A DNA stretch of 64,000 bases, from NCBI GenBank assembly GCA_937773775.1, contig CALJVL010000008.1, positions 62,001 to 126,000 on the forward strand. The letters are read 5' to 3'. Position 1 is the first letter of the stretch, and each line of letters starts with the position of its first letter. The notes beneath the pieces are model-generated. The model was given only the letters and a program-made list of their open reading frames with translations. It was not told the DNA's origin and did no database searches. A program made the position numbers and the translations under genes. This stretch comes from an uncultured Flavobacterium sp. Its GTDB lineage: Bacteria; Bacteroidota; Bacteroidia; Flavobacteriales; Flavobacteriaceae. Below are positions 1-64,000 of the stretch, piece after piece.

Positions 1-45
1 TTTCGAGTGATTCCTCAATTGATAAATTAGGATTATTTTAATAAT

Positions 46-86
46 TCGAAAACGTTTTCGGTACTTCCGAAAACGTTTTTGTTTTC
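46..86. promoter_or_regulatory. Paired LacI-type operators (or a terminator hairpin) upstream of the sugar operon
   Basis: A perfect palindrome CGAAAACGTTTTCG at 47-60 is followed by a near-perfect copy, CGAAAACGTTTTTG, at 68-81. The centres are 21 bp apart, so both lie on the same DNA face. The core resembles LacI/CcpA-family operators. The two copies also pair with each other as a 14-bp hairpin followed by a T-rich run, so a terminator for a gene left of the window is the alternative. That each arm is itself palindromic favours operators. No regulator gene is visible in the window; it may lie just upstream. Confidence 0.6.
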
Positions 87-142
87 ATTACTTAATTAAT
101 TGGCGATTTTACAATTATATTTAAAAACTATAAATAAAATCG

Positions 143-1447
143 ATGAAATTAAAATTAAGTTTTTGGCAAATTATCAACATGAATGTTGGCTTTTTTGGAA
201 TTCAGTATAGTTTTGGTTTGCAACAAAGTGCTGTTAATCCGATTTATGATTTTCTAGGTGCTAGTCCTGATCAGTTGCCCATACTTAATCTTGCTGGGCC
301 ATTAACTGGATTATTGATACAACCCATTATTGGTGCAATGAGTGATAAGACTTGGTTGCCAAAATTTGGCGGGCGACGAAAACCTTATTTTTTTATTGGA
401 GCAATTCTATGCAGTATCGCTTTGTTTCTTTTCCCTTTCAGCAGTTCGTTATGGATGGCCGCAGGCCTACTTTGGGTATTAGATGCGGGAAATAATACCG
501 CGATGGAACCTTATAGAGCATTTATTGCAGATACACTAGAGCCAGCTCAACAGCCTACAGGTTTTCAAGCTCAAAGTTTCTTCACTGGTTTTGGGCAAAC
601 TTTGGCAAATGTTTCGCTATTTCTTTTTCCGTTAGTTTTTGTTGGTACAACTGGTAAATTACCAACTTGGGTTTTTGCCTCCTTTTTCCTCGGTGCTGTT
701 TGTTCTATTGGATCAGTTTGGTGGAGTTCCCATACTACCAAAGAAATACCTCCTACTGAAGAAGAATTACGAAAAATAAAAGAGGAGCCACTGCGAGTCT
801 TTACACCATTTACTGATATATTTTCCGCAATTAAAGAGATGCCAAAAGTGATGTGGCAACTATCGTTGGTTTATTTATTTCAGTGGTATGCCTTGTTTTG
901 TTATTGGCAGAACTCATCAAAAAGCATTGCGTTATCTGTCTGGAATACGACTCCGCAAAAAAACATGAAGCTATATGGTGAAGCCGTTAGTTGGACCGGT
1001 TTAGTCAACGGCTGGTATAATATAGTAACTTTTTTATGTGCTTTTGGATTGGTTTATTTTGCGAGAAAATATTCGCCAAAGATGGTGCACTTTACTTGTT
1101 TAATCTTAGCAGCAGTCGGTTTTTTAATCTTTCCAAATATTGAAAATAAATACTTGTTATTTCCCGCTATAACTGGTTTTGGAATTGGATGGGCAAGTAT
1201 GATGGGGATTCCTTATCTAATGGTTATCAACAACATTCCAAAAGAACGTTACGGGGTCTATATGGGTATAATCAATATGATGATTGTAATTCCTATGTTT
1301 ATTCAAACGATAACTTTTGGATACGTGCTCAAAAATTTCTTAAACAATGACCCTCGACTAGCGATTAGTTTTGCTGGGGTGTTATTGCTTATTAGTGCGG
1401 GCTGTACATTGCTTATTAACACCAAGAAAGAAGAAGTAAGTGAATGA
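143..1447 (+). CDS. MFS/GPH-type disaccharide transporter (SLC45/sucrose-carrier-like)
   Basis: A 434-residue inner-membrane carrier with about 12 hydrophobic segments. The loop between helices 2 and 3 carries GGRRKP (residues 76-81), like the GRRRP loop of the SLC45/plant sucrose carrier group, and a following LDAGNNTAMEPYRA stretch matches the helix-4 region of that group. It is first in an operon with a GH100-like glycosidase and a sugar kinase, so it probably imports sucrose or another glucoside by proton symport. The substrate is inferred from context. Its stop overlaps the next gene by 8 nt. The LacI-type palindromes upstream suggest sugar-responsive control. Confidence 0.85.
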   Translation: MKLKLSFWQIINMNVGFFGIQYSFGLQQSAVNPIYDFLGASPDQLPILNLAGPLTGLLIQPIIGAMSDKTWLPKFGGRRKPYFFIGAILCSIALFLFPFSSSLWMAAGLLWVLDAGNNTAMEPYRAFIADTLEPAQQPTGFQAQSFFTGFGQTLANVSLFLFPLVFVGTTGKLPTWVFASFFLGAVCSIGSVWWSSHTTKEIPPTEEELRKIKEEPLRVFTPFTDIFSAIKEMPKVMWQLSLVYLFQWYALFCYWQNSSKSIALSVWNTTPQKNMKLYGEAVSWTGLVNGWYNIVTFLCAFGLVYFARKYSPKMVHFTCLILAAVGFLIFPNIENKYLLFPAITGFGIGWASMMGIPYLMVINNIPKERYGVYMGIINMMIVIPMFIQTITFGYVLKNFLNNDPRLAISFAGVLLLISAGCTLLINTKKEEVSE

Positions 1448-2615
1448 TTTAAATTATAAGAAGGCGATTGAATTACTGCAAAAGGCATCCTCGTCTGAGG
1501 GTTTTTTGGCCAGTGCTCAAGACATTTCAAATTATAAAAGGGTGTGGGCTCGTGATGGGGTCATCTGTGGATTGGCGGCTTTAGCGTCTGGTGATGAAGA
1601 GCTGATTGAGACCTTCCATAAAACGCTGGTCACATTAGCAGTTAATCAACATCACAACGGAACTATTCCGTCTAATGTCATGACTAACGGAGATATTGAT
1701 GAAGTCAGTTATGGAGGATTGGCTGGTAGAGTTGATTCCGTTACTTGGTTTGTTATAGGTATTTGTCAATATGCTTTTTATAAGAAGGACCCCAGTTTCG
1801 TAAAAAAATACGAAGAGAATATTCAAAAATGTTTACAGCTTTTGGAAGCTTGGGAATTTAACAACAAAGGTCTTTTGTATGTGCCACTATCAGGAAACTG
1901 GGCTGATGAGTACATTACAGAAGGTTATGTTTTATATGATCAACTACTTCGGATTTGGGCATTGAAAAGCTACAATCATTTTGCGGATGACTTCACTATC
2001 TCAAGTAAAATCGAAAAAATTAGTGAGCAAATTGAAATTAATTTTACTCCGAACTCTGTAGGTGAAAAGTACCATGAAAGAGCGTATAATGAAATAAATA
2101 TTAAAGATTTTATGCCTTGCTCTTTTTCGCCAGCCGGCTATAAAATGCAGTTCGATGCTTTTGCAAATTCATTGGCTTTGTATTTGAACATTGGTTCGGA
2201 AGAATTTCAAAAAAGTACTTTAGAATATTCAATCGCGCTTAAAAACGAAATGCCCTTACATTTATTACCGGCATTTTGGCCACCAATAGAAGAAACGGAC
2301 ATCGATTGGAACTTACTTAAAAACAATTGCAAATACGAATTCCGTAACTATCCGAATGAATTTCATAATGGTGGTAGTTGGTCCATGGTTAATGGGTTTT
2401 ATGGATTGGGATTGTTGTCTAAAGAAAAAAAACAAGAGGCGTCTGAAGTTTTGGAAGCAATGAATGCTGCAAACGCAGTTGAGAATTATAGTTTTTATGA
2501 AAACTTCAACAGCCAAACGAAGCAACCAAACGGGGTAGCTTTTTGCACTTGGAGTGCGGCAGCTGCGATAATGTTGTATCAAAGTATTAATAGTAACTTT
2601 AAATTTTTAGTATAA
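1440..2615 (+). CDS. (alpha/alpha)6-barrel glycosidase, GH100/amylo-glucosidase-like; probable cytoplasmic invertase
   Basis: A 391-residue protein without a signal peptide. The N-terminal VWARDG (residues 35-40), the central GNWADEY (152-158) and the C-terminal HNGGSW (309-314) fit the acid-containing loops of the (alpha/alpha)6 glycosidases, the last resembling GH100 neutral invertases. It starts with GTG and overlaps the transporter by 8 nt, so translation is probably coupled. Between a disaccharide carrier and a PfkB kinase, sucrose hydrolysis to glucose and fructose is the best guess. An alpha-1,6-glucosidase or other alpha-glucosidase cannot be excluded. The fold is more certain than the substrate. 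Confidence 0.7.
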   Translation: MNDLNYKKAIELLQKASSSEGFLASAQDISNYKRVWARDGVICGLAALASGDEELIETFHKTLVTLAVNQHHNGTIPSNVMTNGDIDEVSYGGLAGRVDSVTWFVIGICQYAFYKKDPSFVKKYEENIQKCLQLLEAWEFNNKGLLYVPLSGNWADEYITEGYVLYDQLLRIWALKSYNHFADDFTISSKIEKISEQIEINFTPNSVGEKYHERAYNEINIKDFMPCSFSPAGYKMQFDAFANSLALYLNIGSEEFQKSTLEYSIALKNEMPLHLLPAFWPPIEETDIDWNLLKNNCKYEFRNYPNEFHNGGSWSMVNGFYGLGLLSKEKKQEASEVLEAMNAANAVENYSFYENFNSQTKQPNGVAFCTWSAAAAIMLYQSINSNFKFLV

Positions 2616-2616
2616 A

Positions 2617-3552
2617 TTGGAAAAAGAAATAGATATTATATGCGCAGGAGAAGTGCTAATTGATTTTATAGGGCACGAAGTAAACACTTCGATAACCAGA
2701 ACAAAAGATTACCACCGTTTTCTGGGTGGCTCGCCTACAAATGTAGCTGTAAATGCGGCAAGATTGGGGTTGAAGTCGGTATTGGTTGCTACTTGTGGTC
2801 AGGACGGTTTGGGAGACTACATTGTGAGAAAACTGAATGCTAACGATGTCGTAACTTCTTATGTGCGGAAATCAGAAAATGAACCCACTTCTATAATATT
2901 AGTGTCGAAATCAACAAGTACGCCAGATTTTATAGCCTATAGAGAAGCGGATTGTCAAATTGACCAAAGTCAAATTCCGCAAGAGTTGCTAGAGAATGCT
3001 AAAATCTTTCATACCAGCTGTTTCGCCTTGAGCAAAAATCCGGCTAGAACCACTATATTGGCAAGCGCTAAAAAAGCAAAGGCCTTAGGATTACAAACGA
3101 GTATAGATATTAATTTTTCCGAGAGGATTTGGCCTGATAGAGAAGAGGCTAAAGCGGTGCTGAAAGAATACTTATCGACGGATCCATTTGTTAAGCTCAG
3201 TGAAGACGATTGTTATAGACTTTTTGCGGAAGCAAAAACGGAAGATTTTATTTTTGAATATTTTCATGGTCTAGGAGCATCAACAATATGTCTGACAAAG
3301 GGAAAAGACGGTGTTGTTTTGTCAAGTTTAGAACACGGAATGTTTCATCAGAAAGCTATGCTTGTTCATGATATAAAAGATACGACTGGTGCCGGAGATG
3401 CATTTTGGACCGGTTTTTTATATGCCCAACTGTTAAATAAAAACTTAGAAGAAACAATTACGATTGCCCAAAAATTAGCAGTATTAAAACTTCAAAATGT
3501 AGGTAGATTACCTGAAGGTATTAATATTCAAGAATATTTAAATATTGATTAA
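2617..3552 (+). CDS. PfkB-family carbohydrate kinase, probable fructokinase
   Basis: A 311-residue ribokinase-like enzyme. The N-terminal glycine-rich signature GGSPTNVAVNAARL (37-50) and the C-terminal DTTGAGDAFWTG (255-266), with catalytic base Asp261, are both intact. The start is TTG, one base after the TAA of the glycosidase gene, which indicates a coupled operon. Following a probable invertase, phosphorylation of released fructose at C6 is the likely role, feeding glycolysis. Other hexoses or 2-keto-3-deoxygluconate are possible substrates of this family; the assignment rests on context. Confidence 0.85.
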   Translation: MEKEIDIICAGEVLIDFIGHEVNTSITRTKDYHRFLGGSPTNVAVNAARLGLKSVLVATCGQDGLGDYIVRKLNANDVVTSYVRKSENEPTSIILVSKSTSTPDFIAYREADCQIDQSQIPQELLENAKIFHTSCFALSKNPARTTILASAKKAKALGLQTSIDINFSERIWPDREEAKAVLKEYLSTDPFVKLSEDDCYRLFAEAKTEDFIFEYFHGLGASTICLTKGKDGVVLSSLEHGMFHQKAMLVHDIKDTTGAGDAFWTGFLYAQLLNKNLEETITIAQKLAVLKLQNVGRLPEGINIQEYLNID

Positions 3553-3573
3553 TAAATTATTAAAAGTAAATAC

Positions 3574-4797
3574 ATGCAAGTAATGAAGAAAAACACGGTC
3601 AAATTAGCAATGTATCTGAATTATTTTGTTTTTGCAATCCTTCTTAATAGTGTTGGGATTGTAATTTTAAAAGCTCAAAAGAATTACGGGGTTGATGAAT
3701 TGCAAGCTAGTATTTTGGAAGCATTTAAGGATTTGCCAATTGCGATTGTCTCTTTTTTGATCGCTTCGTTTTTGCCAAGAATAGGCTATAAACGAGCGAT
3801 GCTTATAGGATTGGCTTTAGTCTCGGTTGCTTGTATCAGTATGTATTTTGGAAATTCATTTGACACGGCTAAATTACTTTTTGCCACTGTCGGAGTTTCT
3901 TTTGCATTGATAAAGGTTTCAGTTTACTCCCTTATTGGGACTGTAACAGAAAACCAAAAAGAACATAACAGTTTGATGAGTAGTATTGAAGGGGTATTCA
4001 TGATTGGTATCGCTTTGGCTTATTTTTTATTTCCAGCTTTTAATTCAGAAACAGATCCTGATGCATGGTTAAATGTATATTGGCTTTTAGCTGGAATTTC
4101 GTTATTGTCATTTGGTTTTTTATTTTTTACGAAGTTTGAAATTGAAACCGAAATCCCTGGAGTAGATTTAGCTGATGATTTCAAACAAATGTTCAAGCTG
4201 TTTGCTAAACTGTTGACCGTTGTTTTTGTGATCAGCGCTTTTCTATTTGTAATGATAGAACAAGGAATTATGACTTGGTTGCCCACATTTAATGATAAGG
4301 TGTTGCACTTGCCAGAGAATATTAGCATCATGATGGCTAGTATTTTGGCAATTTCATTAGCTGTCGGAAGGCTTGTTGCCGGTGTAATCACTAAAACAAT
4401 AAACTGGATATGGGTTCTCAGCTTTTGTATCGTTATGGCAATGTTGCTTGTTATTTTTGTATTGCCCAAAACGGTAGGCTTAGAGGTCAAGGAAATTAAT
4501 TCGCTTAGTGATATTCCTTTAATAGGATTTGCGTTTCCGTTGGTTGGATTGTTTATAGCGCCAATATATCCTCTTTTAAATTCAGTTGTGTTAAGTGCCT
4601 TGCCTCAAAAATTACATAGCTCGATGACGGGCCTTATTGTTGTTTTTTCTGCTCTTGGCGGTACAGTGGGCTCCAGAGTTATAGGATACCTATTTAAAAA
4701 TGAAGGGCCTGAGAATGCATTTTATTACACTTTAATACCCATGGCCTTACTACTTGTTTCCTTCTTTATATTAAAAAAACTTACCTCTAAATTATGA
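3574..4797 (+). CDS. MFS transporter, possible trehalose or sugar permease
   Basis: A 407-residue 12-helix major facilitator. An alternative start is the Met at 3583 (MKKNT), which gives a more typical short N-terminus. The stop codon overlaps the start of the trehalase gene by 4 nt (ATGA), so the pair is translationally coupled and the carrier probably supplies the trehalase. It is not closely similar to the first carrier of the operon: it lacks the GGRRKP loop and looks nearer to the FucP/general sugar MFS branch. The substrate is an inference from gene order. Confidence 0.75.
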   Translation: MQVMKKNTVKLAMYLNYFVFAILLNSVGIVILKAQKNYGVDELQASILEAFKDLPIAIVSFLIASFLPRIGYKRAMLIGLALVSVACISMYFGNSFDTAKLLFATVGVSFALIKVSVYSLIGTVTENQKEHNSLMSSIEGVFMIGIALAYFLFPAFNSETDPDAWLNVYWLLAGISLLSFGFLFFTKFEIETEIPGVDLADDFKQMFKLFAKLLTVVFVISAFLFVMIEQGIMTWLPTFNDKVLHLPENISIMMASILAISLAVGRLVAGVITKTINWIWVLSFCIVMAMLLVIFVLPKTVGLEVKEINSLSDIPLIGFAFPLVGLFIAPIYPLLNSVVLSALPQKLHSSMTGLIVVFSALGGTVGSRVIGYLFKNEGPENAFYYTLIPMALLLVSFFILKKLTSKL

Positions 4798-6659
4798 AAA
4801 TTTCAGTAAACATAAACAAAGTATTTCGCGAGCTTTTAATGCAAGAAGATACAGATCAAGATAAGAAAATTACAAAGGATGATCATGGACCTAAAAGATT
4901 TGTTTTGGTTGATGAAAAAACTAAAGCCGAGAGTGTAATCGAGGGAACCTATCATTTGGCCAATTTGCTTCAGGAGTTAGCCTTGCTAAAAGAAGGTGAT
5001 AATGAGTTGGGGGAGCTTGATTCGAATCGCATTCAAGAGGAGCCTGTTGAACGAATTTCAAGAAAGATCAGAGATGATTATTGGAACGAACTTACTAGAA
5101 CTATTGATAAAAAGGGCTTGACGCAAATTCTCGAAGATGAAAAGACTTCAAACGAGATCCCAACGCTTTATGTTTCCGCTAAAGATAAGCAGGCTGTGAA
5201 GTATTTTCAGGACCTAGAAAAGGACCTAGGAAATTTTAAAGTCGGAGTTTTACTTAAAGCTTATTCTGACGAATATATAGAAACATTGAATACCAAGCCC
5301 GGTATTCTAGCTTTGGCACTCGAACAAAAAGCAGATAGTTTACAAGGGGTTCCTTTTGTAGTTCCAGGAGGAAGGTTTAACGAAATGTATGGTTGGGATA
5401 GTTACTTTATAGGCGTAGGACTGATTATCGATAAACAGTTAGACAAAGCAAAGGCCATAGCTGAAAATTTTAAATATCAAATTGTTCATTATGGAAAAAT
5501 TTTAAATGCCAATCGTAGCTATTATTTGACTAGAACGCAACCGCCACTGTATTCATCATTGTTAATCGAAATTGTAAAACAGGAAGTTCCCGACTTAAAA
5601 TGGTTGAAAAGCCACTTGGAAACGGTTATTGTGGAATACAACACTGTTTGGATGGTACAAGGAAAACGATTAACTGTTACTGGTTTAAACCGCTACAAGT
5701 CGGATGGTGTAGGCATGCCATTTGAGGTAGAGCCCGGACATTTTGATGATGTTTTAGAGCCATACGCGTTAAAATATAATCTACCTATCAGAGAATTCGA
5801 AAAGCGATATTTGAATAGAACTTTAGTTGACGCAGAACTTGATGAATACTTTGTTCATGACAGGAGTTTACGCGAAAGCGGACATGATACAACAAACAGA
5901 TTGATAAATACCTGCGCAAATTTGAATTCCGTAGATATAAATAGCTTTCTGTATAAATATGAAAAAGACATTGCTTATTTAATCAATGAATATTTTAATA
6001 ACGCTTTTCAGATGGATGATTTGCTACACACTTCGGAAGAGTGGATTCAGAAAGCAAATTTCAGAAGGGAAAAGATGGATGAATTATGTTGGAATAAAGA
6101 GTCAAGTATGTATTTTGATTACGATTTTGTAAATAAGAAACAATTTCCATTTGAAGCTGCGACTACATTCTTTCCTTTATGGGCTGGAATGTGCAGCGAG
6201 CATCAAGCAAAAAAACTAATGGAAGTAGCGCTACCTCAATTTATTAAAACAGGTGGAATTACGGGAAGTACAAAGGCGAGCAATGATAATTTTCCTGAGG
6301 ATGCACCGCAGAGGCAGTGGGATTATCCTTTTGGCTGGGCTCCGCATCAAATCCTACTTTGGGAGGGCTTAATCAACTATGATTTTTTTGAAAAAGCACA
6401 AGAAATGGTATATAGATGGCTTTGGTTGATTACGAAAAATGCCGTTGAGTATAATGGAACGATACCTGAAAAATTTGATTTGGAAATTAGTTCGCACAAA
6501 GTTTTTGCTGAGTACGGGAATGTTGGAACTGAATTTGACTACATTTCCAAGGAGGGGTTTGGTTGGGTAAATGCATCCTACCAATATGGATTACAGATTT
6601 TGGATGATAATTTAAAGCTAGAGCTAAATAAGTTGACTGTGCCGGAAGATTTGTTTTAA
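4794..6659 (+). CDS. GH37 alpha,alpha-trehalase, fungal neutral type with EF-hand-like loop
   Basis: A 621-residue cytoplasmic enzyme splitting trehalose into two glucoses. Trehalase signature 1, PGGRFNEMYGWDSY, begins near residue 191, and signature 2, QWDYPFGWAP, near 508. ESGHDTT (about 361) should hold the catalytic acid Asp, and AEYGN (about 572) the base region, both in the form typical of fungal neutral trehalases rather than E. coli TreA/TreF (ESGWD). There is no signal peptide. Residues 19-30 (DTDQDKKITKDD) followed by HGPK match the calcium-binding loop of yeast Nth1-type enzymes. It overlaps the MFS gene by 4 nt and is last in the operon. Confidence 0.93.
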   Translation: MKISVNINKVFRELLMQEDTDQDKKITKDDHGPKRFVLVDEKTKAESVIEGTYHLANLLQELALLKEGDNELGELDSNRIQEEPVERISRKIRDDYWNELTRTIDKKGLTQILEDEKTSNEIPTLYVSAKDKQAVKYFQDLEKDLGNFKVGVLLKAYSDEYIETLNTKPGILALALEQKADSLQGVPFVVPGGRFNEMYGWDSYFIGVGLIIDKQLDKAKAIAENFKYQIVHYGKILNANRSYYLTRTQPPLYSSLLIEIVKQEVPDLKWLKSHLETVIVEYNTVWMVQGKRLTVTGLNRYKSDGVGMPFEVEPGHFDDVLEPYALKYNLPIREFEKRYLNRTLVDAELDEYFVHDRSLRESGHDTTNRLINTCANLNSVDINSFLYKYEKDIAYLINEYFNNAFQMDDLLHTSEEWIQKANFRREKMDELCWNKESSMYFDYDFVNKKQFPFEAATTFFPLWAGMCSEHQAKKLMEVALPQFIKTGGITGSTKASNDNFPEDAPQRQWDYPFGWAPHQILLWEGLINYDFFEKAQEMVYRWLWLITKNAVEYNGTIPEKFDLEISSHKVFAEYGNVGTEFDYISKEGFGWVNASYQYGLQILDDNLKLELNKLTVPEDLF

Positions 6660-6734
6660 CCGTTATTTTTTTGGTGAAATTCGACATTTGTATTAGTTTT
6701 TTTTTAACTTTATCCTCAACTTAATTTTTCAAAG

Positions 6735-7169
6735 ATGACTGTAAATCAAATATTAAGCTCAAAAGGGAATGAAGTGTATTCAATAGTTTCAACTATTACA
6801 GTATATGACGCCATAAAAGTAATGGGTGAAAAAAACATTGGTGCAGTCTTGGTAATTGAAGACTCAGTGTTGAAAGGGGTTTTGTCTGAGAGAGATTATG
6901 CAAGAAAAATTGTTTTAAAAGACAAGTCTTCTAAAAAAACCTTAGTACATGAAATTATGACTACTGATATTATCACGGTCAAACCCACTGATAAATTAGA
7001 GTATTGCATGGAATTAATGACAACTAAAAGAGTTAGGCATTTACCAGTTGTTGAAAATAATATAGTTATGGGTATTATTTCGATAGGAGATGTTGTTATA
7101 GCCATTATTGAGATTCAAAAAGATACCATAAAACATTTAGAATCCTACATTAGCGGGAGCAATGCATAA
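6735..7169 (+). CDS. CBS-domain pair protein
   Basis: A 144-residue soluble protein made almost entirely of two CBS motifs (about 8-65 and 72-135), a Bateman module that binds adenine nucleotides. Typical elements are the GAVLVIEDSVLKGVLSERD turn in the first and VRHLPVVENNIVMGIIS in the second. No fused enzyme domain is present, so it probably acts as a nucleotide sensor for an unidentified partner. It stands alone, ending in a strong terminator before maeB. Confidence 0.85.
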   Translation: MTVNQILSSKGNEVYSIVSTITVYDAIKVMGEKNIGAVLVIEDSVLKGVLSERDYARKIVLKDKSSKKTLVHEIMTTDIITVKPTDKLEYCMELMTTKRVRHLPVVENNIVMGIISIGDVVIAIIEIQKDTIKHLESYISGSNA

Positions 7170-7192
7170 TTAAAAAATAAATTTATAAGTAT

Positions 7193-7226
7193 AAATAGCT
7201 GCCATTTAGTGCAGCTATTTTTTTTT
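7193..7226 (+). terminator. Rho-independent terminator after the CBS gene
   Basis: Perfect stem AAATAGCTGC (7193-7202) with GCAGCTATTT (7211-7220), an 8-nt loop, then a run of T residues to 7226. Confidence 0.9.
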
Positions 7227-7286
7227 CGTAAAACGAGTTTTTTATAAAAGAATAGTATAAAAGTATACTTTATAAACCAAGTCTTA

Positions 7287-7294
7287 TATCTTTG
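7287..7294 (+). promoter_or_regulatory. Bacteroidota -7 box (TATCTTTG) for maeB
   Basis: Matches TAnnTTTG exactly, 23 nt before the maeB ATG and just after the preceding terminator. No clear TTG -33 element is seen at the expected distance. Confidence 0.6.
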
Positions 7295-7317
7295 TGAGCT
7301 AGACAAAAACTAAAAAA

Positions 7318-9603
7318 ATGAATAATAGTAGCAAGAGAAGAGAAGCGTTATTGTATCACGCAAAACCAACTCCAGGAAAAATACAGGTTGTTCCGACTAA
7401 AAAGTACGCGACACAAAGAGACTTGTCATTGGCATACACTCCAGGTGTAGCAGAGCCTTGTTTGGAAATTGCAAAAGATGTTAATAATGTTTATAAATAT
7501 ACTGCCAAAGGGAATTTAGTAGCTGTTATAACGAATGGTACAGCAGTCTTGGGTCTAGGAGATATAGGTCCGGAAGCTTCAAAACCAGTTATGGAAGGAA
7601 AAGCGCTGTTGTTTAAAATATTCGCAGACATTGATGTTTTTGATATAGAAATAGATCTTAAAGATATTGACAAATTTATAGATACGGTAAAAGCTATCGC
7701 TCCAACATTTGGGGGAATTAATTTAGAGGATATCAAAGCTCCGGAATCATTTGAAATTGAGAGAAGATTAGTTGAGGAATTAGACATACCTGTGATGCAT
7801 GATGATCAACATGGAACTGCAATTATTTCGTCAGCAGCTTTATTAAATGCTCTCGAATTAGCCGAAAAAGAAATTCGAAATGCTAAAGTGATTATTTCAG
7901 GGGCCGGATCTGCCGCAATGGCCTGCGCCAATTTATATACTTTACTAGGAGTTGTTCCAGCTAACGTAACAATGTTTGATAAAGATGGAGTTCTTTCAGA
8001 AGACAGAACTGACTTATCCCCAATACAGCAAAAATACGCTCTTGGAAAAAAACAGACCACATTGGCTGAAGCCATAAAAAATGCTGATGTTTTTTTAGGC
8101 CTTTCTGCTGGGAATGTTCTTTCTGCTGAAATGCTACTTACAATGGCTGATAACCCTATTGTTTTTGCGATGGCTAACCCAGTTCCGGAAATTGATTACC
8201 ACCTAGCTATAGCTACTCGAACAGATATTATTATGGCTACGGGAAGATCAGATTATCCTAACCAGGTTAATAATGTTCTTGGATTTCCATATATATTTCG
8301 TGGTGCATTAGACGTTCGTGCAACTAAAATTAATGAAGCCATGAAAATGGCCGCAGTAAGAGCGCTTGCTGCTCTAGCCAAGGAATACGTTCCTGAACAA
8401 GTAAATATTGCTTATGGCGCTACCAAACTTATCTTCGGACGCGACTATATAATACCTTCTCCATTCGATCCTAGATTAATCACTGTCGTTGCACCTGCAG
8501 TAGCAAAAGCGGCAATGGATTCCGGGGTGGCCTTAAATCCCATTACGGATTGGAATAAATATGAAGAAGAACTTTATGACCGATTAGGTAACGATAATAA
8601 GATGGTTCGCCTGATTACTAATAGAGCAAAAATAGACCCAAAAAGAATCATTTTTGCAGAAGCGGATCATTTAGATGTCCTTAAAGCGGCGCAAATTGTG
8701 CTCGAAGAAGGTATTTGTTTTCCTATTTTACTTGGGAATATGGAAATTATTTTGGAATTGAAAAAAGAGTTGGGGTTTGAGACTGAAGTGCCAATTATTG
8801 ATACCAAAATCGATGAAGAGGATGCAAGAAGAAATCGATTTGCAAATACTTACTGGGAGTCCAGAAAGAGACGAGGGATATCTTTGTTAGATGCTCAAAA
8901 ATTAATGCGAGAAAGAAATTATTTTGCTGCAATGATGGTTAATGAAGGAGAAGCCGATGGATTAGTTACGGGCTATACCAGAAGTTATTCGTCTGTCGTG
9001 AAGCCTATGCTTCAGCTTATTAATAAAGCTCCAGGCGCTTCTATAATAGCAACGACAAATATGATGATGACGGCACGAGGACCAATGTTTTTGTCCGATA
9101 CGGCCATAAACATAAACCCAACAGCTCTTGAATTAGCGAAGATCGCTATTATGACTGCCAAAACAGCTAGGATGTTTGGTGTAGAACCAGTGATAGCGAT
9201 GGTTTCATTTTCTAATTTTGGGTCTTCCACGGATGAAAATGCCACTAAAGTGAGAGAAGCAGTTTCTTATTTGCATGAACATCATCCAGATATGATTATT
9301 GACGGAGAAGTTCAAGCTGATTTTGCTTTAAACCAAGAGATGTTGAAGGAAAAGTTTCCGTTCTCTAAATTGGCAGGTAAAAAAGTGAATACTTTAATTT
9401 TCCCAAATCTTGATTCAGCAAATATTACTTATAAGTTGTTAAAGGAATTAAATAAGGTAGACTCGTTTGGGCCAATTATGTTGGGAATGGGAAAACCTGT
9501 GCATATATTTCAGTTAGGTGCAAGTGTAGAAGAAATGGTAAATATGGCGACTATCGCTGTTATTGATGCACAAGAAAAACAAAAGAAAAAAACAAATAAA
9601 TAG
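7318..9603 (+). CDS. maeB: NADP-dependent malic enzyme with C-terminal phosphotransacetylase domain
   Basis: A 761-residue MaeB-type fusion. Residues about 1-430 form the malic enzyme, with SLAYTPGVAEPC near the start, the metal/substrate segment MHDDQHGTAI, and the Rossmann motif GAGSAA. The rest is a phosphate acetyl/butyryltransferase-like domain (ITNRAKIDPKRIIFAEAD onward) that in MaeB proteins is thought to be regulatory (acetyl-CoA sensing) rather than catalytic. It decarboxylates malate to pyruvate in the cytoplasm, giving NADPH. Monocistronic by its own promoter and a terminator at 9611-9646. Full family length. Confidence 0.95.
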   Translation: MNNSSKRREALLYHAKPTPGKIQVVPTKKYATQRDLSLAYTPGVAEPCLEIAKDVNNVYKYTAKGNLVAVITNGTAVLGLGDIGPEASKPVMEGKALLFKIFADIDVFDIEIDLKDIDKFIDTVKAIAPTFGGINLEDIKAPESFEIERRLVEELDIPVMHDDQHGTAIISSAALLNALELAEKEIRNAKVIISGAGSAAMACANLYTLLGVVPANVTMFDKDGVLSEDRTDLSPIQQKYALGKKQTTLAEAIKNADVFLGLSAGNVLSAEMLLTMADNPIVFAMANPVPEIDYHLAIATRTDIIMATGRSDYPNQVNNVLGFPYIFRGALDVRATKINEAMKMAAVRALAALAKEYVPEQVNIAYGATKLIFGRDYIIPSPFDPRLITVVAPAVAKAAMDSGVALNPITDWNKYEEELYDRLGNDNKMVRLITNRAKIDPKRIIFAEADHLDVLKAAQIVLEEGICFPILLGNMEIILELKKELGFETEVPIIDTKIDEEDARRNRFANTYWESRKRRGISLLDAQKLMRERNYFAAMMVNEGEADGLVTGYTRSYSSVVKPMLQLINKAPGASIIATTNMMMTARGPMFLSDTAININPTALELAKIAIMTAKTARMFGVEPVIAMVSFSNFGSSTDENATKVREAVSYLHEHHPDMIIDGEVQADFALNQEMLKEKFPFSKLAGKKVNTLIFPNLDSANITYKLLKELNKVDSFGPIMLGMGKPVHIFQLGASVEEMVNMATIAVIDAQEKQKKKTNK

Positions 9604-9610
9604 TATTAAT

Positions 9611-9646
9611 AAAAAAGTTCTTTGTAAACCCAAAGGACTTTTTATA
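9611..9646 (+). terminator. Rho-independent terminator after maeB
   Basis: Stem AAAAAGTTCTTTG paired with CAAAGGACTTTTT (one G-T wobble), loop TAAACC, ending in a T run. Confidence 0.85.
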
Positions 9647-9677
9647 TTCTATAAAACTAGATATATACAATAAATAT

Positions 9678-10259
9678 ATGATAGAACATTTACAGGGTAA
9701 ATTAGTTGAAAAAACGCCAACACAAGTCATTATTGATTGTGGCGGGGTGGGTTATCAAGTCAACATCTCTTTACACACCTATTCATTACTTCCTAATGCT
9801 GATTTTATTAAACTGTTTACCCATCTTCAAATAAAAGAAGATGCACACACGCTGTTTGGGTTTATGGAGAAATCGGAAAGGGAGATTTTTAAAATGTTAT
9901 TATCAGTTTCAGGGATTGGAGCAAGCATAGCTAGAACAATGTTATCGTCTTTAGATCCGAAACAAATTACAAATGCGATTGCATCGGGGGATGTAGTCAC
10001 CATACAATCCATAAAAGGAATTGGAAGTAAAACGGCACAAAGGGTAATTCTTGATTTGAAAGAAAAAGTGCTTAAATTGTATGATTTAGATGAAGTTTCC
10101 ATGTCGCAAAGCAATACAAATAGAGATGAAGCGTTATCCGCTTTGGAGGTTTTAGGTTTTGTTAGGAAAGCTTCAGAAAAGGTTATCGAAAAAATCGTAA
10201 AGGAGGACCCAGAAGCCTCTGTTGAAACAATTATCAAGAAAGCTTTAAAAAACTTATAA
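9678..10259 (+). CDS. ruvA: Holliday junction branch migration protein RuvA
   Basis: A 193-residue RuvA of normal length. The N-terminal OB domain (MIEHLQGKLVEKTPTQVIID) is followed by two helix-hairpin-helix motifs (VSGIGASIARTML about 76 and IKGIGSKTAQRVI about 112) and a C-terminal RuvB-binding three-helix domain (about 145-193, EALSALEVLGF). It tetramerises on four-way junctions and loads RuvB. It lies 24 nt upstream of sprA on the same strand, an arrangement conserved in Flavobacterium, so sprA may be co-transcribed with it. Confidence 0.97.
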   Translation: MIEHLQGKLVEKTPTQVIIDCGGVGYQVNISLHTYSLLPNADFIKLFTHLQIKEDAHTLFGFMEKSEREIFKMLLSVSGIGASIARTMLSSLDPKQITNAIASGDVVTIQSIKGIGSKTAQRVILDLKEKVLKLYDLDEVSMSQSNTNRDEALSALEVLGFVRKASEKVIEKIVKEDPEASVETIIKKALKNL

Positions 10260-10283
10260 AAGAAACTTAAAAGCACGAATTGT

Positions 10284-13200
10284 ATGCGTAAAGTTTGTAT
10301 TTTTTTGCTGGTTTTATTTTGTGGTTTTGTGTCGCATGCTCAGGTGACTGAAGAAGCCCAGGATACAGTAAAAACAGGTTTTTCTATAGGAAAGCTCAAA
10401 ATAAAAGACCCTCAAAGTATCATTTCGGCCTACACATATGATCCCGTTACGGATAGGTATATTTATACCAATTCCGTTGATGGATTTTCTATTAATTATC
10501 CCATAATATTAACGCCAAAAGAGTACGAAAGTTTAGTTTTGAAAGAATCGATGAGAGATTATTTCAAAAAGAAAACGGATGCCATTGATGGGAAAAAAGA
10601 AGGAAGTGAAGAGGCGAAAAAAGATTTGCTTCCCAAATACTACATAAACTCTAACCTTTTTGAATCTATTTTCGGCAGCAATACCATAGATGTTAAACCT
10701 ACCGGTTCTGTGGAAATGGACTTAGGTCTTCGATATACAAAACAGGACAATCCTTCGTTTTCTCCTAGAAATAGGTCTAACTTATCTTTTGATTTTAACC
10801 AAAGAATAAGCATGAGCTTAATGGGGAAAGTAGGAACTAGACTGAATGTAAATGCCAACTATGATACGCAGTCCACTTTTGCTTTTCAAAACTTAATGAA
10901 ATTAGAATATACTCCTTCAGAAGATGATATCATACAGAAAATTGAAGTGGGGAATGTTAGTATGCCTTTGAACAGCTCATTGATTCGAGGTGCGCAGAGT
11001 TTGTTTGGAGTAAAAACCCAATTACAATTTGGGAAGACGACTGTTACGGGAATTTTTTCAGAACAAAAATCCCAAACTAAAAGTGTAGTTGCTCAGGGCG
11101 GGGGAAAAATCGAGGATTTTGAAATGTTTGCGTTGGATTATGATAACGACAGACATTTTTTCCTATCTCAATATTTCAGAAACAAATACGATGCTTCACT
11201 AAAAAACTACCCGTTTATTGATAGTAGAGTCCAGATATCAAGATTAGAAATTTGGGTTACGAATAAGCAAACTCGTGTTAATGTTAATTCCAATAACTTA
11301 AGAAATATTATTGCGCTTCAAGATTTAGGGGAAGGGCAATTGACTTCTTCAAACGGCAGTTCAATAAACGATAATGAAATCGTCGTTTTAGACCCTTCAG
11401 CTGGGATTTTTAATAATGTGGTTAATTCTCCGTCTGACAATTCAAATAATGATTTTGATCCTGCACAAATTGCTGGTGGAACGGGTTTATTAAACAATAA
11501 TATCCGTGAAATAGTAACTTCAAGTTCAGGGTTTAATGTTACTGTTAGCGAAGGTCAAGATTATTCTAAATTAGAAAATGCAAGAAAGTTAAACCAGAAT
11601 GAATATACTTATAATGCTCAATTAGGATATATTTCATTGCAACAGAGGTTAGCTAATGATGAGGTTTTAGCGGTAGCGTATCAATACACAATTGGAGATC
11701 AAGTGTATCAAGTTGGAGAGTTTGGCAGTGATGGGGTAGACCCGACAATCGTAACGGGAACTGATGCTTCTCGAGCAATCATAACCCAAAGTTTAATTTT
11801 AAAAATGTTGAAGAGCAATTTGACGAATGTTAAAAACCCAGTTTGGAATTTGATGATGAAAAATATTTATCAGATCCCTGGCGCTTACCAATTGAAACAA
11901 GAAGATTTTAGGTTTAATATTCTTTACACAGACCCTTCTCCTTTAAATTATATTACTGAAGTTCCAGGAAGTCCTTTTCCGGCTAACCCTTCTCCCGGAA
12001 ATAGAGTCGCAGAAACGACCTTGCTCAAAGTGTTTAATTTAGACAAACTGAATTACAATAATGACCCTCAAACTGGAGGAGATGGTTTTTTCGACTTTCT
12101 GCAAGGCATAACTATTGATTCTCAAAATGGTCGCGTAATATTCACTACCAAGGAGCCGTTTGGTGAATTGTTGTTTTCGAAGCTCTCATATACGGGGAGC
12201 AATGAAAATTATGACGATCTAGGTTCTTATAATCCAAATCAGCAGAAGTATGTTTTTAGAAATATGTACCGCAATACACAAACAGGGGCATTGCAGGATA
12301 GTGACAAAAATAAATTTCTATTAAGGGGTAGGTATAAATCGTCGGGAGATGAGGGAATCCCTATTGGGGCTTTTAATGTGCCAAGAGGATCTGTTGTCGT
12401 CACTGCCGGCGGTAGGATCTTAGTTGAAGGAGTTGACTATAGCGTGAACTATCAATTAGGAAGAGTTCAAATACTAGACCCTTCGCTACAAGCTTCTAAT
12501 ACCCCTATTAATGTTTCATTAGAAAACAATTCTATTTTTGGTCAGCAAACCAGACGGTTTATGGGAGTAAACGTGGAGCATAAAATTTCAGATAATTTTT
12601 TAGTTGGAGGTACATTTTTGAAAATGAACGAAAGACCATTCACGCAGAAATCAAGTTTTGGTCAAGAATCGGTTAACAATACTATTTTTGGATTCAATAC
12701 TAATTTTTCTACAGAAGTTCCTTTTTTGACGCGATTGGTAAATAAACTACCGAATTTAGATACCGATGTGCCTTCAAGTCTTTCTGTAAGGGGAGAAATT
12801 GCATTTTTAAAACCTGATTCGCCAAAAGCAGATCAGTTTGAAGGAGAGTCAACTATATATGTAGATGATTTTGAAGGCTCGCAATCTACGATTGATATGC
12901 GTTCAGCCTTTGCTTGGAGTCTTTCTTCAACACCAGATAGAAATGTGCGAAGCACTTATGATTTTAATGCCAATGCCAATGATTTGAGTTATGGTTTTAA
13001 AAGGGCCAAACTAGCCTGGTATTCTATTGACCCTGTTTTTTACACCCAAAAACCTGCGGGAATTACAAATAATGATTTGTCATTTAATAGTACCAGACGG
13101 ATATATAGTGAAGAACTATACCCTTTAACGGATATTGCACAAGGGCAATCACAAGTAATAAGCACTTTAGACTTAAGTTACTACCCCTCAGAAAGAGGTC

Positions 13201-16200
13201 CTTATAATAATAGTACGAATTTTAGCGCGAGCCCTGCAGATAACTTTGGGGGTATTATACGTTCCATAAACTCTACGAATTTTGAACAAAGTAATGTGGA
13301 ATATATCCAGTTTTGGGTATTAGACCCTTATGAGGGGATAGGTAAGATTCCTCAAAGCAATACGGGTAAAATCTATTTCAACCTTGGGGAAATATCCGAA
13401 GATGTTTTGAAAGACGGAAGAAAACAATATGAAAACGGACTTGGGCCAGATCAAATACTTACGAATCCAAGACCGATTTGGGGAGATGTTCCTGCTTCAC
13501 AATCTTTAATCTACGCATTTGATACCAATGTAAATAATCGATCCAATCAGGATATAGGTCTCGATGGTTTGTCGAACGATGATGAAGGATCCGTTTACAA
13601 TAATTTTGCTTCGGATTTAGATCCGGCGGGAGATGATTATACTTATTATTTGAATACTTCCGGCAGCATTCTAGAGCGGTATAAAAACTATAATGGAGTC
13701 GATGGAAACTCGGCAGTTGACATTACCAATCCCAATAGGGGGTCGTCAACGGTACCTGATGTTGAAGACATCAACAGGGATAATACCATGAATACGATCA
13801 ATGCCTATTATGAGTATAGTGTCGACATCCAGCCAAATATGGCGGTTGGTCAAAACTATATTACAGACATAAGAAATACACAAGTGACATTAGCTAACGG
13901 AGAAGTAACTGATTCGAGATGGCTCCAGTTTAAGATTCCCGTTTCGCAACCAGAAAACACCATTGGGAACATCTCTGATTTTAGATCGATACGTTTTATG
14001 AGGATGTTTATGACTGGCTTTAGCCAAGAGCTGACAGTTCGTTTTGGCTCTTTAGATTTAGTGAGGGGAGAATGGAGAAGGTTTACCAATAGCCTTGATT
14101 TTAACGATACAAATGTAGCAGATGACAAAACAGATCTAGATGTCTTGGCTGTAAATGTTCAGGAGAATGGTGATAGATGCCCGGTAAATTATATAATACC
14201 GCCAGGAGTGCAACGGGAACAATTGTATAATAACAATACGCTTATTAATCAAAATGAACAGTCCTTATCGTTAAAAGTTTCTGGAGATGGTCTGGAGCCA
14301 GAAGATTCTAGAGCCGTTTTTAAGAATGTAAGTATTGATATGCGTCAATTCAAAAAGTTGAAAATGTTTTTGCACGCAGAATCTTTGCCTAACGAAATTG
14401 AACTTCGAGACGATCAAATGGTCGGTTTTATTCGTTTTGGAAATGATTTTACTCAAAACTTTTACCAAGTTGAGATCCCTTTGAAAGTAACCATGCCATC
14501 ATCTAGTTCTGGCACAAATTGTTCAGCTTTGAGTGCTGAATTAGTGTGGCCAGAAGCTAACGAAATAGATCTTTCACTGGCATTGTTGACCCAGTTAAAA
14601 ATTCAAGCCATGAGTGTCGATTTGAGTACTTTGCCTTTGGATGGGATTTATTATCAAAATGAAGATGAACTGAACCCTGCATTGGCAAATAAGCCTAATA
14701 GATTAAGGTTAGGAATTAAGGGCAACCCTAATTTCGGAATGGTTAGAACATTGATGGTTGGTGTGAAAAGTAACGAAAGCCGTCAGGATATCAAAGGAGA
14801 GGTCTGGTTTAATGAACTTCGTTTGGCCGACATGGATAATCAAGGTGGTATGGCAGCTGTTTTGAACGTAGATTCGAATCTTGCTGATTTTGCTACTATT
14901 TCAGCAACAGGAAAGAAAAGCACAATTGGTTTCGGAGCTTTAGAGCAAGGCCCAAACGAAAGAAGTCGTGAAGATATTCAACAATATAGCATTGTCACCA
15001 ATGTAAATCTAGGAAAAATGTTGCCTGCGAAATGGGGTATTAATTTGCCTTTTAATTATGCTATTGGCGAAGAAACCATAACTCCTGAATACGATCCTTT
15101 TAATCAGGATATCAAACTAAAACAGTTGTTAGACAATACTAGTGATTCTGAGCTGAAAGACAATATTACCAATAGAGCTATTGATTATACTAAACGTACT
15201 AGTATCAATTTCATCGGTGTCAGAAAGCAGAGAAGTCCCGAACAAAAGCAACACGTTTATGATCCGGAAAATTTTACTTTTTCTCAATCTTACAATAAAG
15301 TGGAGCGACATGATTTTGAGATTGAAGACTATGCAGATCAGCAAGCAAGTTCATCTGTTGATTATGCGTTCAGTTTTCAATCAAAACCGGTAGAGCCGTT
15401 CAAGAAAATGGAATTCATGAAAAAAAGTGATTACTGGAAGCTATTAAGTGATTTTAATTTTAATTATTTGCCTTCTAATATATCGTTCAACACGAATATC
15501 AACAGGCAGTACAACCGTCAGCAATTTAGGCAGATCGATGTTCAGGGAATCGGGTTTGACCCTTTATACAGAAGAAACTTTTCATTTAATTACCAGTATG
15601 GTTTCAATTATAATCTAACAAAATCACTAAAACTGAGTTATACAGCTTCGTCCACTAATATTGTTAAGAATTATTTGAATGAAGATAACGAACCGATTGA
15701 TAGTTTCTCGATATGGGACAGCTACTGGGATATTGGAGATCCTAACCAACATATGCAACAATTGGTTGTAAATTATGACATTCCAATTAACAAAATTCCA
15801 ATATTCAGTTTTATAAAGGCAAATTACTCGTATACGGGGGATTATAGCTGGCAACGTGCTTCAAATGCTTTATCACAAATAGTGATTGAAGGGATTGATT
15901 ACAATTTAGGAAACACGGTTCAGAATGCGCGTTCTAATAGTTTGAACTCAAGTTTCAACATGGATTTGTTATACAAGTATTTGGGTATATCACCAAAGGG
16001 GAAGAAGCCAGCGGTTAATCGCAGAGCAGTAGCTCCAAAGCCTGGTGAAAAAGTAGTAAATATACCTACAAAGCCAAAGGACAAAAATAATGAGTTCGTT
16101 GATAGGGTTCTAGGTATATTAACCAGCGTAAAAAATGTTCAAATTAACTATACGGAGAATAGTGGTACTGTTTTGCCGGGATATACTCCAAGTATTGGGT

Positions 16201-17444
16201 TTTTAGGATCTTCAAGGCCTTCTTTAGGATTTATTTTTGGAAGTCAAGATGATGTAAGGTATGAGGCGGCCAAAAATGGCTGGTTGACCAATTACCAAGA
16301 TTTCAATCAAAACTTCTCCCAAGTGACCAATAGGATGCTTAAAGGGACTGCAAATATAGATTTATTCCCTGATTTGAAAATTGATTTGACCGCAGACCGT
16401 AACTATTCCAAGAATTTTTCGGAGCAGTATGATGTCTCTGATGGTCAATATAATTCGCGTTCCCCTTATACATATGGTCTGTTTTCAATATCGACTGTTT
16501 TAATTAAGACTGCTTTCTCAACTAGTGACGAAAGTGCTTCTCAAGCATTTGACGACTTCAGGTCTAATAGGCTTTTAGTGGCTACAAGATTGGCGTCAGA
16601 ACGGGGAATTGATGTTAATAATCCCGCGAACCTTGATGAAGATGGATATCCGCTTGGATATAGCAAAAACAATCAGGCAGTGCTATTGCCAGCCTTCTTG
16701 GCGGCTTATTCAGGTAGTGATGCATCTGGCGTTTCACTGGGGATTTTTAGAAGCTTCCCAATTCCTAACTGGGCAGTTAAGTATAGCGGATTAATGCGAT
16801 ATGATTTGTTCAAAAGAAATTTTAAAAGGTTTTCTTTACAACATAGCTACAGGGCTTCTTACACAGTCAATCAATATCGATCTAATTTTGATTATGATAA
16901 AGCTCCCGACGGAGTTGACGCTAGTGGGGACTTTTTTAATAAAACCATTATGTCCAATGTCAATTTGGTGGAACAATTCAGTCCGCTAGTCAGAATGGAT
17001 TTTGAATTAAAAAGTTCGTTAAAAGTGCTTACCGAGATCAAAAAAGACAGGGCATTGTCCATGAGCTTTGATAATAACTTATTGACGGAAGTAAAAGGAA
17101 TTGAATATGTTGTAGGACTTGGATATCGCTTTAAAGATGTGATCTTTTCTTCACGATTGGCGGATAATCCTACAGGCATAATTAAAGGAGATATCAACAT
17201 GAAAGCCGACTTTTCTTATCGTAACAATCAGACCGTAGTTCGGTATTTGGATTACGATAACAATCAATTGGCTGGAGGACAAAATATTTGGTCTTTGAAG
17301 ATAACAGCTGATTATTCTTTTAGTAAAAACCTTACAGCTATATTTTATTATGACCATTCATTTTCCAAGGCAGTAATATCAACTTCCTTCCCTTTAACTA
17401 ACATTCGCTCCGGATTTACGCTTCGGTATAATTTTGGGAATTAA
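10284..17444 (+). CDS. sprA: Type IX secretion translocon / gliding motility protein SprA
   Basis: A giant 2386-residue exported protein, close to the roughly 2,400 residues of F. johnsoniae SprA. A signal peptide (MRKVCIFLLVLFCGFVSHAQ) precedes a very large outer-membrane beta-barrel, which in the known structure has 36 strands and forms the T9SS protein-conducting pore. Aromatic-rich alternating strands dominate the C-terminal half (for example FNYQYGFNYNLTKSLKL), and the protein ends in a strand (SGFTLRYNFGN). It is needed for secretion of adhesins and enzymes and for gliding. The reading frame is intact over more than 7 kb. The neighbours ruvA and gcvH match the Flavobacterium order. Confidence 0.97.
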   Translation: MRKVCIFLLVLFCGFVSHAQVTEEAQDTVKTGFSIGKLKIKDPQSIISAYTYDPVTDRYIYTNSVDGFSINYPIILTPKEYESLVLKESMRDYFKKKTDAIDGKKEGSEEAKKDLLPKYYINSNLFESIFGSNTIDVKPTGSVEMDLGLRYTKQDNPSFSPRNRSNLSFDFNQRISMSLMGKVGTRLNVNANYDTQSTFAFQNLMKLEYTPSEDDIIQKIEVGNVSMPLNSSLIRGAQSLFGVKTQLQFGKTTVTGIFSEQKSQTKSVVAQGGGKIEDFEMFALDYDNDRHFFLSQYFRNKYDASLKNYPFIDSRVQISRLEIWVTNKQTRVNVNSNNLRNIIALQDLGEGQLTSSNGSSINDNEIVVLDPSAGIFNNVVNSPSDNSNNDFDPAQIAGGTGLLNNNIREIVTSSSGFNVTVSEGQDYSKLENARKLNQNEYTYNAQLGYISLQQRLANDEVLAVAYQYTIGDQVYQVGEFGSDGVDPTIVTGTDASRAIITQSLILKMLKSNLTNVKNPVWNLMMKNIYQIPGAYQLKQEDFRFNILYTDPSPLNYITEVPGSPFPANPSPGNRVAETTLLKVFNLDKLNYNNDPQTGGDGFFDFLQGITIDSQNGRVIFTTKEPFGELLFSKLSYTGSNENYDDLGSYNPNQQKYVFRNMYRNTQTGALQDSDKNKFLLRGRYKSSGDEGIPIGAFNVPRGSVVVTAGGRILVEGVDYSVNYQLGRVQILDPSLQASNTPINVSLENNSIFGQQTRRFMGVNVEHKISDNFLVGGTFLKMNERPFTQKSSFGQESVNNTIFGFNTNFSTEVPFLTRLVNKLPNLDTDVPSSLSVRGEIAFLKPDSPKADQFEGESTIYVDDFEGSQSTIDMRSAFAWSLSSTPDRNVRSTYDFNANANDLSYGFKRAKLAWYSIDPVFYTQKPAGITNNDLSFNSTRRIYSEELYPLTDIAQGQSQVISTLDLSYYPSERGPYNNSTNFSASPADNFGGIIRSINSTNFEQSNVEYIQFWVLDPYEGIGKIPQSNTGKIYFNLGEISEDVLKDGRKQYENGLGPDQILTNPRPIWGDVPASQSLIYAFDTNVNNRSNQDIGLDGLSNDDEGSVYNNFASDLDPAGDDYTYYLNTSGSILERYKNYNGVDGNSAVDITNPNRGSSTVPDVEDINRDNTMNTINAYYEYSVDIQPNMAVGQNYITDIRNTQVTLANGEVTDSRWLQFKIPVSQPENTIGNISDFRSIRFMRMFMTGFSQELTVRFGSLDLVRGEWRRFTNSLDFNDTNVADDKTDLDVLAVNVQENGDRCPVNYIIPPGVQREQLYNNNTLINQNEQSLSLKVSGDGLEPEDSRAVFKNVSIDMRQFKKLKMFLHAESLPNEIELRDDQMVGFIRFGNDFTQNFYQVEIPLKVTMPSSSSGTNCSALSAELVWPEANEIDLSLALLTQLKIQAMSVDLSTLPLDGIYYQNEDELNPALANKPNRLRLGIKGNPNFGMVRTLMVGVKSNESRQDIKGEVWFNELRLADMDNQGGMAAVLNVDSNLADFATISATGKKSTIGFGALEQGPNERSREDIQQYSIVTNVNLGKMLPAKWGINLPFNYAIGEETITPEYDPFNQDIKLKQLLDNTSDSELKDNITNRAIDYTKRTSINFIGVRKQRSPEQKQHVYDPENFTFSQSYNKVERHDFEIEDYADQQASSSVDYAFSFQSKPVEPFKKMEFMKKSDYWKLLSDFNFNYLPSNISFNTNINRQYNRQQFRQIDVQGIGFDPLYRRNFSFNYQYGFNYNLTKSLKLSYTASSTNIVKNYLNEDNEPIDSFSIWDSYWDIGDPNQHMQQLVVNYDIPINKIPIFSFIKANYSYTGDYSWQRASNALSQIVIEGIDYNLGNTVQNARSNSLNSSFNMDLLYKYLGISPKGKKPAVNRRAVAPKPGEKVVNIPTKPKDKNNEFVDRVLGILTSVKNVQINYTENSGTVLPGYTPSIGFLGSSRPSLGFIFGSQDDVRYEAAKNGWLTNYQDFNQNFSQVTNRMLKGTANIDLFPDLKIDLTADRNYSKNFSEQYDVSDGQYNSRSPYTYGLFSISTVLIKTAFSTSDESASQAFDDFRSNRLLVATRLASERGIDVNNPANLDEDGYPLGYSKNNQAVLLPAFLAAYSGSDASGVSLGIFRSFPIPNWAVKYSGLMRYDLFKRNFKRFSLQHSYRASYTVNQYRSNFDYDKAPDGVDASGDFFNKTIMSNVNLVEQFSPLVRMDFELKSSLKVLTEIKKDRALSMSFDNNLLTEVKGIEYVVGLGYRFKDVIFSSRLADNPTGIIKGDINMKADFSYRNNQTVVRYLDYDNNQLAGGQNIWSLKITADYSFSKNLTAIFYYDHSFSKAVISTSFPLTNIRSGFTLRYNFGN

Positions 17445-17481
17445 ACTTCAGAATTCAAACTATATTTGAATAGAAGATTGT

Positions 17482-17489
17482 TACATTTG
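17482..17489 (+). promoter_or_regulatory. Bacteroidota -7 box (TACATTTG) for gcvH
   Basis: Exact TAnnTTTG match 42 nt before the gcvH ATG at 17532. It argues against the longer ORF start at 17466, which would lie upstream of the promoter. Confidence 0.6.
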
Positions 17490-17531
17490 CCGAACAATAA
17501 TTCAATTATCAATTATCAATTAGTATTTATT

Positions 17532-17912
17532 ATGAATATACCAACAAATTTAAAGTACACTAAAGATCACGAGTGGGTTAGATTAGAAGATGAAATCGCG
17601 ACAGTAGGAATTACTCATTTTGCTCAAAAAGAATTGGGAGATATTGTCTATGTTGAAGTGGAAACTTTAGACCAAACGCTAGAAAAAGATGAGGTTTTTG
17701 GTACAGTTGAGGCTGTAAAAACAGTTTCTGATTTGTTTCTTCCTTTAGCAGGAGAAATTATAGAATTTAATGATGCTTTAGAAAACACTCCAGAAGCGGT
17801 AAATGCAGATCCTTATGGAGCTGGTTGGATGATAAAAATTAAAGTTTCAGATGTTGCGGATTATGATGCGTTACTTTCAAGTGAGGCATACAAAGAATTG
17901 ATTGGTGCTTAA
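17532..17912 (+). CDS. gcvH: Glycine cleavage system H protein
   Basis: A 126-residue lipoyl carrier with the usual start [15 protein letters not shown]. The ORF track begins 22 codons earlier at a non-ATG codon inside what looks like the promoter, so the ATG at 17532 is chosen. The lipoylation site is Lys63 in [12 protein letters not shown] protein shuttles the aminomethyl group between the P, T and L proteins, which are not in this window. It sits between sprA and a VanZ-like gene, as in F. johnsoniae. Confidence 0.96.
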
Positions 17913-18288
17913 ACAATTATTTTTTTGGTCAGCGGTATTGTGGACAGGAATCGTTTTTACCTTAAGTTTAGTTCAATCGAACAGTCTTCCGGTAATAAAC
18001 ATTGTGAATCTTGATAAATACATTCATGCTTTTTTTCATTATATCTTTACGTCACTCTGGTTTTTATTTTTAATAAGCCATTCGCAGAGTAAAAGAATTT
18101 TTGCGCCATTAATGATTGCATTTACCCTTTCAGTTTTCTTTGGAATTGCAATAGAAGTTTTGCAAGGTTTATATACAACAACCAGAAGAGAAGATATCCT
18201 AGACGTTGCGGCAAATGTTTTCGGTGCAATTTTAGCTGTTTTTACGATTGTTGTGTATTATAGAATTAGCCGTTTAGATAATAATTAA
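17905..18288 (+). CDS. VanZ-like family small membrane protein
   Basis: About 127 residues with four hydrophobic segments. The pattern [17 protein letters not shown] followed by a helix with [10 protein letters not shown] and [15 protein letters not shown] is characteristic of the VanZ-like fold (Pfam VanZ). Either GTG at 17905 or TTG at 17902 can start it; both overlap the end of gcvH, implying coupled translation. The function of VanZ-like proteins outside teicoplanin resistance is unknown, and no resistance role is implied. A strong terminator follows 10 nt after the stop. Confidence 0.85.
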
Positions 18289-18297
18289 ATAAATGTT

Positions 18298-18322
18298 AAT
18301 CCCGCCTCGGCGGGATTTTTTG
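18298..18322 (+). terminator. Rho-independent terminator after the gcvH/VanZ genes
   Basis: GC-rich perfect stem AATCCCGC-CTCG-GCGGGATT followed by T residues. Confidence 0.95.
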
Positions 18323-18482
18323 GTTTAAGAATGAAGTGTTTTTTTTATTTGACATTTAATGGATTGGCTCATTGGATTAGTTTTATTTAATCACTAAATT
18401 GGCCCTTTAACAATTGTAGCTTTTTAGTAATTTTATTGGTTAAAAGAGAATATCCATATTAAACTAATGCAGATTTAATATG

Positions 18483-18490
18483 TATTTTTG
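18483..18490 (+). promoter_or_regulatory. Bacteroidota -7 box (TATTTTTG) for deoC
   Basis: Exact TAnnTTTG match 39 nt before the deoC ATG. The rest of the 18323-18529 gap is AT-rich with nothing recognisable. Confidence 0.5.
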
Positions 18491-18529
18491 TAAGCTATTG
18501 ATTATCATTATCGTGAATTTTATAAAACA

Positions 18530-19273
18530 ATGAACATCAAAGAATATTTAGACTCGACCTATTTAAAAACAGCAAGTCAGGCTGGAATTAACGAAAGCCA
18601 AAACATCCTTGTAGCTAAAAAGTTCATTCAAGAAGCTATTGACGAAAAGTTCAAGCTCATTATGATTCGCCCTGAGATGGTTTCCTTAGCTAGAAAGATG
18701 ATTACTGATGCTAATTCGAATGTTGAGATAGGAACTGTAATCGATTTTCCAGAAGGGAAGTCAGGGCTGGAGGCGAAGCTTAATGAAGCGATTCAGGCGA
18801 TTCAAGACGGTGCTGATGATTTGGATTTTGTTTGTAATTATGAAGCGTTCAAAGAAGGAAATGGTGATTTGTTAAAAGAGGAGATACTAAAATGTACCCA
18901 ATTAGGATTGGATAACAATAAAGTAGTTAAATGGATTATTGAAGTTGCAGCGTTAAATGAGAAGCAAATTATACAGCTCTCTGCCTTGGTGAAAAACGTG
19001 GTGATTTCTAATTTTAAAGAGAAAGATTATATGTCCGTTTTTGTAAAATCATCAACAGGCTTTTATCAAACTGAAAATAACTTGCCCAACGGAGCAACAG
19101 TTTTAGCTATTATGTTGATGTTAGAAAATGCATCACCACTTCCTGTAAAAGCTGCTGGTGGTGTAAGGACTTATGAGGAGGCTTTTGAGATGATTCGATT
19201 AGGGGTAAAACGAATAGGCACATCTGGAGCAAAGGCAATTGCCAAAGGGGAAAGCACGCAATCAGGATATTAA
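18530..19273 (+). CDS. deoC: Deoxyribose-phosphate aldolase
   Basis: A 247-residue class I aldolase that cleaves 2-deoxyribose-5-phosphate to acetaldehyde and glyceraldehyde-3-phosphate in deoxynucleoside catabolism. The Schiff-base lysine is Lys173 in VFVKSSTGF, and the second essential lysine is in VKAAGGVRT. The length matches the family. remB begins 19 nt downstream, so the two are probably co-transcribed, as in F. johnsoniae. Confidence 0.95.
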   Translation: MNIKEYLDSTYLKTASQAGINESQNILVAKKFIQEAIDEKFKLIMIRPEMVSLARKMITDANSNVEIGTVIDFPEGKSGLEAKLNEAIQAIQDGADDLDFVCNYEAFKEGNGDLLKEEILKCTQLGLDNNKVVKWIIEVAALNEKQIIQLSALVKNVVISNFKEKDYMSVFVKSSTGFYQTENNLPNGATVLAIMLMLENASPLPVKAAGGVRTYEEAFEMIRLGVKRIGTSGAKAIAKGESTQSGY

Positions 19274-19292
19274 ACTTTCAATCAAAATCAAT

Positions 19293-21401
19293 ATGACAAA
19301 AGGTTTGTTAATTTTATTTTTATTATTTTTTTCTTTTTTTACGTATTCTCAAAGTGGAAATATTAATTTATCCCCCGAGAGATTCCCGATTTTTCCTAAG
19401 TGTGAAAACTTAGAGTCTACGGCATTGGAAAATTGTTTTTATAATGAAGTGCAAGACTTTGTTTTTCAAAATTTTGTAGTGCCAGAAAGTCTCATAAAAA
19501 ATAATTTCTCTGGAAACATAAAAGTGCTTTTTGAGGTTGATAGCAACGGTGTTTTTAAATTGATTTATGTGAATGCTGTCGACGAGGAATTGATACTAGA
19601 GTCGAAAAGAGTCTTTGGTAAATTTCTAAAAATTACTCCACCCACTTATAACGGAAAGCCAACATATTCAAAATATAATATCACAATTTCCATACCGTTG
19701 AAGAGTTCAGAAACAATCGCTTCAGAAGTACTTGTGCGTGCTGATATTTTGCAAAGCAATAGAGAAAAACTTACGGAACTGGATAGTATTGTCTATAAAA
19801 AATATAACAACCCTGAGTTTGAAAGTCATTTAAATATTCCTTTTTCACATAGTTATTATGCGCAGTTTGACGGTGCTTTAAATAAAGTAGGCAGTAATAA
19901 TCATACAGCCTCAAAGCCATATACGTATCTGGAGGTAGCAAAATATTACGACATTAAAGCGGTGAACGATAAACTTAAGAAAAACGTTTCAGGTTGGTGG
20001 GCCAGGAAATTATGGAATGAAAATGCTGTTGAAATTCAAGGGGAGGGCTATTGGCTAACTTTGAACCCTGTATTAGATTTACAAGTGGGTAAAGCCTCGC
20101 AGAGTGATGCGTCTTATACTTATGTCAACACTCGTGCGCTTAATTTTCGTGGTGGATTAGGTGAAAAGCTTAATTTTACAACAACGGTTTTTGAAAGTCA
20201 GGGTCGTTTTGCTGATTACTTCAATCGGTATGCGCAATCCATAAGACCTGCAGGAGGTAACCCGGCAATCATTCCTGGTATAGGCATCGCTAAAAAATTC
20301 AAGACTGATTCATTTGATTTTCCCTTGGCAGAAGCCAATATAACTTTTGCCCCAAGTAAGCATATTGATTTGCAATTGGGTTATGGGAGGAATTTTATAG
20401 GCGATGGGTATCGTTCTTTATTCGAAAGTGATGGTGCTAGTCCGTACCCGTATTTTAAAATAAACACCAATTTTTGGAAAATAAAATATACGAATACCTA
20501 TATGTGGTTGAAGGATGTGCGTCCGGATGTTACCCTTGAGAGGACCTACGCGACAAAGTTTATGGCGAACCATTATTTGAGTTGGAATGTGTCAAATAAA
20601 TTGAATATTGGTTTGTTCGAATCCGTAATCTGGACCAATACTAACGATAGAGGTTTTGATGCGAGTTTTGTTAACCCAATTATATTTTATCGATCGGTGG
20701 AGTTTGCCTCGTCAGCCAGAACTGGAAATGCGTTGTTAGGTTTATCCTATAAGTACAAATGGAGCAATCAGATTAATTTTTACGGGCAGTTTCTTCTGGA
20801 TGAATTTTCTCTTGGAGATATAAAAAGTGGCGATAACAGTTGGAAAAACAAATATGGATATCAGTTGGGCGTTAAGTATTATAATGCATTTCATGTTGAC
20901 AACCTATTAGTGCAGTTAGAATACAATCATGTGCGTCCGTATGTATATTCACACAGCGTGCCTATTACTAATTATGGTCATAACAACCAAAGTATAGGAC
21001 ATCAGTGGGGTGGAAATTTCAAGGAATTTATTGCAATCGCCCGTTATCATGAAGGAAGATATTTTGCCGATGTGAAAATAACTGCAGGTACTCGTGGGCT
21101 CGATTTTGATACCGTAGAGAACAGCTATAATTATGGGGGAGATATTTATAAGGATTACGATGAAAACAGACCTTTTGATTCTGGAGTAAAAGTGGGGCAA
21201 GGCAATAAAACAGCTGTTTTTATAGCAGATATCCAAGGCGGATATTTAGTGAATCCCACAACAAATCTAAAGATTTTTGGGAGTTATATTTATAGAAGCT
21301 TTGACCCAACGATGAATACTGCATCAACTTTCAATCAAAGCACTAATTGGTTTACATTGGGATTGAGAACTGATATTTTTAATTGGTATTTTGATTATTA
21401 A
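19293..21401 (+). CDS. remB: Gliding motility protein RemB
   Basis: A 702-residue exported protein. The start is placed at the ATG at 19293 (MTKGLLILFLLFFSFFTYSQ), which begins a good signal peptide; the ORF-track start lies inside deoC. Residues about 30-150 resemble a TonB C-terminal/energy-transducer fold (GNIKVLFEVDSNGVFKL, then a paired-strand segment). The remainder is beta-rich with many aromatic strands and ends in WFTLGLRTDIFNWYFDY, fitting an outer-membrane barrel. Identity rests on the match in order to the F. johnsoniae locus (sprA-gcvH-vanZ-deoC-remB), where remB mutants glide poorly. The molecular function is unknown. Confidence 0.8.
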   Translation: MTKGLLILFLLFFSFFTYSQSGNINLSPERFPIFPKCENLESTALENCFYNEVQDFVFQNFVVPESLIKNNFSGNIKVLFEVDSNGVFKLIYVNAVDEELILESKRVFGKFLKITPPTYNGKPTYSKYNITISIPLKSSETIASEVLVRADILQSNREKLTELDSIVYKKYNNPEFESHLNIPFSHSYYAQFDGALNKVGSNNHTASKPYTYLEVAKYYDIKAVNDKLKKNVSGWWARKLWNENAVEIQGEGYWLTLNPVLDLQVGKASQSDASYTYVNTRALNFRGGLGEKLNFTTTVFESQGRFADYFNRYAQSIRPAGGNPAIIPGIGIAKKFKTDSFDFPLAEANITFAPSKHIDLQLGYGRNFIGDGYRSLFESDGASPYPYFKINTNFWKIKYTNTYMWLKDVRPDVTLERTYATKFMANHYLSWNVSNKLNIGLFESVIWTNTNDRGFDASFVNPIIFYRSVEFASSARTGNALLGLSYKYKWSNQINFYGQFLLDEFSLGDIKSGDNSWKNKYGYQLGVKYYNAFHVDNLLVQLEYNHVRPYVYSHSVPITNYGHNNQSIGHQWGGNFKEFIAIARYHEGRYFADVKITAGTRGLDFDTVENSYNYGGDIYKDYDENRPFDSGVKVGQGNKTAVFIADIQGGYLVNPTTNLKIFGSYIYRSFDPTMNTASTFNQSTNWFTLGLRTDIFNWYFDY

Positions 21402-21536
21402 TATATTAGTTTAAAATTCAAACGTTTAGAAATGTAAATTTAACCCTAGATTTTGCAATTATGGGCGCTGTGTTTATCTACCGATATTAGTAAAAAAAAA
21501 TCTAAATTCTACGTTATAATTTCAGCGTGTAATGTG

Positions 21537-21544
21537 TACCTTTG
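21537..21544 (+). promoter_or_regulatory. Bacteroidota -7 box (TACCTTTG) for the cytochrome oxidase genes
   Basis: Textbook TAnnTTTG sequence 20 nt before the ctaB ATG. The remainder of the 163-nt gap after remB shows no gene. Confidence 0.7.
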
Positions 21545-21564
21545 CAGAAGTTTTATAAAACCTC

Positions 21565-22479
21565 ATGAAAATCGCATTGAATACTACGTCAAACACATTT
21601 TCCCTTAAAACGGTTTTTTTTGATTTTAAAGAAATCACGAAGGCAGGACTGGCAATCAGTGTTTTATTTTCCTCGATTGCGGGTTACTTTCTGGGCTTTA
21701 ACGATCAACAGCCTTTTCAATGGTCTGTTTTAATAATGCTTGCCATTGGCGGTTATTGTATGGTAGGAGCTTCTAATGCTTTTAATCAAGTTATTGAGAA
21801 AGATTTAGATGCTTTAATGAACAGAACTAAAAATCGGCCCGTTCCAGCTGGAAGAATGTCCCCTACGACTGCGCTACTGATAGCGAGTTTGTTGACTATA
21901 ATCGGAATTTCTTTGTTATATATGATTAATCCCAAAACAGCAATGTTTGGTGCGATTTCTATATTTTTATATACAAGTGTCTATACACCATTGAAGACTG
22001 TGACATCGTTGTCTGTTTTTGTCGGTGCTTTTCCCGGGGCGATCCCTTTTATGTTAGGCTGGGTTGCGGCTACTGGGGATTTTGGAATAGAGGCTGGAAC
22101 TTTATTTTTGATTCAGTTTTTCTGGCAGTTCCCGCACTTTTGGGCAATTGGTTGGTTTTTATATGAAGATTATGAAAGAGCAGGTTTTTTCATGCTTCCT
22201 ACAGGGAAGAGAGATAAAGGTACGGCGCTACAGGTGATTTTATATACCGTCTGGCTAGTTATATCCTCGTTATTACCCGCTCTGGGTTATACAGGTAAAT
22301 TATTCATGTCGCCTATTGCTGCGGTGGTTGTTTTTTTACTGGGTCTTTGGATGCTTTACTATGCCGTGCAACTATACAAATTGAGAAGTGCAAAAGCAGC
22401 AAGGACTTTGATGCTGGTAAGTGTTTCGTATATCACTTTGTTACAATTCGTTTATATAATTGATAAATTTTTGAGATAA
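21565..22479 (+). CDS. ctaB: Protoheme IX farnesyltransferase (heme O synthase)
   Basis: A 304-residue UbiA-family prenyltransferase with about nine transmembrane helices. The signature NAFNQVIEKDLDALMNRTKN contains the Asp-rich prenyl-diphosphate/Mg site, followed by RPVPAGRMSP. A second conserved segment is YEDYERAGFFMLP. It adds a farnesyl group to heme B to form heme O for the oxidase. It is first in a run of oxidase genes, and subunit III starts 2 nt after its stop. Confidence 0.95.
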   Translation: MKIALNTTSNTFSLKTVFFDFKEITKAGLAISVLFSSIAGYFLGFNDQQPFQWSVLIMLAIGGYCMVGASNAFNQVIEKDLDALMNRTKNRPVPAGRMSPTTALLIASLLTIIGISLLYMINPKTAMFGAISIFLYTSVYTPLKTVTSLSVFVGAFPGAIPFMLGWVAATGDFGIEAGTLFLIQFFWQFPHFWAIGWFLYEDYERAGFFMLPTGKRDKGTALQVILYTVWLVISSLLPALGYTGKLFMSPIAAVVVFLLGLWMLYYAVQLYKLRSAKAARTLMLVSVSYITLLQFVYIIDKFLR

Positions 22480-22481
22480 TT

Positions 22482-23069
22482 ATGGATATTACAATGACAA
22501 AAGACGAGCATAAAGCGAGGACGGCGAGATCATACAAATTGATTTTGTTGTTTGCTATGGTCAGCATGACTATGATGTTTGCGGGACTTACAAGTGCGTT
22601 CGTGGTGAGCAAATCTAGGGTGGATTGGTTAAAGGATTTTGAATTGCCTACTGCGTTTTATTACAGTACTCTGGTGATTTTGGGTTGCAGTGTTACTTTT
22701 CATTTAGCTAAAAAAGCCATTCAAAAAGACAATAAAGCTGGCACAACTACATTTCTTTTTGCTACTTTAGCCATGGGAATATTATTTGTGATTTTGCAGT
22801 TTGTGGGGTTTGGCCAAATTGTAGAGAACGGCTATTATTTTACAGGAGCTGAGAGTTCAATTACAACTACATTTCTTTACATCGTGACGGTTGTGCACTT
22901 GATTCACCTAGCAGGTGGGTTGATTTCACTTCTAATTGTAATTTATAATCATTTTAAACAAAAATACAATTCGAGTCAAACTCTTGGAATAGAACTAGGT
23001 GCGATGTACTGGCACTTTCTTGATTTCTTGTGGGTTTATTTATTTGTATTTTTATATTTCTTTAAATAA
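22482..23069 (+). CDS. Cytochrome c oxidase subunit III (short form)
   Basis: A 195-residue membrane protein with five to six helices. The C-terminal half has HLIHLAGGLISLL and ends YWHFLDFLWVYLFVFLYFFK, the conserved closing helix of COX3/CyoC proteins. It assists the oxidase core but carries no metal centre. An alternative start is the second Met (MTKDEH). A second, longer subunit III gene follows immediately; such pairs are common in Bacteroidota oxidase clusters, whose subunits I and II are often elsewhere (none in this window). Confidence 0.9.
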   Translation: MDITMTKDEHKARTARSYKLILLFAMVSMTMMFAGLTSAFVVSKSRVDWLKDFELPTAFYYSTLVILGCSVTFHLAKKAIQKDNKAGTTTFLFATLAMGILFVILQFVGFGQIVENGYYFTGAESSITTTFLYIVTVVHLIHLAGGLISLLIVIYNHFKQKYNSSQTLGIELGAMYWHFLDFLWVYLFVFLYFFK

Positions 23070-23111
23070 GAAAAAAACGTAAATTTGGGAACTTTTTAAC
23101 GAATAACTTTT

Positions 23112-24140
23112 ATGGGATCGACAGTTACTACTGCAAATACTGAAGAAAAAACTTGGGGAGGTGGCAATGAGCCAATGGGAGCGAGTTATGGTAAATTAAT
23201 GATGTGGTTTTTTATCGTATCTGATGCTTTAACGTTCTCTGGATTTTTAGCAGCCTATGGTTTTTCTAGATTTAAATTTATCGAAACGTGGCCTTTGGCA
23301 GATGAAGTGTTTACTCATTTCCCCTTCATGCACGGCGTTTCTGCGCCAATGTATTATGTGGCGTTAATGACTTTTATTTTAATTTTTTCATCTGTAACGA
23401 TGGTTTTGGCTGTTGACGCAGGTCATCAAATGAAAAAGGACAAAGTTGTTGTTTATATGTTTTTGACCATTGTTGGTGGTATGATATTCGTAGGTTCACA
23501 AGCTTGGGAATGGAATAATTTCATTAAAGGCGAATACGGTGCGATCGAGACAAAGGGAGGTAGTTTACTTCAGTTTGTTGACAAAGACGGACATCGTGTC
23601 GCACTTGATGATTTTTCTGAGAACTTTCATTCAGAAAGAGAGCAGTTGACAAGCAATAAAGGAAAGTGGTTTATGAGTGAGCCTTCTTTACCATCCTACT
23701 CGGTAGCAGAGGTTCAGGCTGGTTTTAAAGCGCATCCCGATCTACTGATAAGAACGGAGGTTATTTATGAAGCAGATGAGGCAACGATGAAAGATGCCAA
23801 AATCAATCATGAATTAACTAAAATTAGGCACAAAACAATTCTGACAAGAGAAGAGTCTTTGTTGAGGTTAGGACAGGCTACCTATGTTGTTGAAGGTGCT
23901 AATTTGATAAGAAACGAATATGGGAGTAAATTATTTGCTGATTTCTTTTTCTTTATAACAGGTTTTCACGGTTTTCACGTTTTTTCAGGTGTAATTATAA
24001 ACATAATTATATTTTTTAATGTACTTATTGGTACCTACGAAAAAAGAGGCAGTTATGAAATGGTAGAGAAAGTTGGTTTGTACTGGCACTTTGTCGATTT
24101 AGTTTGGGTATTCGTTTTTACAGTATTTTATCTAGTTTAA
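23112..24140 (+). CDS. Cytochrome c oxidase subunit III (long form with hydrophilic insertion)
   Basis: A 342-residue COX3 homologue. Helices typical of the family surround a hydrophilic stretch (about residues 140-270) rich in charged residues, not present in the shorter neighbour. After it come GFHGFHVFSG and the closing YWHFVDLVWVFVFTVFYLV motif, which mark the family clearly. It is likely part of the same oxidase as the neighbouring genes. The insertion faces one side of the membrane between helices and may contact another subunit; this is inference. Confidence 0.9.
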   Translation: MGSTVTTANTEEKTWGGGNEPMGASYGKLMMWFFIVSDALTFSGFLAAYGFSRFKFIETWPLADEVFTHFPFMHGVSAPMYYVALMTFILIFSSVTMVLAVDAGHQMKKDKVVVYMFLTIVGGMIFVGSQAWEWNNFIKGEYGAIETKGGSLLQFVDKDGHRVALDDFSENFHSEREQLTSNKGKWFMSEPSLPSYSVAEVQAGFKAHPDLLIRTEVIYEADEATMKDAKINHELTKIRHKTILTREESLLRLGQATYVVEGANLIRNEYGSKLFADFFFFITGFHGFHVFSGVIINIIIFFNVLIGTYEKRGSYEMVEKVGLYWHFVDLVWVFVFTVFYLV

Positions 24141-24158
24141 TTTTTAAAGATTATTATT

Positions 24159-24509
24159 ATGTCACACGTACATGTATCAAATACAAGTAGAATTTGGAAG
24201 GTTTTTGGAATATTATCTGCGGTTACAATTATAGAGGTTATTCTAGGAATTCTTAAACCAGAAGTTTTACACTTAAATTATTTCATGGGAATGAATTTAC
24301 TAAACTGGATATTTTATGCTCTAACTATATACAAGGCGTACTATATTGTATTCGCTTTTATGCATATGGAGGGAGAAAAAAGTAGCCTAAGATCAGCAGT
24401 TGTTCTGCCTGTCATATTTTTAATATTATATTTACTTTTTATATTATTGACAGAAGGTAATTATATATATGGGGTTTTTAAAAATTCGACTATTAAATGG
24501 AATTTTTAA
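24159..24509 (+). CDS. Cytochrome c oxidase subunit IV-type (CyoD/COX4-pro-like) protein
   Basis: A 116-residue protein with three hydrophobic helices (about 12-30, 45-70, 80-105) and the family turn YIVFAFMHMEGEKSSLR between the second and third. Members are small accessory subunits stabilising heme-copper oxidases. It is the last gene of the ctaB-COX3-COX3-COX4 run and is followed by a terminator. Confidence 0.88.
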   Translation: MSHVHVSNTSRIWKVFGILSAVTIIEVILGILKPEVLHLNYFMGMNLLNWIFYALTIYKAYYIVFAFMHMEGEKSSLRSAVVLPVIFLILYLLFILLTEGNYIYGVFKNSTIKWNF

Positions 24510-24523
24510 CAAAATATTAATTC

Positions 24524-24558
24524 AAAAAAAGGGTACGCATTGCGTGCCTTTTTTTATT
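24524..24558 (+). terminator. Terminator after the oxidase subunit genes
   Basis: Stem AAAAAAGGGTACGC paired with GCGTGCCTTTTTT (one bulged G and one wobble), a very short loop and a T run. The T run overlaps the -7 box of the next gene. Confidence 0.85.
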
Positions 24559-24562
24559 TTTG
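24555..24562 (+). promoter_or_regulatory. Bacteroidota -7 box (TATTTTTG) for the SCO gene group
   Basis: Exact TAnnTTTG, 25 nt before the ATG at 24588. It shares bases with the U-tract of the preceding terminator. Confidence 0.6.
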
Positions 24563-24587
24563 CACTTTAAATTTCAGTACCGCTACA

Positions 24588-25229
24588 ATGAAAAAAAATA
24601 TTGTTCTTTTTGTTCTTTTTGTATTGCCAATTGTTGCTTATCTTTTTTTTGCATCCGGTGTTAATAGCTTTACAAAACTGCCCATGATCACTCCAAGCAT
24701 TCCTGATTTTGGGGATTGGGAAACTTTGAATAATGAAAAAGTTAGTCTGGACAATAAAATCACCATTTTGGGTTTTGCTGGCACCGATGTAGTTAAACAC
24801 AGAGGGAACTTATTCAATCTTAACGAGAAAATTTATCAACGGTATCATACTTTTAAGGACTTGCAGTTCGTTATGGTCTGCCCTTTAGGAACAGAAGATG
24901 ATATTAAGAGTATTATGGATGCATTAGATGAATTTACTGATGTGTCGCAATGGCATTTTGTTTTTACTACCCCAGAACAAATTAATGAATATTACAGCCA
25001 GTTAAAACTAGTTGGGAAATTGGATAAAAACTCTGGTACCTCTGATGTCTATATTGTTGACAAAAAGCGAAATCTTAGAGGTAGGAAAGAAAAGAAGGGT
25101 TATAAAGAGGGCTATGATACTTTTCATCCCGCCGAATTGAGTAATGAGATGTTAGATGATTTTAAGGTGATTCTTTACGAATATCGTGCTGCACTCAAGA
25201 AAAATAATAATGCCACAAAGCAACTTTAA
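24588..25229 (+). CDS. SCO/thioredoxin-fold-like membrane protein lacking the copper ligands
   Basis: A 213-residue protein with an N-terminal membrane anchor (IVLFVLFVLPIVAYLFF). The ORF-track start at 24540 is within the terminator/promoter, so the ATG at 24588 is used. By eye it aligns along its length with the SCO protein encoded next: ILGFAGTDVVKH corresponds to LEFFFTTCPSIC, and DVYIVDKKRNLRGR to LFALVDKNGNFRCR. The CxxxC copper site is replaced by D67xxxH71, and the histidine of FEHSG is absent. It cannot be a classical copper chaperone. It may be a structural or regulatory paralogue in oxidase assembly. The function is unknown. Confidence 0.75.
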   Translation: MKKNIVLFVLFVLPIVAYLFFASGVNSFTKLPMITPSIPDFGDWETLNNEKVSLDNKITILGFAGTDVVKHRGNLFNLNEKIYQRYHTFKDLQFVMVCPLGTEDDIKSIMDALDEFTDVSQWHFVFTTPEQINEYYSQLKLVGKLDKNSGTSDVYIVDKKRNLRGRKEKKGYKEGYDTFHPAELSNEMLDDFKVILYEYRAALKKNNNATKQL

Positions 25230-25240
25230 AGTTATAGTTT

Positions 25241-25927
25241 ATGTTTAAAAATAAATCTTACATCGGTATTTCATTTATAATTCTCATTTTTGGAATTTAT
25301 GCAGTTCCCAAGATTATTTCAAGGATACAAAATAATGAAATTGTACAAGGGGATCGTTTGGACCTAGTGACGGGAGGAAATAAAGAGGGCGAGAAGTTGA
25401 CGAAAATAGGACCCGCACCAAAATTTGAGTTGCTTAACCAGAACAATATAAAAATCAGCAATGAGACCTACCTTGGAAAAGTGTACGTGTTGGAATTTTT
25501 CTTTACTACTTGTCCATCAATTTGTCCAAAAATGAATCAAAGTATGCTGTTGATTGAGAAAAAGTTTTTTGGCAATCCAAATTTCGGAATAGTTTCGATC
25601 ACGATTGACCCGTCTCACGATACACCAGCCGTTTTGGAAGCGCATTTGGAGTTATTAGGTGTCAAGTCTTCAAACTGGAATTTCCTGACAGGCGATAGAG
25701 AGTATATATTTAATTTGGCTAACAAAGGCTTTAACCTATATGCAGGAGAGAATAGTAATGTAAAGGGAGGTTTCGAGCATTCAGGTTTGTTCGCTTTAGT
25801 TGACAAAAATGGAAATTTTCGTTGCAGGAAGGATGACTTTGGTAATCCGATCTTGTATTATGATGGTTTAGAGAAAAAAGGAGTAAGGGATATACAGCAA
25901 GACATAGCAATATTATTAAAAGAATAA
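25241..25927 (+). CDS. SCO1/SenC family copper chaperone for cytochrome oxidase
   Basis: A 228-residue protein anchored by an N-terminal helix, with a periplasmic thioredoxin fold. The copper ligands are present: C91 and C95 in TTCPSIC and H180 in FEHSG. It delivers copper to the CuA site of oxidase subunit II or acts as its thiol reductant. It lies 11 nt after the ligand-less paralogue and 2 nt before a DUF420 protein, all in the same direction as the oxidase genes. Confidence 0.95.
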   Translation: MFKNKSYIGISFIILIFGIYAVPKIISRIQNNEIVQGDRLDLVTGGNKEGEKLTKIGPAPKFELLNQNNIKISNETYLGKVYVLEFFFTTCPSICPKMNQSMLLIEKKFFGNPNFGIVSITIDPSHDTPAVLEAHLELLGVKSSNWNFLTGDREYIFNLANKGFNLYAGENSNVKGGFEHSGLFALVDKNGNFRCRKDDFGNPILYYDGLEKKGVRDIQQDIAILLKE

Positions 25928-25929
25928 AA

Positions 25930-26469
25930 ATGGAAAATAGTTCTCTTGAAAAAAAGTATAGTAGTTTAATAATAGTGGTTTCGGTTGTGATCCCAATTGC
26001 GGTTGCGCTGCTTTTTACAGTTAAATTAAAAGATTTTGGTATACAAGTTACACCGCTTTCGTTTTTACCTCCAATTTACGCTGCAATAAACGGGCTAACG
26101 GCTGTAGTTTTAGTTGCAGGTGTCTTAGCTATTAAAAACGGAAAACGCCAACTCCACCAGCGATTTATGACGACAGCAATTGCACTTTCTCTTGCTTTTT
26201 TAGTGATGTATATTGCCTATCACATGACCACGGACTCTACTAAATTTGGAGGTGAAGGAATCATTAAATATGTTTACTTCTTCATACTTATTACGCATAT
26301 TATCTTGTCTATAATTGTTATTCCTTTAGTTTTGGTTACATATGTTCGCGCTATAGCGGAAGTATTCGATAAACATAAGAAAATTGCCAAAATTACTTTT
26401 CCTATTTGGCTATATGTTGCCGTTACTGGCGTTGTAGTATTTTTAATGATATCTCCATATTATGTTTAG
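25930..26469 (+). CDS. DUF420 family membrane protein (CtaM-like)
   Basis: A 179-residue protein with five transmembrane segments. Conserved family features are LPPIYAAINGLTA, the HQRFMTTA loop, an AYHMTT helix end and two further histidines in the ITHIILS helix. DUF420 members accompany cytochrome oxidase and SCO genes, and CtaM of Gram-positives is needed for oxidase maturation. The start is 2 nt after the SCO stop, and the end overlaps the next small gene by 8 nt. Confidence 0.9.
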   Translation: MENSSLEKKYSSLIIVVSVVIPIAVALLFTVKLKDFGIQVTPLSFLPPIYAAINGLTAVVLVAGVLAIKNGKRQLHQRFMTTAIALSLAFLVMYIAYHMTTDSTKFGGEGIIKYVYFFILITHIILSIIVIPLVLVTYVRAIAEVFDKHKKIAKITFPIWLYVAVTGVVVFLMISPYYV

Positions 26470-26698
26470 TAAAAGTAAATTACAGACTTGTTTTGTACTC
26501 ATAACTCTATTTGCTCTTTCTATTTCGGCTAATGCACAATGTGCAATGTGTCGCGCTGCGTTGGGTGGTGACGGGAATAAAATTCAAGCTCAAGCAGTAA
26601 ATGATGGAATTGTGTATTTAATGATGATTCCTTATGTTTTAGTAGCAGGTGTTGGTTTTGCCGTTTATAGATTATACAAAAAGAAGAAGGCAGAATAA
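26462..26698 (+). CDS. Small membrane protein with CxxC motif, oxidase-cluster associated
   Basis: 78 residues: a signal peptide or first helix (LQTCFVLITLFALSISANAQ), a short exported segment with CAMCRAALGG, then one helix (VYLMMIPYVLVAGVGFAVYRL) and a basic tail. The two cysteines sit directly after the cleavage site, in the periplasm, where they could bind copper or exchange disulfides. It overlaps the DUF420 gene and so belongs to the SCO transcription unit. It matches no family I can name. The convergent DUF4403 gene ends only 11 nt away. Confidence 0.8.
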   Translation: MFSKSKLQTCFVLITLFALSISANAQCAMCRAALGGDGNKIQAQAVNDGIVYLMMIPYVLVAGVGFAVYRLYKKKKAE

Positions 26699-26709
26699 TT
26701 TTTGAGCAG

Positions 26710-28113
26710 CTATTTCAGCCCGTCTATTGCAATACTGATTTCTCCGTTTACTGTAACTAGAGCTATAATGGCATTGTTTGTTAGTTGAATTTTTTTAAAT
26801 TTGAATTCTTCTATTTTCCCGTTAACAAAGATACCTGGCAGTGGAGTGTAATTGTCCAGAAAGCTCATCATGGTTCGTTTCCCTTCGTTTAAATTTGACT
26901 GGATAGAATAACGGCAATTCTGCTTAATTTTACTTAAAATCACCCCTTGTACAAGCCAGTTTGCGATGCGCATCAGTTTGTTTTTTGTGTCCAATACATA
27001 TTCTAAATCGTCAAAATAGATTTCTTTTGTTTCGTCGTCGTATTTAGGGAGGCCAGATAAATAGAGTATTCCGTTTACGGATCCTAATACTTCCAAAGCA
27101 ATTACCATTTTACCGTCTTTGTGCCAAATAGAGACATTCTGAACTGTGATTTTTTTTCCTTCCGATCCAAATTCTTGTCCTCTGAAGTTTTTTGTTATTA
27201 TTCTAGACGCATCATGATAACTTGAAACAGCAACAATATTTGCCTTTATTTGATTTTGAACTTTTATTACGGACTTTAAGGTTATTTTATTGGTGTCAAA
27301 TTTGGATTCTGGTTGAGTTCCTATTAAGGTCTCCATAGTGCATTTCATTCCCATTTGTAATTCAAATGAGTCCTTTTTCAATTTGGCTGGGGTTGAGTAT
27401 ATTTCGATTGGTATAATTCTAAGCCAACTCTCGTAGTCATCATTCATTTTATAAGGATTGCAAACTTCTTCTAAGGCTTCCAATACATTAGGTTTGAAAT
27501 CCATGGATTTTGAAATTGCATCATCTATTTTTTTTTCTATTTTTGATTTAAATAGTTTTATTGCAGGGTTGATCAGGTAGGTTATTGGAACATTTTTTCC
27601 TAATAGATACATTGTTGGTGCTTCATTCCATTCTAATGATTTTAGCTCGGTCTTAGTTTTTAGCTGCCAATTAGTTAAGGAAACCTCACTAAGCAGAGTA
27701 ACCATTCCACTTAAATTAAATTCTCTCGTATTGTAAAGTTCCACACCCATAGTTTTTGTGCCGATTCTATATTTGACCATTGCTTTTAAGGGTAGAATGG
27801 TTTCTATTTTTTCTTTCGAAGTAGTATTAGCATTTTTGATTGTTATAGGTGCCAATTTCCATATTTTAACTACAATATCATCATCCTCGATATTATTGTC
27901 TTCGTAAATAAGTCCGGTCAATAGCGAATTAGTTTTGTTCTCGATATCTTTCAGTTTAATGTTAATGGGTAGATTGATAAAGGAAAGGCTGTTTTCGTAA
28001 ACGAGGGGAGCAGCATCATCGGGTTCGGGTCTTAAAGTACTGATTTTTTGAGAAGTACTACAGCTCAACAATAAAGAGCAAAAAAAGGCAAGATTCACTA
28101 TGTGCTTTAGCAT
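26710..28113 (-). CDS. DUF4403 family lipoprotein
   Basis: A 467-residue protein. The N-terminus has a lipoprotein signal, with the lipobox LLLSC before STSQKIS, so it is probably anchored to a periplasmic membrane face. The body is mixed alpha/beta, with the early SLSFINLPINIKLKDIE segment and the closing NGEISIAIDGL typical of DUF4403, a family found in Bacteroidota and Proteobacteria with predicted lipid-binding tubular folds. It stands alone on the minus strand. The biological role is unknown. Confidence 0.85.
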   Translation of the reverse strand: MLKHIVNLAFFCSLLLSCSTSQKISTLRPEPDDAAPLVYENSLSFINLPINIKLKDIENKTNSLLTGLIYEDNNIEDDDIVVKIWKLAPITIKNANTTSKEKIETILPLKAMVKYRIGTKTMGVELYNTREFNLSGMVTLLSEVSLTNWQLKTKTELKSLEWNEAPTMYLLGKNVPITYLINPAIKLFKSKIEKKIDDAISKSMDFKPNVLEALEEVCNPYKMNDDYESWLRIIPIEIYSTPAKLKKDSFELQMGMKCTMETLIGTQPESKFDTNKITLKSVIKVQNQIKANIVAVSSYHDASRIITKNFRGQEFGSEGKKITVQNVSIWHKDGKMVIALEVLGSVNGILYLSGLPKYDDETKEIYFDDLEYVLDTKNKLMRIANWLVQGVILSKIKQNCRYSIQSNLNEGKRTMMSFLDNYTPLPGIFVNGKIEEFKFKKIQLTNNAIIALVTVNGEISIAIDGLK

Positions 28114-28231
28114 TTTTGTCGTGTTATGATATTGTAAAATTACTAAAAGAAATATATTTTCTCATAAAACTGTAACATTTTATATTAAAGTAGGTCTTAT
28201 AGGTTAAAAGTATTAGATGGCTAGCAGTCGT

Positions 28232-28239
28232 TAGTTTTG
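28232..28239 (+). promoter_or_regulatory. Bacteroidota -7 box (TAGTTTTG) for the ABC exporter operon
   Basis: Exact TAnnTTTG, 43 nt before the first exporter gene. No TTG -33 element is seen at 17-23 nt. Confidence 0.5.
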
Positions 28240-28282
28240 TAACTTTTTTAGTATATTTATTTTTTATATAAAGTTGTAAATA

Positions 28283-28984
28283 ATGATAGAGATTAAAGAC
28301 TTACATAAATCGTATAAAGTTGGGGGTTCCGAATTGCATGTCCTTAAAGGAGTAAATTTCAATATAGAGGAAGGCGAATTGGTCGCTATTATGGGGTCTT
28401 CTGGTTCTGGAAAATCAACATTGCTCAACATTCTTGGTATTCTTGATGAAGCTGATTCAGGTCATTATGTTCTGGATAAAGTTCCTATTAAAAATCTTAA
28501 CGAAACGATTGCTTCTAGATATCGAAACCAATTTTTGGGTTTTGTTTTTCAATCTTTCAATCTGATTAACTATAAAAGTGCTTTGGATAATGTGGCTATG
28601 CCTTTGTATTATCAAGGTATAAAAAGAAAAGAACGTAGCGAAATTGCTATGAGTTTTCTAGAAAAAGTAGGTTTGGCTTCGCATTCTCACCATTTACCAA
28701 ACGAGCTTTCGGGGGGACAAAAACAGCGGGTTGCCATTGCTCGTGCATTAGCTTCTAATCCAAAAGTTTTATTAGCTGATGAGCCGACGGGTGCTTTGGA
28801 CACAAAAACTTCATACGAAGTCATGGAGCTCATTCAGGGAATTAATGACGAAGGAAAAACCATTTTGATTGTTACTCACGAACCTGATATTGCTGCTATG
28901 TGTAAACGAAATGTGGTTTTAAAAGACGGTTTAATCATAGATGATAAACTAGTTGAACAAGTAAGAGCGTCTGCATATGTTTAA
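28283..28984 (+). CDS. MacB/LolD-type ABC transporter ATP-binding protein
   Basis: A 233-residue nucleotide-binding subunit with Walker [11 protein letters not shown]-loop FVFQSFNL, signature LSGGQKQR, Walker [13 protein letters not shown] and an H-loop in VTHEP. It powers the two FtsX-type permeases encoded next. Its 3' end overlaps the first permease by 8 nt. The length and motifs are those of LolD/MacB ATPases that drive mechanotransmission exporters rather than classical import. Confidence 0.95.
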
Positions 28985-30221
28985 TATAGAACGTTGGCAG
29001 GAAATTTTTGAGGCTATTGCTAAGAATAAGCTGCGAACTTTTCTTACGGGTATTTCCGTGGCATCTGGAATTTTTATTTTGGTTATTCTTTTAGGCGCAG
29101 GACAAGGACTTCAAAATGGTATTCAAAAACAATTTGAACGGGATGCCGATGGGTTAATTTCCGTTTGGTCGGGAACTACGACAAAAGAGTATAAAGGATT
29201 AAATCCCGGGAGACAAGTTCAATTCAGGAATAGTGATTATGATGTTTCAGTTCAGAAGTTTAAAAATCAATTAAGCATAAAATCGGCTAACTATATTTTT
29301 TGGAGTGGTATTTTGGTTTATGGAAAAGAAACTGGAAATTACCGGTATATAGGAGTTTATCCCGATTATTTAGCGGTAGAAAATGCAACGGTTATTGAGG
29401 GGAGATTTATCAACGAAAGAGATGTTCTTAATAGCGAAAAGGTAACGGTTATTGGGCAGAAAGTAAAACTAGATTTGTTTAAAGATAAAAGTCCCATTGG
29501 AGAACAACTAAGCATCGATAATATTAATTTTAAAGTAGTGGGTGTTTTCACGGACCCAGCGGGAGAACGAGAGGAAACTCGTGTTTATATCCCTCTTACC
29601 ACTACGCAACAAGCTTTTGGTGTAGGAGATAAGATTAGTGTTTTGGATTTTACTCTTTCCAAAAAAGAGACTTATGAAGAGGCTTTGGCTCAGTCAAACC
29701 AATTTACCGAAGAGTTGGGGCAATTGTTAAGAAGTAAAAATACTGTGGCACCTGATGATAAGGGGGCGATTGATATTAATAGTTCAATTAAAAATGTCAA
29801 ACAGTTCTATGATTTGAATTTGTACATCCGATTGTTTTTTTGGTGGGTAGGAATTTGTACTATAATTGCTGGTGTTGTGGGCGTGAGTAATATTATGTTG
29901 ATCATCGTGAAAGAGCGCACTAAAGAAATTGGAATAAGAAAAGCACTTGGCGCCTCTCCTCTTTCGATTATTGGAATGATTTTACACGAATCAATTTTTA
30001 TCACAACCATCGCAGGGTTTGTTGGACTCATATCTAGTTTGGCGCTTCTAGAACTCGTAGGGCCACAAATACAAAGTGATTATTTTTTAAATCCCGAAGT
30101 TGATTTCGGTGTTGCATTGACCACACTGGTAATATTAGTATTTGCAGGAGCTTTGGCTGGATTTTTCCCAGCTTATAGAGCCGCTCAAATAAAACCTATC
30201 ATAGCACTTAGAGACGAATAA
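28977..30221 (+). CDS. MacB-type ABC permease (first)
   Basis: 414 residues: an N-terminal helix (LRTFLTGISVASGIFILVILL), a periplasmic MacB_PCD domain (about 45-260), then three helices of the FtsX domain with the conserved coupling segment VKERTKEIGIRKALGASP. It is similar over its length to the adjacent permease, suggesting a heterodimer with one ATPase gene serving both. It exports a substrate from the periplasmic side toward a TolC channel; the substrate is not predictable from sequence. Confidence 0.92.
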   Translation: MFNIERWQEIFEAIAKNKLRTFLTGISVASGIFILVILLGAGQGLQNGIQKQFERDADGLISVWSGTTTKEYKGLNPGRQVQFRNSDYDVSVQKFKNQLSIKSANYIFWSGILVYGKETGNYRYIGVYPDYLAVENATVIEGRFINERDVLNSEKVTVIGQKVKLDLFKDKSPIGEQLSIDNINFKVVGVFTDPAGEREETRVYIPLTTTQQAFGVGDKISVLDFTLSKKETYEEALAQSNQFTEELGQLLRSKNTVAPDDKGAIDINSSIKNVKQFYDLNLYIRLFFWWVGICTIIAGVVGVSNIMLIIVKERTKEIGIRKALGASPLSIIGMILHESIFITTIAGFVGLISSLALLELVGPQIQSDYFLNPEVDFGVALTTLVILVFAGALAGFFPAYRAAQIKPIIALRDE

Positions 30222-30223
30222 TT

Positions 30224-31489
30224 ATGTTTGACAGAGACAATTGGGATGAAATTTTAGAAGCCTTGACGGCCAATACCTTTAGAACGATTCTAACAGCTTT
30301 TGGTGTTTTTTGGGGAATATTTATTTTGGTAATATTGCTTGGTGCTGGAAAAGGTTTGGAAAATGGCGTTAAAAAAGGATTTGATGGTATTGCGACAAAT
30401 ACCATGTTTATGTGGTCGCAATCTACATCAAAACCCTATAAAGGTTTGCCGCCAATAAGACGGTTTGATTTTAAAAACGCTGATGTAATTGCTTTAAAAG
30501 AAAGTTTTCCTGACTTATTGTATGTTTCTCCGCGCAATCAATTAGGTGGTTTTGAAGGAGCGAATAACGTGGTAAGAGGAACGAAAACAGCAGCGTATAC
30601 TATTTATGGAGATTATCCAGAACTCATCAAACAACAACCCATGGATATTATAAAAGGGCGATTTGTGAATCATCAGGATATTGTTGAGAAACGGAAAGTG
30701 GCTATTATTGGACAAGGAGTAATAAGTGGATTGTACGCAAAAGGAGAAGAAGTTATAGGGACTTATATCACAGTCAACAGTGTCAACTTTATGGTTGTCG
30801 GAGTTTATAATTCAAAATCTAGAAATAACGGTAATGCTGAATCGGCTCAAAAAGAAATTTTTGTTCCATTTACTTCTTTTCAGCAAGCTTTTAATTTTGG
30901 AGATACTGTAGGTTGGATGGCACTAACTGCTCGTGATGAAACATCAATTACACAACTCAAGCCTGGAATTTTACAATTTATGAAAGCCAGACATTCGATC
31001 AATCCATTAGATGACAGGGCTATTGGGAATTTCGATTTGTATGCGGAATTTAGTAAAATACAAGGTCTTTTTTCTATTTTAAACTTCATTGCTTTCTTTG
31101 TAGGAACCCTTGTATTACTTTCGGGTGTAATTGGAATTTCTAATATTATGCTTATTGTAGTGAAAGAACGTACCAAAGAAATAGGCATTCGAAGAGCTTT
31201 GGGAGCAACGCCTAGAGCAATACGTTCGCAAATATTATCGGAGGCCATTTTTTTAACCATAATCGCTGGAATGTTTGGAATCGCCACAGCAACTGGAGTG
31301 CTTTGGGTTGTCAATAAAATTTTAGATTCTATGCCAAATGAAGACATGATGTTTGCAAATCCAAGTGTCGATTTGTCAATAGTATTCTTTGCGTTAATAA
31401 TATTAGTAGGTTCCGGCTTATTGGCGGGATTCATACCTGCACAAACGGCCATAAACGTAAAGCCAGTAGATGCTTTAAGAACAGAATAA
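30224..31489 (+). CDS. MacB-type ABC permease (second)
   Basis: A 421-residue paralogue of the preceding permease: first helix TILTAFGVFWGIFILVILLGA, a large periplasmic MacB_PCD domain and a C-terminal FtsX domain with VKERTKEIGIRRALGATP. It starts 2 nt after the previous stop. Both permeases keep the same topology, so they probably pair. Tandem permeases of this kind with adaptor and TolC genes are frequent in Bacteroidota. Confidence 0.92.
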   Translation: MFDRDNWDEILEALTANTFRTILTAFGVFWGIFILVILLGAGKGLENGVKKGFDGIATNTMFMWSQSTSKPYKGLPPIRRFDFKNADVIALKESFPDLLYVSPRNQLGGFEGANNVVRGTKTAAYTIYGDYPELIKQQPMDIIKGRFVNHQDIVEKRKVAIIGQGVISGLYAKGEEVIGTYITVNSVNFMVVGVYNSKSRNNGNAESAQKEIFVPFTSFQQAFNFGDTVGWMALTARDETSITQLKPGILQFMKARHSINPLDDRAIGNFDLYAEFSKIQGLFSILNFIAFFVGTLVLLSGVIGISNIMLIVVKERTKEIGIRRALGATPRAIRSQILSEAIFLTIIAGMFGIATATGVLWVVNKILDSMPNEDMMFANPSVDLSIVFFALIILVGSGLLAGFIPAQTAINVKPVDALRTE

Positions 31490-31535
31490 ATTATCAATCA
31501 ATCAGAAAATAATAACCGATTAAATTACAGATCAA

Positions 31536-32648
31536 ATGAAAAAAGGAGCAACGATATCAATTTTAATTTTTATAGCAGTAGTGTTTTTTGGGGCGCTATA
31601 TTATTTGTATGCTAAAAATCAAGAATCTCCAATAGTTTTTAAAACCGATAAGGCAGAAATAAAAACAATTATTAAAAATACGATTGCTACAGGAAATATT
31701 GTCCCGGATGAAGAAGTCTTGATTAAACCGAATATTTCTGGAATTATCGAAACAGTTTACATTAAGGCTGGAGATGATATTAAAGCAGGAGATTTAATTG
31801 CAAAGATCAAGGTAGTGGCCAATGTTTCAAATTTAAATAGCTCCCAAAATCAGGTCAAGACAGCTAAAATCGCTTTAGATAATCAAGAGAAATTATTTAA
31901 AAGACAAAAGACTCTTTTTGATAAAGGCGTTATTTCTGCGAATGATTTTGATGCAGCACAATTAGCCTATAAACAAGCAAATCAGAATTATATAGCTTCC
32001 AAACAAAGTTTTGATATCGTCAAAACGGGGACAACTTCAGGTCTTGGAAATTATGCCAATACTTTAATTCGTTCTACCGTTACTGGAATGGTGCTCGATG
32101 TTCCTGTAAAAGTGGGGAATCAGGTTATTGAAAGTAATAATTTTAACGAAGGAACCACGATTGCCAGTGTCGCTGATGTAGGAAGAATGATTTTTGTGGG
32201 TAAAATTGATGAATCAGAAGTTGGTAAAATAAAAGAAAAGTTGGCTCTCGAAATCACAGTTGGTGCTATTGAAAACAAAAAATTTGAAGCAGTTTTACAA
32301 TATATAGCGCCAAAAGGAGTGAAAGAAAACGGAGCTATTCAATTTGAAATTAAAGCTTCTTTGCCAAATAAAGAAAACACTTTTATTCGGGCAGGTTTGA
32401 GTGCAAATGCCTCTATTATTTTGGAAAGAGCAGACAAAGTTATAGCAATAAAAGAATCGCTAATTCAATTTGATAAAAAAACTCAAAAGCCTTATTTAGA
32501 AATCGAAACCGCAAGTCAGAACTTCGTTAGGAAAAATCTTGTCTTAGGAGTTAGTGACGGTATTTATGTAGAAGTAATAAAAGGAATTAATGCCAAGGAT
32601 AAAATAAAAGTTTGGAATCTAGGCCTGAAAACAGAAGAGCCAAAGTAA
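31536..32648 (+). CDS. MacA/HlyD-type periplasmic adaptor (first)
   Basis: 370 residues with an N-terminal membrane anchor (ATISILIFIAVVFFGALYYLY). A split lipoyl domain (IIETVYIKAGDDIKAGDLIAKI and a later TLIRSTVTGMVLDVPVKVG) is separated by a coiled-coil hairpin (about 100-165), followed by a beta-barrel and a membrane-proximal domain. It bridges the inner-membrane ABC permeases to a TolC channel. It is followed by an internal promoter and the tolC gene. Confidence 0.9.
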   Translation: MKKGATISILIFIAVVFFGALYYLYAKNQESPIVFKTDKAEIKTIIKNTIATGNIVPDEEVLIKPNISGIIETVYIKAGDDIKAGDLIAKIKVVANVSNLNSSQNQVKTAKIALDNQEKLFKRQKTLFDKGVISANDFDAAQLAYKQANQNYIASKQSFDIVKTGTTSGLGNYANTLIRSTVTGMVLDVPVKVGNQVIESNNFNEGTTIASVADVGRMIFVGKIDESEVGKIKEKLALEITVGAIENKKFEAVLQYIAPKGVKENGAIQFEIKASLPNKENTFIRAGLSANASIILERADKVIAIKESLIQFDKKTQKPYLEIETASQNFVRKNLVLGVSDGIYVEVIKGINAKDKIKVWNLGLKTEEPK

Positions 32649-32703
32649 TAGAATAGTGTTAAAAAAGAATTTAAGTTTTAAAACAAATATAAAATATGTG
32701 TGG

Positions 32704-32711
32704 TACCTTTG
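32704..32711 (+). promoter_or_regulatory. Bacteroidota -7 box (TACCTTTG) before tolC
   Basis: Exact TAnnTTTG 22 nt upstream of the ATG at 32733, inside the exporter gene run. It lies inside the longer ORF-track version of the TolC gene and so supports the shorter start. Confidence 0.6.
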
Positions 32712-32732
32712 CTACGCTTTCATTCAAAACTC

Positions 32733-34106
32733 ATGAAAAAAAATAGTTGGATCCCCTTAGTTTTACTTTTCGCTTTTAATTTGTCAGCAAATGCACAGGA
32801 GAAAAAATGGACATTAGAAGAATGTGTTACATATGCATTAGATAATAATATTTCAATCAAACAAACAGCATTAGATACTGAAAGTGCTCAAATTGATAAA
32901 AGAGGTGCAATAGGTAATTTTTTGCCATCACTTAACTCTTCAGGATCTCATTCTTGGAATGTTGGTTTAAATCAGGATATTACTACAGGACTTTTACAAA
33001 ATCAGACGACTCAATTTACATCAATAGGTGCAACTGTAGGGGTAGATATTTATAAAGGTTTACAAAATCAAAATACCCTTAGAAATGCTAGACTTTCTGT
33101 AATAGCAGCGCAATATCAATTGACAAAAATGCAAGAAGACATTGCTCTTAATGTTGCCAATGCCTTTTTACAAGTACTTTTCAACAAAGAAAATTTGAAA
33201 GTACAAAAAGATCAATTGGCGATTGATGAGAAGCAGTTATTGCGTTCGCAGGAATTAGTTAAGGCTGGGTCAATTCCCAGTGGCGATCTATTAGATGCAA
33301 AAGCGACGGTGGCTAACGATAATCAAAAATTAATTGCTGCAGATAATGCGCTGTTAATATCTAAATTAAGCTTGTCTCAATTGTTACAATTAAAAGATTT
33401 TGAGAATTTTGATATTGAGGATAGTAGTCAAGTACAAGACGAAAACAATATATTGGCACAAACACCTTTGTCTATATATGACATGGCCAAAGGAAATAGA
33501 ACTGAGCTTAAAATTGCTCAAACCAATTTGGAAATTGCTGAAAAAAATCTTGCTATTGCAAAAGGAGGTTTTCAACCTACTTTGAGAGGTTTTTATAATT
33601 TCAATAGTCGAATTTCATATTCGGATATTGCAATTAGAGATAATCAAGGAGCAATTGTAGGAGTACAATCCGCACCGCCATTCTTTGACCAGTTCAACAA
33701 TAATAAAGGACAGTCTTTTGGAGCGCAATTGAGTATCCCAATTTTTAATGGATTTTCTGCAAGAAACAATGTAGAACGTTCTAAGGTAAACCTAGAGAAG
33801 TCTAAAATAGCATTAGAGCAACAAGAATTAGACCTCGAAAGGAATGTCTATTTGGCATTTACGGATGCTAAAGGCGCATTAAAGGCCCATGAGTCCGCCT
33901 TGGTAGCTCTGGAGTCTAGACAAGCGGCATATAGTTATGCCAAAGAAAGGTATGATGTGGGTTTGATGAATTCTTTTGATTTAAATCAATCGCAAACGTT
34001 ACTATCCAATGCTCAATCTGAAGTCCTTAGATCAAAGTATGATTACATATTCAAAATTAAAATATTGGAATTCTATTTTGGAATCCCTATCATTAAAAAT
34101 ATTTAA
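32733..34106 (+). CDS. TolC-family outer membrane channel
   Basis: A 457-residue protein beginning MKKNSWIPLVLLFAFNLSANAQ, a clear signal peptide. The ORF-track start 11 codons earlier lies within the promoter region. The body shows the internal repeat of TolC proteins: long alpha-helical stretches (IALNVANAFLQVLFNKENLKV and VYLAFTDAKGALKAHESALVAL) and two strand pairs (LNSSGSHSWNVGLN, AQLSIPIFNGFSA). A trimer would form the outer-membrane exit duct for the ABC exporter. The second adaptor starts 2 nt downstream. Confidence 0.92.
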   Translation: MKKNSWIPLVLLFAFNLSANAQEKKWTLEECVTYALDNNISIKQTALDTESAQIDKRGAIGNFLPSLNSSGSHSWNVGLNQDITTGLLQNQTTQFTSIGATVGVDIYKGLQNQNTLRNARLSVIAAQYQLTKMQEDIALNVANAFLQVLFNKENLKVQKDQLAIDEKQLLRSQELVKAGSIPSGDLLDAKATVANDNQKLIAADNALLISKLSLSQLLQLKDFENFDIEDSSQVQDENNILAQTPLSIYDMAKGNRTELKIAQTNLEIAEKNLAIAKGGFQPTLRGFYNFNSRISYSDIAIRDNQGAIVGVQSAPPFFDQFNNNKGQSFGAQLSIPIFNGFSARNNVERSKVNLEKSKIALEQQELDLERNVYLAFTDAKGALKAHESALVALESRQAAYSYAKERYDVGLMNSFDLNQSQTLLSNAQSEVLRSKYDYIFKIKILEFYFGIPIIKNI

Positions 34107-34108
34107 AC

Positions 34109-35398
34109 ATGTCAAAGAAAACAATTTATCTCTTAATAGGCGGCGCAGTTGCAATAATCGTATTATTAGTAGTCCTTTCAAAAACGGGAGTTATTGGAAA
34201 TAAAGATGAGGGTAAGGAAGTGGAGATTACCACTGTTGCCGCCTCAACAATTGTTGAGACGGTTTCTGCTACCGGAAAAATTCAACCCGAAATAGAAGTT
34301 AAAATTTCATCTGAAGTGTCTGGAGAAATTATTTCGTTGCCAGTAAAAGAAGGGCAAGTTGTAAAGAAAGGAGACTTGTTAGTTAAGATAAACCCAGATT
34401 TATACACTTCTGGATACAATCGTTCTGTTTCAAATTTAGCAGGTACTAAAGCGGGTCTAAGTCAAGCAGATGCTCAGTTTGATGAAGCCAAAGCCAATTA
34501 TGAAAGGAATAAGGTTTTGTTCAAAAAAGGGATTATTTCAAAATCTGATTGGGACAAATCAATCTCTTCTTTTGAAGTGTCAAAAGCGGCCAAACAAACT
34601 GCTTATTTTAATGTGCAAAGTGCTTCAGCTTCGGTAAATGAGGCGAGAGATAATTTAGGCAGAACAACTATTTATGCTCCTGCTGATGGCACGATCTCCG
34701 TGCTTAATGTAGAGTTAGGTGAACGAGTACTGGGGACACAACAAATGACGGGTACTGAGATTCTGAGGGTGGCCAACTTGAATAACATGGAAGTTGAAGT
34801 GGATGTAAATGAGAATGATATCGTAAAAATAAAAGCAGGGGATGTTGCTAAAGTTCTAGTTGACGCCTATTTGAAAAAGCAGTTTAAAGGAGTTGTTACT
34901 AGTATTTCGAATTCAGCAAGCAGTACGCTAACTTCAGATCAGGTGACCAATTTTAAAGTTAAAATAAGAATTTTAAAAGAATCTTATGAAGATTTAGTGG
35001 TAGGTAAGCCGAGTGCCTACTCCCCATTTAGACCAGGAATGACAGCAACGGTCGATATCAGCACTAAAACAAAGAAAAATGTTTTGTCAGTGCCTATAAG
35101 TGCGGTAGTTATAAAATCGGATACTACTGCAGCTAAAGAGGTGAAAATATCGAAAGATCTTGATGAAAAAAACGCAGCTCCTAAAAGCGATAAAAAATTC
35201 GAGTGTGTTTTTGTGAAAGTGGGAGATAAGGCTAAAATACGAGTCATAAAGACAGGAATTCAAGACGATGCCAATATTGAAGTTAAAAGTGGTCTAAAAA
35301 AGGGAGATGTTGTAATCACAGGTCCTTATACAACGGTAGCTAAAGAACTCAATTCTGGAGACATGGTTTATGAGAAAGCAGATAAGCCAAAGAAATAA
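34109..35398 (+). CDS. MacA/HlyD-type periplasmic adaptor (second)
   Basis: 429 residues. The N-terminal anchor (TIYLLIGGAVAIIVLLVVLS) is followed by lipoyl half-motifs (GEIISLPVKEGQVVKKGDLLVKI and TTIYAPADGTISVLNVELGERV) flanking a coiled coil, then the RND/MacA-type barrel (MEVEVDVNENDIVKIKAG). It is longer than the first adaptor because of an extra charged segment near 345-375. Two adaptors flanking one TolC suggest a hetero-oligomeric adaptor ring or two alternative assemblies. Confidence 0.9.
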   Translation: MSKKTIYLLIGGAVAIIVLLVVLSKTGVIGNKDEGKEVEITTVAASTIVETVSATGKIQPEIEVKISSEVSGEIISLPVKEGQVVKKGDLLVKINPDLYTSGYNRSVSNLAGTKAGLSQADAQFDEAKANYERNKVLFKKGIISKSDWDKSISSFEVSKAAKQTAYFNVQSASASVNEARDNLGRTTIYAPADGTISVLNVELGERVLGTQQMTGTEILRVANLNNMEVEVDVNENDIVKIKAGDVAKVLVDAYLKKQFKGVVTSISNSASSTLTSDQVTNFKVKIRILKESYEDLVVGKPSAYSPFRPGMTATVDISTKTKKNVLSVPISAVVIKSDTTAAKEVKISKDLDEKNAAPKSDKKFECVFVKVGDKAKIRVIKTGIQDDANIEVKSGLKKGDVVITGPYTTVAKELNSGDMVYEKADKPKK

Positions 35399-35463
35399 AA
35401 TTGGTGTCATATTAGGATCTTCATCCTGAAAATGGTCAAAATTAATATAATAAATACTGAAGA

Positions 35464-36135
35464 TTGGATTATATTCTCAACATCGAGACATCTACTAAAA
35501 ACTGTTCTGTTTCTATAGCTAAAGAAGGTAAGACCATAATTTGCAAAGAAATTGCAGAAGAAGGCTATTCTCATGCAGAAAGATTGCATGTTTTTATAGA
35601 GGCAAGTTTAAAGGAAGCTGGAATAGTCTATAAAGATTTATCGGCTATTGCGGTCAGTAAAGGCCCAGGATCTTATACGGGACTTCGTATCGGTGTTTCA
35701 GCCGCTAAAGGGCTGTGTTTTGCATTAGGGCTTCCTTTGATTGCAGTTGATACATTGAAGGTGCTAGCTTCACAAGCAACTATTTCCGGTGGTTATATTG
35801 TTCCAATGATTGATGCACGCAGAATGGAAGTATACAGCTCTATTTTTACGGCAGACTTTGAACAAGTAAGGAATGTCGAGGCTGAAATAATTAGCGAGAA
35901 CTCTTTCGAAAATTTTGAAGAAACGCTTTATTTTGTCGGAGATTGTGCTGAGAAGTGCGAAGCTGTTTTAATCAAAGAAAAGTTTGTATTCCTAGAAAAA
36001 ATAAAATATCCTTCGGCAAATGAAATGAGTGTACTCAGCTATGAAAAATATAAAAAACGTGAAACCGTTGATGTCGCTTATTTTGAACCCTTTTATTTGA
36101 AGGATTTTTTGATAACTACTCCAAAAAAGAAATAA
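35464..36135 (+). CDS. tsaB: tRNA threonylcarbamoyladenosine biosynthesis protein TsaB
   Basis: A 223-residue ASKHA-fold protein. The N-terminal ILNIETSTKNCSVSI phosphate-1 motif and SKGPGSYTGLRIGVSAAKGL are diagnostic. It forms the TsaBDE complex that makes t6A37 on ANN-decoding tRNAs. The start is TTG at 35464, since the only nearby ATG (35432) is out of frame. It is 65 nt after the exporter genes; no separate promoter was recognised, so read-through from the operon is likely. Confidence 0.93.
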   Translation: MDYILNIETSTKNCSVSIAKEGKTIICKEIAEEGYSHAERLHVFIEASLKEAGIVYKDLSAIAVSKGPGSYTGLRIGVSAAKGLCFALGLPLIAVDTLKVLASQATISGGYIVPMIDARRMEVYSSIFTADFEQVRNVEAEIISENSFENFEETLYFVGDCAEKCEAVLIKEKFVFLEKIKYPSANEMSVLSYEKYKKRETVDVAYFEPFYLKDFLITTPKKK

Positions 36136-36141
36136 AAAATC

Positions 36142-36294
36142 TAATTTTGATTTTTTTTAAAAGGTTCGCTAATTGTGCTAGAATTCTTAAGCAATTGCAA
36201 TTTAGTAGCTAGAAGAATAGAAAGCTAGCCTAAACTATTTATTTTTAAGAAAACATCATAAAAAAAGCGTTTCATAGGAAACGCTTTTTTTCTT
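36142..36294 (+). ncRNA. Possible small RNA or long 3' UTR with its own -7 box and terminator
   Basis: An exact TAnnTTTG box (TAATTTTG, 36142-36149) lies just after tsaB, and a perfect 13-bp terminator ends at 36294, with no ORF between. The roughly 140-nt predicted transcript contains a small hairpin TAGCT/AGCTA (about 36204-36229). It could equally be the tsaB 3' UTR. No known RNA family was recognised. Confidence 0.3.
36260..36294. terminator. Strong bidirectional terminator
   Basis: Perfect 13-bp stem AAAAAAGCGTTTC-ATAG-GAAACGCTTTTTT, with A and T runs on both sides. It could end transcripts from tsaB and from the minus strand. Confidence 0.92.
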
Positions 36295-36323
36295 AATAGA
36301 GTTATTCTAGTCCCTATGTAATG

Positions 36324-36482
36324 TTAAGAGTGACTATATACAGATGTTTTACCGTCGCTCATTAGTGACTTTGGTTTTTCATATTTATAGCAATTGCATG
36401 TTTTTTGCAGATTGTGATGCTCTGGGAAGGGCTTTTTGAGCTGACTCTTTTCTGCTCGCACTTGAACTGCAAAGTAGTTCAA
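36324..36482 (-). CDS. Short uncertain ORF (52 codons) in the intergenic gap
   Basis: Translated from a TTG at 36482 this gives MNYFAVQVRAEKSQ and so on, ending SLMSDGKTSVYSHS. It is below the ORF-track cut-off. It has no signal peptide or known domain. From memory, very similar short peptide sequences recur near other Flavobacterium genes, so this may be a dispersed repeat wrongly read as protein. The rest of the 36295-36617 gap shows nothing else. Confidence 0.25.
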   Translation of the reverse strand: MNYFAVQVRAEKSQLKKPFPEHHNLQKTCNCYKYEKPKSLMSDGKTSVYSHS

Positions 36483-36617
36483 TAGCCTTTGCTACGGATA
36501 TAATTTCTATTTTTTCAGTGGTATATAAATTTAACTAAAAATTTCATATTTACATTGAAAATATAGGTGAAGTGCTTTTTAAGTATTTGAAGATAATCGG
36601 ATTAAGACTTAAGTTAC

Positions 36618-37517
36618 TTAAGCGTTTACAGCCTCTACTTGAATTTTATCATCGTTTAGCATACTCTTTAGCATGTTCTCAATACCAGATTTTAACGTAA
36701 ATGTTGATGAAGGACAACCGCTACAAGCACCTTGAAGGATCACTTTTACAATTTTTTCTTGCTCATTGTAAGAATCAAAAATAATATTTCCTCCATCAGC
36801 TGCCACAGCAGGTTTTACATATTCTTCAAGGATATTGATGATTTGTTGCGAGGTAACATCCAACTTGTCAGAATTCTCATTTTTGTTTTCTTCTTGATTT
36901 TCTTTGGCTACAATTACGGTCTCGTCAAGCACAATTCCTCCATTTTCTATATACTGCTTAATGAAGCTTCTAATCTCTAGCGTGATCTCTTCCCAGTTGT
37001 TTACTTCATATTTTGTAACTGAAATGTAATTTTCATCAATAAAGACTTCTTTTACGTATGAAAACTTAAATAATTCTCTTGCTAAAGGAGAAGGAGCTGT
37101 TTGATCTATATTTTTAAACTCTATTGCTTTCTTAGTTAGCATGCGACTAACGACAAATTTTAAAGCCGCAGGATTAGGCGTTGTTTCACCGTAAACGGTT
37201 ATGGCTTGCTTTTTAGTTTTGTTTTCTTCGACTGCAATAATGATCCCTCCATTGTTAAGGAAAGTGTCAATTTGTTCCGCAACGGCATCTTTCACATCAT
37301 CCCATTCTACGATGCTATATTTCTCAATAGCTATAAAATTCCCGGAGATGTAAACCGTTTTTACGAAAGCTAAGTGAAATAACTTCTGCGCTAGAGGGGA
37401 TACTTTTGCATCATCAATATTTTTAAACTCATAACTTTCGTTTTGAGTAATAAAATCTTCGAATTCAAACTTTATTATAGTTGGGTTTTGCGTTTCTTTA
37501 ATGGTAACTTTTGTCAT
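36618..37517 (-). CDS. NifU-like Fe-S scaffold protein with duplicated Nfu N domain
   Basis: 299 residues. Two copies of the Nfu N-terminal domain (about 5-92 and 107-195; compare SPLAQKLFHLAFVKTVYISG with SPLARELFKFSYVKEVFIDE) precede a Glu/Asn-rich linker and a C-terminal NifU domain with the Fe-S ligand pair C265-S-G-C268 in GACSGCPS. It probably carries 4Fe-4S clusters to target proteins. Most bacterial Nfu proteins have one or no N domain. It is monocistronic with its own promoter. Confidence 0.93.
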   Translation of the reverse strand: MTKVTIKETQNPTIIKFEFEDFITQNESYEFKNIDDAKVSPLAQKLFHLAFVKTVYISGNFIAIEKYSIVEWDDVKDAVAEQIDTFLNNGGIIIAVEENKTKKQAITVYGETTPNPAALKFVVSRMLTKKAIEFKNIDQTAPSPLARELFKFSYVKEVFIDENYISVTKYEVNNWEEITLEIRSFIKQYIENGGIVLDETVIVAKENQEENKNENSDKLDVTSQQIINILEEYVKPAVAADGGNIIFDSYNEQEKIVKVILQGACSGCPSSTFTLKSGIENMLKSMLNDDKIQVEAVNA

Positions 37518-37535
37518 AATTTTTGTAAATTTCTA

Positions 37536-37543
37536 CAAATTTA
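37536..37543 (-). promoter_or_regulatory. Minus-strand -7 box (TAAATTTG) for the NifU gene
   Basis: Plus-strand CAAATTTA equals TAnnTTTG on the minus strand, 18 nt before the start codon. Confidence 0.5.
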
Positions 37544-37674
37544 GGAAAGTTATTTTGCACGAATAACTATATTTGATATAATAATGAATAAATTAACTTT
37601 ATTTTAGTTCTTCAGATGAATTTTGGATGATCTGTTCTTTTTCGCTAACGTTAAATTTAAATAATAGTATTTCA

Positions 37675-38673
37675 ATGCACATCAAAGTTAGAATTTTATT
37701 AGTGTTGTTTTTTGCTACATCTTATTCTTTTTCTCAAGATGGAATTCCTGTATACTCTGATTATTTGTCAGATAACTACTATTTGATTCATCCTTCGATG
37801 GCTGGTGCTCCAAATTGTGCCAAACTTAGACTCACCGGAAGGAAGCAGTGGCTTAGTCAGGATGACGCACCTGAACTTCAGACTTTAAGTTTTAACGGTA
37901 GGGTGAGTGAAAAAGCAGGAGCGGGAATCATTCTTTTTAATGATAAAAATGGGTATCATTCTCAAAAAGGAATCAAATTAACCTACGCCTACCATCTTAT
38001 GTTTTCGAGGGATGAAATTGATTTGAATCAATTGTCATTTGGTATAAGTGGTGGATTGATCCAGAGCCAGTTAGATGAGACGAGTTTTTTACAGTCTGGT
38101 GATTTTGACCCTATTATAAACGGTTTGATTGTTCAAGATGCTTCTTATTTTAATGTAGATTTTGGAGCTTCCTATAATTATTTGGATTTTTATGCACACG
38201 CAACTGTTCAGAATGCTATTGAAACCAAAAGAAAAATTTATACAGATTTCGAAAGTGCTAATTTGAGGAAATACTTATTGAGTTTCGGTTATGTCTTTGG
38301 GGATAGTGACAGAATATTACTAGAACCATCATTGCTGTTTCAAGTTGTTGATAAAACCAAAGAAAAATCTATAGATCTAAACATAAAAGCATACAAAAAT
38401 ATGAACTTCGGAAAAGTTTGGGGAGCCCTTTCTTACAGAAGAAGTTTTGATAGCGCTGAATATACTGATGGGAATGGGGTTTCTAAACAAAAACTGCAAT
38501 ACGTGACTCCGATTGTGGGGGTCAATTTGAATAAGTTTATGGTCGCCTATACATATTCGCATGTAATGGGTCCGATTAAGTTTGACACTGGAGGCTATCA
38601 CCAAATCACCTTGGGTGTTGATTTGTTCTGTAAGCCGGTTAAATACGAATGTAAGTGTCCAGCCATTAATTAA
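37675..38673 (+). CDS. PorP/SprF-family type IX secretion membrane protein
   Basis: 332 residues from the ATG at 37675, chosen because it begins a signal peptide (MHIKVRILLVLFFATSYSFSQ); the ORF-track start is 16 codons upstream in non-coding-like sequence. After cleavage come the family hallmarks YSDYLSDNYYLIHPSMAGAPNCAKLRLTGR (quoted in part: SMAGAPNCAKLRLTGRKQW) and a 14-strand barrel-like pattern ending in TLGVDLFCKPVKYECKC. PorP/SprF proteins help export or anchor particular T9SS substrates such as SprB. No large adhesin is adjacent, so it is an orphan here. Confidence 0.88.
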   Translation: MHIKVRILLVLFFATSYSFSQDGIPVYSDYLSDNYYLIHPSMAGAPNCAKLRLTGRKQWLSQDDAPELQTLSFNGRVSEKAGAGIILFNDKNGYHSQKGIKLTYAYHLMFSRDEIDLNQLSFGISGGLIQSQLDETSFLQSGDFDPIINGLIVQDASYFNVDFGASYNYLDFYAHATVQNAIETKRKIYTDFESANLRKYLLSFGYVFGDSDRILLEPSLLFQVVDKTKEKSIDLNIKAYKNMNFGKVWGALSYRRSFDSAEYTDGNGVSKQKLQYVTPIVGVNLNKFMVAYTYSHVMGPIKFDTGGYHQITLGVDLFCKPVKYECKCPAIN

Positions 38674-38691
38674 TTCTAACTTATATATTCA

Positions 38692-39207
38692 ATGTTAATA
38701 AAATCTGTGAAGGGGAAAACTCCCGTAATACCGAACGACTGTTACGTAGCCGAAAATGCAACTATTGTTGGAGACGTAAGTTTTGGTGACTCATGCAGTG
38801 TTTGGTTTAACGCAGTTATCAGAGGAGATGTCAACTTTATAAAAATTGGAAACAAGGTAAATATCCAAGACGGTGCTATAGTACATTGTACTTATAATAA
38901 ACATGCGACAATTATAGGGAACAACGTGTCAATTGGTCACAATGCCATCGTTCATGGTTGCACAATCCACGATAATGTTTTGATAGGGATGGGAGCCATA
39001 GTAATGGATAACTGCATAGTGCAGAGCAATTCTATTGTAGCAGCTGGAGCAGTAGTAACCCAAAATACAGTTATCGAATCTGGCTCCATTTGGGCAGGTG
39101 TTCCCGCCAAAAAGGTTAAGGAAATTGACCAATCTAATTTTGCAGGAGAAATTGCTCGTATATCAGATAATTATGTAATGTATTCTAGTTGGTTCAAAGA
39201 AGAATAG
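38692..39207 (+). CDS. Gamma-class carbonic anhydrase / hexapeptide-repeat protein
   Basis: A 171-residue left-handed beta-helix protein with repeated [IV]xGxx[AVS] turns (VGDVSFGDSCSVWFNAVIRGDV, IGNKVNIQDG). The three zinc histidines of gamma carbonic anhydrases appear in HCTYN, IGHNA and VHGC contexts. A trimer would hydrate CO2, although many relatives (YrdA, PaaY) have weak or other activity. It starts 18 nt after the PorP gene and may be co-transcribed. Confidence 0.88.
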   Translation: MLIKSVKGKTPVIPNDCYVAENATIVGDVSFGDSCSVWFNAVIRGDVNFIKIGNKVNIQDGAIVHCTYNKHATIIGNNVSIGHNAIVHGCTIHDNVLIGMGAIVMDNCIVQSNSIVAAGAVVTQNTVIESGSIWAGVPAKKVKEIDQSNFAGEIARISDNYVMYSSWFKEE

Positions 39208-39218
39208 TTTAAAAAGTG

Positions 39219-39998
39219 CTAAAAATCTTTTTCAATAACTTCGTATTTACTTTCTAGAATTCCCCTAAGTACTTTCGGATTACTGTTGGTGTAAAAGACA
39301 GCTTCGTTTGAAGGTATTGAAGAAAGTCCGACTTGATCTTCTAGTATCTTTTGTGTTTGTTTGGCAACCGCTCGGCCTGAATCAATAATTTGGATATGCT
39401 TCGGCAGAATGTTCTTTATTTGTGGGATAAGATACGGATAGTGGCTACAACCTAGCACTAAATAATCGATATTCGCTTCAATCATTGGGGTTAAGTAGGA
39501 GTGGAGAAGTTTTGTCATTTCGGTTGAATTCATATTCCCGTTCTCAATTAACTGCACTAATCCATTGCCTACTTGTTCTACTATTTTAGTATTACGAAAC
39601 ATTTCGGTTGTCTTATTGAATAGTTCGCTGTTTAATGTTCCTTGAGTAGCTAGGATTCCTATAATCTGAGTCTTAGAATTTGCTACTGCAGGTTTTAAGG
39701 CGGGCTCGATACCAATGAATGGAACACGATACTTTTCTCTTAATTCCCTTATAGCATTTGTGGTTGCTGTGTTACAGGCAACAACAATTAGTTTGCAGCC
39801 CATTTCGAGCAGTAGGTCAGTGTTCTTTTTGCTTAACCCAATAATCTCTTTTTTGGATTTTTGTCCGTAAGGTGCATTCTTGCTGTCGGCCAAGTATATT
39901 GTTTTTTCATTCGGAAGCAAACTATGGATTTCTTTCCAAATTGAAGTGCCTCCAATGCCTGAGTCGAAAATGCCTATCGGTTTATTATTATCCATCAA
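39219..39998 (-). CDS. murI: Glutamate racemase
   Basis: A 259-residue cofactor-independent racemase supplying D-glutamate for peptidoglycan. The N-terminal IGIFDSGIGGTS and the catalytic cysteines in VACNTATT and LGCSHYPYL are present. The start may be either of two adjacent Met codons (39998 or 39995). A -7 box ends only 3 nt upstream of the first, implying a leaderless or near-leaderless mRNA. It is separated from the ompH genes by their terminator. Confidence 0.96.
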   Translation of the reverse strand: MMDNNKPIGIFDSGIGGTSIWKEIHSLLPNEKTIYLADSKNAPYGQKSKKEIIGLSKKNTDLLLEMGCKLIVVACNTATTNAIRELREKYRVPFIGIEPALKPAVANSKTQIIGILATQGTLNSELFNKTTEMFRNTKIVEQVGNGLVQLIENGNMNSTEMTKLLHSYLTPMIEANIDYLVLGCSHYPYLIPQIKNILPKHIQIIDSGRAVAKQTQKILEDQVGLSSIPSNEAVFYTNSNPKVLRGILESKYEVIEKDF

Positions 39999-40000
39999 AA

Positions 40001-40008
40001 CAAAGTTA
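40001..40008 (-). promoter_or_regulatory. Minus-strand -7 box (TAACTTTG) at murI
   Basis: Plus-strand CAAAGTTA equals TAnnTTTG on the minus strand. It abuts the murI start codon, so transcription would begin at or within the first codons. Confidence 0.4.
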
Positions 40009-40045
40009 AGTTCTCTGGCTTATATATCCTAAATAATTTTATTAC

Positions 40046-40085
40046 AAAAAAAACCGCTCGATCCTTGATTTTGGATGAGCGGTTT
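40046..40085 (-). terminator. Terminator of the porG-uppS-bamA-ompH operon
   Basis: Read on the minus strand, AAACCGCTC pairs with GAGCGGTTT, with an inner ATCC/GGAT extension, followed by a run of T residues. Confidence 0.9.
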
Positions 40086-40110
40086 ATTAAAATATATTGG
40101 TTTGTATCTA

Positions 40111-40611
40111 CTAGAAACCTAAATCTTTTTTTATGTCAGCAGTCAAGTTTGGACCGTCCGCAAGTAAAAGAGTTGAACCGTCTAATACATATTGGAATCC
40201 TTTCGCTTTTCCTACTTTTTGTATTGAAGCTCTCACTTTTTCCATTAGTGGTTTTACAATATCAGATTCTTTTTGTTGTAATTCTTTTTGAGCGTTGTCT
40301 CTAAAGTCTACAATTCTTTTCTGCATGTCTTGAACTTCTTTAGAACGATCACCGTTTATTAAATCAGTAACAGTAGCAGACTCTGCTTCGTATTTTTTTA
40401 GTTTTGCTTGGTATTCTTCAACCATTTTTTTATAATCGGAATCATATGTTCCGCTTAACTGTTCTAGTTGTTTTTGAGCGTCTAGCATTGCTGGCATTTT
40501 TGCCATAATTTCACTTACATCAACATGTGCTGTCTTGGCTTGTGCATTAATAGTTTGATTTGCTCCGAAAATAAATAGTGCAGCAATTAATAAAGTTTTA
40601 ATTTGTTTCAT
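40111..40611 (-). CDS. OmpH/Skp-family periplasmic chaperone (shorter copy)
   Basis: 166 residues with a signal peptide (MKQIKTLLIAALFIFGANQTINAQ). The mature part begins with the Skp trimerisation strand (TAHVDVSEIMAKMP), continues as a coiled-coil arm rich in K/E/Q (about 45-125), and ends with the strand FQYVLDGSTLLLADG. It holds unfolded outer-membrane proteins on the way to BamA, encoded two genes upstream in the same operon. A terminator follows. Confidence 0.94.
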   Translation of the reverse strand: MKQIKTLLIAALFIFGANQTINAQAKTAHVDVSEIMAKMPAMLDAQKQLEQLSGTYDSDYKKMVEEYQAKLKKYEAESATVTDLINGDRSKEVQDMQKRIVDFRDNAQKELQQKESDIVKPLMEKVRASIQKVGKAKGFQYVLDGSTLLLADGPNLTADIKKDLGF

Positions 40612-40636
40612 CGTTTTTAAAATATTAAGTAATTAA

Positions 40637-41641
40637 TTATTGTTTTAGTTTAATTTGTTCTTCTCTCGATTTTTTTATGGAATCTCGAACTTCAATTGTT
40701 TGTATTCGCCTTTCTTCCACTGCCCTTTTACGGTCTTCAATCACTTTCTTGCGATCTTCTAATACCTTTGCCCTTTCATCAATTTGATTTTGTTTGGCCT
40801 CTTCAACCGCAGATTTTGCAGCATCCTTGTCATCAGTTATAGTTGCTTTTTTGCTGTCCTCAATAGTAGAGTCAGAAACCGTGCCATTTTTTTGAGCTTC
40901 TCTATCCGCGATTATTTGTTTGCGTTTTTCATCAGCTGCTTGTTTCTTTTCCTCTTGGGCTAATTTTCGATCAGCGATGATTTTATCTCTTGCATTTTTT
41001 TTCTCTTCTAGCGCTTTTTGTCGCTCAGCTAATGCTGGGTTTTCATCAACTGCGTCTTCTTTGCTCTCTTTGGCATCTTCAGCTTCAATTTGTTTCTTTG
41101 TAAGCTCTTCCCGTTTTTCTGCCCTATTTAAAACCCGTAATACCTGATCGCTAAGGTCGAGCCTTTTTGCTGAAAAAAGCATCGTTAAATCGGATGATTT
41201 ATCAAATATGAAATCATACCTTTTTGCTTCCGCAATATCCTGTACTGCGGTAAATACTTGATCTTGGATTGGCTTTACCAATATAGATTTCTGCGTCATC
41301 AAAAGCCCATAGGGGCCAAATCTTTTTTGCTGAAAATCTAACATTTCGTTTTCAAGAAAGTCGATTTCCAGTTCTCTTTCTTCGATTAGTCCTTTCGTTA
41401 ATAATGCTTTTTCTGATTTGAGGGCTTCTTTTATTTTATCAATTTCTATTTTTTTGGATTCGATTTCTTGTTTCCATTTTTGCGCTTTTTGTTCTAATTG
41501 GACATTAGCTTCGGTATAGTTTGGTACGTTTTGTAAAATGTACTCCATATCGATGTAGCCTATTTTCGTTCCTCTGGTTTGTGATTGAATAGTGTTTACT
41601 AAAATCAACGTTAAAATCGGAATTAAAAAATGTTTTCTCAT
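40637..41641 (-). CDS. OmpH/Skp-family periplasmic chaperone (long copy with charged C-terminal coil)
   Basis: 334 residues. A signal peptide (LIPILTLILVNTIQSQ) precedes a Skp core (KIGYIDMEYILQNVPNY to YDFIFDKSSDLTMLFS, about 25-175). An additional C-terminal half is almost entirely Lys/Glu/Asp/Arg-rich coiled coil (KKNARDKIIADRKLAQEEKK and similar), unlike the neighbouring copy. It probably works with BamA in outer-membrane protein assembly. The extension may lengthen the tentacle or bind peptidoglycan or partners; unknown. Confidence 0.92.
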   Translation of the reverse strand: MRKHFLIPILTLILVNTIQSQTRGTKIGYIDMEYILQNVPNYTEANVQLEQKAQKWKQEIESKKIEIDKIKEALKSEKALLTKGLIEERELEIDFLENEMLDFQQKRFGPYGLLMTQKSILVKPIQDQVFTAVQDIAEAKRYDFIFDKSSDLTMLFSAKRLDLSDQVLRVLNRAEKREELTKKQIEAEDAKESKEDAVDENPALAERQKALEEKKNARDKIIADRKLAQEEKKQAADEKRKQIIADREAQKNGTVSDSTIEDSKKATITDDKDAAKSAVEEAKQNQIDERAKVLEDRKKVIEDRKRAVEERRIQTIEVRDSIKKSREEQIKLKQ

Positions 41642-41675
41642 AGCCTTTGATATTAGAAAATCTTAATGCATTCTT

Positions 41676-44330
41676 TTAAAATTGTTGTCCAATAATGAAA
41701 TGTGTTTCCCATCCATTTGGTTGTGTTTGCCCGGGCAGTGCATCAAAACCTTTAGCGAAATCGATACCCAATAATCCAAATGCTGGCATAAACACACGTA
41801 AACCTACTCCTGCGGATCTATTCAATGTAAATGGATTATAACTTTTAAAATCTTCATATGAAGAACCTGCTTCCAAAAATGCCAATGCATATATAGATGC
41901 AGATGACTTCAATGTTATAGGGTAACGCATTTCTAATGAAAACTTATTGTATACCGTTGCTCCAAGTTGTTCTCCAGCATTATTTATGGGTGTTAACGAG
42001 TTGTTTGGGTATCCTCTCAATTGTACCGTTTCTCTTCCATCCATTGCGAAATTTGCTAGTCCATCTCCCCCTACATAGAACCTTTCAAAAGGAACGATGC
42101 CTCTGTCCTGATTGTAGGCGCCTAAGAAACCGAATTCCGTGAGCGTTCGCAGTACTAATTTACCATAAACTTTAGTATACCAGTCGGCTTTAAATTTTAT
42201 TTTGTAATATTCTAACCAATTGAATTTCTCTTGATCCACTTTTGCAGGGTCAGCAGCTGCTTCTTGAAAAGTAAATACTTTGTTACCTGCAGCATCAATG
42301 TAATCACCTATACTAACTGTATTTCCGTTTGCATCGACTTGATTCGACCTGTCTACAGTATTTTTTAATTTATATTCTTCTTTATCTCCTAAGGCGGCAT
42401 AGTCTATCCCATTTATTAATGAGTAGGGTGGAGTTAATTTAGCAGAAAGGCTAAATTCTGAACCATAGGTCGGAAAAATTGGGTTTACTCCTTTATTATT
42501 TCTAGTTAATCCAATTGTATATGCAAAATTTCTCGAAGCTCCGTTTCCAAATGTAAACAATCCAGTATTGTAGTTTTGCAAATCATAATGTTGGTAGCTT
42601 ACCGATTGTGATAATACAAAAAAGTCATCCGGCACAGTCAATCTTTTAGCTAATCCAACAGATAAAGTTAATATGTTAAAACTTTTTTCCTTGTCTACTC
42701 TTTGAGTTATAAAATCATTCAAGAATTGTTTGCTGTATGAGATGGAAGAACTAAATTGGACTGGTTTTTTTTGTCCGAACCAAGGTTCTGAAAATGACAT
42801 ACTGTACGTTTGGAAAAAGGTACTAGCTTGCAACCGTAGTGATACTTTTTGTCCGTCACCCATAGGTAAAGGTTTGTAAGCTTCTTTGTTGAATATATTT
42901 CTGGCAGAAAAATTGTTAAATGACAACCCTACTGTTCCGATGAAACCACCACCACCATAACCCCCTTGAAGTTCGATCTGGCTAGAGCCCTTTTCTACAA
43001 GTTGATATTCAATATCCACAGTACCTGCAGCAGCGTCTACATTTTTGAAGTCAGGGTTTATTGCTTCAGGGTCAAAAAACCCTAATTGTCCGATTTCACG
43101 AATGGTTCTTATAAGTAATTCTTTATTGTATTTTTCCCCAGGCTTTGTTCTCAATTCCCTGTAAATTACACGGTCATTTGTTTTGTCGTTTCCAACAACT
43201 GTAATTTTATTGAAGTATGCTAATGGTCCTTCATTTACCCTTATTTCGAAATCAATAGTATCGTTTACTGTTTTAACTTCCACTGCATTAACAGTCGAGA
43301 ATAAATAACCGCTATTTTGGTATAAATTTGTAATGTCTTCGCCGTCAGGTTTTGATTTATCCGCAATTCTTTTTTCAAGAAGGACGCCATTGTAGGTTTC
43401 TCCTTTTTTGACACCTAGCATTCGGCCCAATGACTGATCTGAATAAACGGTATTTCCTAAAAACTTAACATTTCCAAAATAATATTTATTTCCTTCTTCT
43501 ACATTTATATTTATAAATAATGCGTTTTTGTTTTTATTGTAGGTGATGGAATCAGATAGTATTCTAGCATCTCTATATCCTTGCTCTTTATAGGACGCAA
43601 TGACTTTTTCTAGGTCTGTTTTGTACTTTTCTTTTATGAATTTTGAAGCTTTCAAAATTCGAAAGATATTTTTTTGCTTGGTATCTTTCATGGACTTTCG
43701 TAAACTTCTGTCAGATATTTTTTCGTTGCCAATAAAATTAATTTCGTTAATTTTTATTTTTTCACCCTTATCAACGTTTACAACCATATTTACTTGGTTC
43801 ACTGTTGATGTGTCTTTAGCAACGTTTATGTTTACTTTTGTATTGTAGTAACCATCTTTTTTATATTTGTTTTCTATGTAGTTTTTTGTTGTAGTAATAA
43901 GGTTTTCATTCACAACTTTGCTTTTTGTCAAGCCGTTGTCTTTAATTAAAGCGTCAGTTTTATTTTTTTTAATACCAACGAACTTGACGTTACCTAGTTT
44001 AGGTAGTTCATTAATTTCCAAATCAAGATATATGCTATCGTTTTGGATTCTGTTTACATAAAATGAAATCTCATCAAAAAGACCTAGTTTCCCCAGTTTT
44101 TTTATTGCGTTACTTATTTGCTCCCCAGGGACCGTAATTTCTTGCCCTTTTTCAAGACCGGCAAAAGTAACAACCGTTTGGTCATTGAAACTGATTTTGT
44201 TGGTTAGTACAACGTCGGCTAGTATGTATTTTTTACCTTGATCAAAAGGAACTCTGTCTTGAGCTTTTATCTGTGAAAAACTTCCCAAAATAAGTAGGGT
44301 AAGGACTGCTTTTATACTTTTATTCAACAC
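41676..44330 (-). CDS. bamA: Outer membrane protein assembly factor BamA
   Basis: About 884 residues from GTG at 44330 (LNKSIKAVLTLLILGSFSQIKAQ, a signal peptide). The ORF-track start at 44462 lies inside uppS; another GTG at 44354 is possible. The N-terminal half contains five POTRA domains (for example GLEKGQEITVPGEQISNAIKKL and GNEKISDRSLRKSM). The C-terminal barrel carries the conserved VRGYP-like turn as QLRGYPNNSL and ends HFIIGQQF with a terminal aromatic. It folds and inserts outer-membrane barrels and is essential. It lies 7 nt downstream of uppS. Confidence 0.95.
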   Translation of the reverse strand: MLNKSIKAVLTLLILGSFSQIKAQDRVPFDQGKKYILADVVLTNKISFNDQTVVTFAGLEKGQEITVPGEQISNAIKKLGKLGLFDEISFYVNRIQNDSIYLDLEINELPKLGNVKFVGIKKNKTDALIKDNGLTKSKVVNENLITTTKNYIENKYKKDGYYNTKVNINVAKDTSTVNQVNMVVNVDKGEKIKINEINFIGNEKISDRSLRKSMKDTKQKNIFRILKASKFIKEKYKTDLEKVIASYKEQGYRDARILSDSITYNKNKNALFININVEEGNKYYFGNVKFLGNTVYSDQSLGRMLGVKKGETYNGVLLEKRIADKSKPDGEDITNLYQNSGYLFSTVNAVEVKTVNDTIDFEIRVNEGPLAYFNKITVVGNDKTNDRVIYRELRTKPGEKYNKELLIRTIREIGQLGFFDPEAINPDFKNVDAAAGTVDIEYQLVEKGSSQIELQGGYGGGGFIGTVGLSFNNFSARNIFNKEAYKPLPMGDGQKVSLRLQASTFFQTYSMSFSEPWFGQKKPVQFSSSISYSKQFLNDFITQRVDKEKSFNILTLSVGLAKRLTVPDDFFVLSQSVSYQHYDLQNYNTGLFTFGNGASRNFAYTIGLTRNNKGVNPIFPTYGSEFSLSAKLTPPYSLINGIDYAALGDKEEYKLKNTVDRSNQVDANGNTVSIGDYIDAAGNKVFTFQEAAADPAKVDQEKFNWLEYYKIKFKADWYTKVYGKLVLRTLTEFGFLGAYNQDRGIVPFERFYVGGDGLANFAMDGRETVQLRGYPNNSLTPINNAGEQLGATVYNKFSLEMRYPITLKSSASIYALAFLEAGSSYEDFKSYNPFTLNRSAGVGLRVFMPAFGLLGIDFAKGFDALPGQTQPNGWETHFIIGQQF

Positions 44331-44337
44331 TAAAAAA

Positions 44338-45078
44338 TTATTTAATTTGTTCACTTGTTTTTCCAAATCTACGTTCTCTTTTTTGATAACTAATGATAGC
44401 CTCATATAAATCATCTTCTTTAAAGTCTGGCCACAATATATCAGTAAAATACAATTCTGCATAGGCTATTTGCCACAGCAGAAAATTACTTATCCTATGT
44501 TCTCCACTTGTTCTTATTAATAAATCAACGTCCGGTAAATTTTGCGTGTAAAGATGCTCATTTATAATGGAATCGTCAATAGAGTCTGTTGAAATTATAT
44601 TATTTTTAACTTTATCACTGATGTTTTTTACGGCGTTTATAATTTCTTCCCTTGATCCATAACTCAATGCCAGAGTTAAAGTCATCTTGGTATTTTTTTT
44701 TGTTTTTTCAATCACATCAAGAAGTTCTTTTTGAGCGGATTTTGGCATTTTCTCCAAATTTCCAATCGTGTTCAACTTGATGTTGTTGCTTTGTAATGTT
44801 ACAAGTTCTTTTTTTAATGATTTGATTAATATTTTCATTAAAGCGTCAACTTCTAGCTTAGGTCTGTTCCAGTTCTCGGTAGAGAATGCGTAGAGAGTGA
44901 GATTTTCTATGCCTAATCTTGCGCTAGTTTCAATTATGATTTTTACGGATTTTGTCCCGCTCTCATGACCAAAAGCCCTTAAGAATCCTTGTTGTTTAGC
45001 CCAACGCCCATTTCCGTCCATAATGATGGCTAAATGTCGAGGTAAATTATTTGTGTCTATTTTTTGAAGTAAATCCAT
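44338..45078 (-). CDS. uppS: Undecaprenyl diphosphate synthase
   Basis: 246 residues from the Met at 45078 (MDLLQKIDTNNLPRHLAIIMDG), chosen because the longer ORF version overlaps porG. The cis-prenyltransferase hallmarks are IIMDGNGRWAK with the catalytic Asp, LTLYAFSTENWNRP, and LLIRTSGEHRISNFLLWQ near the C-terminus. It makes the C55 carrier lipid for peptidoglycan and surface glycans. It sits between porG and bamA, spaced 4 and 7 nt. Confidence 0.96.
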   Translation of the reverse strand: MDLLQKIDTNNLPRHLAIIMDGNGRWAKQQGFLRAFGHESGTKSVKIIIETSARLGIENLTLYAFSTENWNRPKLEVDALMKILIKSLKKELVTLQSNNIKLNTIGNLEKMPKSAQKELLDVIEKTKKNTKMTLTLALSYGSREEIINAVKNISDKVKNNIISTDSIDDSIINEHLYTQNLPDVDLLIRTSGEHRISNFLLWQIAYAELYFTDILWPDFKEDDLYEAIISYQKRERRFGKTSEQIK

Positions 45079-45082
45079 TTTT

Positions 45083-45760
45083 TTAGTCTGCACAATAACA
45101 AGGTTTTTCGCCAAAGGTATACGTTAATGTAAATCCTGAAAAAACGTACCAATCATTATTATTTATATTTCCAAATTTAGTAAAACTTTCATTCTTGGGG
45201 TTGCTTCCGTCTAGATTGTCAGTAAGAGTATATCGGGCTCCGATTTCCAGTGCTAGAATCAAACTACGTGAAATACTTGACTTAACGCCTAAAATCATCG
45301 GAATGGCAAACGAACTTGAGCTTTTGTCAACTTTTGCTTCTCCAGAGAGTACATAGAGTTCGTTATAGCTAAAATAACTTACTCCAGAATAAACGTATGG
45401 AGTGATTTTGTTCCCCAATTTATGGAGATTAAAATCAAAAAAATTAAATTCAAGGCCTAAAGATACTTCTTTTACGCTATTTTCAAAACGATACCCTCTT
45501 TCACTCCTCGCGGGTTCTTTCGAATCCAGATCACTAGAGGTTATTTTTGATTGTGTATAGGAAAAACGATAGGAGTGCCTGGGGCTTTTATTCCACTTAT
45601 AAAGCAGCCCAAATGCTGGCTCGTTGGGAGTTACATAAGTTGTAGGTCCTACGTCTCCTATGTAATTACTTCCGCCAAGAAATACTCCAACTTCATGTAT
45701 CTGAGATCGTATGGCTATACTCGATAATAAGCATATAAATAAGATGAAGACTTTGGTCAT
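45083..45760 (-). CDS. porG: Type IX secretion system protein PorG (DUF6089 family)
   Basis: A 225-residue outer-membrane protein. A signal peptide (MTKVFILFICLLSSIAIRS) is followed by HEVGVFLGGSNYIGDVGPT, the conserved opening of the DUF6089/PorG family, and a small predicted beta-barrel closing with FTLTYTFGE. PorG anchors the PorK/N ring complex of the T9SS to the outer membrane. It is first in the operon with uppS and bamA, the usual arrangement in Flavobacteriia. Confidence 0.88.
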   Translation of the reverse strand: MTKVFILFICLLSSIAIRSQIHEVGVFLGGSNYIGDVGPTTYVTPNEPAFGLLYKWNKSPRHSYRFSYTQSKITSSDLDSKEPARSERGYRFENSVKEVSLGLEFNFFDFNLHKLGNKITPYVYSGVSYFSYNELYVLSGEAKVDKSSSSFAIPMILGVKSSISRSLILALEIGARYTLTDNLDGSNPKNESFTKFGNINNNDWYVFSGFTLTYTFGEKPCYCAD

Positions 45761-45779
45761 TTTAATTTAAAATTGCGTG

Positions 45780-45808
45780 CAAATATAATAATTATCAATA
45801 GGAATCAA
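45780..45808 (-). promoter_or_regulatory. Promoter of the porG-uppS-bamA-ompH operon
   Basis: On the minus strand TTG (45808-45806), an 18-nt spacer, then TATATTTG (45787-45780): both elements of the flavobacterial TTG-N17-23-TAnnTTTG consensus, 19 nt before the porG start. It is the best promoter seen in the window. Confidence 0.75.
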
Positions 45809-45929
45809 TATCCATTGTGTTAAATGTCATTATTATTTCACTTATGGACTTGTCGACTGATATTAATTGAAGTTGTTTAAGCAAAACGAAAAAAAAAGAT
45901 AAAATCGTATAGAAGTGCAATTAAAAAAT

Positions 45930-46814
45930 TTAATTCCTTTTGTCCTCACCCCAAAGCAATTTGCTACGAAGTGTTTTTAGAAAGGTTTCTTCAGGAATCT
46001 CTACCATATTTATTTGGAAAGGTGTTTTTTTTATGGTCAATATAGATTCGTTTCCAACTGAAGTAATCCTGGAGTCTAATGAAACCAAATAGTTTTCTTC
46101 CCTACCGGAAACTTTTAATTTAATTTCAGTTTCGTCAGGGATGACGAGTGGTCGTGCATTTAGGTTGTGTGGAGCGATTGGTGTAATCACTAAGCCTCTT
46201 ACATCTGGTGTGAGTATTGGTCCACCACAACTTAGAGAATAGCCTGTTGATCCTGTTGGCGTAGATATTATTAGTCCATCTGCCCAATAGGAGTTTAGAA
46301 TCTCTCCGTTTAAAAAAGTGTCTATAGTTATCATGGAGGTTGTGTCTTTACGACTAACTGAAACTTCATTCATCGCAAAATTGATGTCCTGGAGTGCTTC
46401 ATTTGGAGGATTACAAGATAAACTCAGTAAAGTTCTTTTTGAAAGTGTATATTTTTTATCGATAACAATTTGCAGAAACTCATCGATATTTTCTTTTTGA
46501 ACAGTTGCTAGAAATCCTAATCGACCTGCATTTATACCCAAGATTGGCACGCCCGAATCTCGAACTAAGGTTGCCGCCCTTAATATCGTTCCGTCGCCAC
46601 CAATGCTTATTAACATGTCAAAGTTGTGATCTAATTCCGTGTGAGACGAAAAAGTACTGTATTCTTTTTTTATTAGTTTTTTTTCATACAACATTTTCAA
46701 AAAATTAGCTTCAATAACTAATTCTACGTTGTTTTGATTAAAAAACACAAAAATATCTCTTATGATTGGTTCCGTACTGTTCTGGTAATATTGACCGTAA
46801 ATGGCTACTTTCAT
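45930..46814 (-). CDS. nadK: NAD kinase
   Basis: A 294-residue ATP-NAD kinase that makes NADP. The diagnostic GGDGTILRAA (with catalytic Asp) and the downstream glycine-rich TPTGSTGYSLSCGGPIL are intact, followed by ITPIAPHNLNARP. The length is normal. It lies 73 nt downstream of the CBS-protein gene on the minus strand, probably co-transcribed. Confidence 0.96.
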   Translation of the reverse strand: MKVAIYGQYYQNSTEPIIRDIFVFFNQNNVELVIEANFLKMLYEKKLIKKEYSTFSSHTELDHNFDMLISIGGDGTILRAATLVRDSGVPILGINAGRLGFLATVQKENIDEFLQIVIDKKYTLSKRTLLSLSCNPPNEALQDINFAMNEVSVSRKDTTSMITIDTFLNGEILNSYWADGLIISTPTGSTGYSLSCGGPILTPDVRGLVITPIAPHNLNARPLVIPDETEIKLKVSGREENYLVSLDSRITSVGNESILTIKKTPFQINMVEIPEETFLKTLRSKLLWGEDKRN

Positions 46815-46887
46815 TAGGCTACTTAATCGTTTGCTTATTAATTTTTGATTCGATCTATAACGGCTATATCAATAACCGAATAAACAA

Positions 46888-47544
46888 TTACATATTAAGG
46901 TATTTGTCTAAATAGTCCGAACGTTCTTTTAATGTATTGATATAATTGTCTTCGTGGTGTTCAGATGTGATTTCATAACCATACCTTCTGAAAGTCTGGA
47001 TGATCTCATTTATGGCACCTAAGTTTATTTTAATAGTCATTTCGATAGTATTAAGGTCCGATTCAGAAATAAATAGACCTAATAGTTTACCATTGTTGCT
47101 TTCCACTATTTGAGTAATTTGGCTCATAGAATAGTCCATGACTCCCTTTTTAACTTTTATTATTTTTCCAGGTTCTTTTAAAAAAGGTGTTTGGTGAAAA
47201 AAGCTCATAATGTCATCTATCTCATAGTAGCCAACATAGTTGTTGTTTTCATCTAATATGGGAATCAAATTTGCGCGGTTTTTTGCGAAAATCTCTAAAA
47301 CTTCAATCCAAATAGAATCTGTTCTGGTAAAAAAGGGTTCGAGAGAATATTTGTAATCGATCATTTTTTTTTCATTATCGAAAGTTTCGATATCTTCAGA
47401 GGCAATATTGCCAATGAAGATGCCTTCTTCGAGAACAGGAAAATGAGAGTAATTTAATTCCATGAAAAAATCTTTAACAGTCGCAATAGTTTCTTGGCTG
47501 TCAATAGCTTTAAAATCAGTGGTTATGTAGTTTGTGATTTCCAT
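46888..47544 (-). CDS. CBS-domain protein
   Basis: 218 residues. Two CBS motifs (about 1-60 and 70-130; YSHFPVLEEGIFIGNI and RANLIPILDENNNYVGYYE) form one Bateman module. They are followed by a roughly 75-residue C-terminal ACT-like alpha/beta segment (GKLLGLFISESDLNTIEMTIKI). It probably senses a small ligand. It is upstream of nadK and divergent from pdxJ, an arrangement common in Flavobacteriaceae. The target is unknown. Confidence 0.87.
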   Translation of the reverse strand: MEITNYITTDFKAIDSQETIATVKDFFMELNYSHFPVLEEGIFIGNIASEDIETFDNEKKMIDYKYSLEPFFTRTDSIWIEVLEIFAKNRANLIPILDENNNYVGYYEIDDIMSFFHQTPFLKEPGKIIKVKKGVMDYSMSQITQIVESNNGKLLGLFISESDLNTIEMTIKINLGAINEIIQTFRRYGYEITSEHHEDNYINTLKERSDYLDKYLNM

Positions 47545-47613
47545 GTTAAATAATATCCTTAATTTTTATGCAAAATAATCAAAAAAACGCAAAAACTGCT
47601 ACCTTTTACTTTG

Positions 47614-47621
47614 TATTTTTG
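47614..47621 (+). promoter_or_regulatory. Bacteroidota -7 box (TATTTTTG) for pdxJ
   Basis: Exact TAnnTTTG, 40 nt before the pdxJ ATG at 47662. The ORF-track start at 47611 lies across it and is rejected. Confidence 0.55.
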
Positions 47622-47661
47622 TCTAGATGAAACTCATATTATAAAAACAAAAAGTATTCTA

Positions 47662-48375
47662 ATGACAAAGTTAAGTGTAAATATCAACAAAATAGCTACT
47701 TTACGTAATGCTCGTGGAGGTAATGTGCCTGATTTACTAAAGGTGGCAACCGATATTCAAAAATTTGGTGCAGAGGGAATCACCATTCACCCCCGACCTG
47801 ATGAGCGTCATATAAGATATCAAGACGCTCGCGATTTAAAATCAATAGTTTACACTGAATATAATATAGAAGGAAACCCGGAGAAATCATTTATTGATTT
47901 AGTTCTTGAAATAAAACCAACGCAGGTTACTTTAGTTCCTGATGCGGTAGATGACATTACCTCAAATGCAGGTTGGAATACCATAAAGTATGGTGGCTTT
48001 CTGACTGAAATTGTCCAGGAATTCCAACGAAATGGAATCCGAACTTCCATATTTGTAGACCCAGTTGTTGAGATGATTGAAGGGGCAAAAAAGATAGGAA
48101 CTGAACGAATCGAGTTGTATACCGAAGCCTTTGCACACCAACATGGTTTAGGAAATAAAGGAGGAATAGACCCTTACGTTAAAGCTGCTGTTTTGGCGAA
48201 TGAATTAGGTCTAGGAATTAATGCAGGACATGATTTGAGTTTGGATAACATCCAGTTTTTCAAACAAAACATTCCTGGTTTGCTAGAGGTCTCCATAGGG
48301 CACGCTTTAATTGTGGAATCTTTGTACTTAGGCTTAGACAATGTGGTTAATATGTATTTGCAAAAATTAAAATAA
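47662..48375 (+). CDS. pdxJ: Pyridoxine 5'-phosphate synthase
   Basis: 237 residues from the ATG at 47662 (MTKLSVNINKIATLRNARGG). A TIM barrel that condenses 1-deoxyxylulose-5-phosphate with 3-amino-2-oxopropyl phosphate in the DXP-dependent vitamin B6 pathway. Conserved segments are ITIHPRPDERHI, VTLVPDA, RIELYTEAFA, LGINAGHDL and VSIGHALIVESL. It is divergent from the CBS/nadK pair and followed by a structured repeat. Confidence 0.96.
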   Translation: MTKLSVNINKIATLRNARGGNVPDLLKVATDIQKFGAEGITIHPRPDERHIRYQDARDLKSIVYTEYNIEGNPEKSFIDLVLEIKPTQVTLVPDAVDDITSNAGWNTIKYGGFLTEIVQEFQRNGIRTSIFVDPVVEMIEGAKKIGTERIELYTEAFAHQHGLGNKGGIDPYVKAAVLANELGLGINAGHDLSLDNIQFFKQNIPGLLEVSIGHALIVESLYLGLDNVVNMYLQKLK

Positions 48376-48382
48376 AATAATT

Positions 48383-48497
48383 GGGGCGTGACCCGCAAAA
48401 AAAAGCGGGTCGGGCTATCCGCTACAATCTTTTTAATTATTTCGCTATCGCTGCATAATCGAAAAGGATTTTCGCTACTATCCCTCACGCGCTCCCC
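48383..48497 (+). repeat. Structured intergenic repeat element (flavobacterial hairpin repeat)
   Basis: A GC-richer block between pdxJ and the esterase gene. It contains a perfect hairpin GACCCGC-A8-GCGGGTC (48390-48411), paired segments ATCCGCTACAATC and TTCGCTACTATCC, and outer arms GGGGCGTGA and TCACGCGCTCCCC (with a small bulge) that close the whole unit. It has no ORF. From memory, elements of this form (CGGGCTATCCGCTAC ... GGATTT.CGCTACTATCCCT) occur many times in Flavobacterium genomes. Only this copy is in the window. It may also terminate pdxJ. Confidence 0.6.
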
Positions 48498-48512
48498 AAA
48501 AACTAATAAGTA

Positions 48513-49274
48513 ATGCTTTATTCAAAAATAGAAGGAACAGGAAAACCATTATTAATACTTCACGGATTTCTTGGAATGTTAGACAACTGGAAAACACTGG
48601 GAATACAATTTTCGACAGAAGGTTTTCAAGTTCATATGCTGGATATGCGCAATCACGGAAGGAGTATTCAGTCAGAAGAATTTAGTTACGAGATATTGTC
48701 CCATGACATTTATGAATATTGCCAAGGGAATAATTTAAACAATATTGATATTATAGGCCATTCTATGGGAGGAAAAACAGCGATGTTGTTTGCAGCCACT
48801 TATCCAGAACTGGTAGATAAAATAATTATCGCTGACATTGGTCCCAAATTCTATCCTCAGCACCATCAATCCATTTTGTCAGGCTTAAATGCCGTTGATT
48901 TCTCCGCAAAGCCTAGTCGATCTGAAGTAGATGGGATTCTTTCAGAATACATAACTGATTTTGGTACTAGGCAGTTCTTGATGAAAAGTTTATACTGGCA
49001 AGAGCCGGGACAATTGGCTTTTCGATTCAATCTATCCGTTTTTACAAGAAAAACGGACGAAATAGGAGTTGCACTTCCAGAAACCGCCGTTTTTCAGAGC
49101 CCCGCGCTTTTTATCCGTGGCGGAAACTCCGATTATATTTTAGAAAGTGATTTTGAAAACATAAAAAAACATTTTCCTAATGCAAAAATTGAAACTATCC
49201 CTAATGCAGGTCATTGGCTTCATGCTGAGAACCCGAAAATGTTTCATGAAATGGCGATTTCTTTTTTAAAATAA
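48513..49274 (+). CDS. Alpha/beta hydrolase, YbfF-like esterase
   Basis: A 253-residue cytoplasmic alpha/beta hydrolase. The oxyanion segment LHGFLGMLDNW, the nucleophile elbow GHSMGGKTA (Ser) and the C-terminal NAGHWLHAE (His) are all present, with MLDMRNHGRS typical of the YbfF group. Members hydrolyse acyl-CoA-like thioesters or small esters; the physiological substrate is unknown. It begins 16 nt after the repeat element. Confidence 0.9.
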   Translation: MLYSKIEGTGKPLLILHGFLGMLDNWKTLGIQFSTEGFQVHMLDMRNHGRSIQSEEFSYEILSHDIYEYCQGNNLNNIDIIGHSMGGKTAMLFAATYPELVDKIIIADIGPKFYPQHHQSILSGLNAVDFSAKPSRSEVDGILSEYITDFGTRQFLMKSLYWQEPGQLAFRFNLSVFTRKTDEIGVALPETAVFQSPALFIRGGNSDYILESDFENIKKHFPNAKIETIPNAGHWLHAENPKMFHEMAISFLK

Positions 49275-49320
49275 AACCTACTAAAAAAAATAGTGGTATA
49301 TTTAGTAAAAACAAATATAT

Positions 49321-49665
49321 ATGAAATTAATCATCAGAATTCTTATTACATCAGCTTTGGTTGTACTTATTGCCAACTTCATGACAGGAGTTCATTTAGA
49401 CGGCTTCTCCACAGCCTTAATTGTAGCGGTTGTTCTCGGATTACTTAATATTTTTATTAAACCCATCATCGTTATATTAACATTGCCAATTACATTTGTA
49501 AGCTTAGGGCTATTTCTCTTGGTCATAAATGCAATTATTATCTTATTGTGTGATAATATTGTGGGAGGTTTTAGTGTGGATACTTTCTGGACTGCTTTGT
49601 TATTTAGTATTATCTTGTCCCTCTTGCAGTCTATCATGTATCAGATATTAGGTGAAAACAAATAG
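49321..49665 (+). CDS. Holin-like four-helix membrane protein (YvlD/phage holin family 4)
   Basis: A 114-residue very hydrophobic protein with four helices. The pattern NFMTGVHLDGFSTALIVAVVLG followed by N-x-x-I-K-P-I matches the family annotated as mycobacterial-type phage holin or YvlD (quoted motif: LGLLNIFIKPIIVILTLP). No phage genes are nearby, so this is a chromosomal membrane protein, possibly stress related. A short AT-rich gap separates it from the metal island. Confidence 0.85.
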   Translation: MKLIIRILITSALVVLIANFMTGVHLDGFSTALIVAVVLGLLNIFIKPIIVILTLPITFVSLGLFLLVINAIIILLCDNIVGGFSVDTFWTALLFSIILSLLQSIMYQILGENK

Positions 49666-49737
49666 ATCAACAGCAAAAGTTATTGCTTAGAAGTTCAATA
49701 TTAACAATTATTTAGTGCTGAACTAATATAGTTTCAG

Positions 49738-49745
49738 TAGTTTTG
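49738..49745 (+). promoter_or_regulatory. Bacteroidota -7 box (TAGTTTTG) at the start of the metal island
   Basis: Exact TAnnTTTG, 19 nt before the Cys-rich protein start. Confidence 0.55.
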
Positions 49746-49764
49746 TCACAGATTATAATATAAA

Positions 49765-50133
49765 ATGAAAAAATCCCACATGTTACTGATCGTTTTGCTT
49801 GGCATCTTCTTGATGCCAACTTCAACTTTTGCATGTGGTGACAATTCAGCAAAAAATTCTTGTTCTAAAGAAATGTCTTCAAAAACAGGCATGAAAGATT
49901 GTTGCAGTAAGGACTCTAAGTCAAAAAACAAGAATCATAACGGTTGCAATGGAAAATGCGGACACGCCATGTGCAGTGTTCCATCTCTGAATATAGGAAT
50001 AGTTTCTTCGATCCCAGTAGAAATCGATGACAACCTGTTTAATTTTTCTATCCAAAAGCAAAAATTTTATCATTCAGAAACGGTTACATCTGATGGGTAT
50101 TCGTCCATCTGGCTTATTCCTAAAATAAGCTAA
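49765..50133 (+). CDS. Small Cys/Lys-rich exported protein, metal-island associated
   Basis: 122 residues. The signal peptide (MLLIVLLGIFLMPTSTFA) is followed by eight cysteines in about 50 residues (ACGDN, NSCSK, KDCCSKD, HNGCNGKCGHAMCS), interspersed with lysines, and a Cys-free C-terminal part. No family is recognised. The cysteine spacing and position at the head of a copper-type cluster suggest a periplasmic metal-binding or sensing protein. It has its own promoter and is separated from the next gene by 152 nt. Confidence 0.75.
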   Translation: MKKSHMLLIVLLGIFLMPTSTFACGDNSAKNSCSKEMSSKTGMKDCCSKDSKSKNKNHNGCNGKCGHAMCSVPSLNIGIVSSIPVEIDDNLFNFSIQKQKFYHSETVTSDGYSSIWLIPKIS

Positions 50134-50285
50134 ATTCATTTTTTGACAGCCAATTTTGCGTCAAATTCAAAGCGAATATTGCTTTAAAATCATTTATTTA
50201 TCGGCTGTAGCCAATTATTAAAGTATAGTTCAATTGCTATGTTTTGGTCATTGTATGGCTTATTCAACTTCAAATTATTTATAGA

Positions 50286-51146
50286 ATGAAATCACTAAAA
50301 AAAACAGTGATGGCAATAACACTATTGCTATCAGTCGCATTTGCTAATGCACAAATTAAAAATGCCAAAACCGAGGCGGTAAAGATTTTAGGTAATTGCG
50401 GAATGTGCGAAACTAAAATAGAGAAAGCAGGAAATCTCAATAAAATTTCCAAAGTGGACTGGAATAAAGATACCCAAATGGCATCAATCACTTATGACTC
50501 AAAACAGACAACCCAGCAAGAAATCCTAAAACGCATCGCTTTGGCGGGTTATGATAGCAAATCTTTTCTTGCGCCTAATGAGGTATATGATAATCTACAC
50601 GATTGTTGTAAATATGAAAGAGAAATTAAAATAACAGCCAGTACCATTGAACCAGCTTCGATGACAGGTTACAATAATCATGCGAGTTACACAGTGACAG
50701 AACCAAAACAAGAAGTAAATCACTTAACAGCAGCATTTGACAATTATTTTCTATTAAAGGATGCTTTGGTGAAAACCGATGGTGAAGTCGCTTCTGTGGC
50801 TTCAAAAGATTTATTGTCTTCGTTAAATGCGGTTAAAATGGACCAACTGGAGATGGATGAGCATACGGTTTGGATGAAGGTGATGAAACAATTAAAGGAA
50901 GATGCGGAGCATGTTTCTGATACACAAGATGTACAGCACCAGCGTGATCATTTCATGACAATGTCAAAAGCCATGTATGAACTTATGAAAGTTTCAAAAT
51001 CAGAAACTCCAATTTTCTATCAATTTTGTCCAATGGCAAATGACGGTAAAGGGGCGAACTGGCTAAGTAAAGACATCGTCGTCAAAAATCCGTACTACGG
51101 TGCGAAAATGCTTAGCTGCGGAAAGACTGTGGAGACTTTAAAATAA
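50286..51146 (+). CDS. Exported HMA-domain plus DUF3347 protein
   Basis: 286 residues from the ATG at 50286 (MKSLKKTVMAITLLLSVAFANAQ, signal peptide). An HMA domain follows (about 28-98), with the metal-binding GNCGMC (Cys38, Cys41). A C-terminal DUF3347 domain (about 135-280) has the pattern FCPMAND...NWLSKDIVVKNPYYG and MLSCG. Periplasmic HMA proteins bind Cu(I). The DUF3347 domain recurs in the HMBD lipoprotein three genes downstream, so both may be stages of a periplasmic copper relay feeding the RND pump. Confidence 0.85.
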   Translation: MKSLKKTVMAITLLLSVAFANAQIKNAKTEAVKILGNCGMCETKIEKAGNLNKISKVDWNKDTQMASITYDSKQTTQQEILKRIALAGYDSKSFLAPNEVYDNLHDCCKYEREIKITASTIEPASMTGYNNHASYTVTEPKQEVNHLTAAFDNYFLLKDALVKTDGEVASVASKDLLSSLNAVKMDQLEMDEHTVWMKVMKQLKEDAEHVSDTQDVQHQRDHFMTMSKAMYELMKVSKSETPIFYQFCPMANDGKGANWLSKDIVVKNPYYGAKMLSCGKTVETLK

Positions 51147-51208
51147 AACATAAAGGGCTTGCCAATTTAGGGGGACGCCATTATAACACCTTACTATTTT
51201 AATACGTA

Positions 51209-51685
51209 ATGAAAAATATATTTTTAGTGCTAGTCTCAGTTGCCAGTTTCTCAAATGCGATCGCTCAAATGCAAATTGGTGATTCCTTGCCAAATAGTAG
51301 TTTAAGAAATGTGCAAAATGAAACAGTGGATATGTCTTCTTTCAAAGGAAAAATAATATTGGTAGATTTTTGGGCTTCCTGGTGTGCTCCTTGTCGATTG
51401 GCTAATAAAAAACTAGTACAACTTCATTTCGAATTAAAGGAACAAAAATTTGAAATCATTGGTGTCTCTCTTGATACTGATAAAGCGAAATGGATAAATG
51501 CAATTAAAAAAGATAAAATAGAATACACTCAACTAAACGAACCAAAGGGTTTTGATGCTAATGTGGCTGTTCGATTCGGAGTTGAACAACTTCCTACAAG
51601 CTTCTTGTTTGATCGGAATGGCAGATTATTGGCCATCAATCCCAAGGAAGAAGAAATTATTGCCCAAATAAAAAAACATTTATAA
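51209..51685 (+). CDS. TlpA-like exported thioredoxin
   Basis: 158 residues with a signal peptide (MKNIFLVLVSVASFSNAIAQ) and a single TlpA/AhpC-type thioredoxin fold. The active site is WASWCAPCR; the cis-Pro loop is EQLPTSFLFD. It is a periplasmic thiol oxidoreductase. Between two HMA-protein genes it probably keeps their CxxC copper sites reduced, which is inference. It is spaced by 1 nt from the next gene. Confidence 0.9.
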   Translation: MKNIFLVLVSVASFSNAIAQMQIGDSLPNSSLRNVQNETVDMSSFKGKIILVDFWASWCAPCRLANKKLVQLHFELKEQKFEIIGVSLDTDKAKWINAIKKDKIEYTQLNEPKGFDANVAVRFGVEQLPTSFLFDRNGRLLAINPKEEEIIAQIKKHL

Positions 51686-51686
51686 A

Positions 51687-52214
51687 ATGAAAATAATAAA
51701 TAAAAAACTAATTTTAGTTATGCTATTGATAATAGCGGTAAACCTTAAAGCGAATTCGCAAATTAGTAAAGCTGAAATTATTGCAACCGGACTTACATGT
51801 TCCATGTGCTCTAACGCCATAAACAAGCAACTCAAAACACGCAGTGAGGTGGATAGCGTGAGTACGGATTTGAATACGAACACGTTTACTGTTTATCTAA
51901 AGAAAGATAATGTGTTAAAGCCTAGGACTTTAAAAGAAAGCGTCGAAAAAGCAGGGTTTTTTGTTGGTTCAATGGTGTTGACTGTAGTTTTTAATAAAGA
52001 AGAAGTGAAGGAAAATCAAGTCGTAAAAGCGGGAGAGGTTAGTTATATTGTTGTTGATGCAAAGCCCAAAACCTTAAATGGAGAAACCAAAGTTCAGGTC
52101 CTAGACAAAGGTTTTGTTACCGTGAAAGAGTATAAAAAGCTGACAAAGTCACTATCGAAAACACCTACTTACGCGGTCGAAAATGAAGATGATTACCATA
52201 TTAAAGCATTATAA
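51687..52214 (+). CDS. Exported HMA-domain protein
   Basis: 175 residues. A signal sequence (LILVMLLIIAVNLKANSQ) precedes an HMA domain (about 28-95) with the metal loop TGLTCSMCSNAI (Cys38, Cys41). The C-terminal 80 residues form a beta-rich segment (VSYIVVDAKPKTLNGETKVQV) without a known name. It is likely a periplasmic Cu(I) carrier. It directly follows the thioredoxin gene; the next ORF starts 4 nt after its stop. Confidence 0.85.
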   Translation: MKIINKKLILVMLLIIAVNLKANSQISKAEIIATGLTCSMCSNAINKQLKTRSEVDSVSTDLNTNTFTVYLKKDNVLKPRTLKESVEKAGFFVGSMVLTVVFNKEEVKENQVVKAGEVSYIVVDAKPKTLNGETKVQVLDKGFVTVKEYKKLTKSLSKTPTYAVENEDDYHIKAL

Positions 52215-52218
52215 AAAG

Positions 52219-53025
52219 ATGAGACATTTACTTATCGTATGCTTATTGGTGTTTTCTTATCAGATAAAAGCTCAGGAATTGTTTGTTATGACGGATCCTG
52301 CGAGTAATATTCCTGCGGGTTCAATTACAGTCAGTGATATGAATTTTTTTCAGCATGAAAAAAATGGGAATTTAAATTACCATAATATGCCTGAAGTCAT
52401 GTGGGGGGTGAGTAACAAATTGATGCTTCGTGCCTCTGGATTTATAAGTAATACTGGAGAAGGCTGGGAGGCCGAAGGAGGGAGTTTATATGCAAAATAT
52501 AGATTCTTTTCTGTAGATGATATGCACAGTCATTTCCGTATGGCTTTTTATGCGAAATACAGTCTCAATAATGCCGATATTCATCAAGATGAAATCGAGA
52601 CAATGGGTCATAATACTGGATATGAAACTGGAATTGTAGCTACTCAGTTGATTAACAAAGTAGCGATAAGCTCCTCTATAAGTTACGAAAGAGCACTAGA
52701 CAACAAGCCTAATTATGAGTTTCCTGCCGCGCAAAGTAATAGCGCTATGAATTATACGCTTTCTATTGGGAAATTAATACATCCAAAAAAATACACGAGT
52801 TATAAACAAACAAATATCAATGCGATGATTGAATTTTTAGGACAAAGATTAAATGGAAACGGTAAATCGTTTTTAGATGTTGTGCCTTCTATTCAATTCA
52901 TAGTGAACAGTCAGGCAAGAATAGACTTGGCTTACAAACAGGAGTTGTATAGTACGATGTATCGTACGGCTCCAAACGGATTTTTACTTCGATTGCAATA
53001 TACTTTTTTTAATGTAACAAACTAA
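52219..53025 (+). CDS. Predicted outer-membrane beta-barrel protein of unknown function in the metal cluster
   Basis: 268 residues from the ATG at 52219 (MRHLLIVCLLVFSYQIKAQ, signal peptide); the ORF-track start lies inside the previous gene. The mature part has alternating amphipathic strands (LMLRASGFISNTGEG, LYAKYRFFSVDD, FRMAFYAKYSLNNAD) and ends with FLLRLQYTFFNVTN, the terminal pattern of outer-membrane barrels. No family name is recognised. Its tight place in the operon suggests metal sensing, binding or passage at the outer membrane. Confidence 0.8.
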   Translation: MRHLLIVCLLVFSYQIKAQELFVMTDPASNIPAGSITVSDMNFFQHEKNGNLNYHNMPEVMWGVSNKLMLRASGFISNTGEGWEAEGGSLYAKYRFFSVDDMHSHFRMAFYAKYSLNNADIHQDEIETMGHNTGYETGIVATQLINKVAISSSISYERALDNKPNYEFPAAQSNSAMNYTLSIGKLIHPKKYTSYKQTNINAMIEFLGQRLNGNGKSFLDVVPSIQFIVNSQARIDLAYKQELYSTMYRTAPNGFLLRLQYTFFNVTN

Positions 53026-53073
53026 AACAGGTACAAAACAAAAAATATTCACAAATACTTAAATTATAATAAA

Positions 53074-53763
53074 ATGAAAAAAATAATTCTTTCGGTAATG
53101 ATAATTGCAATGACATCAGTATCATGCAAAAAAAATGAAGACAGTAGCAGAACAGGACAAGCAGCAACAGAATCAAGCTCTGAATTGTATTCTTGCCCAA
53201 TGCATCCTGAAGTTCATGGCAAACAAGGGGAAGCCTGTTCTGTATGCGGTATGGAATTGACGGAGCCATTTACCCCAGCGGCAACCGCTCCTGAAGAAGT
53301 TAAGAAACAAGCGGAACCATTAAGTAAATCATCATTTTCTATTGATGGAATTTTGATCAATTACTTGAAATTAAAAAATGCGCTTGCCAAAGATGATTCT
53401 AAAGAAGCGGCCAATGCGGCAAAAGAATTAAATGCGACTTTTAACAATTTAAAATCTGATAAAATTGAGGCTAAATTTAAAAAGGAGTACGCAGATCTTG
53501 CCGATGATGCCAAAGAACATGCCGCACAGATTGCTGATAATTCAGGAAAAATCGACAGCCAAAGAGCACATTTTGCTATGTTGAGCAAAGACGTTAACGA
53601 ATTGATTAAAATTTTCGGAACAGACATGAAAATATACAGAGACTATTGTCCAATGTACGATCAAGGGAAAAGCGGATATTGGATCAGTGAAACTAAAGAC
53701 ATCAAGAATCCTTATTATGGATCTGAAATGTTGACATGTGGTGGAATTACTAACGAGTGGTAA
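53074..53763 (+). CDS. HMBD plus DUF3347 lipoprotein
   Basis: 229 residues. The lipobox ends at Cys18 (SVSC). A heavy-metal-binding domain follows at about 39-62 (CPMHPEVHG then CSVCGMEL), then a DUF3347 domain (about 88-225) with YCPMYD, WISETKDIKNPYYGSEM and LTCGG. This is the same C-terminal module as in the HMA-DUF3347 protein upstream. The HMBD motif is shared with the CusB-like adaptors encoded downstream. It is likely a periplasmic copper-handling partner of the RND pump, CusF-like in role but not in fold. Confidence 0.87.
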   Translation: MKKIILSVMIIAMTSVSCKKNEDSSRTGQAATESSSELYSCPMHPEVHGKQGEACSVCGMELTEPFTPAATAPEEVKKQAEPLSKSSFSIDGILINYLKLKNALAKDDSKEAANAAKELNATFNNLKSDKIEAKFKKEYADLADDAKEHAAQIADNSGKIDSQRAHFAMLSKDVNELIKIFGTDMKIYRDYCPMYDQGKSGYWISETKDIKNPYYGSEMLTCGGITNEW

Positions 53764-53822
53764 GAGGATTCCATTGGATAGATAAAATGAAAGACAGTCT
53801 TTCATAAAAAGAGTAAGCTATT

Positions 53823-55103
53823 ATGGTAGAAAAATTAATATCATTTTCACTAAGAAACCGAATGGTCGTGTTGATTATTTCAGCCTGTTTATTTGGCTGG
53901 GGTATTTATAGCGTGCAACAGAACCCTATCGATGCCATTCCTGACCTGTCCGAAAACCAAGTCATTGTTTTTACGGAATGGATGGGCAGAAGTCCGCAAG
54001 TGATTGAAGATCAGGTGACATACCCACTGGTTTCCAATCTACAGGGGATACCCAAAATCAAGAACATCCGTGCCTCTTCCATGTTTGGGATGAGTTTTGT
54101 CTATGTAATCTTTGAAGAAAATGTAGATCCATATTGGGCAAGAACCCGTGTATTGGAACGGTTAAATTATGCACAACGTTTGTTGCCTGAAAATGTTGTC
54201 CCCACTCTGGGTCCCGATGGAACCGGTGTAGGCCACATTTTTTGGTATCACTTAGAAACCAATGGGATGGATTTGGGTGAGCAACGCGCCTTGCAGGATT
54301 GGTACGTGAAGTTTGCCCTGCAAACCGTTCCCGGAGTAGCCGAAGTGGCTTCCTTTGGTGGCTTCGAAAAACAATACCAGCTTGTTTTGGACCCTTTAAA
54401 AATGCAGTACTATGATGTTAGTATGATGGAGGTGATGAAAGCTGTAAAAACCAGTAATAATGATGTAGGAGGAAGGAAGTTTGAAATGAGCAATATGTCC
54501 TATGTAGTTAGGGGATTAGGCTATATTAAAAACATAAAAGATGTAGAAGACATTGCTATTAAAAATTATAATTCGGTACCTGTAAAGGTAAGTGATATTG
54601 GCTCAGTGCAAATGGGAGGAGAGTCACGTGTGGGGATTTTTGATGCTAATGGCGAAGGGGAAGTTGTGGGCGGAATCGTAGTGATGCGCTACGGAGAAAA
54701 TGCTGACAAGGTTATAGAGGCCGTAAAGCTCAAAATGAAAGAAGTCGCAAAAGGATTGCCGGAAGGTGTTTCCTTCAAGACTTCCTATGACAGAAGTGTA
54801 CTTATAGAAAAAGCAATCGAATCTGTTAAAGGGACTTTGATAGAGGAAATGATTGTGGTGTCCATTATCGTTTTGCTGTTTCTTTTTCATTGGCGAAGCG
54901 CATTGATAATTTTGATACAATTGCCCATATCCGTTGCCATAGGTTTTATTTTATTGGAGGCTTTCGGGATTTCATCCAATATTATGTCCTTAACGGGTAT
55001 TGCACTGGCAATAGGCGTTGTGGTTGATGATGGAATCGTAATGGTAGAAAATGCCTATCGGACTATCTCTGAGAAACAAGAAGAATTGGACAATAATCAT
55101 TAA
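53823..55103 (+). CDS. cusA: CusA/CzcA-type metal efflux RND pump, N-terminal part (split gene)
   Basis: 426 residues forming the first third of a heavy-metal RND pump: TM1 (VVLIISACLFGWGIY), the NPIDAIPDLSENQVIV segment, the porter subdomains PN1/PN2, and TM2 to TM4, ending just after GVVVDDGIVMVENAYRT with the proton-relay acidic residues. An in-frame TAA ends it in the cytoplasmic TM4-TM5 loop. The next ORF, in the same frame, is the remainder. Together they make about 1075 codons, normal for CusA. It could be a pseudogene, a sequence error or a two-chain pump. Confidence 0.9.
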   Translation: MVEKLISFSLRNRMVVLIISACLFGWGIYSVQQNPIDAIPDLSENQVIVFTEWMGRSPQVIEDQVTYPLVSNLQGIPKIKNIRASSMFGMSFVYVIFEENVDPYWARTRVLERLNYAQRLLPENVVPTLGPDGTGVGHIFWYHLETNGMDLGEQRALQDWYVKFALQTVPGVAEVASFGGFEKQYQLVLDPLKMQYYDVSMMEVMKAVKTSNNDVGGRKFEMSNMSYVVRGLGYIKNIKDVEDIAIKNYNSVPVKVSDIGSVQMGGESRVGIFDANGEGEVVGGIVVMRYGENADKVIEAVKLKMKEVAKGLPEGVSFKTSYDRSVLIEKAIESVKGTLIEEMIVVSIIVLLFLFHWRSALIILIQLPISVAIGFILLEAFGISSNIMSLTGIALAIGVVVDDGIVMVENAYRTISEKQEELDNNH

Positions 55104-55109
55104 TTAACA

Positions 55110-57050
55110 GTGATGAAAAAATTATTTAAAAACATATTCAAAAAACAGCACGATCCACTGCCTCCCGAAGAGAGAATGAAGCTGATTGAGAACTCATCAA
55201 AATTAGTTGGACCCGGTGTGTTTTATTCCACGTTAATTGTGATCGCTTCCTTTTTGCCTGTTTTTTTATTGACGGGAATGGAAGGAAAGTTATTCAGTCC
55301 GCTGGCCTGGACAAAGTCATTTATATTAATCGTAGATGCTTTTTTAGCCATAACACTTACTCCAGTTCTAATTAGCTTTTTGCTGAAAGGAAAACTTCGT
55401 CCCGAAAGTAAGAATCCAATTAACAGAAAACTGGAAAGTATCTATACGCCTATTTTGACTTTTTGTCTCAAATGGAGAAAATCAGTATTGGCGGTAAATA
55501 TCGTTGCTTTATTAATAGGTGGTTTGATGTTTACCCGACTGGGATCCGAATTTATGCCGCCTTTAGATGAAGGTAGTATTTTATTTATGCCTGTAACCTT
55601 GCCCGATGTTTCTAATGGAGAGGTAAAACGAATATTGCAGGTTCAGGACAAATTGATAAAATCGATTCCGGAGGTTACCCATGTTTTGGGAAAAGCGGGT
55701 AGAGCTAATACCGCAACAGACAACAGTCCGATTAGCATGATCGAGACCATAATTTTGCTGAAGCCACAGAATGAATGGAGAAAAGGAATAACGAAAAGCG
55801 ATATCATTACCGAAATAAATAATAAGTTACAAATTCCTGGAGTGACGAATGGTTTCACGCAGCCGATCATTAATCGAATTAATATGCTTTCTACGGGTAT
55901 CAGAACCGATGTGGGAATAAAAATATATGGTGCCAGTTTAGACACCATAGATGTTCTATCCCAAAAAATTAAAAAAGCATTGGAAGGTACCGAGGGAGTA
56001 AAAGATTTATTTGCGGAACCAATAACTGGAGGCAAATATATTGATATTGTCGCCAAGCGAGAAGTGATAGGCAGGTATGGTCTTAGCGTTGATGATGTTA
56101 ATAGTGTTGTAGAAGCCGCCATTGGCGGGATGACATTAACGACAACTATCGAGGGAAGAGAGCGGTTTTCAGTCAATGCAAGATATGCGCAAGAATATAG
56201 AAACAGTCTTGAATCCCTAAAAAAACTTCAGGTTCAGACAATGGAATACGGACCTATTCCATTGGAGGCTGTTGCGGATATAAAAATAAGTGATGGGCCT
56301 CCGATGATTAATAGCGAAAATGCCATGCTTCGTGGGAGCGTTTTGTTTAATGTTCGTGGTCGGGACTTAGGGAGTACCGTGAAGGAAGCCCAGGACAAGC
56401 TAAATGCAATGATTACTAAAATGCCAAAAGGCTATTATATGCAATGGAGCGGACAATGGGAAAACCAAATTCGGGCTAACAAAACATTAAGCCTGATTTT
56501 ACCTCTGGTTGTCATCATTATATTCTTGATTTTATACTTTACCTATCGCTCCATGAAGGAGGCGTTCATCACGATGATTACTGTGCCATTTGCTTTAATT
56601 GGAGGGATTTTCATGGTTTACTTTTATGACATTAATCTATCGGTGGCGGTCGCTGTTGGTTTCATCGCTTTGTTTGGCCTGGCTATTGAAACTGCGATGT
56701 TGATTACGATTTATTTAAATGAAGCCATGGTCAAAATGGTGGAAAAACATGGAAACAGTAGGGAGACACTTACGGAAGACATATTACGGGACTATATTAT
56801 TTTTGGCTCTGCAAAAAGATTGCGTCCTAAGTTAATGACGGTATCGGTCGCTTTGTTTGGGTTAATCCCCATTTTATGGTCAACAGGAACTGGGGCTGAT
56901 GTAATGATTCCTATTACGGTCCCACTTATTGGAGGGACAATCACCTCAACTATTTATGTATTATTAGTAACGCCAGTTGTTTTTGAAATGACAAAATTAC
57001 GCGAATTAAGAACAAAAGGTAAAATAGATATTATCGATGCGAAACATTAA
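55110..57050 (+). CDS. cusA: CusA/CzcA-type metal efflux RND pump, C-terminal part (split gene)
   Basis: 646 residues from GTG at 55110 or ATG at 55113, 6 nt after the stop of the first part and in the same frame. It starts with a basic, amphipathic segment (MKKLFKNIFKKQ), then the loop before TM5 (GVFYSTLIVIASFLPVFLLTG), TM5 and TM6, the PC1/PC2 porter domain and TM7-TM12. Methionines likely to contact Cu(I)/Ag(I) appear in SPISMIET and INMLSTGIRT. It overlaps the TolC gene by 14 nt, and the close spacing would allow coupled translation of the two halves. Confidence 0.9.
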   Translation: MMKKLFKNIFKKQHDPLPPEERMKLIENSSKLVGPGVFYSTLIVIASFLPVFLLTGMEGKLFSPLAWTKSFILIVDAFLAITLTPVLISFLLKGKLRPESKNPINRKLESIYTPILTFCLKWRKSVLAVNIVALLIGGLMFTRLGSEFMPPLDEGSILFMPVTLPDVSNGEVKRILQVQDKLIKSIPEVTHVLGKAGRANTATDNSPISMIETIILLKPQNEWRKGITKSDIITEINNKLQIPGVTNGFTQPIINRINMLSTGIRTDVGIKIYGASLDTIDVLSQKIKKALEGTEGVKDLFAEPITGGKYIDIVAKREVIGRYGLSVDDVNSVVEAAIGGMTLTTTIEGRERFSVNARYAQEYRNSLESLKKLQVQTMEYGPIPLEAVADIKISDGPPMINSENAMLRGSVLFNVRGRDLGSTVKEAQDKLNAMITKMPKGYYMQWSGQWENQIRANKTLSLILPLVVIIIFLILYFTYRSMKEAFITMITVPFALIGGIFMVYFYDINLSVAVAVGFIALFGLAIETAMLITIYLNEAMVKMVEKHGNSRETLTEDILRDYIIFGSAKRLRPKLMTVSVALFGLIPILWSTGTGADVMIPITVPLIGGTITSTIYVLLVTPVVFEMTKLRELRTKGKIDIIDAKH

Positions 57051-58290
57051 AAAGTATATCATTATAGGTTGTTTGATTTTTGGCTTTGCTAATGTAAATG
57101 GGCAAACACTTTCTTTGGATGCCGTTTTGAGCAGCATTAAAACCAATAACCCACAGTTGAAAATGTATGATGCCGACATTCAAAGTATGAATGCAGCTGC
57201 CAAAGGAGCAAAAACCTGGATGCCACCGCAAATTAACACTGGTTTGTTTATGGCGCCTTACGACGTAAAAATGTGGAATGCGAACGAAATGAATCAAGGG
57301 ATGGGGGCTTATATGCTAGGCTTTACGCAAATGATTCCCAATGCTGCTAAACTGAAGGCCGATTCTGATTATATGAATGCCATGTCTTCAGTAGAAGCCG
57401 AAAACAAAAGTTACACCGTCAATCAGTTGAATGCCGTGGCAAAGGCAAACTATTACCAATGGATAGTATTGGATAAAAAAATAAAAATTGCTAATGACAA
57501 TTTGTTGCTTTTGGAGTATATGATAAAGAGTATGGAAATACGCTATCAGTACAACATGGATAAACTGCCAACGTATTATAAGGCGAAATCGCAATACAGT
57601 GGATTGCAAAGCATGTTGGTCATGATGCAAAACAGTGTATCCCAAAAAAGAATTGGGCTGAACACCTTAATGGCAAGGGATAAAAACACGGTCTTCGAAA
57701 TCGATCCGACCTATACATTAAACGAATATGATGTAATGGAATCAGACAGTACTTCGCTTTCTCAAAACCGGAGCGATGTGCAAGCGATCGAAAGAACAAT
57801 AGAATTGAATCAGTTGAAAATTATAATTGAAAAATCGAAATTGTTGCCGGAGTTTGGCGTGAAATACGATCATATGTTTGCTTTTGGCGACCGTCCGCAG
57901 CAATTTTCATTGATGGGTATGGTGAGCATTCCGATGCCTTGGTCCACAAAAATGAATAAAGCGACGATCAATAGTATCAAGATAAAAAACGAAAGTTTGG
58001 AATGGCAAAAACAAATGATTCTAAATGAGGCATCGGGTATGATTTTAGGGATGCAAACCGAATTTAAAAATCTTAAAAGGCAGTATGATATTGTTGAAAA
58101 AAGTATTATTCCAGCATTGCGAAGAAATTATGACACAGCAATTCTTGCATGGCAAAACAACACGGGTGATTTGTTTGTCGTGTTGGATTCATGGGAAGCA
58201 TTAAACATGGCTCATATCGACAAATTGGATAAACTTCAGGCTATTTTGAGTACTCAGGTAGAAATCGAAAAACAACTCGAAACGAAATAA
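57037..58290 (+). CDS. TolC/CusC-type outer membrane channel
   Basis: 417 residues with a signal peptide (MRNIKKYIIIGCLIFGFANVNGQ) and the two-fold helical repeat of TolC-family proteins (LDAVLSSIKTNNPQLKMYDADIQ; IELNQLKIIIEKSKLLPEFG). Methionines are frequent in the N-terminal third (MNAMSSVEA, MAPYDVKMWN), which fits a copper/silver efflux duct but is not proof. It overlaps the CusA C-terminal gene by 14 nt and ends 2 nt before the first adaptor. Confidence 0.9.
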   Translation: MRNIKKYIIIGCLIFGFANVNGQTLSLDAVLSSIKTNNPQLKMYDADIQSMNAAAKGAKTWMPPQINTGLFMAPYDVKMWNANEMNQGMGAYMLGFTQMIPNAAKLKADSDYMNAMSSVEAENKSYTVNQLNAVAKANYYQWIVLDKKIKIANDNLLLLEYMIKSMEIRYQYNMDKLPTYYKAKSQYSGLQSMLVMMQNSVSQKRIGLNTLMARDKNTVFEIDPTYTLNEYDVMESDSTSLSQNRSDVQAIERTIELNQLKIIIEKSKLLPEFGVKYDHMFAFGDRPQQFSLMGMVSIPMPWSTKMNKATINSIKIKNESLEWQKQMILNEASGMILGMQTEFKNLKRQYDIVEKSIIPALRRNYDTAILAWQNNTGDLFVVLDSWEALNMAHIDKLDKLQAILSTQVEIEKQLETK

Positions 58291-58292
58291 TT

Positions 58293-59540
58293 ATGAATAA
58301 ATTTTTAAAATATAGTTTGTTGGCTATCGCGGTTCTGACTGTTGGATTCACCATTTATTATTTTGTGGAAAAATCAAATAATCAAACTGCGCATTTACGC
58401 AAGGAGGAGATTTACACATGTCCTATGCATCCTCAAATCATAAGAAACGAGCTGGGGAATTGCCCCATTTGTGGAATGAATTTGGTGAAAAAAGTGAGCG
58501 AAAAACAGCCTGAGGAAAGTCATTCGATAGAACATTTATTGCGACCGACAGATCTATTTGTGGTGGGGGATTTTTTAACGACGACACCTAAAGACACGAC
58601 GATAAGCAGCGAGATACATTTACCGGGACTTGTTGCCTACGATCCTAATTCGTCGGTAAACATAGCTGCAAGAATCGGTGGTAGGATAGAAAAAATGTAT
58701 GTGAATTACAAGTTTCAAAAAGTGAATAAAGGCCAAAAATTATTTGATTTGTACAGCCCAGAATTACTGACAGAGCAGCAAAATTATATTTATTTGATAT
58801 CCAATGACCCAGAAAATGCTTCAATCATAGAAGCATCAAAACAAAAATTATTGCTTTACGGAATGAGCGCCCAGCAAATTAATTCATTGGCTGCAGCGAA
58901 AAGAGTAAATCCGGTAGTGACCATTTACAGTCCAAGTAGCGGGATTGTAGAAGGAACGGAAAGCATGGACAAAAGCACAATAGGGAATATGCAAAGCGCC
59001 GAGACAACAACGACTTCTTTGTCTTTAAAGGAGGGAGATTATATCAAGAAAAACGAAGTTGTTTTTACATTGGTGAATACGGATAAAGTTTGGGGTGTCT
59101 TTAATGTTATACAAGGCTACAACAGTCTGGTAAAAGTCAATCAGCCAATCAGAATTTCATCCGAGTTAGACGAAAAGGATTATTTCAATGCGAAAGTGAA
59201 CTTTGTCGAGACACAACTCAACCAAAACGAAAAAACCAATCGAGTGAGGGTGTATCTCAATAATAAAAATTTAAAACTTCCCGTCGGTTTGAGACTGCAG
59301 GGAATTATAGAAACAAATCCAATAAAAGGAATTTGGCTGAGAAAACAGGCTTTGGTAAGCATAGGAAACAAAAAGATAGTTTTTGTCAAGAAAGAGAATG
59401 GTTTTAAAACGGCAGTGATAAGAACAGGAATCGAAATCAATGACTTTGTTCAAGTTATCGAAGGGGTCTCTAGCGGGGATAGCCTTGCCAGAAATGCGCA
59501 GTATTTGATCGATAGCGGAAGCTTTATAAAAACGGAATAA
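58293..59540 (+). CDS. CusB-type efflux RND periplasmic adaptor with HMBD domain (first)
   Basis: 415 residues. The membrane anchor (YSLLAIAVLTVGFTIYYF) is followed by a heavy-metal-binding domain at 41-64 (YTCPMHPQI and CPICGMNL). Then come the CusB membrane-proximal, barrel, lipoyl (IAARIGGRIEKMYVNYKFQKV) and helical domains. Adaptors of this type bind Cu(I)/Ag(I) and activate CusA. It forms a tandem pair with the next gene. Confidence 0.92.
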   Translation: MNKFLKYSLLAIAVLTVGFTIYYFVEKSNNQTAHLRKEEIYTCPMHPQIIRNELGNCPICGMNLVKKVSEKQPEESHSIEHLLRPTDLFVVGDFLTTTPKDTTISSEIHLPGLVAYDPNSSVNIAARIGGRIEKMYVNYKFQKVNKGQKLFDLYSPELLTEQQNYIYLISNDPENASIIEASKQKLLLYGMSAQQINSLAAAKRVNPVVTIYSPSSGIVEGTESMDKSTIGNMQSAETTTTSLSLKEGDYIKKNEVVFTLVNTDKVWGVFNVIQGYNSLVKVNQPIRISSELDEKDYFNAKVNFVETQLNQNEKTNRVRVYLNNKNLKLPVGLRLQGIIETNPIKGIWLRKQALVSIGNKKIVFVKKENGFKTAVIRTGIEINDFVQVIEGVSSGDSLARNAQYLIDSGSFIKTE

Positions 59541-59542
59541 TT

Positions 59543-60757
59543 ATGAAAAATATAAAAAAAATTAGTTTTCTATTTATAGTATTCGTCGTGCTTGCTGCCT
59601 GCAACGGCAAAAACAAGGAAGAACGTAGTGCACTTCAGGCGGAAGAAAATATTTATTATACCTGTTCGATGGATACCCAAGTTAAGGAGGACAAACCGGG
59701 GAAATGCCCTATTTGTCACATGGACCTAACACCAATGAAGAAGGACAATTCCGCTTCTAATGAGATTGCGCTAAGTGACCAACAGATAAAACTGGGTAAT
59801 ATCAGTGTAATGACGATTTCTGAATCGGAAAATAGTCTGGTAGAAAATTACAATGGGGTTTTGACGATTGATCCGCAGGGAATGAAAACCATTTCTGCTA
59901 GGGTTATGGGGCGAATCGAGAAATTATACTTTAAAACTGAGGGGGATTACATCCAAAAAAACCAGGCTGTTTACCAGATCTACAGTGAAGATATTGCTAT
60001 AGCTAAACAAGATTATTTCACGGCATATAAACAGTTGTCCATGCCTGGCGATTTTGGTAAAAATGCAAAAAGCATGTTGAATGCGGCCAAGCAAAAGCTA
60101 CTGTTCTTTGGCTTGTCAAGTAGCCAAATCGAAAGTATTAAAACGAGTTCCCAAATTTCGCCCTACACTACTTTTTATAGTACCCATAGCGGTTATGTTT
60201 CGGAAATTACGGTAACAGAAGGTAGTTATGTTATGGAGGGCGCTGCCATAATTAAAGTAGCTAATTTAAATAGTCTCTGGCTTGAAACACAAGTAAACGT
60301 GAACTATGTTAAAAGTCTAAAAATAGGACAGTTGGCAAAGCTGTCTTTTGCGGATTATCCGAATAAAGAAATTAACGCAAAAATATCGTTCATCAATCCA
60401 GAGATAAATCCGGATTCCAGATTGCTATTAATCAGAATGGAAGTGCCCAATCCAAATTTACTTTTAAAACCTGGCATGCAGGCAGTAGCCAGACTAACGC
60501 AATCCAATCTAAAAGGAATGTTTATTCCTATCGATGCGGTAATCAGGGAAGAAAATGCCACCTATATCTGGGTCGAAAAAAGCCATGGTATTTTTGAAAA
60601 TGTAATGGTCGAAACTGGAGCGGAGTCGGAAGGAATGATTGAAATTAAATCAGCTTTAGATCCAACCAAAAAAGTGGTGATTACTGGAGCTTATGCTATC
60701 AACAGCGAGTATAAATTTCGCAAAGGGAGTGATCCCATGGCAGGAATGGACATGTAA
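59543..60757 (+). CDS. CusB-type efflux RND periplasmic adaptor lipoprotein with variant HMBD (second)
   Basis: 404 residues. The lipobox VVLAAC gives Cys20 as the lipid anchor instead of a transmembrane helix. The HMBD at about 38-62 is a variant: CSMDTQV replaces CPMHP and CPICHMDL replaces CPICGM. The adaptor core is complete (KTISARVMGRIEKLYFKTEGDYI; LLLKPGMQAVARL), with a Met-rich C-terminus (DPMAGMDM). It starts 2 nt after the first adaptor and ends the pump operon. Confidence 0.92.
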   Translation: MKNIKKISFLFIVFVVLAACNGKNKEERSALQAEENIYYTCSMDTQVKEDKPGKCPICHMDLTPMKKDNSASNEIALSDQQIKLGNISVMTISESENSLVENYNGVLTIDPQGMKTISARVMGRIEKLYFKTEGDYIQKNQAVYQIYSEDIAIAKQDYFTAYKQLSMPGDFGKNAKSMLNAAKQKLLFFGLSSSQIESIKTSSQISPYTTFYSTHSGYVSEITVTEGSYVMEGAAIIKVANLNSLWLETQVNVNYVKSLKIGQLAKLSFADYPNKEINAKISFINPEINPDSRLLLIRMEVPNPNLLLKPGMQAVARLTQSNLKGMFIPIDAVIREENATYIWVEKSHGIFENVMVETGAESEGMIEIKSALDPTKKVVITGAYAINSEYKFRKGSDPMAGMDM

Positions 60758-60876
60758 GTAAGCTAGAGTCTGAAAAATGTGGACATGAGTAAGGCTGAGC
60801 TAACGAAGTAATTCATGCTTACGGAAATCATGAGCGATTATTTTCTTGTAATTATTGACTTTTACCATTGTTTATG

Positions 60877-60899
60877 AGCCCGGGTTTCTAATCCGAGCT
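60877..60899 (+). other. Short hairpin between the pump operon and the acyl-CoA synthetase gene
   Basis: AGCCCGGGTT-TCT-AATCCGAGCT forms a 10-bp stem using two G-T wobbles, so it pairs well only as plus-strand RNA. There is no T run, so it is not a standard terminator. The rest of 60758-60927 shows nothing. Confidence 0.3.
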
Positions 60900-60927
60900 A
60901 TCTGGTGCAACGGCATTTTAATTTTAT

Positions 60928-62568
60928 TTACTCAAAAATCACTTTATCTTCATTCTCAAACCATGATTTATAAAATTCCCGATGGATTTTCTCAATAGCG
61001 TTACGTTTCACTTTCATAGTTGGCGTCGTTAATCCGTTATCAATATTCCAATCTTCTTGCATGACAACCACTTTTTCGATCTTTTCATGCTTTTCAATAT
61101 GCAGGTTCGTCAAATTCATCGTTGCAATTAACTCGGCACATAATGATGCTCTGGATTTGGCCTTGCCTAATTCTGACAAGGTAATCAACGCTATGGGTTG
61201 CGGGATTCCAGTTCCCACGAGACATATTTGATCAATATCTTTATTTACGGACATTTTTAGTTCTAATGGCGAAGGAGAGATGTATTTGCCCTTGTCTGTT
61301 TTAAACTGGTCTTTAACTCGGCCCGTAATGGTCAAAAAGCCATCATGGTCATACTCTCCTATATCTCCGGTTTTAAAAAAACCTTCTTCATCAAAAACGG
61401 AAGCGGTAAAGTCGGGTGCTTTGTAATAACCCTTCATTAAACATTGATTTTTGATGCAAATTTCACCTTCAGGAGATAGTTTAACGCTTACATTGTCAAC
61501 GGCCTTTCCTACTGTCCCGACCCTGTTTTCAGTTGGTGTGTTGAAATGTGAAATAATAGTGTCTTCGGTCATGCCGTATCCTTCTAGAATTGTAATTCCA
61601 ATAGTTTCAAACCAATTCACTAAACTTGGAGCTATTGGTGCTGCTCCCGAAATAATAAATTTTGCTTCTCGCAATCCTAATTTCTGCTGAAGCTTTTTCT
61701 TGATGATCCCATTTACTATAGGAATTTTTAGCAGCATACTTAGTCTTTTTTGCGGAATCTTCTCCAATATTTTTTCTTGAAACTTGGCGTATATTCTCGG
61801 TACCGCAAAAATAAAAATGGGTTGTGTGCGCTCTAAATCTGAGGCGAAAGTTTGCAAAGACTCAGGAAAAGTAACTGTAGCTCCAATCGCAAAACTTACG
61901 GTTTCCAGCACACGTTCTGCTATATGAGCAATTGGTAAGAAAGAAAATAGTTTCGAATTATCTGCTAAAGGTAACCGCAAGTAAATAGCTTTAATACTTT
62001 CCATAAAATTATTTACCGTATGCATTACTCCTTTTGGCTCCCCTGTTGTACCTGAGGTGTAGATGATGGTATATAGGTCATCTGGTTTTTGGATATGAAC
62101 ATTTATGATTTCTTGTCCATTTGAAACTAGATCTTCCCACAGTACTCCCACAGCATCCCCATAAAGGCCCACGCAGATTTTATGTATGTCGGGAATGCCC
62201 GATTGCTGTGATGCAAGACTGTCTTGCTTTCCTATAATAATAGCCTTGCTGTCACTATGGACTAAAATTTGATTAACGGAATCGGCGTTAAGAGATGGAT
62301 AAATAGGGATGGAAACATGCCCTGACATCATAATAGCTAAATCGGCCATATGCCAATGTGCACAGTTTTTAGAGATTAAAGCAATATGACTCCTTTTCGG
62401 TAGATTAAAGTTTTTTATTCCATTGGCAATCTTGCGCGACTCTTGACCAGCTCTGGCAAAAGTATAGTTAATGATTTTGCCGTCAACAGGTTGTTTTAAA
62501 AAAACTGCATTTGGTGTTTTCTTTTCCCAATATTGAAAGGCTTCTAAAGGTGAACCAAAGTTTTGCAT
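60928..62568 (-). CDS. AMP-forming acyl-CoA synthetase (long-chain fatty acid-CoA ligase type)
   Basis: A 546-residue adenylate-forming enzyme. The ATP loop YTSGTTGEPKGVMHT, EGYGMTEDT, the GFFKTGDIGEYD region (KTGD) and ITGRVKDQFKTDKGKYISP are in order, the last placing it among FadD15-like long-chain ligases. It activates fatty acids to acyl-CoA. It is slightly shorter than the usual 590-600 residues, with a compact C-terminal domain, but all core motifs are kept. It is unrelated to the metal genes on either side and opposite in strand. Confidence 0.93.
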   Translation of the reverse strand: MQNFGSPLEAFQYWEKKTPNAVFLKQPVDGKIINYTFARAGQESRKIANGIKNFNLPKRSHIALISKNCAHWHMADLAIMMSGHVSIPIYPSLNADSVNQILVHSDSKAIIIGKQDSLASQQSGIPDIHKICVGLYGDAVGVLWEDLVSNGQEIINVHIQKPDDLYTIIYTSGTTGEPKGVMHTVNNFMESIKAIYLRLPLADNSKLFSFLPIAHIAERVLETVSFAIGATVTFPESLQTFASDLERTQPIFIFAVPRIYAKFQEKILEKIPQKRLSMLLKIPIVNGIIKKKLQQKLGLREAKFIISGAAPIAPSLVNWFETIGITILEGYGMTEDTIISHFNTPTENRVGTVGKAVDNVSVKLSPEGEICIKNQCLMKGYYKAPDFTASVFDEEGFFKTGDIGEYDHDGFLTITGRVKDQFKTDKGKYISPSPLELKMSVNKDIDQICLVGTGIPQPIALITLSELGKAKSRASLCAELIATMNLTNLHIEKHEKIEKVVVMQEDWNIDNGLTTPTMKVKRNAIEKIHREFYKSWFENEDKVIFE

Positions 62569-63032
62569 AACGTTATTTTTAATTTTTCAAATAATTCACT
62601 ATTGGGGTGATAGCTACCAAATATAATCTTTTTATTGTAAAAGTATTTAACAAATGGATTCCTGAAAAACCTCATCATTTATTTAGTGATAGAATAAGCT
62701 ATTTTTACTTTTGGTATCCTTCAAAAGCTCCTAGCGTCGAGCAAACTTCCCTCAACATAATTCAATAAATTTGCGATTATTAACAAAAAAATTAAACAAA
62801 TCTATACTACTACAGATTGTTTGTCTCTATGGACGGGGTTTAATTAGTAAGTTTTTTTCGTTCGTTTGTCAATTGGAAAGGCGGTTTGCAAAAACCTAGG
62901 TTGTTTTTGTAAACGAAAAATTCAAATACTTGCTTGTTAGCGCTTTAAATAACGAATATTCGGTAAAAAGCTTCTTTTTTATACTTAAAAGGACGAACTT
63001 TGATAGAACGTTGTAAAAACACAGCTTTATAA
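62569..63032. other. Divergent intergenic region between the acyl-CoA synthetase and the AraC-type regulator
   Basis: 464 nt without a supported gene. It holds the minus-strand promoter box of the acyl-CoA synthetase (62618-62625). The right half has imperfect repeats of TTTGC/AAAAACCTAGGTTGTTTTTG around 62885-62915 but no clear TAnnTTTG box; GAACTTTG at 62995-63002 is a one-mismatch candidate for the regulator. Confidence 0.5.
62618..62625 (-). promoter_or_regulatory. Minus-strand -7 box (TATATTTG) for the acyl-CoA synthetase gene
   Basis: Plus-strand CAAATATA equals TAnnTTTG on the minus strand, 49 nt before the start codon. Confidence 0.5.
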
Positions 63033-63081
63033 ATGAAGTTACACATAAAAAATATGGTTTGCGGTCGTTGCGAAGCAGGCC
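63033..63081 (+). pseudogene. Frameshifted 5' end of the HMA-AraC regulator (metal-binding N-terminus)
   Basis: From ATG at 63033 the reading is MKLHIKNMVCGRC, the opening of the HMA-like domain found on AraC-type regulators of flavobacterial metal islands. After the second Cys it leaves the frame of the following ORF. Dropping one base near 63072 gives MKLHIKNMVCGRCKQAVKAE, which continues smoothly into the downstream AraC ORF. So one extra base separates the sensor loop from the rest. Confidence 0.7.
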
Positions 63082-63594
63082 GTGAAAGCAGAATTGGAAA
63101 AAATGGAGCTCCCCGTCATTTCCATAAGATTAGGGGAGATAGAACTATCTCGAGAACTAACGGAAGAGGAAATAGAAAGCTTGGCAAATAATTTAAAAAA
63201 TCTTGGTTTTGAATTGTTGCAAGATGAAACAAGCAAGACGATTGAGCAGATTAAAAATTTTATTGTTGATTTGGTTCATCATCGAAGCGAAAATATAAAA
63301 ATTAATTTATCTACTTATTTATCAGAAGAATTGGGGCAAGATTATAGCACTTTGAGTAGGTTATTTTCAGATATTGAGGGCAGCACTATCGAACATTATT
63401 TTATCGCTCATAAAATCGAAAAAGCGAAAGAATTATTGGTTTACGATGAATTTACTTTAAGCGAAATTGCATTTCAACTCAACTATAGTAGTGCAGCCCA
63501 TTTGAGTAATCAGTTTAAAAAAGTGACCGGTTTCACACCTACGCATTTCAGAAAATTGGAAGACAATAGCAGAAAGCAAATTGACAGTTTATAA
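63082..63594 (+). CDS. AraC-type regulator with truncated/frameshifted HMA sensor domain
   Basis: 170 residues as read from GTG at 63082. Residues 1-50 are the rest of an HMA-like fold (VKAELEKMELPVISIRLGEIE). A linker follows, then a C-terminal AraC DNA-binding domain (about 75-165) with two helix-turn-helix motifs, ending FTLSEIAFQLNYSSAAHLSNQFKKVTGFTP (quoted part: LNYSSAAHLSNQFKKVTG). The full form would be about 187 residues with CGRC as metal ligand. It probably senses Cu and activates the pump operon or the adjoining ATPase gene. Without the N-terminus metal sensing would be lost. Confidence 0.82.
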   Translation: MKAELEKMELPVISIRLGEIELSRELTEEEIESLANNLKNLGFELLQDETSKTIEQIKNFIVDLVHHRSENIKINLSTYLSEELGQDYSTLSRLFSDIEGSTIEHYFIAHKIEKAKELLVYDEFTLSEIAFQLNYSSAAHLSNQFKKVTGFTPTHFRKLEDNSRKQIDSL

Positions 63595-63680
63595 ATTATA
63601 TAAATGGCTACCATAATTGTGTAACTAAAAAAGGCCATTCAATTCGGATATTTGTATTGCTAACTTAAGATAGCGTAAAA

Positions 63681-63905
63681 ATGATACATACCTATATTGT
63701 TGGTGGAATGTCCTGCGACGGTTGTCGAACTAAGGTCGAAAAAACACTGAATGAAATCGATGGTGTAGAAGCGATCGTTAGTTTAGAACCAGCAATTGTA
63801 ACTATAACAATGGAAAAGCATGTTCCAACTGTGAAACTACAGGAAGCATTAGCAGCTGCAGGAAAATATACCATAGAGATGAGCCACCCTAAAAGAGTCA
63901 TCTAA
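63681..63905 (+). CDS. HMA domain, probably the N-terminus of a frameshifted copper P-type ATPase
   Basis: 74 residues in the given frame: a complete HMA domain (about 2-68) with the metal loop GGMSCDGCRTK. The frame ends at TAA 63903-63905 after HPKRVI. If one A of the AAAA run at 63891-63894 is removed, translation continues HPKESSNKPNEEAEVKACCG, open to the window edge. That is the usual layout of Bacteroidota CopA (HMA, Cys/His-rich linker, HMBD, membrane part). Alternatively it is a free CopZ-like chaperone. Confidence 0.75.
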   Translation: MIHTYIVGGMSCDGCRTKVEKTLNEIDGVEAIVSLEPAIVTITMEKHVPTVKLQEALAAAGKYTIEMSHPKRVI

Positions 63906-64000
63906 CAAACCGAATGAAGAAGCTGAGGTAAAAGCCTGTTGCGGCGATGACAAGCATCAGCATGCTAAGAGTAAAACAGAGGAGAAGCCCAACACTCCTG
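63895..64000 (+). pseudogene. Continuation of the putative CopA-type ATPase in a shifted frame (runs off the window)
   Basis: Frame 1 from 63895 reads ESSNKPNEEAEVKACCGDDK, then HQHAKSKTEEKPNTP without a stop to base 64000. The Cys-Cys and His pairs suit the metal-binding linker between the HMA domain and HMBD of copper P-type ATPases. Only the sequence beyond the window can confirm the ATPase part. Confidence 0.5.

Follow-up and report, generated by a model that had tools for sequence, protein, structure and literature searches.

A Copper Ligand-free SCO-like Protein Encoded beside a Canonical SCO in the aa3 Oxidase Operon of Flavobacteriaceae

Results

We find that nearly all Flavobacteriaceae encode, directly upstream of a canonical SCO, an SCO-like protein in which all three copper ligands have been replaced. 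Judged from profile and fold comparisons, this cysteine-less (Cys-less) protein is a distant SCO paralogue. On balance, we read it as a copper-free docking or scaffold SCO that assists aa3 oxidase assembly alongside the copper-bearing SCO, by a mechanism that we infer below. What is new is a bacterial ligand-less SCO family, its near-universality in Flavobacteriaceae, and a visible division of parts between two neighboring proteins.

In the window (the whole 64,000-nucleotide stretch analyzed here, from an uncultured Flavobacterium sp.), Pfam matches define a cluster in the order ctaB, COX3 (two genes), COX4, Cys-less paralogue, SCO, and DUF420 (Table 1). The initial annotation had described a 213-residue protein next to a canonical SCO, and the open reading frame is indeed real. 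Its start codon at 24588 is backed by the alignment of orthologues and by the position of a terminator-like hairpin just 5' of it. The nearest named relatives are F. degerlachei and F. frigoris (89% identity in this protein).

Table 1. Features of the Cys-less paralogue and its gene neighborhood (window coordinates)
Feature	Position	Strand	Evidence
UbiA-family heme O synthase (ctaB) and two COX3 genes, rest of cluster	21565–24140	+	Pfam
Cytochrome c oxidase subunit IV (PF03626), upstream neighbor	24159–24509	+	Pfam
Intrinsic-terminator-like hairpin, 14 pairs, between cox4 and Cys-less paralogue	24525–24555	+	
TATTTTTG, matches Bacteroidota -7 box TAnnTTTG	24555–24562	+	Pattern match
Cys-less SCO paralogue, 213 aa	24588–25229 including stop (coding 24588–25226)	+	ORF, alignments, AF2 model
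Domains of Cys-less paralogue	TM helix 2–22; juxtamembrane motif to about 32; thioredoxin-like core 57–180; long C-terminal helix 181–211		
N-terminal membrane anchor and juxtamembrane motif (LP..Y....G.N.F..LP), residues 1–32	24588–24683	+	Profile scores, conservation
Former CxxxC loop, residues 64–72, variable	24777–24803	+	Conservation, orthologue counts
Conserved C-terminal helix/tail (M.DD.K..L.EYR.ALKKN), residues 181–206	25128–25205	+	Alignment, AF2 model, profiles
Canonical SCO (CPSIC ... H180), without operon-type anchor and most of tail	25241–25927	+	PF02630, E = 1.8e-24
DUF420 membrane protein (PF04238), downstream neighbor	25930–26469	+	Pfam

A pairwise BLASTP comparison of the Cys-less paralogue with the adjacent SCO returns a C-terminal match only (E = 0.048). 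When 39 orthologues of the paralogue were compared with 36 adjacent SCOs using hhalign, the two families matched over residues 53–198 (E = 5.9e-8, probability 94.7), and a profile from the single-copy operon SCOs of other Bacteroidia (see below) matches members of the Cys-less family at about 1e-13 to 1e-20. Neither the window protein nor any of the 39 aligned members exceeds the gathering score of PF02630; SCO annotation by means of this Pfam model misses half of the Flavobacteriaceae pair. In the AF2 model (pLDDT 89.9, pTM 0.79), a thioredoxin-like core stands between a single N-terminal helix and a C-terminal helix of 31 residues. The top PDB match of this model in a Foldseek search is BsSco from Bacillus (PDB ID 1xzo, E = 6.3e-7); ResA and yeast, human, and Arabidopsis SCO structures are found lower in the list. 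A similarity to Pfam LPG_synthase_C (E = 0.018, below the cut-off; seen in 10 of the 39 members, best value 1.4e-4) was judged to be due to chance, since both the profile and the fold evidence indicate SCO. The SCO-like character proposed initially is thus borne out at the level of family profiles. The accompanying claim of an alignment along the full length holds for residues 53–198, whereas the N-terminal segment matches the lone operon SCO found in other Bacteroidia and not the neighboring protein. Like SCO1/SenC proteins (PF02630; BsSco, human SCO1/SCO2), the paralogue has a thioredoxin-like domain, one N-terminal TM helix, and a gene linked to oxidase genes, and the homology is seen at the profile level. 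It differs from them in having no CxxxC motif, no copper histidine, and no PF02630 match, and in its other conserved surfaces, the anchor and the C-terminal helix.

Residues Cys-91, Cys-95, and His-180 of the adjacent SCO align with Val-68, Arg-72, and Gly-150 of the Cys-less paralogue, such that none of the three ligands is retained. The initial annotation had equated CPSIC with DVVKH; the loss of CxxxC is confirmed, but the register was one residue off, and the true counterpart is VVKHR (residues 68–72). We examined 199 loci, a sample in which some genomes were taken twice and which includes 30 of the more divergent Flavobacteriaceae copies. No orthologue of the Cys-less paralogue has a CxxxC motif (0/199), and the motif is present in the single-copy operon SCOs of other families and in 197 of the 199 adjacent SCOs, the two exceptions (L007 and L101) lying near a contig end at which the SCO gene is cut. 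The copper histidine column (position 150) is Gly, Ser, or Ala in 190/199 orthologues, in agreement with the reported loss of the HSG histidine. The former Cys loop has a mean pairwise identity of 0.33 in the Cys-less family and contains no Cys in any homologue. Residues Asp-158, Arg-164, Gly-165, and Asp-191 are invariant, and Glu-198, Tyr-199, and Lys-204 are nearly so.

Most other Bacteroidia families examined encode one SCO with CxxxC and His in the same place of the operon (cox4-SCO-DUF420). These single-copy operon SCOs share with the Cys-less paralogue an N-terminal segment (LP..Y....G.H/N.F..LP) and a C-terminal tail (DDIKVL.AEY...L), which is predicted to form a long helix (27 versus 31 residues); unlike the paralogue, they retain the copper ligands and would combine both jobs in one protein. 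Two of them (L186 and L187) carry an inserted CxxC-rich, zinc ribbon-like stretch (CKFCGDSS...CPSC and CTGCDTSS...CSGC, respectively) toward the C terminus, just before the YDGT motif. From an alignment of 33 single-copy operon SCOs, we built separate profiles for anchor, core, and tail and ran each against both Flavobacteriaceae proteins. Median scores for the Cys-less family versus the adjacent SCO are 32.5 versus -1.2 bits with the anchor profile, 25 versus 170 bits with the core profile, and 26.8 versus 2.4 bits with the tail profile. Mean pairwise identity is 0.77 in the anchor and C-terminal helix of the Cys-less family; in the adjacent SCO it amounts to 0.82 in the Cys loop, 0.93 in the His region, and 0.44 at the N terminus. 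The pattern is that of two paralogues, each keeping a different part of one ancestral protein: in Flavobacteriaceae, the Cys-less paralogue appears to have kept the anchor and the C-terminal helix, and the adjacent SCO the copper core. The presence of CxxxC in the single-copy operon SCOs is what one would expect the ancestral type to show. The contrast in the C-tail is clean within Flavobacteriaceae only, as part of the tail survives in most secondary SCOs and in the CxxxC copies of other two-gene families (up to 33.5 bits). Because secondary SCOs score on the tail too, we dropped in part the use of the tail as an operon-specific mark.

The Cys-less paralogue is a core gene of Flavobacteriaceae. 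Of 36 other Flavobacterium genomes, 35 have it; family-wide, it occurs in 236/251 genomes and 223/237 sampled genera, always between cox4 and SCO. All four genes (cox4, Cys-less paralogue, SCO, and DUF420) are found at 193 of the 199 loci, the remaining six being without only COX4 or DUF420. Sixteen Flavobacteriaceae genomes were scored as negative: 13 of them lack an operon-type COX3, two have contigs that stop right after COX3, and one has a divergent copy. In the latter (G242, locus L230), a more diverged, anchored Cys-less protein, which a sequence search with the window protein missed, fills the gap between COX4 and SCO and is followed by a CxxxC SCO resembling a lipoprotein. Two genomes (G188 and G295) contain a cox cluster of another type with a single SCO and no Cys-less paralogue; their COX3 proteins are short. 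Assembly gaps explain the absence in G021 and G231 only. Because absences track a missing operon-type COX3 or another cluster type, the Cys-less gene follows this oxidase operon.

A Cys-less/CxxxC pair also occurs in the Flavobacteriales families f10, f12, and f13 (loci L171, L170, L184, and L247). Outside Flavobacteriales, families f29 (L246, L251, and L252) and f44 (L201) contain an anchored Cys-less SCO as the single SCO of the operon. These copies resemble the Flavobacteriaceae paralogue in having kept anchor and tail and lost CxxxC and His; they differ in that no tandem partner is seen and that the f29 core is far less diverged. Three of the four f29/f44 genomes (G498, G483, and G526) encode a CxxxC SCO elsewhere, and none was found in the fourth (G562), whose assembly is 88% complete. 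Across all five families and Flavobacteriaceae, all Cys-less operon copies have the anchor (24–48 bits), which none of the scored CxxxC partners and secondary SCOs shows (≤7.4 bits). In our tree, the Cys-less copies of f1, f10, f12, and f13 group together (support 80, long branches) and f29 lies apart; the f29/f44 copies probably go back to a loss of their own, although the tree does not require one. The tree is compatible both with a tandem duplication that gave rise to the adjacent SCO from the operon SCO and with an origin elsewhere. A derivation from the common secondary SCO is unsupported, as secondary SCOs group apart.

The terminator-like hairpin upstream of the Cys-less paralogue is found in 60/60 Flavobacterium loci examined, with compensating changes that alter the letters of the stem and keep its pairing. 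TAnnTTTG is the consensus of the Bacteroidota -7 promoter box, and a match lies between COX4 and the Cys-less paralogue in 54 of these 60 loci. The conserved hairpin and promoter-like box suggest that the Cys-less paralogue, SCO, and DUF420 may form a transcription unit of their own.

Discussion

The division of modules suggests that docking at the oxidase has been split from copper carrying, between two proteins. The conserved anchor and C-terminal helix would tether the Cys-less paralogue to the nascent oxidase, with subunit II or the membrane neighbors of this subunit as the probable site. There it may position or stabilize subunit II, or help subunit II or SCO into place; copper would be brought in trans by the separate, copper-loaded SCO. 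That the two SCO proteins touch each other is a guess. A scaffold or partner of SCO was among the roles considered initially, and it is the best supported of them. More tentatively, and with somewhat less confidence than for the docking role itself, we propose that SCO function in the aa3 oxidase operons of Bacteroidota consists of modules that have come apart on more than one occasion, giving a copper-free, anchored SCO for docking and a copper carrier with no anchor or a different one.

The main rival to the docking reading, in our estimate unlikely yet deserving serious attention, is that the Cys-less paralogue belongs permanently to the mature aa3 oxidase, or to its supercomplex with alternative complex III, as an accessory subunit: an SCO relative recruited for structural purposes. 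The strongly conserved TM and C-terminal helices resemble fixed packing surfaces and fit this role as well as they fit docking, and the strict co-inheritance with the oxidase operon is in line with it. On the other hand, the gene sits with SCO and DUF420 behind the terminator-like hairpin and not with the structural subunits. We found no relative of the paralogue among PDB chains, which argues only weakly against a subunit because Flavobacterium aa3 subunits were not found in the PDB either (the best COX3 matches are from other organisms). A dead SCO that occupies the SCO site on subunit II and thereby limits or times copper transfer would be classical pseudo-enzyme behavior, given that the ligands were lost while fold and location were kept. 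Such a regulator or competitor should retain the target-binding core of SCO, however, and it is the core that has diverged most in the paralogue and the anchor that has diverged least, which makes this option improbable.

We regard as more improbable still a redox or antioxidant protein using other cysteines. It would suit the thioredoxin-like fold and follows a model proposed for the plant protein HCC2 (PMC3971200), but the 199 ORFs, counted from stop to stop, mostly contain 0–2 Cys, 48 contain none, and the former active-site columns are Cys-free. The initial annotation had also considered a different ion bound through Asp-67 and His-71, and both residues do occur in the window sequence. Across the 199 loci, position 67 is Asp in 67, Glu in 62, and Asn in 36, with Lys also occurring, and position 71 is Asn in 118, Lys in 36, and His in 11. 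As both positions drift and neither aligns with a Cys column, we exclude such a metal site almost entirely; the apparent pair is an accident of one sequence. About equally negligible is a decaying duplicate without function: the low pairwise similarity to SCO might suggest one, and the occurrence in 223/237 genera, the invariant residues, and the regional constraint rule it out.

As regards bacteria, the literature and family libraries searched bear out the view that such a protein has no named function, but there is a plant precedent. Arabidopsis HCC2 is an SCO homologue that likewise lacks the ligands, and the plant also has a canonical SCO (HCC1). HCC2 is mitochondrial and Cys-rich, and we liken it to the Cys-less paralogue as an analogue only. 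Reports on HCC2 describe an interaction with the COX metallochaperone module and complementation of a yeast Sco2 mutant (PMC6696091); the protein is dispensable for COX activity in plants and has been linked to the UV-B response (PMC3971200). Since HCC2 lost the same ligands, yet interacts and complements, an SCO working without copper ligands is known in principle. In the openly accessible main texts that we searched, nothing specific was found on a bacterial Cys-less SCO or on this gene, and the accessible part of a Bizionia copper survey stresses SCOs that keep their copper site.

If SCO function is modular in the way proposed above, most Flavobacteriaceae depend on a pair of SCO proteins, of which the docking member has no part in copper handling. 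Whether SCO proteins do anything beyond carrying copper or electrons is an old question. With the non-copper part on a gene of its own in one bacterial family, it becomes testable by one deletion, in the genetically tractable F. johnsoniae, which has a deletion system (PMC8552683) and a bd oxidase as a bypass. The reading would also put a name on a conserved "hypothetical" core gene of Flavobacteriaceae.

Two further proteins in the window deserve mention. The second COX3 (23112–24140, 342 amino acids) has a hydrophilic stretch of roughly 100 residues in mid-protein, and its best PF00510/PDB COX3 match lies at its end (from about residue 274); it is a possible contact partner of the Cys-less paralogue. 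A DUF4403 protein (PF14356, E = 6.4e-123), probably a lipoprotein, is encoded on the minus strand at 26710–28113, convergent with the oxidase cluster.
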